Source: an uncultured Collinsella sp. (GTDB lineage: Bacteria; Actinomycetota; Coriobacteriia; Coriobacteriales; Coriobacteriaceae). From it: a DNA stretch of 31,479 nt. The notes beneath the pieces were generated by a model. It saw only the letters and a program-made list of their open reading frames with translations, did no database searches and was not told where the DNA came from. The DNA is taken from contig CAKTWW010000024.1 in the NCBI GenBank assembly GCA_934630855.1, positions 1-31,479 on the forward strand, read 5' to 3'. This document shows positions 1 to 31,479 of the stretch, one piece after another. The first letter of the stretch is position 1. The number at the start of each line of letters is the position of its first letter. The position numbers and the translations under genes were made by a program.

Positions 1-75
1 TGGAGCGGGCAACGGGACTCGAACCCGCGAGTGTCAGCTTGGGAAGCTGATGCCTTACCACTTGGCGATGCCCGC
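1..75 (-). tRNA. tRNA-Gly (anticodon CCC)
   Basis: Read on the minus strand, the sequence folds into a full cloverleaf. The acceptor stem pairs GCGGGC (70-75) with GCCCGC (5-10), the discriminator base is U and CCA is encoded (1-3). The anticodon stem TCAGC/GCTGA encloses the loop TTCCCAA, giving anticodon CCC, and the T-arm reads GTTCGAGTC. A U discriminator is usual for tRNA-Gly. A promoter lies just upstream (90-119). The gene ends at the first base of the window, so anything co-transcribed downstream is not visible. Confidence 0.95.
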
Positions 76-89
76 ATGTGTGTTTGGGT

Positions 90-119
90 AGTATAACGCG
101 GTTGTCTTGTTCGATACAA
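90..119 (-). promoter_or_regulatory. Promoter of tRNA-Gly
   Basis: On the minus strand TTGTAT (114-119) and TATACT (90-95) are separated by 18 bases and lie about 15 bases before the mature tRNA 5' end. The match to the sigma-70/SigA consensus is good at the -10 and moderate at the -35. The rest of the gap up to the adhesin start (about 120-360) is T-rich, with no other structure I could recognise. Confidence 0.6.
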
Positions 120-374
120 GGGTGACGATAGTTGTTTTAGCTGTGGAGAATCGTCTGAATTTTAAGTCAATTGTGAAGACAAGGACCTTTGGCTTTCGTT
201 TTTTGTCATCTTCTACCTGCTCTTTTGTTTCATTGTTTTTATACCGGCTAGATTTGTCAGAAATCGGTCAAGCTTTTGGTCGGCTTCCGGTACTTACCCG
301 CATGAACTCCGGCGGTAGCCTCATCCCACGCGCCGCAATCTCCCCGCGCGGCGCACGAGGGATAAGGAGCAGCC

Positions 375-3300
375 ATGTCCAACGCACCCACGCACTCTGT
401 CCACAGCGCAATCGTTACAGGTCCGCTGCTCCTGCTCCTCCTCTTACTCATCAGCTGCCTGGCTCCGGGACCCGCACTTGCTATCGACGGCTACGATCAG
501 CTCGGCTTCCGCACCATTAGCGACGATTGCGGGCCCTTCCTCATCGGAAAGTACGAAGCTCAAGACACTTCAATCGCGTACTGCATGAACCAGGATTGTC
601 CCGGACCCAGCAAGCCTGGAGGGCCGTGGCGTGCCTACGACCAAGGCTGGACGTGGCTCGACAACGAGTTCGCTGCCGTCGTCTGCCATGGATACCCCTC
701 CGCCACGTCGTTTGGCGGACACAACCTAACGCCCGACCGCGCCCGAGCCGCCACCCAGCTTGCCGTGTGGATGCTCAAAGGAACCACGCACCCCGACGGC
801 ACTTTTTCGTACACAAACAACGCCGGTATCCCCAGAAGTGGCAAGTTCACCCAAGACACCGAGATCGTAGCTGCGGCACGATGGCTCTATGACAATGCGA
901 AAGCCGGCAACATCAAAGCCGCGCCCCATCGAGCCAGACGCTACCACGCCCCCACCTCAAACGAGGGACGGCACCAAGACATGCTCTACGTTCTGCCCGC
1001 CGTTACCGTGTCCTTCGAGAAGCAGTCTGCGGACGTCACCATCACCAGCGGAAACGATATATACCAGCTAAACGGTGCCACCTTTGACATCTTTGAAAGC
1101 GCAAGCGACGCACGCGTCGGAACCATCCAGATGGACGAAAACGGGCGGGCGCAGGCGTCACTTCTGCCCAACACGGCCTACTATCTGTTGGAAACAAAGG
1201 CTCCGGCAGGCTACGCGCCACGTCGCGACCGTGTCGAGTTCACCACCTCGGGCGATGGCGGGCACGTCTCCATCGCCGAGATACCTGGCACCATTTCGCT
1301 GCGCATCGTAAAGCTCGACAAGGCGACGGGTGCCGGCCCCCAAGCAGGGGCATCGCTCTCCGGTGCCGAATTCACTTGCGTTTCGCAGTCAACACCGGGC
1401 TGGACGCGCATCCTCACCACCGACGACACCGGTCTGGCAACACTGAGCGATATCCCCTTGGGCACCTTTACCGTCTATGAATCGAAAGCACCCGAAGGCT
1501 ATCTGCTATCCGGTGAAACGTGGAGCTACACCGTCGGCGCCGATCAACTCGGCGATTCCGGTGTTATTGAACTCGAAAGCCGCGTTCCCGACACCCCCAT
1601 CGCCTTCGACCTTGAAATCTCAAAGTTTAAAGACCATGGCGACAGTAGCGAATCTGGCATCGAACAGCCGGCAGAGGGCGTTGCCTTTGAGATCGTTAGC
1701 AATAGCTCGCAGCAGGTTGTCGGCACGCTGACCACCAACGTCTACGGCTTCGCTTCGACCAAGGACCAACCCGATGCATGGTTTGGCGACGGTACACGGC
1801 CCGAAGGCGTTCACGGTGCCATCCCCTACGATCGAGCGGGCTACACCGTGCGTGAAGTTCGCGAAACCGTACCTGATGGATTTAAACAGGCGGGAGAATG
1901 GTCCATTTCTGCCGAGCAGATTGCCGACGGGGCGGTGCTGCAATACATCGTGGATAACCATGCCATATCGACACACCTGCAAATCGTAAAGCGTGACGCT
2001 CAAACGGGGAGCGCCGTGCCACTCGCCGGCTTCACCTTCCAACTACTCGACAGCAACCGTGAGCCCGTTTCCCAAACGTGTTGGTATCCAACCCATTCCG
2101 TCATGAACACCTTTACGACCGATAAAACCGGTTCCGTCACGTTGCCTGAGTCACTCCGTCCCGGCACCTACTACATTCGTGAGAAAGATGCCGCAGCCCC
2201 TTATCTTAGGGGAGAAGATCTTGAGCTTTCGATACCTGCCGATATGAACCTAACGCCCGTTGCCATCGCCTCGTTCTACGACCAACCGGCGATCGGCAAG
2301 ATCGAAATTGTCAAAAGTGACGCCGTAGACGGCGGCGCCCTGGCGGGAGCGGTCTTTGAGATTCGCGCGGCGGAAGATATCGTCCGCCCAGACGGCAGCA
2401 TGGTTGCCCTTGCAGGAGAGACGGTCGCAACCATCGAAACCGACGAGCAGGGAAAGGCCGACATCGATGGCCTTTCACTTGGTTGCGGCACGGCACATTA
2501 CGAGGTCGTTGAGGTAAACGCCCCCGAAGGATACCTGCTCGACCCGACGCCTCACGCCGTTGAGCTCACCTATGCCGACCAGGATACGCCGGTCATCTAT
2601 GCTCGAGTCGATGCTTCCAACGATTACACCAAGGTCGATATCTCCAAGACCGACGCCACCGACCAGGCAGAGATTGAGGGCGCACAGCTTACCCTCCTGG
2701 ACGCAAACGGAGAGACTATCGAAACCTGGACCTCGACCGCGACGCCGCATCGCATTGAGCGTCTTGCACCTGGCTCCTACACGCTGCGCGAAACGATGTC
2801 GCCGCGCACCTACGACACGGCCGAAGAAGTTACGTTCGAAGTGAAGGAAACCGGGGACGTCCAGAAGGTCGTCATGAATGATGCCCCCATTGAAATAAAG
2901 GGGAGGGTCGACAAACGCCAGGAAATTGCCCAGCCGGTCGCGAGTGGCTTGACGGCAAACGGCGACGGCAAGAACCGCGCCGCAACGCAATCCAATGCCC
3001 AGGGCGAGTTCGCCTACACCATCGACGCCCGCAACGAATCAAAAACCTGGGTTGATGAGTTTACGATCACCGATGAACTTGAATGCGCAGCCGCCGGAAC
3101 CGCTCGGCTCGTGAGCGTAGAAACGCCCGTCGCCGCGGGCGACTACGACGGACGATGCAACATATGGTATCGCACGTCCCCCGAACTTGAGCAAGACTGC
3201 GATGAGCAGATCAACGCCACACTCAGTGACGGACACGAGAATCCTTGGCTCGAAACGGATGAAGTTAAAAACCTCCTTGGCGAAGACGCGAGACTTGTCG

Positions 3301-3806
3301 ACTACGACGGTTGGCATCTTTGGAAGTCCAACATATCCACAAGCGAATCAATCACACTGACCGTCAAAGACCTCAATTTGCCAAAGGATACACAGGTGAC
3401 GGGTTTGCGCATCGAATACGGTTCCGTATCTGCCGATTTCACGACGCGGTCCGATGCCTCGACATGGAGTCGTGAAGACCTGAAAGATGAGCACGATGAC
3501 CTGGACGACGCCGAGGCATCACTCGATCCACAGACACATGGCGCACTGGTCCACATGGCCGCTACGACATCCTATGTGGCCGAGAAGGCAATAGCCAACG
3601 GCGCCCGCGTCGACCTTTGTCGCAACGGAGGCGGCAGCAAACTTGAGGCCCACGATGAGGATCACGTTATCCAACGTTGCATGCTGCCCCAGAACCTACC
3701 ATCGACGGGCTCCGCTCCCCTTGCCGCACTGATGACCGCCCTTATGACCGCGGGCGGCGCAGCCCTCTGGATCGCCAAAATCAGGTCGACGGACGCAAAG
3801 CGTTAG
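375..3806 (+). CDS. LPxTG-anchored thioester/CnaB-repeat surface adhesin
   Basis: Large secreted cell-wall protein (1143 aa). A signal peptide (long Leu run 18-26, likely cleavage after ALA at 36) is followed by a thioester-type domain: Cys70 in AYCMNQ and Gln128 in TQLAVW match the Cys-Gln pair that forms the internal thioester in Gram-positive adhesins. About six CnaB/SpaA-like domains follow (near 211-290, 307-388, 411-515, 533-620, 641-735, 752-825). Each has a starting Lys strand (e.g. IVKLDK, IVKRD, ISKTD) and most have the E-box (ETKAPAGY, ESKAPEGY, EVNAPEGY) typical of isopeptide-locked folds. Residues 840-1060 look like a further beta-rich stalk that I cannot name. The C-terminus is LPSTG (1108-1112), a hydrophobic helix and a basic tail, the sortase signal. 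The start is fixed by AAGGAG five bases before ATG. No sortase or pilin neighbour is in the window, so it is probably a monomeric adhesin. The host ligand is unknown. Confidence 0.9.
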   Translation: MSNAPTHSVHSAIVTGPLLLLLLLLISCLAPGPALAIDGYDQLGFRTISDDCGPFLIGKYEAQDTSIAYCMNQDCPGPSKPGGPWRAYDQGWTWLDNEFAAVVCHGYPSATSFGGHNLTPDRARAATQLAVWMLKGTTHPDGTFSYTNNAGIPRSGKFTQDTEIVAAARWLYDNAKAGNIKAAPHRARRYHAPTSNEGRHQDMLYVLPAVTVSFEKQSADVTITSGNDIYQLNGATFDIFESASDARVGTIQMDENGRAQASLLPNTAYYLLETKAPAGYAPRRDRVEFTTSGDGGHVSIAEIPGTISLRIVKLDKATGAGPQAGASLSGAEFTCVSQSTPGWTRILTTDDTGLATLSDIPLGTFTVYESKAPEGYLLSGETWSYTVGADQLGDSGVIELESRVPDTPIAFDLEISKFKDHGDSSESGIEQPAEGVAFEIVSNSSQQVVGTLTTNVYGFASTKDQPDAWFGDGTRPEGVHGAIPYDRAGYTVREVRETVPDGFKQAGEWSISAEQIADGAVLQYIVDNHAISTHLQIVKRDAQTGSAVPLAGFTFQLLDSNREPVSQTCWYPTHSVMNTFTTDKTGSVTLPESLRPGTYYIREKDAAAPYLRGEDLELSIPADMNLTPVAIASFYDQPAIGKIEIVKSDAVDGGALAGAVFEIRAAEDIVRPDGSMVALAGETVATIETDEQGKADIDGLSLGCGTAHYEVVEVNAPEGYLLDPTPHAVELTYADQDTPVIYARVDASNDYTKVDISKTDATDQAEIEGAQLTLLDANGETIETWTSTATPHRIERLAPGSYTLRETMSPRTYDTAEEVTFEVKETGDVQKVVMNDAPIEIKGRVDKRQEIAQPVASGLTANGDGKNRAATQSNAQGEFAYTIDARNESKTWVDEFTITDELECAAAGTARLVSVETPVAAGDYDGRCNIWYRTSPELEQDCDEQINATLSDGHENPWLETDEVKNLLGEDARLVDYDGWHLWKSNISTSESITLTVKDLNLPKDTQVTGLRIEYGSVSADFTTRSDASTWSREDLKDEHDDLDDAEASLDPQTHGALVHMAATTSYVAEKAIANGARVDLCRNGGGSKLEAHDEDHVIQRCMLPQNLPSTGSAPLAALMTALMTAGGAALWIAKIRSTDAKR

Positions 3807-3816
3807 TTGTCAAAAA

Positions 3817-3848
3817 ACGGGGCGAGCCAGTCTCCCGGCTCGCCCCGT
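3817..3848 (-). terminator. Rho-independent terminator of the M28-like operon
   Basis: A 12-bp perfect stem (ACGGGGCGAGCC 3817-3828 with 3837-3848) encloses an 8-base loop. On the minus strand it is followed by a run of six T, so it terminates the leftward operon 3880-7264. On the plus strand there is no T run, so termination of the adhesin transcript here would be weaker. Confidence 0.85.
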
Positions 3849-3879
3849 AAACAGTCATTATTGGCGATAAGCCATATCC

Positions 3880-4095
3880 CTACTCGGCAGAAGAACCACC
3901 GTCGATGGTTGCCTGATCGGCCTCATCGATACCGTCGGCACCCACGGACTGCTCCTGTTGCACCTCTTCGCTAATCGCGGACGCGGGCGTGGATCCCTTA
4001 ACGCCCACGATATAGGCAGCGCCAAAGCCCAAGGCGACGGCAATCAGGGTCAAAATCAGATACACGGGCCAATGGCGCTTAATATACGAAAACAC
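3880..4095 (-). CDS. Small single-pass membrane protein, unknown function
   Basis: 71-residue protein. The start is GTG, preceded by AAGGAG at five bases. Residues 1-9 are basic (SYIKRHW) and are followed by one hydrophobic helix (about 10-31, with a GFGAAYIVG Gly-rich stretch). The remaining 40 residues are polar and acidic, so the tail probably lies outside the membrane. It begins 19 bp after the stop of the M28-like gene and ends just before a terminator, so it is the last gene of a two-gene unit. I do not recognise a family. The linkage suggests a partner for the large membrane protein upstream, but that is inference. Confidence 0.75.
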   Translation of the reverse strand: MFSYIKRHWPVYLILTLIAVALGFGAAYIVGVKGSTPASAISEEVQQEQSVGADGIDEADQATIDGGSSAE

Positions 4096-4114
4096 GCTGA
4101 CTCCTTAGAACTGC

Positions 4115-7100
4115 CTACGAACGACGAATGACCTCGGTAACAACCTCGGACACCGTAGCGATGTTCGTCGGGTTGACGTTGTAGGGCAGATCATCCTCGG
4201 TACGAGCGCAAGCCAAGCGAGGGCCGTCCACGCCTGCGATCGTAAGGGCGCGGCGGCTTGCCTCGAGCGCGGCGTATGCATCCGTCTTGGCATAAGGCAT
4301 TTCGAACGCGCCACAATCGACATGGAACGACTTGCAGACCTTGCTGACCAGATTCATGATGCGGCGGTCGCCCTTAAGCAGTTGCTGTTCGCCCTCGACC
4401 GTCACAACCGAAAGCCTGCCGGCGCCAATCGACTCGAGGTTGATAAAGAACACGCCGCGAAGCTTATCGCGATGCGAGGCCAGGAAAGCCTTCATGCCAG
4501 CGCCATCGCAATCCGAAGCACCCGTCGCAACGAACCAAATATCATGGCCGAGCAGCTCATCGTCGCCCATAGAGGCAACTGCCGCGAGCATGTCCTCGCT
4601 CGATGCGCCATCGGAAGACGTAGCGCCGCCCTTCCAGCCGTCGTCATCGTCTTCGAAGTTATCCCACGAACCGATACCGCGGCCAGACTTCTTGGCGTCG
4701 TAGTCGTCCTCGACGCCCAGCCAGTCGCTCATGCTGTCCTGCTCGTTCTTCTTTTTGCGACCGAACAGGCCACCGAGGCCGCGCTTCTGGGGCTTCGAGG
4801 TCGTCACGGGAGCCGAGATGGTCTCGAGCGGCTGCGCATCAGACACAATAGGCATGGAAGGCACCACCGGGGCCGATGTGGGTTCGGGGCCTTGAGCCGT
4901 TGCAAAGGGGTCGTCGGCCTGTGCTGAAGGATCGGGCAGGTCAAACAGCGACGTGCGAGACGCGACGCTGGCCTGCTGCATCGAGGGCAGCGACGGATCG
5001 GGGACGGAGGCCAGCGGAGACGATGAAGGCATGGACGCCGGTGCGGAGGCTGGATCGGGGACATTCATCTGCGGGCGCGCCGGCACACGAGACGAAATTT
5101 GAGCCATAAGGGAGTCGACCGTCTCATCTTGCGTAGGGTCGGCGTTGGTTACCGTAGCACCGAGATCGCTCGGCGCGGGCATGGTAAAGATCTGCGTAGA
5201 GTAAGGCCTGGACTCATCAACCTTGGGGGTCTCGTCGACCGCAGGTTGAGGCTCCGGCTCCACGGCAGGCGTCTCGACCTGCTCGGGTACATCATCCTCA
5301 ACGGAATCGACCGTATCGTCAGCCACGTCATCGGCAACGACGGCGCCCTGGGCCTCATCGGAGGCAGAAAGGGACTCGGCGATCGCAGTACCCTGCTTCT
5401 CGAACGTCATCGTGGCATCGAAGGACATGGTGCTATCGACCGGCTGCTGCGCCTCGAAGGACGTCGTTGCCTCGGCAACGTCAGCGGAAGCCGGCTGCTG
5501 GGTCTCAAAAGACGTCGTGGCATCAGCGACATCGGTCGTCACCGACTGCTCGGCCTCATTCTGCTCGAACTCCTGTGCCGCGCGGTCGCGCTCGGCCTCG
5601 TCAGCCTGCTGCTGAGCGATAGCCTCCCGCTCGGCAGCCTCACGGGCAGCGGCACGCTTTTCCTCAAAGTCGTCAACGAGCTTCTTGCCCTTTGCGAGGG
5701 CACCCTTAAAGAAGCTGGAGGCGCTGGCGCCAATCGACGAGAATGCAGAGGCGATATCGGCGTGAGGCGTCGTCGAGGGAAGCTCTGCCGAAAAATCGGT
5801 ATCGCTCTCGTAGGACACGCGCTGCGGGTACTCATCGTAATCGTCGTCGGCGGAATCATCCTCAACCTGAGTCGGAGCGGCGGGGGCAAGAACGTCAAGG
5901 CCGGCCGCGGGGTCGGACACGGGCGCCACCTCGGGCTCGGCATCGACAGAAGGAGCGGAGGCAGGCTCCACGAACGTAACCGCTGTGTCAGGCATGGACT
6001 CTTGCGCTGCGGGAACAGGTTCGGGCTCAAACGTCGGCTCCTCGCCCTCTTCGTAATCGAGCGTGCAGGACTCGGGAAGCATGCCAAGTGCACGGATGGC
6101 ATCCGAACCGAAGCGAATGTTACCGGCGGCATTGCGATAGAGTTTGGGCTCGGGCTCGACCGGCTCGGCCACCGCGGCCTCCTCCGCCGGCTCGGCAGTG
6201 AGCTCCTCCTCGACTGCCGCTTCGGCCTGCACGATCTGGTCCTGATCCTCGGCCTGGGCCTCGGGCGCGATAGCGCCGATCAGCGTTTCATCGGCAGAGG
6301 CGCCCTCGAAACCATCGATCTGTTCGTCGAACGTCTCGTCCTGCTCGGACTCGGCGGCAAGCGGCTGTCCAAACTCATCCTCGGTATAGCTGGGCTCATC
6401 ATATTCGATCGTGTTGCCATAGTCGTTTTGCTGTTGTGCCGCCGCATACTCGGCCGCAGCGCGCGCCATTTCCTCGGCACGGCGCTTTTGCTCGCCAAAA
6501 TACGTATCGAACGGAACGTCATCGGGGAACTCGTTTTCGCCCTGATAGGGAGCGACGTTGTCCATAACACCAAGCAGGGCGGCAACGGAAGACTTGTTGC
6601 ACACCGAACCGGACGTGTAGGGAAGCACAAAGCGGTTGACAATGATATTTGCCGCATTGGCAAGGGCCACCAGCGAAGCAAGAATCGCAACGATCCACAG
6701 CAGCACCTTAAGTGCGCCGGGAAGCGGCAGAATACGCAGGACAGCGACGGCCGCGGGCGCGATCGTGGCAATGGGCAGAAGCTTTGCGACCAGCGCGCGA
6801 TAGGGAGCATAGGGCTCGCGTGCAAACAGCTCGGCACGGGGAGAATCATAGTGAGCCACCACGACCACGGGACGGTTGCGCGGGGACGCGAGCGGACCCG
6901 AAGCCTTGTGGTAGGCGATGACGTTTTGGCTCACACCCGTTTTACCCAGGCGCGAGATGACAGGACGGCCCGTGCGCTCGAGCACATACAGCACCGCACC
7001 GACAATCGCCAGCAAGGTGCCGACCAGGCCGACGCCGCCGCCAATACCCATGAGCAAGGCACCCGCAAAAGCCAAAATACCCGTTACAGCAAACGCCATC

Positions 7101-7264
7101 CTGCTGGGTGCGGGGGCATTAAATTCCTGCACCTCGGGATCGAAACCGTGGTTGCGAAAAATCTGAGCGATATCCTCGGCAGCCAGGCGCTCTTCTTCGC
7201 TGCACGCCGGCGTAATGCCGGTGTTCTGCAGCAGGTGGTTAATATAATTCTGGGTGTTCGCCAT
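4115..7264 (-). CDS. Membrane-anchored M28-like (probably inactive) peptidase with giant disordered insert
   Basis: 1049 aa from the ATG at 7262-7264 (MANTQNY), which has GGAG five bases upstream. An in-frame ATG 30 codons earlier has no such site. Residues 1-50 resemble the lead-in of M28 aminopeptidases. Two hydrophobic hairpins follow (about 56-95 and 159-208), with AHYDSP (137-142), the first metal-binding motif, between them. The segment aligned with the M28 motif GADDNASG reads GSVCNKSS, so the bridging Asp is Cys222. Residues about 260-890 are acidic, Ala/Glu/Pro/Ser-rich low complexity with an internal 17-residue repeat. The fold resumes at 907: the position of the catalytic Glu pair reads Ser917-Asp918, Glu944 replaces an Asp ligand, and Arg1021 stands where the last His is expected. 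Homology to M28 is moderately sure. Loss of activity is inferred from the missing ligands. Confidence 0.75.
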   Translation of the reverse strand: MANTQNYINHLLQNTGITPACSEEERLAAEDIAQIFRNHGFDPEVQEFNAPAPSRMAFAVTGILAFAGALLMGIGGGVGLVGTLLAIVGAVLYVLERTGRPVISRLGKTGVSQNVIAYHKASGPLASPRNRPVVVVAHYDSPRAELFAREPYAPYRALVAKLLPIATIAPAAVAVLRILPLPGALKVLLWIVAILASLVALANAANIIVNRFVLPYTSGSVCNKSSVAALLGVMDNVAPYQGENEFPDDVPFDTYFGEQKRRAEEMARAAAEYAAAQQQNDYGNTIEYDEPSYTEDEFGQPLAAESEQDETFDEQIDGFEGASADETLIGAIAPEAQAEDQDQIVQAEAAVEEELTAEPAEEAAVAEPVEPEPKLYRNAAGNIRFGSDAIRALGMLPESCTLDYEEGEEPTFEPEPVPAAQESMPDTAVTFVEPASAPSVDAEPEVAPVSDPAAGLDVLAPAAPTQVEDDSADDDYDEYPQRVSYESDTDFSAELPSTTPHADIASAFSSIGASASSFFKGALAKGKKLVDDFEEKRAAAREAAEREAIAQQQADEAERDRAAQEFEQNEAEQSVTTDVADATTSFETQQPASADVAEATTSFEAQQPVDSTMSFDATMTFEKQGTAIAESLSASDEAQGAVVADDVADDTVDSVEDDVPEQVETPAVEPEPQPAVDETPKVDESRPYSTQIFTMPAPSDLGATVTNADPTQDETVDSLMAQISSRVPARPQMNVPDPASAPASMPSSSPLASVPDPSLPSMQQASVASRTSLFDLPDPSAQADDPFATAQGPEPTSAPVVPSMPIVSDAQPLETISAPVTTSKPQKRGLGGLFGRKKKNEQDSMSDWLGVEDDYDAKKSGRGIGSWDNFEDDDDGWKGGATSSDGASSEDMLAAVASMGDDELLGHDIWFVATGASDCDGAGMKAFLASHRDKLRGVFFINLESIGAGRLSVVTVEGEQQLLKGDRRIMNLVSKVCKSFHVDCGAFEMPYAKTDAYAALEASRRALTIAGVDGPRLACARTEDDLPYNVNPTNIATVSEVVTEVIRRS
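5442..5543 (-). repeat. Two 51-bp tandem repeats in the linker of the M28-like gene
   Basis: Two adjacent 51-bp units (5442-5492 and 5493-5543) encode DVADATTSFETQQPASA and DVAEATTSFEAQQPVDS, which are 17-residue copies differing at a few positions. Because the period is in frame, copy-number change would only lengthen or shorten the disordered linker. Confidence 0.8.
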
Positions 7265-7462
7265 GTGCGCTCCACATCCATAATCCGACAAATAGGCCCA
7301 ATGCTTGCACATTAGAACCGTATATAGTCGAAAGTATACCCCGAGCGGACGCAAACGGCCGAATTCCGGTTACGTTAACGCCTCATACGGACATGGATAT
7401 AGCCTAATCTCCATATCGGACTAAAATCATGACATCGAACAACCTTCTCATGCGAGGATTCT

Positions 7463-8485
7463 ATGACGGCAAGTACAACGACTGCGGCAAATAAAAAGGG
7501 TTCGGCGGAGCCGGGCTACGACAAAACCGCCCAGCGCATCCTCAATCTTTTCTTTGTGCTCAACAGTTCGCCCGAACCGCTGAGCACCGAGCAAATCGTC
7601 CTAGATTCCGATTTGGGCTACGGGTCGGGCAATATCGAATCGGACAAACGCAAGTTCCGTCGCGATCGCGAAAAGCTACTCGAGCGTGGCATTGTAATTA
7701 AGGAGGTACGCGCGCCCGGCGCCCAAGAGACCGAAGAGAGTACCTGGACGGTTGACCGCGACCATACGTTTGCCGCCGGCGGCTTGATTACCGCCGATGA
7801 CGCGGACATTCTTATGGACGCCATAGATCAGACACTCGCCGCCGGATCATCGACTTTTTCTACCCCGCTTGCCGACATTCGGTCCAAAATCGCACACCTG
7901 ACCGGCGAGACGGACGCCCCGGAGACGCCCGTTCATCGCTCTCCTATGGTTGATGCGGTATGGAGTGCTTTTGCCGAACGTTGTGCACTGCGCTTCCTGT
8001 ATCAAAACGGGCGTGGGGAACAGCGTCAGCGTACCGTCTGTGTCTACGGCATGTTCGAGCGCGAGGGCATTTCGTATTTCAGCGGTCTGGACGATGCATC
8101 CGGTACCGTTAGGACATTTCGCTGCGACCGCATCGCCCGCGCCTGGAAGCCCTCTGGCTCCTACACCATCCCCGGCGACTTTAACCTTAATGACCAGCTA
8201 TTCTTTGAGTTCGATTTTTCCGACCGTGACCCCATCGCGGCTACATTCTCGTTTGCCGACGATACGCCGGCGGACATGGTCCGCGCCCTCACGCGAGGAC
8301 GCGGAAACCTCGATCGCACTGGCGAAAGATGGATATGGACCGTTGACGTACGCGACTTAGATGCCGCCGCTTCATTTTGCATGAGGCACAGTGCCGACAG
8401 TATGAGACCCGTGACGCCCGATGCGCTCAAACAGGCTTGGAATCGCCTTATCGAAAGGACGGTGAATGCCCATGCCCGCGCGTAA
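7463..8485 (+). CDS. WYL-domain transcriptional regulator, PafB-like (first of a pair)
   Basis: 340 aa. The N-terminal helix-turn-helix region (about 20-80, with TAQRILNLFFVL and DKRKFRRDREKLLERGI) has the spacing seen in PafB/PafC-type WYL regulators. A WYL domain follows (about 170-230: ALRFLYQNGRG, then ISYFSGLD in the WYL core position, then RTFRCDRI), and then a WCX-like C-terminal region (255-335). ATG is preceded by AGGA at four bases. The gene overlaps the next WYL gene by 20 bp, so the two are co-translated and probably act as a heterodimer. In actinobacteria the PafBC pair activates a RecA-independent DNA-damage response. A DNA-repair-type helicase lies next door, but proteasome-accessory genes, the usual pafBC neighbours in mycobacteria, are absent. 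Confidence 0.8.
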   Translation: MTASTTTAANKKGSAEPGYDKTAQRILNLFFVLNSSPEPLSTEQIVLDSDLGYGSGNIESDKRKFRRDREKLLERGIVIKEVRAPGAQETEESTWTVDRDHTFAAGGLITADDADILMDAIDQTLAAGSSTFSTPLADIRSKIAHLTGETDAPETPVHRSPMVDAVWSAFAERCALRFLYQNGRGEQRQRTVCVYGMFEREGISYFSGLDDASGTVRTFRCDRIARAWKPSGSYTIPGDFNLNDQLFFEFDFSDRDPIAATFSFADDTPADMVRALTRGRGNLDRTGERWIWTVDVRDLDAAASFCMRHSADSMRPVTPDALKQAWNRLIERTVNAHARA

Positions 8486-9389
8486 ACTCACGAGCGAGCA
8501 AAGGCTCTCGCGCGCCATCGACATCATGGAAGCCCTCTACGCCGCCGGCGAGAAGGGCATAGACCGCAATGAAATCTGCAGCCGATACGATATCACCGGC
8601 GCTTCACTCGACGAGATTGTCGGCATCGTTTCGACGCTCGCCGACCGAGAATCGGGAGCTCGCGTCATTTGCGAATGTCGCGACGACCGCATCATCCTTA
8701 CAGGCGAAGCGGGCCGAGTGCTGCCGCTGCGTCTGAGCGCGGCAGAGGGCGCCGTACTCAATCACGAACTCGAATCGTTGGGCATTGAGCCGGCGACGGC
8801 AGCGCGCATCCGCCGCGCGCTCCTGCCCGAGAAGCTGGGATACAACCAGCGCGTTATCGACACCGTTGCGCGCGGCTCCCATTGGCAGCAGCTGAATTGC
8901 GCCATTCAGGACGGCGTTCGCTGCCGCATCACCTACCGCTCGCTTGGCGACGAGCACGCGCGGGAGCGTACCGTTGACCCCCTGCGTATCACGACGAGCG
9001 GCGACAGCATGTACCTGATGGCTTGGGACACCGAGCGAGATGCAGAGCGTCGCTATCGGCTCGACAAAATTGAGGCGATCGTCTTGACTGAGGACTCGGT
9101 CGAACGGCATCACCCAAAGATTACGACCCTCCAAAACTCGCTTGCGAACGCAGGGCGTGAGGCAAAACTCGTGATGCCGTCCAATCTTGCCGATAGGTTG
9201 GACTGGGCGGGCATTACGTCGGTCACTCAGGCTGGCGAGGATACGGCAATCGTGTCCGTTCACTATACGTCCGAGGTATGGCTATTTGCCCAAGTCATGG
9301 CAAAGGGCGGAGCCATCCGCATCATGGATGACCCCGCCCTATCGGAGCGCCTGTGCAATTATGCGGAGACGCTCATCTGCCAGCTCTAG
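8466..9389 (+). CDS. WYL-domain transcriptional regulator, PafC-like (second of a pair)
   Basis: 307 aa. The N-terminal winged helix-turn-helix (about 10-80, SEQRLSRAIDIMEALYAAG and IDRNEICSRYDI) is followed by a WYL domain (about 145-205, CRITYRSLG, MYLMAWD, RRYRLDKI). A WCX-type tail (235-300) ends the protein. The ATG at 8466 has AAAGGA six bases upstream. A second in-frame ATG at 8472 is possible. WYL domains sense a ligand (single-stranded DNA in PafBC), and the domain order matches the pafC partner of the preceding gene. Its TAG overlaps the stop codon of the opposing dinG-like gene within CTAG (9386-9389), leaving no room for a terminator between the convergent units. Confidence 0.8.
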   Translation: MPMPARKLTSEQRLSRAIDIMEALYAAGEKGIDRNEICSRYDITGASLDEIVGIVSTLADRESGARVICECRDDRIILTGEAGRVLPLRLSAAEGAVLNHELESLGIEPATAARIRRALLPEKLGYNQRVIDTVARGSHWQQLNCAIQDGVRCRITYRSLGDEHARERTVDPLRITTSGDSMYLMAWDTERDAERRYRLDKIEAIVLTEDSVERHHPKITTLQNSLANAGREAKLVMPSNLADRLDWAGITSVTQAGEDTAIVSVHYTSEVWLFAQVMAKGGAIRIMDDPALSERLCNYAETLICQL

Positions 9390-12280
9390 TGTCGTCGGTC
9401 ATGCGCCTGTCGCCACAGCTGCAGGTAATGGCCGATCTGGGCCGATTCGATACGCTGATATGAGGTGGTGGGCAGCGACGTCAAAAACTTCTTGCCGTAC
9501 CCCTTCGTTACCAAGCGAGGATCCGCCAAGATCAGCACGCCGCTATCGGTCGACGAGCGAATCAGGCGTCCCGCAGCCTGCTTAACCTCGAGCACTGCCT
9601 CGGGCAGCGAATATCGTGCCCAGGCACGGTCTTCGCGCAGGTTGCGCTCACAGGAGAGCGGGTCAGTGGGGCTGGAGAACGGCAGCTTGGGAATGATGAC
9701 GCAGCGCAGCGTCTCGCCGCTGGCATCGAAACCCTCCCAGAAGGCCTTGAGGGCGAAAAGCGATGAGGTTGGCTCGTTAATGAACCGGTCGCGCAAGCGA
9801 CGCGGCGACGAGTTGCGCTGTTGGCAGTTGAGCTCCAGACCTGCTCGCGCGAGCTTGGGCTCTACGCGGGCATACAGGTCTTCCATGTCGCGCCGGTTGG
9901 TAAACAGCGTGAGCACCGATCCACCCATGGCGAGATGCGCATCGACCAGTACATGTTCAAGGGATGCCAGGTATGCCTCGCGGTCGCGTGGATCGGGAAT
10001 ATCCCCGGCAACGACCACGGCCATGTTCGAATCGAAGTCATAGCTCGAATCCAAATGTAGCGACGATGACGTCGAAGCACCGATGCGATCGAGGCCGACG
10101 GCGTGGTTAAAGTGTTCGAAGCTCTTGGAGACCGTCATGGTCGCCGAGGCAAAGATGGCCGTGTGGACCTCGGGCAGCCACTCGGTCGCCAGAGCTTCGC
10201 CAATGTCGATGCGCTCAGCGGTCATCGACTCGCCACCGGCACGGAGGCGACGGTTGACCTGAAGCGAGTACACATAGTGCTCGTCAGTGCCCTCAATGAT
10301 GAGCTTGAGGTTCTCGGCCAGCTCGTGCAGGCGGCGGGAGATATCGCCTAAGTCGACAACGACCTCGGGCTTGTCGGTGGCAACAGCCTGCACCAGCGCA
10401 TCGACGCTCTTGTCCGCTTGCTCCAGGGCATCGATGGCGGTATGGGCTGACGGCAAAAAGTCATGCCAGTCGTCCGACTCGCGCAGCTCCGGGCCTATCC
10501 ACAGGTTCGCGTTGTCATAGCCACCGCGGGCGCGACGGCCAAGCTCGCGCACGCCATCAAACACATCGGCGATCGCCATGCTCGCACGCGCGACGGTGGA
10601 CGTCGCCTTGGCAGTAAGTCCCAGGTAGAGCGTAGAGCCCTCGGAGGCCGCCAAATCACGGGAGACTTGGCTCAGTGCACCGGCACTCGAGCCGCCCAGG
10701 CGCTCAAACAGAACGCGCGACTCATCTGCCGAGACCACGCGTGCCCACTGACGGCGTGCCTCGCGCTCAATGGAATGGGCCTCGTCGATTACCCAATGAC
10801 GAATCGGAGGCAAAATCCTACCCTCGGCCGCAACGTTGCGGAACAGCAGGGAGTGATTTGTGACAACCACATCGGCATGCGCGGCACGGCGACGGGCACC
10901 GTGGACCAGGCATTTATCGGGGAAGAACGGGCAGAGGCGACGGGCACACTCGCGCGATGCCGTCGTAAAGTCGGGACGGTTGACGCTGCGCCAGCGAATG
11001 CCAAGCGAATCAAGGTCGCCGTCAGCCGACTGACATACATAGGCCATGATCACGGCGACTGCCGTAAGCGTGTCGGCTGGATCGCGCTTGGTGGTAATTT
11101 CGACTTGGCCGCGACTCATGCGCTCGAGCTTGCGCAGGCACGGATAGTGGTCGTAGCCCTTGAGTGCGCAAAACGACAGGCCGTCAGGCAGTTGCTCGGC
11201 AAGTTTTGGCAGCTCATGATACATAAGCTGATCGGCGAGGTTATTCGATTTGGTCGCAATGCCAACCGTGATGTTGTTGCGGCGCGCCGCCTCGGCGAAA
11301 GGCACCAGATAGGCCATCGATTTACCGACGCCTGTCCCCGCCTCGATCACACGGTGCGTTCCCGTAACAAGCGCGTCGCGAACCTCAAGCGCCATCGCAA
11401 TCTGCTCGTCGCGCGGCTCGTAGGTGGGATACATGCGATTGACCAGACCGCCCGGGGCATAGTCCGCCTCGATCTCCTCACGGCTCGGCATCTTGAGCAC
11501 CGGCAGCTCATCCGCATCCACCCGGTCATCGGCGCGATCGGCCTTGAGCACATCGGCGCGGGCGGCACTCAGAGAGAAGATAGAACCGGGGTTCTGCCCC
11601 GCTAAGAACGAGAAGATGGGACGATAGGACCAAGGCACATCGGGGTGCATATCGGCCAGGCGCGCCATGAGGCCCTCGGGCAAGTCGGTGAGCGCCACGA
11701 GCAGCACACGCCATACGCCGCACAAAGCGTCGACGTCGGCGTTGGCGCGGTGCGACACCGAGTCGCATCCAAACAGATCGGCCATAAAGGACAGTTTGTG
11801 TGAGGCCAGCTGGGGCAGCGCTATGCGCGACAGCGCCAGCGAATCGATCCAGATATCGCTTACGTTGACGCCGCCTTTGACCGACTCGATAAACGAGCGG
11901 TCGAACGTGGCGTTATGTGCGATTACCGGGCAACCACCGACAAAATCAGCGAGAGCGGCAACGGCCTCCACGGCCGACGGGGCATCTGCCACATCGGCAT
12001 TCGTAATACTCGTGAGCTCGGTAATCTCGGCGGGAATCGGCTGTTTGGGATGCACGAAGGTATCGAAACGGTCAACGACCTCGCGGCCCGAAAGGCGGGC
12101 CGCCGAGATCTCGATCAGCTCATTGTCCTGCACCGAAAGACCCGTGGTCTCGGTATCGAGGACGATAACGTCTTCCTCGATGAGGCCGAAGGACTGCGTT
12201 TTGGCGCGTTCGGCGAGCGTGGCATAGGCATCGATGACAAACTGCGGCGTTCCTGACGAAACCGCGTCCTCGATTAGCAT
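9386..12280 (-). CDS. dinG: DinG-family 3'-5' exonuclease / XPD-like DNA helicase
   Basis: 964 aa. The N-terminal DEDDh exonuclease shows DTETTGL (42-48), HNATFD (122-127) and HRANADVDA (177-185). The superfamily-2 helicase shows GTGVGKS (315-321), DEAH (499-502) and a C-terminal FWEGFDASGE motif. Four cysteines (Cys381, Cys445, Cys450, Cys457) sit between the Walker A and DEAH motifs, where DinG/XPD proteins bind an iron-sulfur cluster. The exonuclease-helicase fusion is the Gram-positive DinG form, but the retained cysteines differ from the cluster-less staphylococcal type. Predicted role: unwinding and trimming damaged or R-loop DNA. The ATG lies inside the last codons of ddl (7-bp overlap), so its translation is probably coupled to ddl. 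Confidence 0.88.
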   Translation of the reverse strand: MLIEDAVSSGTPQFVIDAYATLAERAKTQSFGLIEEDVIVLDTETTGLSVQDNELIEISAARLSGREVVDRFDTFVHPKQPIPAEITELTSITNADVADAPSAVEAVAALADFVGGCPVIAHNATFDRSFIESVKGGVNVSDIWIDSLALSRIALPQLASHKLSFMADLFGCDSVSHRANADVDALCGVWRVLLVALTDLPEGLMARLADMHPDVPWSYRPIFSFLAGQNPGSIFSLSAARADVLKADRADDRVDADELPVLKMPSREEIEADYAPGGLVNRMYPTYEPRDEQIAMALEVRDALVTGTHRVIEAGTGVGKSMAYLVPFAEAARRNNITVGIATKSNNLADQLMYHELPKLAEQLPDGLSFCALKGYDHYPCLRKLERMSRGQVEITTKRDPADTLTAVAVIMAYVCQSADGDLDSLGIRWRSVNRPDFTTASRECARRLCPFFPDKCLVHGARRRAAHADVVVTNHSLLFRNVAAEGRILPPIRHWVIDEAHSIEREARRQWARVVSADESRVLFERLGGSSAGALSQVSRDLAASEGSTLYLGLTAKATSTVARASMAIADVFDGVRELGRRARGGYDNANLWIGPELRESDDWHDFLPSAHTAIDALEQADKSVDALVQAVATDKPEVVVDLGDISRRLHELAENLKLIIEGTDEHYVYSLQVNRRLRAGGESMTAERIDIGEALATEWLPEVHTAIFASATMTVSKSFEHFNHAVGLDRIGASTSSSLHLDSSYDFDSNMAVVVAGDIPDPRDREAYLASLEHVLVDAHLAMGGSVLTLFTNRRDMEDLYARVEPKLARAGLELNCQQRNSSPRRLRDRFINEPTSSLFALKAFWEGFDASGETLRCVIIPKLPFSSPTDPLSCERNLREDRAWARYSLPEAVLEVKQAAGRLIRSSTDSGVLILADPRLVTKGYGKKFLTSLPTTSYQRIESAQIGHYLQLWRQAHDRRH

Positions 12281-13239
12281 GCAATGCCCGCTCGACGAAG
12301 GCCCATACGGATCAGGCTGTCGCAGACCTGCGGGAATGTCATGTCGTCGGTATGGCGAATCTCATCTGGATACAGCGACGTATCGGTCATGCCGGGAATG
12401 GTATTGGTCTCGAGGATAACGGGGCCGTCCTCGCTCACGATAAAGTCGCTGCGCGAGATGCCCAGGCAACCGAGAGCCTTGTGGGCGGCACAGGCAAGTT
12501 CCTGGGCGCGGGCGTAATTCTCGGGCGAAATCTGCGCCGGAATGCGATGGATGTCCGTGGGGTCGACGTACTTCACGTCCAGATCGTAGAACTCGCAGTC
12601 CTCGGGCTTACGGATCTCGACAATCGGCAGAGCACGCACGTCGTCCTCGCCGTACACGCCGACGGTGATCTCGGTTCCCTCGATGCACTTCTCGACCAAC
12701 ACTTTGTCGCCGTACTCAAACGCCTTGGCGATGGCCGTCGGCAGCTCGGAGGGCTCATGGACCAGGGAAATGCCATAGCTGGAACCGTTGACGGCCGGCT
12801 TTACAAAGCAGCGCTCGCCACAAACCTCGACGATATGATCGACATCGACCTCATCGCCCACCTCGAGTGCCAGGCCAGGGGCAATGGGAATGCCCGCCTT
12901 GGCGTACAGGAGCTTGGAGACCTCCTTGTCGGCACCGCAGGCGCTCGCAAGCACACCGGAGGCCGTGTAGGGGATACCCAGGGTCTCCATGGCACCCTGC
13001 ATGGCACCATCCTCACCGCCGGCGCCGTGCATGGCGATAAACGCCACGTCAAAACCGCCGGTCGCCATGGTTACCATAAAGTCTTCGGCGGCCGTGTCCA
13101 GAAGCTCCACCGAAGTGTAGCCGGCCTCCCTCAGGGCCACCACGACGTTCTTTCCCGAATTGAGCGAGATCTCGCGCTCGGCGGAATGACCGCCCGCCAA
13201 GACCGCTACGTGCATGTTCTCTAGGCTTTTACCCGGCAT
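12274..13239 (-). CDS. ddl: D-alanine--D-alanine ligase
   Basis: 321 aa ATP-grasp enzyme that joins two D-Ala for peptidoglycan precursors in the cytoplasm. Visible motifs are AGGHSAEREISLNSG at the N-terminus, the substrate loop HGAGGEDGAMQG (about 70-81), VKPAVNGSSYG for ATP binding and the metal/substrate motif ETNTIPGMTDTSLYP near the C-terminus. The start is set by AGGAGGAG six to seven bases before ATG. An internal ATG (MHVAVLAGG) lacks a site. It is the first gene of a two-gene unit with dinG and is divergent from rlmN. The 85-bp gap must hold both promoters. I see no feature indicating D-Ala-D-Lac specificity and did not test it. Confidence 0.95.
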   Translation of the reverse strand: MPGKSLENMHVAVLAGGHSAEREISLNSGKNVVVALREAGYTSVELLDTAAEDFMVTMATGGFDVAFIAMHGAGGEDGAMQGAMETLGIPYTASGVLASACGADKEVSKLLYAKAGIPIAPGLALEVGDEVDVDHIVEVCGERCFVKPAVNGSSYGISLVHEPSELPTAIAKAFEYGDKVLVEKCIEGTEITVGVYGEDDVRALPIVEIRKPEDCEFYDLDVKYVDPTDIHRIPAQISPENYARAQELACAAHKALGCLGISRSDFIVSEDGPVILETNTIPGMTDTSLYPDEIRHTDDMTFPQVCDSLIRMGLRRAGIAC

Positions 13240-13324
13240 GGGCAGACTCCTCCTCTATAATTTCTGCAGCTGATACCATATTGTAGCGATACCGTCTACG
13301 TTTCCCCAAAATCGAAAGGCTTCC

Positions 13325-14377
13325 ATGAATCCCAGGACTAAATCTCAGGACATTCGCGACTTGAGCCAAAACGATATCCGCGAGCTCGTGGCCGAACTCG
13401 ACCAGCCCGCCTTCCGTGCCAAGCAGCTCATCGAGTGGGTTTTTGAGAAGAACGTTTGTTCGTTTGACGATATGACCAACCTTCCCAAGGCTTTCCGCGA
13501 GCAGCTTAAAGAGGCTTTTGCCTTTGATACGCCGACCGAGCTCACCAAGCAGGTTTCCAAGGATGGCTCTCGCAAGTATCTGCTCGAGTACCATGACGGT
13601 ATTTCCGTCGAGACAGTCGGCATGCCTCGTCGTAATAAGCTTTCCGTCTGCGTTTCAACTCAGGCAGGCTGCGGCATGGGCTGTGCTTTTTGCGCTACCG
13701 GTCTCAACGGCCTCAAGCGTTCACTAACCGCTCAAGAGATCGTTGACCAGGTGCTTCATGTCTCCAACGACTTTGGTGAGCGCGCCACGAGCGTCGTCTT
13801 CATGGGCCAAGGCGAGCCGTTTGCCAACTACGACGAGGTCCTCAAGGCTCTGCGCATCCTCAACGACCCCGACGGCATTGGCATCGGCGCTCGCCACCTC
13901 ACCGTCTCTACCAGTGGCGTTATTCCCGGCATCCGTAAATTTGCCGACATTCCTGAGCAGTTCACGCTTGCTGTCTCGCTGCACTCCGCTATCCAGTCCA
14001 CGCGCAACAAGATCATGCCGGGCGTAAAGAAATACACCCTGCTCCGCCTTCACGAGGCCCTGCAGCTCTACACCGAGAAGACTGGCCGCCGCCCGACCTA
14101 TGAGTACGCCATGATCGAAGGCGTTAATGACACGAATCCCGAGATGCAGGCGCTCTGCGACTTCTGCGAGGGAACGCTGTGCCACGTTAACCTGATTCAA
14201 CTTAATGACATCGAAGGCAGCCCGCTCAAGCCGTCTCCGATTCATAAGGTTGAAGATCTTCAGCGTCGCCTTGAGTCCCGCGGCATTGAGACCACGATTC
14301 GTAACTCGCGCGGCAATGATATCGACGCCGCTTGCGGACAGCTGAAGCAACGCTTCAAAGTTCAGAAGAACGCATAG
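13325..14377 (+). CDS. rlmN: 23S rRNA / tRNA adenine-C2 methyltransferase RlmN
   Basis: 350 aa radical-SAM enzyme methylating C2 of A2503 in 23S rRNA (and A37 of some tRNAs). The iron-sulfur motif C-x3-C-x2-C is Cys116-Cys120-Cys123 in AGCGMGCAFC. The N-terminal HhH-like region (RAKQLIEWVFEK) and the MGQGEPFANYDEV segment are characteristic. The conserved C-terminal Cys that forms the methyl-transfer adduct is in DIDAACGQL. AAAGG lies a few bases before ATG. The gene stands alone between a divergent ddl and its own terminator. Third codon positions are richer in T than in the neighbouring ddl gene. Confidence 0.96.
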   Translation: MNPRTKSQDIRDLSQNDIRELVAELDQPAFRAKQLIEWVFEKNVCSFDDMTNLPKAFREQLKEAFAFDTPTELTKQVSKDGSRKYLLEYHDGISVETVGMPRRNKLSVCVSTQAGCGMGCAFCATGLNGLKRSLTAQEIVDQVLHVSNDFGERATSVVFMGQGEPFANYDEVLKALRILNDPDGIGIGARHLTVSTSGVIPGIRKFADIPEQFTLAVSLHSAIQSTRNKIMPGVKKYTLLRLHEALQLYTEKTGRRPTYEYAMIEGVNDTNPEMQALCDFCEGTLCHVNLIQLNDIEGSPLKPSPIHKVEDLQRRLESRGIETTIRNSRGNDIDAACGQLKQRFKVQKNA

Positions 14378-14395
14378 GGGAGTCACGCCCCCAAG

Positions 14396-14411
14396 CGTTT
14401 CATGTGAAACA
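14396..14411. promoter_or_regulatory. Degenerate parS site downstream of rlmN
   Basis: CGTTTCATGTGAAACA matches the parS palindrome TGTTTCACGTGAAACA at 14 of 16 positions. It lies between rlmN and its terminator, about 2.1 kb from the three perfect sites. Whether ParB binds this variant is not known from the sequence. Confidence 0.6.
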
Positions 14412-14414
14412 TCG

Positions 14415-14450
14415 AACAGCCCCGGTTACAGATATGCAACCGGGGCTGTT
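14415..14450 (+). terminator. Terminator of rlmN
   Basis: A 13-bp perfect stem (AACAGCCCCGGTT 14415-14427 with 14438-14450) has a 10-base loop and is followed by TCATTTATT, an imperfect T run, on the plus strand. Confidence 0.8.
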
Positions 14451-14510
14451 TCATTTATTGAGCTCAATCTTGAATCTGCCGTCAATGATCCGATTTTTTA
14501 CGGCCAAATA

Positions 14511-14546
14511 AGGGGTCCTTGTCTCGCGAACCAGACAAGGACCCCT
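14511..14546 (-). terminator. Terminator of the parA-parB operon
   Basis: A 14-bp perfect stem (AGGGGTCCTTGTCT 14511-14524 with 14533-14546) has an 8-base loop. On the minus strand it is followed by TATTTGG and then, further on, a TTTTTT-like stretch is absent, so termination relies mainly on the very stable stem. It sits about 30 bp beyond the last gene of the leftward operon. Confidence 0.7.
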
Positions 14547-14566
14547 CTAAAAATGCCAAGTAATTG

Positions 14567-14578
14567 TTAGGTACCTAA
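14567..14578. repeat. 12-bp palindrome TTAGGTACCTAA, copy 1
   Basis: This perfect palindrome overlaps the stop codon of the small membrane gene (14575-14577). The same 12 bases, again preceded by G, occur at 18072-18083. See the finding on the paired palindromes. Confidence 0.7.
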
Positions 14579-14829
14579 TAGCCTACATTTTCCCATTGAT
14601 GGTTAACCCAATCCTGATTAATCTTGGGGTTCTTAGTTACCTGAGCGGTTCGCATTGCGACATCCTCCGTCATAACATCCATTTTCTTTTTGGACGTATC
14701 GACGATGTCCTGCGCGCCACGGAGCAAACGACCTCGAAGTTCATCGTCTGTCGCGATCTTATAGCCTGCAAAGGCACCAGCCGCGACAGTCGCCGCCAAT
14801 GCAATTGCAGTAAAAATCTTATTCCTCAT
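14575..14829 (-). CDS. Small membrane-anchored protein downstream of parB
   Basis: 84 aa from the ATG at 14827-14829 (MRNKIF), preceded by AGGGAG. An ATG six codons earlier lacks a site. The N-terminal 25 residues form one Ala-rich membrane helix (FTAIALAATVAAGAFAGYKIA). The rest is a charged helical segment (ELRGRLLRGAQDIVDTSKKKMDVMTEDVAMRT) resembling YtxH-type small proteins. The start codon lies within the end of parB (11-bp overlap), so it is the third, translationally coupled gene of parA-parB. Function unknown. A membrane helper of chromosome segregation would be a guess from position only. Confidence 0.75.
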   Translation of the reverse strand: MRNKIFTAIALAATVAAGAFAGYKIATDDELRGRLLRGAQDIVDTSKKKMDVMTEDVAMRTAQVTKNPKINQDWVNHQWENVGY

Positions 14830-15724
14830 CTTGGTCTCCCTGATCAAACTGAATCATTTCGCCAAGGATACGAGAAAGCTCTTCTTCGTCTTTGAACTCA
14901 ATCTCGATCTTGTTCTTTCCACGCGAGCTCTTCACGCGCACGTTCGTATTAAAAACTTGACGAAGTACGCGCGCGGCCTTTTTAAAAGACTGAGGCGTTG
15001 CAGGCCTCGGGGTCTTAGGTGTCTCTCCGGCAGAAAACAACGGAGCAAGATTTTCTGTCGCCCTGACGGAAAGACCTTCAGCGACAACTTTCTCGGCAAG
15101 TCGAATTCGTGCATCCTCATAGGGAACAGCCAGAATAGCGCGAGCATGACCGGCAGTAAGCTTGCCCTCAAAAATCATCTGTTGGACTATCTCAGGAAGA
15201 TCGAGGAGACGAAGTGAGTTAGTAATTGCAGAGCGCGATTTGCTTACAGCCTTTGACAATGCCTCCTGCGTCATACCGCTAGCATCGATGAGCTGACGAT
15301 AGCCCTTAGCCTCTTCGACAGGATTCAGGTCAGAACGCTGAAGATTTTCGATCAACGCAAGAGCAAGCATCTCTTCATCATTAACATCCTTAATGATGAC
15401 AGGCAGCTCCTCAAGACCAGCAAGCTTTGAAGCCTGGTAACGACGCTCACCAGCGATGATCTCATAGCCGTTTCCATGCTTGCGAACCAAGAGCGGCTGC
15501 AAAACGCCATGTTCTTGGATTGACTCGCTCAACTCGCGAAGTTCAGTTTCATTAAAGTGAATTCGCGGTTGATTAGGGTTGGGAACGATATCCTCAATAG
15601 GTAGTTTTGTTTCAGATGCGGCATTTGAAGCAGATGCAGACGAACCACCGGTCTCATACTCGGCCTCAGAGACCAAAGCATTGAGTCCACGCCCCAATCC
15701 GCCACGTTTCTTTGCACTAGGCAC
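14819..15724 (-). CDS. parB: Chromosome-partitioning CTPase ParB
   Basis: 301 aa. The basic N-terminus KKRGGLGRGLNAL is the ParA-contacting peptide. The CTP-binding/arginine-patch box GERRYQASKLAGL lies near residue 92, and the helix-turn-helix that reads parS follows (MTQEALSKAVSKSRSAITNSLRLL). A C-terminal dimer domain (VRVKSSRGKNKIEIEF) ends the protein. ParB loads at parS, slides as a CTP clamp and recruits SMC. The start is GTG at 15722-15724, 8 bp inside parA, with AGAGGTGAT just upstream. Cognate parS sites are present in the same window (16557-16650). Confidence 0.96.
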   Translation of the reverse strand: MPSAKKRGGLGRGLNALVSEAEYETGGSSASASNAASETKLPIEDIVPNPNQPRIHFNETELRELSESIQEHGVLQPLLVRKHGNGYEIIAGERRYQASKLAGLEELPVIIKDVNDEEMLALALIENLQRSDLNPVEEAKGYRQLIDASGMTQEALSKAVSKSRSAITNSLRLLDLPEIVQQMIFEGKLTAGHARAILAVPYEDARIRLAEKVVAEGLSVRATENLAPLFSAGETPKTPRPATPQSFKKAARVLRQVFNTNVRVKSSRGKNKIEIEFKDEEELSRILGEMIQFDQGDQDEE

Positions 15725-16517
15725 GCTTGATCACCTCTTTTGCAAGGTTCATATACGCTTTTGCACCCTTGTTTTGAGGTGCATAGGTAATTACCGGTTC
15801 TCCAAAAGACGGAGCTTCAGAGATTTTAACCGTACGGGGAATCAGCGTCTTAAACGCCTTATCACCAAAGTACGATTGAACTTCCTCAACAACCTGATTC
15901 GACAAAGAAGTACGTGAGTCATACATTGTCATAAGCACGCCATAGGTGTCTAAGCCCTTGTTCAGACGTGATTTGACCATCTTCATTGACTCAAGCAGCT
16001 TCGTAACACCCTCGAGTGCGTAATACTCACACTGGATTGGAATCAAAACGCTATCTGCTGCGGTCAAGGCATTGATAGTAAGCAGGCCGAGCGAAGGAGG
16101 ACAGTCAATGAAAATAAAATCGAACTCGTCCTGAATCGGCTCAAGCAAATCTTTAAGGCGGGTTTCACGAGCAATTGCGCTTACGAGCTCAATTTCTGCA
16201 CCTGCAAGCTGAATCGTAGCTGGAATTACGAATACCTTTTTGCAATTTGTATCAAGAACAAGCGATTCTGCCGGCACATCGTTCAACAATGCATCATAGA
16301 TGCAGTGATCAAGGTCTTCTTTTTCAATTCCAAATCCACTGGTACTGTTTCCCTGCGGATCAAAATCGACAATCAGAGTCTTACGACCCTGCTCACCCAG
16401 TGCTGCTGCAAGGTTTACAGCCGTCGTTGACTTACCGACGCCACCTTTTTGATTGATGATTGCAATGATACGCGTGTCTTTTGCGTTCTTAGAACGCTTA
16501 ACGTCGCGAAATCCCAC
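15717..16517 (-). CDS. parA: Chromosome-partitioning ATPase ParA (Soj)
   Basis: 266 aa. The deviant Walker A KGGVGKST (24-31) carries the signature lysine of ParA/MinD ATPases. DFDPQGNSTSGFG and FIFIDCPPSLGLL (Walker B) follow. It positions ParB-parS complexes and in Bacillus also acts on DnaA. The start is GTG with a strong AGGAGG five to six bases upstream. Three parS sites occupy the leader between this gene and rsmG, so ParB spreading may feed back on its own operon (inference). Base composition is visibly more A/T-rich than in the genes on either side. Confidence 0.97.
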   Translation of the reverse strand: MGFRDVKRSKNAKDTRIIAIINQKGGVGKSTTAVNLAAALGEQGRKTLIVDFDPQGNSTSGFGIEKEDLDHCIYDALLNDVPAESLVLDTNCKKVFVIPATIQLAGAEIELVSAIARETRLKDLLEPIQDEFDFIFIDCPPSLGLLTINALTAADSVLIPIQCEYYALEGVTKLLESMKMVKSRLNKGLDTYGVLMTMYDSRTSLSNQVVEEVQSYFGDKAFKTLIPRTVKISEAPSFGEPVITYAPQNKGAKAYMNLAKEVIKRA

Positions 16518-16556
16518 GGTCCCTCCTGGTGTGTATTAAAGCTGTCAAACGGAGGA

Positions 16557-16572
16557 TGTTTCACGTGAAACA
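16557..16572. promoter_or_regulatory. parS site 1 (perfect)
   Basis: TGTTTCACGTGAAACA is the exact 16-bp ParB-binding palindrome, 40 bp upstream of the parA start codon. It is the first of three at a 39-bp period. Confidence 0.95.
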
Positions 16573-16595
16573 TTCCGATTCGATATCAACCGCCA

Positions 16596-16611
16596 TGTTT
16601 CACGTGAAACA
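16596..16611. promoter_or_regulatory. parS site 2 (perfect)
   Basis: Identical 16-bp palindrome, start-to-start distance of 39 bp from sites 1 and 3. Confidence 0.95.
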
Positions 16612-16634
16612 CTGCAAGTTGTTAGTATCCATTA

Positions 16635-16650
16635 TGTTTCACGTGAAACA
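16635..16650. promoter_or_regulatory. parS site 3 (perfect)
   Basis: Identical 16-bp palindrome ending one base before the rsmG stop codon complement (16652). In many bacteria a parS lies inside the rsmG reading frame. Here it is just outside it. Confidence 0.95.
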
Positions 16651-16651
16651 T

Positions 16652-17389
16652 CTAGGCAAGCGGATTCTTCTTTGCCATGCCATTTGCACGAGGCAATGAA
16701 ACGGATGCTGGATGACTCTTTTTGAGCACAATAAACTCTCTATGACCTAAACCCTCAGGCAAATCAATTGAATCAGTCAGCAACTGGGTAAACCCACAGA
16801 TTTTTGCTGTAGACATTCCTGAAGCAAGCTCTTCATCGGAAGGAATACCTTTAGTGATAACAAAGAGTCCTCCATCCTTGAGATATGGGGCCGCATACTC
16901 AACAAGAACCGGTAGAGGAGCCAATGCACGGGCGGTCACTACAGAGAACTGTTTCTTATGGGATCGAGCATACTCTTCAAGGCGATCGTGAACTCCGCGA
17001 GCATGCTTCAATCCAAGAGCACGAACAAATGAATTGACTGCATCAACCTTCTTACCGACCGAATCAATATAGGTTGCCTTACGATGAGTAACTATCGTTA
17101 AAGGAATGCCTGGGAAACCTGCGCCTGTACCCATGTCGAGTAAAGCACCTTCTGGTGCCTGGTTAATATAGGGGAGCAATACCAACGAGTCCAGAATGTG
17201 AAGAACGGCAGCGTCTTCGATATTTAGGATACGTGTGAGATTGGTAGTCTTATTGGTCTCCAGAACAAGATCCAGATGCTGAATACAAGTACGAAGGTCA
17301 TTCTCGGAAACCTTCAAAGAATAGTCTTTGCAATACGAAATGAGACGGCTCAACATCTGATTCGCCTGCTCATCAGTCAATACAAACAA
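16652..17389 (-). CDS. rsmG: 16S rRNA (guanine-N7)-methyltransferase RsmG
   Basis: 245 aa from a TTG start at 17387-17389 with AAAGGAG five bases upstream. A longer open frame reaching 17500 would run back through the terminator of the upstream gene and has no ribosome site. The SAM-binding motif LLDMGTGAGFPGIPL and the downstream VTARALAPL segment identify RsmG (GidB), which methylates G527 of 16S rRNA. Loss of the enzyme gives low-level streptomycin resistance in other species. The gene is separated from jag by a strong terminator, so it needs its own promoter in about 50 bp, where I could not pick a convincing one. The trmE and gidA genes that often lie beside it are absent. Confidence 0.93.
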   Translation of the reverse strand: MFVLTDEQANQMLSRLISYCKDYSLKVSENDLRTCIQHLDLVLETNKTTNLTRILNIEDAAVLHILDSLVLLPYINQAPEGALLDMGTGAGFPGIPLTIVTHRKATYIDSVGKKVDAVNSFVRALGLKHARGVHDRLEEYARSHKKQFSVVTARALAPLPVLVEYAAPYLKDGGLFVITKGIPSDEELASGMSTAKICGFTQLLTDSIDLPEGLGHREFIVLKKSHPASVSLPRANGMAKKNPLA

Positions 17390-17440
17390 GACGACTCCTT
17401 TCTGACAAAAATCAGTGTATCGAGAACTTTTGACAAAAAA

Positions 17441-17468
17441 AAGGGGGACGTGGAAACCACGTCCCCTT
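17441..17468 (-). terminator. Terminator of the rpmH-jag operon
   Basis: GGGGACGTGG (17444-17453) pairs perfectly with 17457-17466 around the loop AAA, extended by a further A-T pair and a wobble. On the minus strand it is followed by eight T. This is a textbook intrinsic terminator 19 bp past the jag stop. Confidence 0.93.
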
Positions 17469-17486
17469 AGCATAAGCTCGAGTAGA

Positions 17487-18056
17487 TTATCGAGCAACAA
17501 TCACTACGTGACGATCGGGGTCAGAACCCTCGGAATGGGTATCAACCGCATCGTTGCCACGAAGTGCAATATGAACCAGTCGACGCTCATAGGCATTCAT
17601 AGGCGGAAGCGAAACACTCTTGTGAGTGCGAATAGCACGCTCGGCAGCAGACTGAGCCATAGATGCGACCTTGTCCTGACGGCGGCTCTTGTAGCCCTCA
17701 ACGTCCACCACAACCGGATACCTAAAGCCAAGCTTACGGCTTACCAGAAGCGAGAACATAACCTGAAGGGCATCAAGCGTACGACCGTGACGGCCGATGA
17801 GAACAGCAAGGTCAGGAGCCGTTACATCCAGAATCAGCTCGCCCTCATCGCCCTCATACTCATCGATAGGAGAGTTGGCGGCATCGAAGTGCGAAAGGAT
17901 GGAACGCAGAATAGAAATCGCAACATCGGCAATGGTGTCAAGCTCCTCATCGGTCAGCTCTTCACCAGCCTTGTAGCGCTGTGCAATCTCGGGATAATCG
18001 CCCGCAACCTGCGGGGCAACCTCCTCAAGCATATCCTCGATGATCTCTTCAGACAT
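17487..18056 (-). CDS. jag: RNA-binding protein Jag/KhpB (KH-R3H)
   Basis: 189 aa from the ATG at 18054-18056, preceded by GGAG at six bases. An acidic N-terminal part is followed by a KH domain with the GxxG loop in VLIGRHGRTLDALQ and an R3H domain with NAYERRLVHIAL near the C-terminus. The family (Jag, KhpB, EloR) binds RNA and, in streptococci, affects cell elongation and division. The classical N-terminal Jag domain is reduced to a short acidic segment. It is the last gene of rpmH-rnpA-yidD-yidC-jag. A 12-bp palindrome lies 16 bp before its start. Confidence 0.92.
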   Translation of the reverse strand: MSEEIIEDMLEEVAPQVAGDYPEIAQRYKAGEELTDEELDTIADVAISILRSILSHFDAANSPIDEYEGDEGELILDVTAPDLAVLIGRHGRTLDALQVMFSLLVSRKLGFRYPVVVDVEGYKSRRQDKVASMAQSAAERAIRTHKSVSLPPMNAYERRLVHIALRGNDAVDTHSEGSDPDRHVVIVAR

Positions 18057-18071
18057 AACGTACTCCAAAAG

Positions 18072-18083
18072 TTAGGTACCTAA
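18072..18083. repeat. 12-bp palindrome TTAGGTACCTAA, copy 2
   Basis: Identical to the copy at 14567-14578. It lies in the yidC-jag gap, just upstream of the jag ribosome-binding site, where it could form a short RNA hairpin or be an operator. Confidence 0.7.
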
Positions 18084-18101
18084 ATAAGATTGATATCCCG
18101 A

Positions 18102-18872
18102 CTACTTCTTCTTGTGCGGACGCGGCTTCTTCTCGCGGCGCGTAACCTCAACCTGCAGCGGGGCGTTCTTAAGACGCTCCTCCTCATCGGCCTTGGCCTT
18201 GTCGATAACTTTCTGCGTCACGAAGATCTGCTGGATAACCTGCCAGGCAGAAGACACGTCGTAGTACAGCAGAACGCCGACGGGCAGGCTCCAGCCCATC
18301 CAGAGCATCATGACGGTCATGACGACGGCCATCATGCGCATGCTCTGAGCCTGCTGACCAGTCTGGTTGCGCGACATATACAGCTGCGGAATCAGGGTCA
18401 GGACGGCAAACAGGATCAGGCAGACCAACGCCGGCAGAGCAACCATAAAGCCATCGGCAAAGGAAGCGCTCGGCGTCGTGGTCAGATCGGGCAGGATGTT
18501 AAAGAACGAGAACGTACCCTCGTCAAAGTACTGCGGCAGATTGCGCAGCAACGTGAACAGGGCAAACAGGATAGGCATCTGGATCAGCAGCGGCAGACAA
18601 CCAGCCATGGGGTTGAACTTGTTCTCGCTGTAGAACTTCTGCATCTCCTCGGCCTGACGCTGGGGATCGTCGGCATAACGCTCCTGGATCTCGAGCATCT
18701 TGGGCTGCAGCACCTGCATACGGGCCGTCGACTTGGTCGACTTGAGCATAAGCGGCGTCAGCAGCAGACGGATAATGACCACCAGGATGATGATGGACAG
18801 GCCCCAGTCGACCGCAAAGGTCTGGATGAGCTTGAGCAGCTCAAAAAGGATGTTAACGATCCAATCCCACAT
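18102..18872 (-). CDS. yidC: Membrane protein insertase YidC (Oxa1 family)
   Basis: 256 aa. It has about five membrane segments and the conserved groove arginine (Arg35 in VVIIRLLLTPL). The cytoplasmic hairpin KSTKSTARMQVLQPKMLEIQERYADDPQRQAEEMQKFY and the motif GCLPLLIQMPILFALFTLL are both characteristic, and the tail is strongly basic (REKKPRPHKKK), likely ribosome-contacting. It inserts membrane proteins with or beside SecYEG. The N-terminus has no lipobox, unlike SpoIIIJ-type homologues, and enters directly with a hydrophobic helix. ATG is preceded by GGAGGA at about eight bases. Confidence 0.95.
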   Translation of the reverse strand: MWDWIVNILFELLKLIQTFAVDWGLSIIILVVIIRLLLTPLMLKSTKSTARMQVLQPKMLEIQERYADDPQRQAEEMQKFYSENKFNPMAGCLPLLIQMPILFALFTLLRNLPQYFDEGTFSFFNILPDLTTTPSASFADGFMVALPALVCLILFAVLTLIPQLYMSRNQTGQQAQSMRMMAVVMTVMMLWMGWSLPVGVLLYYDVSSAWQVIQQIFVTQKVIDKAKADEEERLKNAPLQVEVTRREKKPRPHKKK

Positions 18873-18901
18873 GTAAGTTTTCCTCCGATAGCGAGTGCCC
18901 G

Positions 18902-19126
18902 CTAGGGCACAGGGTCATAACCGCCGACGTGCAGGGGATTGCAGCGAGCGATGCGCCTCACGGCAAGCCAGCAGCCTCTCAAAACACCGTACTTCTCAAT
19001 CGCCTGAACGGCGTATTGCGAGCACGTTGGATAATAAATGCAGGCGTCAGGTAATAAGGGCGAAATAACCTGTTGATATATGCGAATAGGAGCGATGGCA
19101 ACACGCCGCAAGACGTGATTGCTCAT
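18902..19126 (-). CDS. yidD: Membrane protein insertion efficiency factor YidD
   Basis: 74 aa, the usual family length. The motif YYPTCSQYAVQAIEKYG and the ending RCNPLHVGGYDPVP are diagnostic. The protein lies peripherally at the membrane and aids YidC. The start overlaps the rnpA stop by four bases (ATGA type), so translation is coupled. A 29-bp gap separates it from yidC. Confidence 0.95.
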   Translation of the reverse strand: MSNHVLRRVAIAPIRIYQQVISPLLPDACIYYPTCSQYAVQAIEKYGVLRGCWLAVRRIARCNPLHVGGYDPVP

Positions 19127-19461
19127 CGCTCCTCCCCGGCAACGCCGGCGCGTTTCATAAGCGAACGCAACGCCTTGTCCATCTCCTGCGGCGAGGAAAC
19201 CCTCGTCTTGGGAGTTGCGAACAAGATGATGTCATAACCCGCAACGGGAAATCCGCAGCTGCGGGCGGCCTCGCGCATCACACGCTTAGAACGGTTGCGC
19301 ACGACCGCACAACCGAGCCGTTTAGCACCAACGAAGGCGACCCTTCCGGAGTCGCCTTCGCCAACCGATTCACATATGGTCATTCGAATCAGAGGGTGAT
19401 TGAAACGACGCCCCTGACTGAACACATGCTCGAAATCTTGCCGAGACTTAATAGTCTTCAT
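19123..19461 (-). CDS. rnpA: Ribonuclease P protein component
   Basis: 112 aa. The RNR motif is in GCAVVRNRSKRVMREAAR (Arg55-Arg60), and the N-terminus MKTIKSRQDFEHVFSQGRRF is typical. It is the protein partner of the RNase P ribozyme, which matures tRNA 5' ends. It is the second gene after rpmH, a near-universal pair. The rnpB RNA is not in the window. Confidence 0.95.
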   Translation of the reverse strand: MKTIKSRQDFEHVFSQGRRFNHPLIRMTICESVGEGDSGRVAFVGAKRLGCAVVRNRSKRVMREAARSCGFPVAGYDIILFATPKTRVSSPQEMDKALRSLMKRAGVAGEER

Positions 19462-19481
19462 GCGAGATGTGTGTATCGCTG

Positions 19482-19616
19482 CTAGACAGTGAGACGCTTG
19501 CGGCCCTTGGCGCGACGACGGGCGAGCACGGCACGACCACCCTTGGTGGCCATACGGGCACGGAAGCCATGGGTCTTGGCACGCTTACGCTTATTAGGCT
19601 GATACGTACGCTTCAT
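19482..19616 (-). CDS. rpmH: 50S ribosomal protein L34
   Basis: 44 aa ([20 protein letters not shown] and the basic C-terminus), an almost invariant protein. The ATG at 19614-19616 has AGGAGG about eight bases upstream. The longer open frame upstream adds an unrelated peptide and is rejected. It is the first gene of the leftward operon, driven by the promoter at 19689-19718. Confidence 0.97.
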
Positions 19617-19688
19617 CTTAAGTTCCTCCTGCTGCATTTCGAGTGTCCGCGGGGACGCGGACGCAGATATAGACACGTGAGCTTGAAG

Positions 19689-19718
19689 ATTGTAGGGAAA
19701 TCAATGTTCAAATGTCAA
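19689..19718 (-). promoter_or_regulatory. Promoter of the rpmH operon
   Basis: On the minus strand, perfect TTGACA (19713-19718) and TACAAT (19689-19694) are 18 bases apart, about 70 bases before the rpmH start. This is the strongest housekeeping-type promoter on the leftward side. Confidence 0.88.
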
Positions 19719-19815
19719 GAAATCAAAGGTAAAAGGTTGCAAAGAGTACACGGTTCCCCCATAAGCAGAATCGGTATTTGAGGCAGTGGGCAACTTTTCA
19801 CGATATTTCATCGAG

Positions 19816-19824
19816 TTTTCAACA
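19816..19824 (+). promoter_or_regulatory. Putative DnaA box TTTTCAACA
   Basis: Seven of nine positions match TTATCCACA. The same nonamer recurs at 19869, 21005 and (reverse) 23073. Confidence 0.55.
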
Positions 19825-19838
19825 GGTCATGTTGGCAA

Positions 19839-19847
19839 TGTTGAGAA
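19839..19847 (-). promoter_or_regulatory. Putative DnaA box variant TTCTCAACA
   Basis: One change from TTTTCAACA, in opposite orientation. A second copy is at 21035-21043 on the plus strand. Confidence 0.45.
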
Positions 19848-19868
19848 CTTTTCGTCCGATTTCCAAAG

Positions 19869-19877
19869 TTTTCAACA
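19869..19877 (+). promoter_or_regulatory. Putative DnaA box TTTTCAACA
   Basis: Perfect copy, directly followed by the inverted-like sequence TGTTTTGAAAAG, so two monomers could bind face to face. Confidence 0.55.
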
Positions 19878-19899
19878 TGTTTTGAAAAGTTGTCGAAAG

Positions 19900-19928
19900 A
19901 TGAGAAACATTGCACGGTGAGCTACTAT
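19900..19928 (+). promoter_or_regulatory. Weak candidate promoter for the GHKL gene-dnaA unit
   Basis: TACTAT (19923-19928) lies 17 bases after ATGAGA (19900-19905). The -35 match is only four of six. It is placed about 34 bases before the start codon and next to the DnaA-box cluster, which would allow autoregulation, but the call is tentative. Confidence 0.3.
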
Positions 19929-19961
19929 TTGTTCGAAACCTTTTGAAAGATTGCGAGCGGC

Positions 19962-21317
19962 ATGTCTGACGACTTTTACACCATGGTCGACTCCGGAGAT
20001 CCGGCACCCGACAACGAGCACATCACCGGCGTACGCGAAGAGCGCGACGAGGGTGAACAGACCGCAGTAAAAGCGCCGGCAGCGATGTATGCGGCGCGCA
20101 TAGCGGTATACGACGACATGCTGTCGACCCCGCGCGTGATCGTCATCGAGCCGCAAGACGTCCGCACGTATCTGGAAGAGACGACCAACACCGTCTACCA
20201 ATGCATGAAGGAGCAGGGCGGCCACATCTCGCTCATGGTCATTCGCGAGATTGTCGAAAACTTTATCCACGCTCACTTTGCAGAGCCCATCATCTCGATC
20301 CTGGACGGCGGAGACACGATTCGCTTTGCCGACCAGGGGCCGGGCATCGATGACAAGGAACGCGCCTTTGACTTTGGTGTGACCAGCGCAAACAGTAAGA
20401 TGAAGCGGTATATCCGCGGAACTGGAGCGGGTTTTCCCATGGTGCAGGAGTACCTGGAAAACGCCGGCGGCGCCGTCTCCATCGAAGACAACATGGGCAA
20501 CGGCACCGTGGTGACCGTGAGCCTGAACCCCAAGCGCGTGCAGGAAATCGAACGCGCCGGCGGGCGTGGCGCCGCCGTGCGCCCCGAGACCGAGCAGGCG
20601 GTCTATCCCCTGTCGGGAGCTTTTACACAGCAGCCCATGGCAGCACAGCAGCCACAACCGCCCATGATGCAGATGCAGCAGCCCGGTATGCTCCCTATGC
20701 AGGGATCCCCGGCGGCGTCGATGCCGGCGCTTTCAAACACTCCAGAGGGCATGCCTCCGACAGACCAGGATGTCGCCGCTCAACAATCGTCAGGCATGCC
20801 GGGCGGTCAGCAAATGGGTTATCAACCGTACCCGCAAGGGTATCCATACCAACAAGTACCGCAGCAGGGGTACGGGTACGCCCAGCAGTATCCGCAACAG
20901 TACCCGCAGGGATACCAACAGACATACCAGCAGATGCCTCAGCAGCAGTACAACCCATGGGTCCAGCAGGTACCGGCGCAGCCTTACCAGCAGTGGCCGC
21001 AAAGTTTTCAACAGCAGATGCCGCCCATACAGAGTTCTCAACAACCAGCAGCTCAAATGGTGTATCCTAATGCGGCGAATCAGTATGCACAGCCACAGCC
21101 GGACGTGTTCGTAAGCGACCGCGGCAACGCCGCGCTAGGCTATCTGGCGCAAAATCAGGCGTGCGGCGCAACCGATCTGGCGAGGGCGTTTGGAAATTCG
21201 GCCCCCACTTGGTCACGCACGCTCAATGATTTGGCACAGGCCGGCTTGGTCATCAAGCATGGCCAAAAATACCATCTGACCGAACTCGGCGCCGCTCGCG
21301 TGCGAGCTCAGAGCTAA
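19962..21317 (+). CDS. GHKL ATPase with Q/P/Y-rich linker and winged-helix domain, upstream of dnaA
   Basis: 451 aa. Residues about 60-190 form a histidine-kinase-like ATPase fold with N-box ENFIHAH (99-105), G1 box DQGPGI (124-129) and G2 box GTGAGF (153-158), ending in the strand GNGTVVTVSL. There is no DHp helix or phospho-accepting His domain, so it is a stand-alone GHKL module like SpoIIAB/RsbW rather than a sensor kinase. Residues about 208-380 are low complexity (Gln, Pro, Tyr, Met; QQYPQ-like units). Residues 385-449 are a MarR-like winged helix (ATDLARAFGNSAPTWSRTLNDLAQAGLVIKHGQKYHLTELGA). The gene begins in the origin region with a weak ribosome site and ends 15 bp before dnaA, so it is co-transcribed with it. 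I know no named family. Control of initiation or of the dnaA promoter is the natural hypothesis. Confidence 0.85.
   Translation: MSDDFYTMVDSGDPAPDNEHITGVREERDEGEQTAVKAPAAMYAARIAVYDDMLSTPRVIVIEPQDVRTYLEETTNTVYQCMKEQGGHISLMVIREIVENFIHAHFAEPIISILDGGDTIRFADQGPGIDDKERAFDFGVTSANSKMKRYIRGTGAGFPMVQEYLENAGGAVSIEDNMGNGTVVTVSLNPKRVQEIERAGGRGAAVRPETEQAVYPLSGAFTQQPMAAQQPQPPMMQMQQPGMLPMQGSPAASMPALSNTPEGMPPTDQDVAAQQSSGMPGGQQMGYQPYPQGYPYQQVPQQGYGYAQQYPQQYPQGYQQTYQQMPQQQYNPWVQQVPAQPYQQWPQSFQQQMPPIQSSQQPAAQMVYPNAANQYAQPQPDVFVSDRGNAALGYLAQNQACGATDLARAFGNSAPTWSRTLNDLAQAGLVIKHGQKYHLTELGAARVRAQS
21005..21013 (+). promoter_or_regulatory. Putative intragenic DnaA box TTTTCAACA
   Basis: Perfect copy inside the linker-coding part of the GHKL gene. 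The variant TTCTCAACA follows at 21035-21043 in the same orientation. It may serve as a titration site or as a site acting on dnaA expression. Confidence 0.4.
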
Positions 21318-21332
21318 AGGACGGGAGAGACA

Positions 21333-23057
21333 GTGGACGAGGAAGCAAGCATCATCCTGGGGGATGCCATCGCCTTTTGCCAGCGCGACGGCCAAGATGC
21401 ACGCCTCATCAACATGCTGGGGCAGTCGCGCGCCGTGAGCCTGACCGAAGACACGCTCACGATCGAGGCCCCTTCGCGCTTTGCCATCGCGCAGCTCAAA
21501 AAGCACCAACCGACGATCGAGGCCTATCTAGAGGAAATCGCCTTTGCGCCGATCGCGCTCGACATCGTGGCGCCGCAGAGTGCCACGGCTGATTCCGCTG
21601 CCGCAGCAGCACCCGCCGCTCCCCCGATTGCGACCGCAGCAGCCGCAACGACACCCGCGCGCAGGGCCGGTGATGTTTCCCGTGAAACCATGGGAGAGGC
21701 ACAGCAGGCGCCCGCGGCGCCGTCGGGCCCGGTGACATCAACGCCCGCGCCCGTCACGCATATGCCCATCGCCCACGACACGACGCCGGGCGAGGACTCG
21801 GGCATTGCGATCAAGAACACGCTTTCGGCCGACGACTTCCGCCGCATGATGAATCAGATGAAGGGCGGCGCGCCGGCAAAGACCGCGCACGCAGCGGCCC
21901 CCGCTACGCCTGCGGCGGCACCGGCGGCGCCGGCGGAGCAGAACGCAGACGGTGCCCCGCTCGCCGCAAACTCAAAATTCACCTTTGAGAACTTTGTCTA
22001 CGGCCCCGAGAACAGCCACGCCTATCGCTCGGCGCTCAAGTTCGCCGCTCTGGCGGACGAGCGCGGCACGTGCACGTCACTGTTCATCTACGGCAAATCG
22101 GGACTGGGCAAGACCCACTTGCTGCTCGCCATCAAAAATGAGCTCGCGGAGAAATCTCCCGAGATCAAGGTCAAGTATGCCAATTCCCAGGCGTACCTGG
22201 ACGACCTGATGACCGAGTTCGACCGTCAAAAGAAGAGCAACGCCCCCATCATGCAGGCATACCACGGCGTGGACGTGCTCATCATCGACGACATCCAAAA
22301 CATTATCGGCAAGCGCGCGAGCGTGGATTACTTTTTCCAGCTCATGGACGAGTTCATCCGCAACAACAAAAAGGTCGTGATCGCAGCCGATCGCGCACCC
22401 AAAGACTTGAGCATGGACGAGCGCTTGACCAGCCGCTTTAATGCCGGAATGCTCTGCTTGGTCGCAGAGCCCAGTTACGAGATGAAATACAAGATCTTGC
22501 AGCGCTATTACGAGAACACCATCGCCGCCGCGCCCGAGGCGGGCGATGATTCGCTGCTGGCGGCCTACGGGGGCGACGGCGGACACCTGACCGACGAGCA
22601 CTTTAAACACATGGCCGAGGTCTCGGGCACCAACATCCGCGAGCTCGAGAGCTTCTGCGAGCGCTGTGCCGGCGAGGCGGGCGACCGCGAACGCGAGGGC
22701 GGGGAGCTCACCTTTGACGATATCGACACCATCGCCAGTCAGTACTTCGACACGTCGGCCAAAAAGATCAACGTTCAGACAGTCCAGTCCGTCATCGAGG
22801 AGCAGTACGGCGTAACGCATGAGGAGCTCATCGGCCCGCGCCGTAACGCCAATATCGCCAAGGCGCGTCACATCGCCATCTATCTGGCGATTGAGATGTG
22901 CGAGATGACGACCACGGCGGTGGGTGCCGAATTTGGCAACCGCAACCACTCGACCGTCAGCACGAGCTACAAAAAAGTCCAGAAGATGATTCAGGAAGAC
23001 AGAACCGTCACCGAGGACCTCAAGTCACTACGAGACAAAATTACACTGCGCTCGTAG
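21333..23057 (+). CDS. dnaA: Chromosomal replication initiator DnaA
   Basis: 574 aa from a GTG start (GGGAG upstream), longer than the usual 440-520 because of an Ala/Pro-rich domain II (about 82-210). Domain I is residues 1-80. The AAA+ module has Walker A GKSGLGKT (254-261) and Walker B VLIIDD (315-320). Domain IV (about 478-574) keeps the general helix-turn-helix frame and an Arg (Arg512) aligned with E. coli Arg399. The DnaA signature reads GNRNHSTV (535-542) rather than GGRDHTTV, and the segment aligned with E. coli Leu422-Pro423 is Thr-Ala. A short insert (about 398-416) lies between AAA+ elements. Domain II encodes DVSRET across a parS-like sequence. It is second in the transcription unit and is followed by the right part of the origin. 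Confidence 0.97.
   Translation: MDEEASIILGDAIAFCQRDGQDARLINMLGQSRAVSLTEDTLTIEAPSRFAIAQLKKHQPTIEAYLEEIAFAPIALDIVAPQSATADSAAAAAPAAPPIATAAAATTPARRAGDVSRETMGEAQQAPAAPSGPVTSTPAPVTHMPIAHDTTPGEDSGIAIKNTLSADDFRRMMNQMKGGAPAKTAHAAAPATPAAAPAAPAEQNADGAPLAANSKFTFENFVYGPENSHAYRSALKFAALADERGTCTSLFIYGKSGLGKTHLLLAIKNELAEKSPEIKVKYANSQAYLDDLMTEFDRQKKSNAPIMQAYHGVDVLIIDDIQNIIGKRASVDYFFQLMDEFIRNNKKVVIAADRAPKDLSMDERLTSRFNAGMLCLVAEPSYEMKYKILQRYYENTIAAAPEAGDDSLLAAYGGDGGHLTDEHFKHMAEVSGTNIRELESFCERCAGEAGDREREGGELTFDDIDTIASQYFDTSAKKINVQTVQSVIEEQYGVTHEELIGPRRNANIAKARHIAIYLAIEMCEMTTTAVGAEFGNRNHSTVSTSYKKVQKMIQEDRTVTEDLKSLRDKITLRS
21674..21689. promoter_or_regulatory. Degenerate parS site inside dnaA
   Basis: TGTTTCCCGTGAAACC matches the parS palindrome at 14 of 16 positions and encodes DVSRET in the otherwise unconserved domain II linker. 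The VSRET-type coding of parS is known from other bacteria, where the DNA rather than the peptide is under selection. Confidence 0.6.
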
Positions 23058-23072
23058 GGAAATAGAGACACC

Positions 23073-23081
23073 TGTTGAAAA
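23073..23081 (-). promoter_or_regulatory. Putative DnaA box TTTTCAACA
   Basis: Perfect reverse-strand copy 16 bp after the dnaA stop codon, embedded in the 17-bp origin repeat. Confidence 0.55.
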
Positions 23082-23248
23082 CTTGTCGAAACCACGGGCA
23101 TAAGGTGTCTAAAACCCGACCCGCGGTGATGAAAAGTTTTGCGCAGGTTTTGAACGTGGAAAACGACCCCTGTTGCACACAGGCTACTGTCGATTCTCTT
23201 TCTGGGCCTGACCTGCGTCTTTGGGAGTAATCAACAGTTTCGTCAGTG

Positions 23249-23263
23249 CTATTACTATTATTA
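23249..23263 (+). promoter_or_regulatory. Possible DnaA-trio run and unwinding start
   Basis: CTATTACTATTATTA consists of five consecutive CTA/TTA triplets in the orientation known for the Bacillus unwinding element (3'-GAT-5' on the bottom strand). It lies 12 bases after a DnaA-box-like TAATCAACA and runs into an A/T-rich tract. Confidence 0.5.
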
Positions 23264-23295
23264 AGATATTTATATCTATAGAAAGGTATTAAAAG

Positions 23296-24399
23296 ATGAA
23301 GTTCACCGTCAGCCAGAGCTCGCTTACACAAGCTATCGGCGTCGTAATGAAGGGAGTCGCTTCGGCATCCACCCTTCCCATCCTTTCGGGCGTACTCGTT
23401 AAGGCGCAGGACGGCATCTTGGAATTCCAGACCTCTAACTACACCATCTCGATTCGTCATCGCATCGCGGCACATGTCGAAGAAGAGGGCGAGATGGTTA
23501 TCCCCTGCAAGATGCTCTCCAACATTACCAAGACGCTCCCCGACGCTCCGGTCACCTTTGAGCTGTCTGAACGCCAGGTGCTGATTGGGTGCGAGAAGAG
23601 CTCTTTTCGCCTGAACACGCTTGACGCCAACGACTTCCCTGAGTTTCCGGCCTATGCCATCGAGAGCGCCGTTGAGCTTCCGACCGACGTCCTGTCCGAA
23701 ATGGTCGGCCGCGTGTGGCGCGTCACCTCGACCGACAAGGCCCGCCCCATCCTGGGCGGTGTACACATGAAGGTCGAGAACAACACCGTGCGCCTGGTGG
23801 CGACTGACTCCTTCCGTCTTGCCGTATGCGATACGCAGGTCGAGACCTCGACCCTCGAGGGCTCCTTTGAGCTCAACGTTCCCGCCGACGCCTTCAACGA
23901 CGCTCTGAGCATTATGGCCAGCCAGGCCACCATCATGATCGGTGCCACCGACACCCAGGTCGTCTTTGAGGCCGGCAACACCACCTACGTCTCGCGCCGT
24001 ATCGAGGGCGTGTATCCCAACTACAAGCAGCTCATCCCCGATTCGTGCGTGACGAGCGTCAAGATCGACGTGGCTGCCTTCAGCGCCGCCCTCAAGCGTG
24101 TAGCGGTTATCGCGAGTGCCAACCCCGCCGTCAAGTTCGAGATCGACGTCGAGAACGGCCAGATGGGCCTGTCCTCCATCTCCAATGACCAGGATCTGGC
24201 GCAGGAGACGATCGATGTCGAGGCCGAGGGCGAGTCAGGCACCATCGCCTTCAACTACCACTACATCTTTGGCTGCCTAAACGCCCTGTCCAAGGAGAAG
24301 GAGATCACGCTGGAGCTCAAGAGCTACTCGCAGGCGGGCATCTTCAAGTCCTACGACAAAATCAACTACTTGTACCTGGTCATGCCGGTTCGCATCTAG
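23296..24399 (+). CDS. dnaN: DNA polymerase III beta sliding clamp
   Basis: 367 aa, the normal length for the three-domain clamp. The N-terminus MKFTVSQSSLTQAIGVV, the strand FRLAVCDTQ, the R-R-I-E-G-VYPNYKQLIP motif and the C-terminal YLVMPVRI are typical. It tethers DNA polymerase III to the template. AAAGG lies before ATG within the A/T-rich tract of the origin. The recF start follows 10 bp after the stop, so the genes are linked. Confidence 0.97.
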   Translation: MKFTVSQSSLTQAIGVVMKGVASASTLPILSGVLVKAQDGILEFQTSNYTISIRHRIAAHVEEEGEMVIPCKMLSNITKTLPDAPVTFELSERQVLIGCEKSSFRLNTLDANDFPEFPAYAIESAVELPTDVLSEMVGRVWRVTSTDKARPILGGVHMKVENNTVRLVATDSFRLAVCDTQVETSTLEGSFELNVPADAFNDALSIMASQATIMIGATDTQVVFEAGNTTYVSRRIEGVYPNYKQLIPDSCVTSVKIDVAAFSAALKRVAVIASANPAVKFEIDVENGQMGLSSISNDQDLAQETIDVEAEGESGTIAFNYHYIFGCLNALSKEKEITLELKSYSQAGIFKSYDKINYLYLVMPVRI

Positions 24400-24409
24400 C
24401 GGTCGCTCC

Positions 24410-25516
24410 ATGGCCATGTTCGCTCGCGATCTTTCCGTCGCACACTACCGCAGCTTCGATAGTTACCGCCTTGTCCTGGACGATGGCGTGACGGTGCTCG
24501 CGGGGCCCAATGCGGCGGGAAAGACCAATCTCATAGAGGCGCTGCAGCTGCTGACGAGCGGCGCCTCGTTTAGGCACCCGACCGCTACCGAACTGGTGCA
24601 TGACGGCGTGGGCTCATGCCGAGTCCAGCTGAGGCTCGAGGGCGATGGTCGCGTGCTGGACATGGGGCTGAGTGTGGAGGATAGCAAACGCTCGTTTAGT
24701 CGCAACGGCAAGAAATGCTCCGCCGCCGGTGTGCGCGGCGTGCTGCCGAGCGTGCTGTTTTGCCCGGACCACCTGGACATGGTCAAGCGAGGTGCCAACG
24801 TGCGCCGCGCCGCGCTCGACGACTTTGGCGTGCAACTGAGCGCGCGCTATGCCGATCTGGCAAGTGCCTACGGGCGTTGCGTGACCCAGCGCAACGCCCT
24901 TCTCAAGGAGAACTGGTGCTGCCGCGAGATGCTCGGCGCGTGGAATGACTCCATTGCCCGCGCCGGGTCTGCCTTGCTTGTGCATCGCTTGGCCTTGCTC
25001 GACCGGCTGGCGGGCCATGTGCGCGCCACGTATGGGCAGGTGGCGTCCGGCGAGGACGCCAACGTGTCCTATGTGTCCACGTTGGGGGATTTGCCCCAAA
25101 CCGATACACGCGAAGAGCTTAAAGACTGGGCGTACGAACGTATGCTCGCGGCTCTCGACGAGCACGCCGACGAGGAAATGCGCCGCGGCGTGACACTCGT
25201 GGGTCCGCATCGCGACGAGATCGAGTTTAGCGTGGCGGGGCGGTCTGCCCGCTCGTTTGCCAGCCAAGGCCAGCAGCGTACGCTGGTGCTGGCGTGGAAA
25301 GTGGCCGAGGTGGCGGTTGCCCGCGATATCCTGGGCACCGCGCCGCTGCTGCTTTTGGACGACGTGATGAGCGAGCTCGACGGTGAGCGCCGTGCCGCTT
25401 TTTTGCAACTGATCGGTGACGACATCCAGACGGTCATTACCACTACCAACTTGGGATACTTTACCGATGACCTGCTCGATCGAGCCAAGGTGGTGAGCAT
25501 GGGTGAGGCGTGCTAA
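24410..25516 (+). CDS. recF: DNA recombination and repair ATPase RecF
   Basis: 368 aa SMC-like ATPase. Walker A is GPNAAGKT (32-39) and Walker B is LLLLDDVMSELD near the C-terminus, preceded by the signature-like FASQGQQRTLVLAWK. The N-terminus YRSFDSYRLVLDDGVTVLAG is diagnostic. It helps load RecA at single-stranded gaps. Two ATGs (24410 and 24416) are possible. No clear ribosome site is seen, suggesting coupling to dnaN. Its end overlaps the next gene by 14 bp. Confidence 0.96.
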   Translation: MAMFARDLSVAHYRSFDSYRLVLDDGVTVLAGPNAAGKTNLIEALQLLTSGASFRHPTATELVHDGVGSCRVQLRLEGDGRVLDMGLSVEDSKRSFSRNGKKCSAAGVRGVLPSVLFCPDHLDMVKRGANVRRAALDDFGVQLSARYADLASAYGRCVTQRNALLKENWCCREMLGAWNDSIARAGSALLVHRLALLDRLAGHVRATYGQVASGEDANVSYVSTLGDLPQTDTREELKDWAYERMLAALDEHADEEMRRGVTLVGPHRDEIEFSVAGRSARSFASQGQQRTLVLAWKVAEVAVARDILGTAPLLLLDDVMSELDGERRAAFLQLIGDDIQTVITTTNLGYFTDDLLDRAKVVSMGEAC

Positions 25517-26066
25517 TTACGAGCGTGAAAACGGCACGGTTGCCTTTGGCGGCTTTTTGGATGCCGAGCGCCAGCGCATTCTGGCCGCGGCGACACCCGA
25601 GCGCCGTGCGCAGATGGAGGCCGCCGAGGAGTCGCGCGCGGTCTATCGCGCATGGAATGCCGTGTGTTCGGGCACGCGCGAGGGGCGCCATGTGACGGGC
25701 CTGCGCTATCTGCCCGAGTCTAATGAGCTGCTGGTATATCTCGATTCGCCCTCATGGACGCAGGAGATGACGCTGCTGCGCGAGATTATCCGCGCACGTA
25801 TGGAGCGCGCCGGGGCACATGTGGACGGCCTGGTGTTCAAAACGACCGCACCCGGTCACACGCCGCCGGCCGCCAGGGAGCGCTTACGTCCGGCCGTGGC
25901 CGAGCGCCCGCCGGCCCCGCATGCCGATCTGGATGATACCGAGCGCGCTGAGATTGAGCGCCAAGTGGCACCCATCGAAGACCAAAAACTGCGCGAGGCC
26001 CTCGAGAACGCCATGAGGGCCAGTGCCGAGTGGGCCAAGGGCGCACAAAGCAAAAAAGAGCCTTAA
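25503..26066 (+). CDS. dciA: DciA-like (DUF721) helicase-loading protein
   Basis: 187 aa from the GTG at 25503-25505, inside the end of recF with AAGGTGGTGAG upstream. The core (about 45-110: RAVYRAWNAVCSG, VTGLRYLPESNELLVYLDSPSWTQEMTLLREIIRARM) has the DUF721/DciA pattern of a KH-like fold. The C-terminal 70 residues are charged and probably flexible. DciA helps load the replicative helicase DnaB in bacteria lacking DnaC/DnaI. The position after recF and before gyrB matches the actinobacterial homologue (Rv0004 in Mycobacterium tuberculosis). The N-terminal 40 residues are family-atypical. Confidence 0.82.
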   Translation: MRRANYERENGTVAFGGFLDAERQRILAAATPERRAQMEAAEESRAVYRAWNAVCSGTREGRHVTGLRYLPESNELLVYLDSPSWTQEMTLLREIIRARMERAGAHVDGLVFKTTAPGHTPPAARERLRPAVAERPPAPHADLDDTERAEIERQVAPIEDQKLREALENAMRASAEWAKGAQSKKEP

Positions 26067-26092
26067 ATCGCATCTGGTGGCCTTGTAGAGCC

Positions 26093-26119
26093 AAATACCC
26101 TCGTCCCCGAGGGTATTTT

Positions 26120-26122
<3 letters not shown>
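26093..26122 (+). terminator. Terminator after dciA
   Basis: AAATACCCTCG (26093-26103) pairs with 26108-26118 around TCCC and is followed by a seven-T run (26116-26122). It closes the dnaA-dciA unit, so gyrB-gyrA must have their own promoter. Confidence 0.92.
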
Positions 26123-28202
<2,080 letters not shown>

Positions 28203-28213
28203 GAGGAGGTAAC

Positions 28214-30961
28214 GTGGCGGACGATATCAACAATAACGAGGGTATGGACGAGGCCGGTGACGCCGGCATGCCCGATGATCTGAAGCGCCTGCTCGCCCGC
28301 GCCGAGCAGGGCGAGGACGGCGACCCCGATGCCTACAACCCCGATGCCGACGAGGACGAGGAAGAGGATGACGACGGCGAGCTCGAGGAGAGCTTTGGCG
28401 AAGTCGACCGCGGCGCCTCCGCAGGCGAGGACATCAACGGCGGCCAGCTCCAGATTTCGGAGTTCGGCCGCGAGATGAAGCAGTCGTTCATCGAGTACTC
28501 GATGTCGGTCATTACGGCGCGCGCCCTGCCGGACGTGCGCGACGGCTTAAAGCCGGTACACCGCCGCATCCTGTACGCCATGAACGAGAGCGGCATCTAT
28601 CCCAACCGCCCGCACAAGAAGTCGGCCTGGACAGTCGGCGAAGTTATCGGTAAGTACCACCCGCACGGTGACTCCGCGGTCTACGAGGCCATGGTCCGCC
28701 TGGCACAGTGGTTCTCCATGCGCACGCCGCTCATCGACGGCCACGGAAACTTCGGTAACATCGATGGCGACGGCGCCGCCGCTATGCGTTATACCGAGAG
28801 CCGCCTGGCAAAGCCCGCCATGGAGCTCCTGCGCGACCTGCAGAAGGATACCGTCGACTGGCAGCCCAACTACGACGAGTCGCTCGCCGAGCCCCAGGCG
28901 CTACCCGCGCGTTTCCCCAACCTGTTGGTCAACGGCAGCCAGGGCATCGCCGTCGGCATGGCAACCAACATCGCCCCCCACAACCTCACCGAGGCGATCG
29001 AGGCCACCTGCTACCTGATCGACAACCCCGACGCCACCGTCGACGAGCTCATGCAGATCATGCCCGGTCCGGACTTCCCCACCGGTGCCATCATCATGGG
29101 CAGCGCCGGTATTAAGCAGAGCTACGAGACCGGCCGCGGCTCCATCACCGTGCGTGCCAAGGCTCACGTGGAGTCCACCAAGACCGGCCGCAGCCGCCTG
29201 GTCTTTACCGAGATTCCCTACATGGTCAACAAGGGCACCCTGCAGGAGAAGATCGCCCAGCTCGTCAATGACAAGCGCATCGAGGGCATCTCGGACATGC
29301 GCGACGAGTCCAACCAGAAGGGCATCCGCCTGGTCATCGAGCTCAAGAAGGGCGTCATTCCGCAGGTCGTGCTCAACAACCTGTACAAGTACACCTCGCT
29401 GCAGACGACCTTTGGCGCTAACAACCTGGCGCTCGTCAACGGCGTGCCCAAATGCCTGAGCCTGCGCGAGATGCTGCAGCACTACATCGACCACCAGGTC
29501 GACGTCGTCACCCGCCGCACCCGCTACGACCTTAAGAAGGCCCAGGCCCGCGCCCACATCCTCGAGGGCTATCTGATGGCTCTCGACCATATCGACGAGG
29601 TCATCAGCATCATCCGCTCCTCGCAGACCGACTCCGAGGCCAGCAGCCGCCTGATTGAGCGCTTTGGTTTTACGCCCGAGCAGACCACGGCCATCCTCGA
29701 GATGAAGCTGCGCCGCCTGACCGGCCTGGAGCGCGACAAGATTCAGGAAGAGCTGGACGGCCTGCGCCGCGCCATCGCCTACTACGAGGACCTGCTGGCG
29801 CACGAGGAGAAGATCCTGGGCGTCATCAAGGAGGAGATGCGCGAGATTTCCAAGAAGTTTGGCGACAAGCGCCGTACCGAGATCAGCCAGGTCGAGAAGG
29901 ACCTGGATGTGGAGGACCTCATCGCCGACGAGGACATGGTCGTGACCATCACCCACACCGGCTATGTGAAACGCATTCCGGTGGCAGCCTATCGCGCCCA
30001 GAAGCGCGGCGGCAAGGGCGTGTCGGGCGTCAACCTCAAAGAGGACGACGTTATCGACGAGATGTTCATCGCGTCCACGCACGAGTACGTGCTGTTCTTC
30101 TCGAGCAAGGGCAAGGTGTATCGCCTGAAGGTGCACGAGCTACCGGTGGGCACGCGCCAGGCGCGCGGTACCGCGATCGTCAACCTGCTGCCCTTCGAGG
30201 AAGGCGAGAAGATCGCGAGCGTCATCAGCTGCCGCGAGTTCCCCGCCGACGAGTTCCTGATGTTTGCCACCAAGAGCGGCATGGTCAAGAAGACCGTGAT
30301 GAGCGCCTACGACCGCAGCCGTCGCGACGGCTTGATCGCCATCAACCTGAGGGACGACGACGCGCTGCTCGCCGTGCGTCGCGTGCGCGAGGGCGACAAG
30401 ATCATCATGGCCACCACCGCGGGCAAGGCGATCATGTTCCCCGAGGACCAGGTGCGCGCCACCGGCCGCGATACTAGCGGCGTGCGCGGCATTGGCATGA
30501 AGGACGGTGTGAGCGTTCTGGGTATGGAGGTTACCAACGGCAACGGTGACCTGTTCGTCATCACCGAGCGCGGCTACGGCAAGCGCACGCCGGTCGCGGA
30601 CTACCCGGAGCAGAATCGCGGCGGCCAGGGCGTCTACACCATCCAAATGACCGAGCGCAAGGGTAACCTCGCGGCCATGAAGACGGTGGGCCCGCAGCAC
30701 GAGCTGTTCATCGTGACGGAAGGCGCGACAGTCATTCGCGTCAAGACCGACGAGATCAGCCAAACCGGCCGAGCCACCCAAGGCGTCAAGATGATGACCG
30801 TCGACGACAACGACCGCGTATGCGCCGTAGCCCGCATGACGGCCGCCAAGGAAAAGCCCGAAGGCGAGGGTGCGGAGGACACAGCCGCCGCCGGCACCGA
30901 AGAGGTCCCGGTCGACCTGGGCGACGGCAGCGACATACCAGAGGATCTCCTAGACGAGTAA
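28214..30961 (+). CDS. gyrA: DNA gyrase subunit A with acidic N-terminal extension
   Basis: 915 aa from GTG with GAGGAGGT upstream. The catalytic tyrosine is Tyr193 (AAAMRYTES), equal to E. coli Tyr122, so there are 71 extra N-terminal residues, largely Asp/Glu ([16 protein letters not shown]). The quinolone-determining positions read GDS154AVYE158, the wild-type-like Ser/Glu pair, with no classical resistance change. The GyrA-box is QKRGGKG (596-602) instead of QRRGGKG. The wrapping domain is complete, and the protein ends in an acidic Gly/Glu tail. It cleaves and rejoins the DNA gate, and with GyrB introduces negative supercoils ahead of forks. Confidence 0.97.
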
Positions 30962-31001
30962 GTAGCCCTCTCTGGTCAAAAACATCAGACCCCTTATATC
31001 G

Positions 31002-31034
31002 GCGGTCGGCGCACTGCGCGCCGACCGCTTTTTT
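31002..31034 (+). terminator. Terminator of gyrB-gyrA
   Basis: GCGGTCGGCGC (31002-31012) pairs perfectly with 31018-31028 around a five-base loop, followed by six T. This is a strong intrinsic terminator about 40 bp after the gyrA stop. Its T run is also the left edge of the long palindrome that follows. Confidence 0.95.
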
Positions 31035-31211
31035 GAAAACCTTGGGACCCCATGGCCGCTGGGCTGGCGAGTTGGGTTTGGTTTGTCGCGAGTTCCGCAC
31101 GCAAAGAAGGCCACTTAATGTGGCCTTCGTCTTGCGCAGGACTGTCCGAGCAGCAAGCCAAACCCAACTCGCCAGCCCAGCGGCCACCCCTCCCAAAGAT
31201 TTTCAAAAAAG
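31028..31211. repeat. 184-bp long imperfect palindrome (MITE- or REP-like)
   Basis: The core arms 31053-31081 and 31158-31186 are perfect 29-bp inverted repeats. They extend outward with mismatches: 31028-31052 and 31187-31211 share CTTTTTTGAAAA, then GGGA. The centre holds a second hairpin (GAAGGCCAC 31106-31114 with 31120-31128, loop TTAAT). No convincing gene lies inside; open frames on both strands are products of the symmetry. It fills the gap between the gyrA terminator and the tRNA promoter. Confidence 0.85.
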
Positions 31212-31214
31212 TTG

Positions 31215-31244
31215 TTGACGCGCGCGTAACGACTCGTCTAATAT
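31215..31244 (+). promoter_or_regulatory. Promoter of the tRNA-Ile/tRNA-Ala unit
   Basis: TTGACG (31215-31220) and TAATAT (31239-31244) are 18 bases apart, ending 14 bases before the tRNA. A GC-rich CGCGCG run follows the -35. It abuts the right end of the long palindrome. Confidence 0.85.
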
Positions 31245-31258
31245 ATCCCTTGCGCGAT

Positions 31259-31335
31259 GGACCTGTAGCTCAGTTGGTTAGAGCGTCCGGCTGATAACCG
31301 GGAGGTCACAAGTTCGAATCTTGTCAGGTCCACCA
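31259..31335 (+). tRNA. ileT: tRNA-Ile (anticodon GAT)
   Basis: 77 bases including encoded CCA. The acceptor stem is GGACCTG/CAGGTCC, the D-arm is GCTC-AGC-type, the anticodon loop CTGATAA gives GAT, and the T-loop is TTCGAAT. It follows gyrA as in mycobacteria (ileT-alaT). Confidence 0.97.
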
Positions 31336-31346
31336 CTTTCTTTCGC

Positions 31347-31391
31347 AATAAACACCCCAGCGAGAGCCGAGTCGCCGCTGGGGTGTTTATT
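31347..31391 (+). terminator. Stem-loop between the two tRNAs
   Basis: A 16-bp perfect stem (AATAAACACCCCAGCG 31347-31362 with 31376-31391) has a 13-base loop. The 3' arm ends GTTTATT, so it may attenuate transcription after tRNA-Ile or act as a processing hairpin. A full T run is lacking. No separate promoter for tRNA-Ala is obvious, which favours partial read-through. Confidence 0.6.
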
Positions 31392-31402
31392 ACTGTCTCC
31401 GT

Positions 31403-31478
31403 GGGGGTTTAGCTCAGCTGGGAGAGCGCGGGCTTTGCAAGCCTGAGGTCAGGGGTTCGATCCCCCTAACCTCCACCA
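31403..31478 (+). tRNA. alaT: tRNA-Ala (anticodon TGC)
   Basis: 76 bases including CCA. The acceptor stem is GGGGGTT/AACCTCC with one G-U pair at the third position. The anticodon loop TTTGCAA gives TGC and the T-loop is TTCGATC. It ends one base before the window does, so whether a rRNA operon follows cannot be seen. Confidence 0.96.
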
Positions 31479-31479
31479 T

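Follow-up and report, generated by a model that had tools for sequence, protein, structure and literature searches.

The window, by which we mean the whole stretch of 31,479 nucleotides analysed here, carries a gene for a 451-residue protein between rpmH and dnaA (Table 1). The open reading frame runs exactly as the earlier note had placed it, and its position is likewise as described there, rpmH lying to the left on the opposite strand and dnaA starting 15 bp after the gene. The proposed operon with dnaA is also apparent, the two genes sharing a strand and being separated only by a short gap with a likely ribosome-binding site (GGGAG); this layout suggests that they are carried on one transcript and that their translation may be coupled. 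The arrangement of genes around dnaA ranks with the most stable known in bacteria, and rpmH is the classical partner of the dnaA region. A scan of positions 19400-23400 for sigma-70-type promoters returned no plus-strand site, so none before the gene; its one match (minus strand, 19718-19689) fits rpmH, and overall the scan found no more than in shuffled sequence.

Further to the left, G+C is ~0.47-0.48 over 15001-18000 versus 0.53-0.63 in the other 1.5-kb segments, and this stretch presumably corresponds to parB/parA to jag, by the names we assign to its open reading frames. An open reading frame after recF (25503-26066) looks by eye like DciA/DUF721, and if we take it to be such, a helicase-loading partner is probably also encoded in the cluster.

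Table 1. Features of the rpmH-dnaN region, with positions counted from the first letter of the window.
Feature	Position	Strand	Basis or remark
rpmH, left neighbour	19482..19676	-	open reading frame list; used as rpmH query
Left origin part and 5' region of the gene-dnaA operon, with DnaA-box-like sites	19677..19961		conserved among Collinsella
TTTTCAACA sites left of the gene	19816-19824; 19869-19877	+; +	exact matches
Box sites with one mismatch	19839-19847; 19880-19888	-; -	
Degenerate convergent DnaA-box dyad TTTTCAACATGTTTTGAAAA	19869..19888		inverted repeat
ATPase-winged-helix gene, 451 aa	19962..21317	+	ATG to TAA; open reading frame list, Pfam, AlphaFold2
N-terminal segment and GHKL ATPase fold, residues 44-200	20091..20561	+	Pfam, alignment, AlphaFold2
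GHKL boxes			N box E96-x3-N100; G1 D124-x-G-x-G128; G2 G153-x-G-x-G157
Low-complexity linker, residues 201-384, predicted disordered	20562..21113	+	pLDDT, dN/dS
C-terminal MarR-like winged helix, residues 385-451	21114..21314	+	Pfam, AlphaFold2, fold matches
Gap of 15 bp with likely ribosome-binding site GGGAG	21318..21332	+	ahead of the dnaA GTG (21333)
dnaA, 574 aa, Asn at the Asp433 equivalent	21333..23057	+	open reading frame list
Right origin part between dnaA and dnaN	23058..23295		TTTTCAACA at 23073-23081 (-)
DnaA-trio-like CTATTACTATTATTAAG before dnaN	~23249-23265		by eye
dnaN	23296..24399	+	open reading frame list; used as dnaN query

Structure prediction, which the earlier note had suggested for residues 60-190 and 385-449, gave confident folds at ~45-200 and 385-450 (AlphaFold2 monomer model from an alignment of 86 proteins), with pLDDT mostly below 50 over residues 202-376 and low confidence in the ~44 N-terminal residues. 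The picture of a winged helix joined to a GHKL domain through a linker is thereby borne out, and both domains are also clear in the model of a short-linker relative, P0138 (79 sequences, mean pLDDT 82.6). The N-terminal domain falls in the GHKL (HATPase_c) superfamily, PF02518 covering residues 93-189 (E 1.1e-10; 42.4 bits versus a cut-off of 26.4) and being matched by all 79 relatives at E 0.01. Together with the conserved box residues, this match agrees with the original description of a stand-alone GHKL ATPase that has intact N, G1 and G2 boxes, and no DHp-type domain appears among the Pfam matches. Among 84 homologues from the class Coriobacteriia, N100, D124, G126, G128, G153, G155 and G157 are kept in every sequence and E96 in 80, and the N-box consensus reads IREVVENFIHA, including a conserved His.

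The C-terminal domain is a winged helix by its fold (recognition helix and wing), while the sequence scores of the window protein stay below the family cut-offs over residues 386-445 (PF25213, 31.7 bits versus 35; MarR_2, 21.7 versus 27). The TrmB model scores above its cut-off for P0138 (27.2 versus 25.6 bits) and is matched by 68 of the 79 relatives at E 0.01. A recognition-helix Arg and a wing Lys-Arg are invariant in the 79 short-linker relatives, and the window's own lineage carries TWSRTL and GQKYHL at these respective positions. Lineage f37 seems, from its sequences, to have an altered recognition helix, and DNA binding may therefore not be shared by the whole family.

The linker, rich in Q, P, A, G and Y and predicted by AlphaFold2 to be disordered, is the fastest-evolving region of the protein. 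Mean dN/dS over 210 pairs of 21 Collinsella sequences was 0.187 in the linker, 0.165 in the N-terminus, 0.069 in the winged helix and 0.015 in the GHKL domain; the corresponding means for DnaA (19 sequences, 171 pairs) were 0.204 in domain II, 0.067 in domain I and 0.011 in domains III-IV, such that the GHKL domain is constrained within Collinsella nearly like domains III-IV of the initiator. Linker length has a median of 164 residues in the family to which the window belongs, as against 104.5 and 86 in the order's two other large families, 30 elsewhere in the class and 20 beyond it. Given these lineage-specific lengths, short outside the big Coriobacteriales families, the long linker is a late elaboration. 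The suggestion that it drives self-association at the origin consequently does not hold as a core mechanism and would describe a lineage extra at most, and a general role as condensate driver was rejected because the linker is short in the deep families of the class and beyond it.

No family covering the whole protein was found in NCBIfam or Pfam for the window protein or the 79 relatives. Database names, drawn from the best 120 of 4065 and the best 120 of 1605 proteins, include 'ATP-binding protein', 'histidine kinase', 'anti-sigma regulatory factor', 'ArsR family regulator', 'HTH domain-containing protein' and 'hypothetical'. In the open-licence PMC literature, judged by titles and the beginnings of abstracts, we recognised no paper on the gene.

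Distribution of the gene and its linkage with dnaA

The nearest relatives found come from Collinsella aerofaciens and related Collinsella (20 loci, 81-90% identical). All 43 Collinsella genomes have a match and 42 a clear homologue, the exception being an assembly 87% complete (G036) whose best match is kinase-like (E 7.7e-6). Across Coriobacteriia a homologue is present in 216 of 246 genomes at E 1e-12; among the 219 genomes that are 90% or more complete and no more than 5% contaminated, 205 have one. When a 24-sequence profile was run against 296 genomes of the phylum (E 1e-8, with up to eight candidates scored per genome, so that misses are possible), 144 gave a match and 152 none. Strong matches (E 3.3e-23 or better) account for 119 of the 144, 26 of them in Coriobacteriia and 93 outside, and the 25 weak ones are kinase-like (E 1.7e-11 to 1e-8), which leaves 177 genomes with no strong homologue. 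The outside lineages include Rubrobacter, where database protein P0243, 'ATP-binding protein [Rubrobacter xylanophilus]', equals the product of locus L231 but for the first residues. Its recurrence in 216 class genomes and in 93 phylum genomes beyond the class shows that the gene is not a chance reading frame. A tblastn search with P0138 (E 1e-5) found no match among 72,556 plasmid and 50,697 phage records, and distances between the gene products correlate positively but moderately with those between the DnaA proteins (Mantel r 0.363, n=118; maximum of 999 permutations 0.144); a mobile or horizontally acquired gene was rejected on these grounds.

Homologues lying mostly apart from dnaA had been named beforehand as an observation that would overturn the original proposal, and the genomes compared show the opposite. 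In the 146 homologue-bearing genomes (of 216) in which the places of gene and dnaA were compared, 141 have the gene directly 5' of dnaA on the same strand, 133 of them on one contig and 8 across a contig start. The remaining five are two divergent neighbours (G135, G204), two cases on other contigs (G131, G134) and one genome with no dnaA match (G159). Outside the class, 80 of the 93 strong-match genomes were compared using a DnaA-specific family, and 74 show the same arrangement (in 69 the gene precedes dnaA on its strand, and in 5 the pair spans a contig start), with gene and dnaA on different contigs in the other 6 and no contrary case. In all 13 cross-start cases dnaA opens the contig and the gene match stops 23 to 779 bases short of that contig's end, as would be expected of a circular chromosome opened between or beside the two genes. 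The notion of an insertion into the dnaA locus must therefore be recast, since it is not a recent one: this is an old dnaA-operon gene across Coriobacteriia, Rubrobacter and other lineages of Actinomycetota, and with its adjacency to dnaA in 74 of the 80 genomes checked outside, the family is older than the class.

The surroundings of the pair are also widely kept, rpmH preceding the gene on the opposite strand in 64 of the 84 class loci and in 30 of the 36 from outside, and the full order rpmH(-) gene(+) dnaA(+) dnaN(+) being seen in 61 of the 84 and 22 of the 36; many of the others are loci that end early. The gene and dnaA are inverted as a unit relative to dnaN in 11 of the 84 class loci (and relative to rpmH too in the 10 loci that show it). 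All of these belong to family f5 (L131, L134, L135, L138, L141, L142, L146, L150, L153, L156 and L157), within which the region has evidently been turned around. Even where gene and dnaA are divergent (L257, L258), the gene remains next to the box-bearing stretch ahead of dnaA, and box-like half sites lie between the two.

The distance from gene stop to dnaA start ranges from -14 to 302 bp in 81 class loci (median 46, six at -4) and from -10 to 73 bp in 36 outside loci (median 12, two at -4), start codons having been chosen by rule such that some gaps may be overestimates. The linkage could be there for nothing more than shared expression or translational coupling, and it is here that one alternative has to be weighed, in which the protein is an ordinary transcription factor with targets elsewhere, kept beside dnaA for gene dosage or because dnaA came to be translated through it as a 5' leader, and not for any action on replication. 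Coupling alone would fix the linkage given the 4-bp overlaps in six class and two outside loci, the winged-helix fold is generic to transcription factors, and the gene can be lost. We nevertheless consider this account rather unlikely, as the linkage persists over gaps of up to 302 bp (with rule-chosen starts), at which coupling is unlikely, it is kept in two genomes where the gene is inverted relative to dnaA, and no homologue was found elsewhere on a dnaA-bearing contig among the genomes compared.

Clean losses were found in at least six class genomes (loci L250-L255, corresponding to G161, G070, G051, G063, G054 and G099), where rpmH stands beside dnaA with no homologue between them and both dnaA and dnaN are kept. 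These six losses point to a regulator as opposed to core machinery, and, taken with a strong match in only 119 of 296 phylum genomes, they indicate that the gene is not needed for initiation in general.

DnaA boxes and the region upstream of the gene

The earlier note had the gene flanked by DnaA-box-like sites, and this holds for one form of the box but not for the other. Exact TTTTCAACA, the form of the box in this lineage, is found four times in the 31.5 kb, each time within 19816-23081 (twice between rpmH and the gene, once in the linker-coding part and once just after dnaA), versus a chance mean of 0.16 and with none of 100 shuffles reaching four, whereas the canonical TTWTNCACA occurs once in the window, which is no more than chance. 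The CTATTACTATTATTAAG stretch before dnaN resembles the DnaA-trio pattern as given in an excerpt of PMC7561715. With boxes or trio on both sides of the gene-dnaA pair, the origin looks bipartite and the pair appears to lie between its halves, in keeping with the place first proposed for the gene, inside the origin between the left boxes and dnaA. According to excerpts of PMC8203912, B. subtilis and H. pylori have bipartite origins with dnaA between the parts, and autoregulation by DnaA at its own promoter has been confirmed in several species.

A search for an operator in the sequence upstream of the gene, by masked k-mer and inverted-repeat scans, gave the palindrome TTTC(C/A)ACA-N2-TGT(G/T)GAAA. 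Its strict form, TTTCMACA-N(1-3)-TGTKGAAA, is found in 52 of the 296 phylum genomes (the reversed control had no match), once per genome in 51 of them and twice in G504. A strong homologue is held by 35 of the 52, and in 34 of these the dyad lies 146-327 bp upstream of the profile match, being on another contig than the gene in G440. Of the 17 dyad genomes that have no strong homologue, 15 (L260-L274) carry it at dnaA beside rpmH, at or up to ~220 bp before the candidate dnaA start (start codons being uncertain), with no profile match nearby; the sites in G504 and G513 are on contigs without a dnaA match. When a slightly different pattern was used, the dyad appeared 61-243 bp ahead of the start of the gene in 28 of the 117 loci that have the gene (7 of the 81 class loci), and in none of the 117 did a dyad lie within the gap between gene and dnaA. 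Since the same dyad stands at dnaA in genomes that lack the gene, the palindrome was rejected as an operator of the winged helix and belongs to DnaA and oriC, not specifically to the gene product; the upstream scans yielded no other operator. The presence of the dyad in the dnaA 5' region with or without the gene does place the gene between the origin boxes and dnaA. Upstream of the gene (in 117 loci and the window), convergent half sites favour spacings of 2 and 14 bp, and a third half site often stands 4 bp beyond the convergent dyad.

As a separate observation, DnaA of the window reads GNRNHSTV around the equivalent of Asp433, a residue that is highly conserved and tied to box position 7 according to an excerpt of PMC8235120. 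Asn, Ser, Thr, Lys or His takes its place in 30 of 118 loci (L101-L249 and the window; one more was not alignable), in at least three separate lineages. The boxes of these 30 loci comprise 74 TTNTCAACA and 12 TTNTCCACA, versus 90 and 230 in the 87 loci with Asp, counts that ignore the relatedness of the loci. This looks like repeated co-drift of initiator and box, with the caveat that the change seen is at box position 6, not at the position 7 to which PMC8235120 ties Asp433.

Comparison with known GHKL and winged-helix proteins

The top VIA match of both models is PDB 3lmm, DIP2311 from Corynebacterium diphtheriae, a Schlafen AlbA_2 - HATPase_c_4 - HTH protein of the COG2865 kind (window model 38..451 on chain 232..500). 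Foldseek likewise ranks 3lmm first for the P0138 model; it is not among the best 50 matches listed for the window model, nor, by sequence, among the 60 profile matches to solved structures listed. Like DIP2311, the window protein has a GHKL fold followed by a C-terminal winged helix, but neither AlbA_2 nor HATPase_c_4 is among the Pfam matches of the window protein or the 79 relatives (0 of 79 for HATPase_c_4). For the GHKL part most other fold matches are histidine-kinase catalytic domains, and for the C-terminal part they are MarR-type winged helices; a sequence search of solved structures gave weak matches to sporulation kinase B, CheA, other kinases and MutL, and weaker ones to GyrB.

The protein thus resembles the CA domains of histidine kinases in its above-cut-off HATPase_c match and in most other fold matches of its GHKL part, and differs from these kinases in its C-terminal winged helix and in an N box that starts with Glu (E-x3-N). 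No DHp or HisKA-type model is present among the 12 Pfam matches of the window protein (E 1) or the 20 families matched by the 79 relatives (E 0.01); judged by these domain matches, it is not a sensor histidine kinase, which would have a DHp domain with a phospho-acceptor His. From regulators of the MarR, TrmB and IclR types it is set apart by the attached GHKL ATPase domain and by scores below the family cut-offs.

A stand-alone GHKL domain with E-x3-N and a conserved N-box His is also shared with SpoIIAB/RsbW, and a partner-switching kinase of this type might phosphorylate or hold DnaA or another regulator while the winged helix docks or tethers it to DNA. In line with this, 13 of the 79 relatives weakly match NCBIfam TIGR01925 spIIAB (best E 1.4e-5, cut-off not shown), and several database names among the matches listed read 'anti-sigma regulatory factor (Ser/Thr protein kinase)'. 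On the other hand, PF13581 (HATPase_c_2), the SpoIIAB/RsbW-type model, is unmatched among the 12 and 20 Pfam families named above (0 of 79 relatives at E 0.01), the listed structural matches are histidine-kinase catalytic domains and DIP2311, and the window protein has a winged helix, which SpoIIAB/RsbW are not known to carry, while no anti-anti-sigma partner is known, the neighbours compared across the loci being rpmH, dnaA and dnaN. SpoIIAB itself is not among the fold matches listed for either model, an absence that excludes nothing. Overall we find such a kinase distinctly improbable.

GHL-type ATPases such as GyrB and MutL are DNA clamps, and the E-x3-N box common to them (and to Hsp90; E96 in 80 and N100 in 84 of 84 homologues, the equivalence being drawn by eye) raises the thought of an origin-organising or segregation factor, a clamp-like GHKL dimer that would bridge origin DNA by its winged helices, possibly with ParB, and not control DnaA. 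The weak GyrB and MutL sequence matches, the location at the origin and the low-complexity linker of Coriobacteriales are consistent with such a factor. We hold it to be very unlikely, given that no transducer domain follows the GHKL domain (residues 202-376 are predicted disordered, and the median linker outside the class is 20 residues), that the linker is short in the deep families of the class as well as outside it, and that the tight association is with dnaA itself. The task we propose below, restraining or timing DnaA, is that of YabA, Soj, SirA, SeqA and Hda. None of these is known to contain a GHKL domain or to be encoded at the head of the dnaA operon, and their families are absent from the Pfam matches of the window protein and the 79 relatives.

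A candidate regulator in the dnaA operon

On balance we think it probable, with ample room for doubt, that the first gene of the dnaA operon encodes a nucleotide-switched DNA-binding regulator. This reading draws on same-strand adjacency in 141 of 146 class and 74 of 80 outside genomes, on the short gaps with six 4-bp overlaps in the class, on the joint inversion of gene and dnaA in 11 of 84 class loci, on the bordering of the box-bearing region even in the divergent L257 and L258, on the position between origin boxes and dnaA (dyad upstream in 34 of 35), on GHKL constraint near that of DnaA III-IV with near-invariant catalytic-type residues, and on the lack of relatives on plasmids or phages. 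Its DNA-binding part is suggested by the MarR-like winged helix, whose best fold matches are DNA-binding regulators, and by the invariant Arg and Lys-Arg of the relatives. Weighing against it are the fruitless operator search, the six clean losses, the changed helix of f37, the 177 of 296 genomes with no strong homologue, the below-cut-off winged-helix scores of the window protein and the lack of a sigma-70-type promoter before the gene. As no operator was found and the only conserved upstream palindrome also stands at dnaA where the gene is missing, a role in dnaA expression and/or initiation is one that we infer from position and anatomy.

If the gene and dnaA do share one transcript with coupled translation, a mechanism can be envisaged as follows. 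The GHKL domain would bind and probably hydrolyse ATP, as its E-x3-N N box and intact G boxes suggest, and its dimer state might change with ATP or ADP as in other E-x3-N GHKL ATPases. The winged helix, by virtue of its fold, would bind DNA at the origin and dnaA 5' region, the target being, from the operon position, the dnaA 5' region and oriC or DnaA. The ATP state could then set repression versus permission of dnaA expression and/or DnaA assembly at oriC, which would provide a second energy-sensing switch besides the ATP switch of DnaA itself. Whether the protein further represents the founding member of a new class of initiation regulators, a GHKL-winged-helix ATP/ADP switch that has been in the dnaA operon since early actinomycetotal evolution and acts on the dnaA 5' region and oriC as a second nucleotide switch alongside DnaA, is a tentative proposal that we would sooner question than assert.

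An unstudied and highly conserved protein that joins a predicted ATP-binding domain to a putative DNA-binding domain is thus encoded directly before dnaA, and since it stays there across much of the phylum, the gene is a strong candidate for a replication regulator that has so far been missing. We found no description in the open-licence PMC literature of how initiation is restrained in deep Actinomycetota (the gut Collinsella and their order, and Rubrobacter), and a gene tied to dnaA in the sampled lineages and constrained almost like dnaA within Collinsella could be that regulator. Rubrobacter offers a harmless and culturable host in which to test the gene, and its natural losses in related genomes provide ready comparisons of DnaA and oriC with and without it. 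If the GHKL switch is real, ATP sensing at initiation would not depend on DnaA alone.
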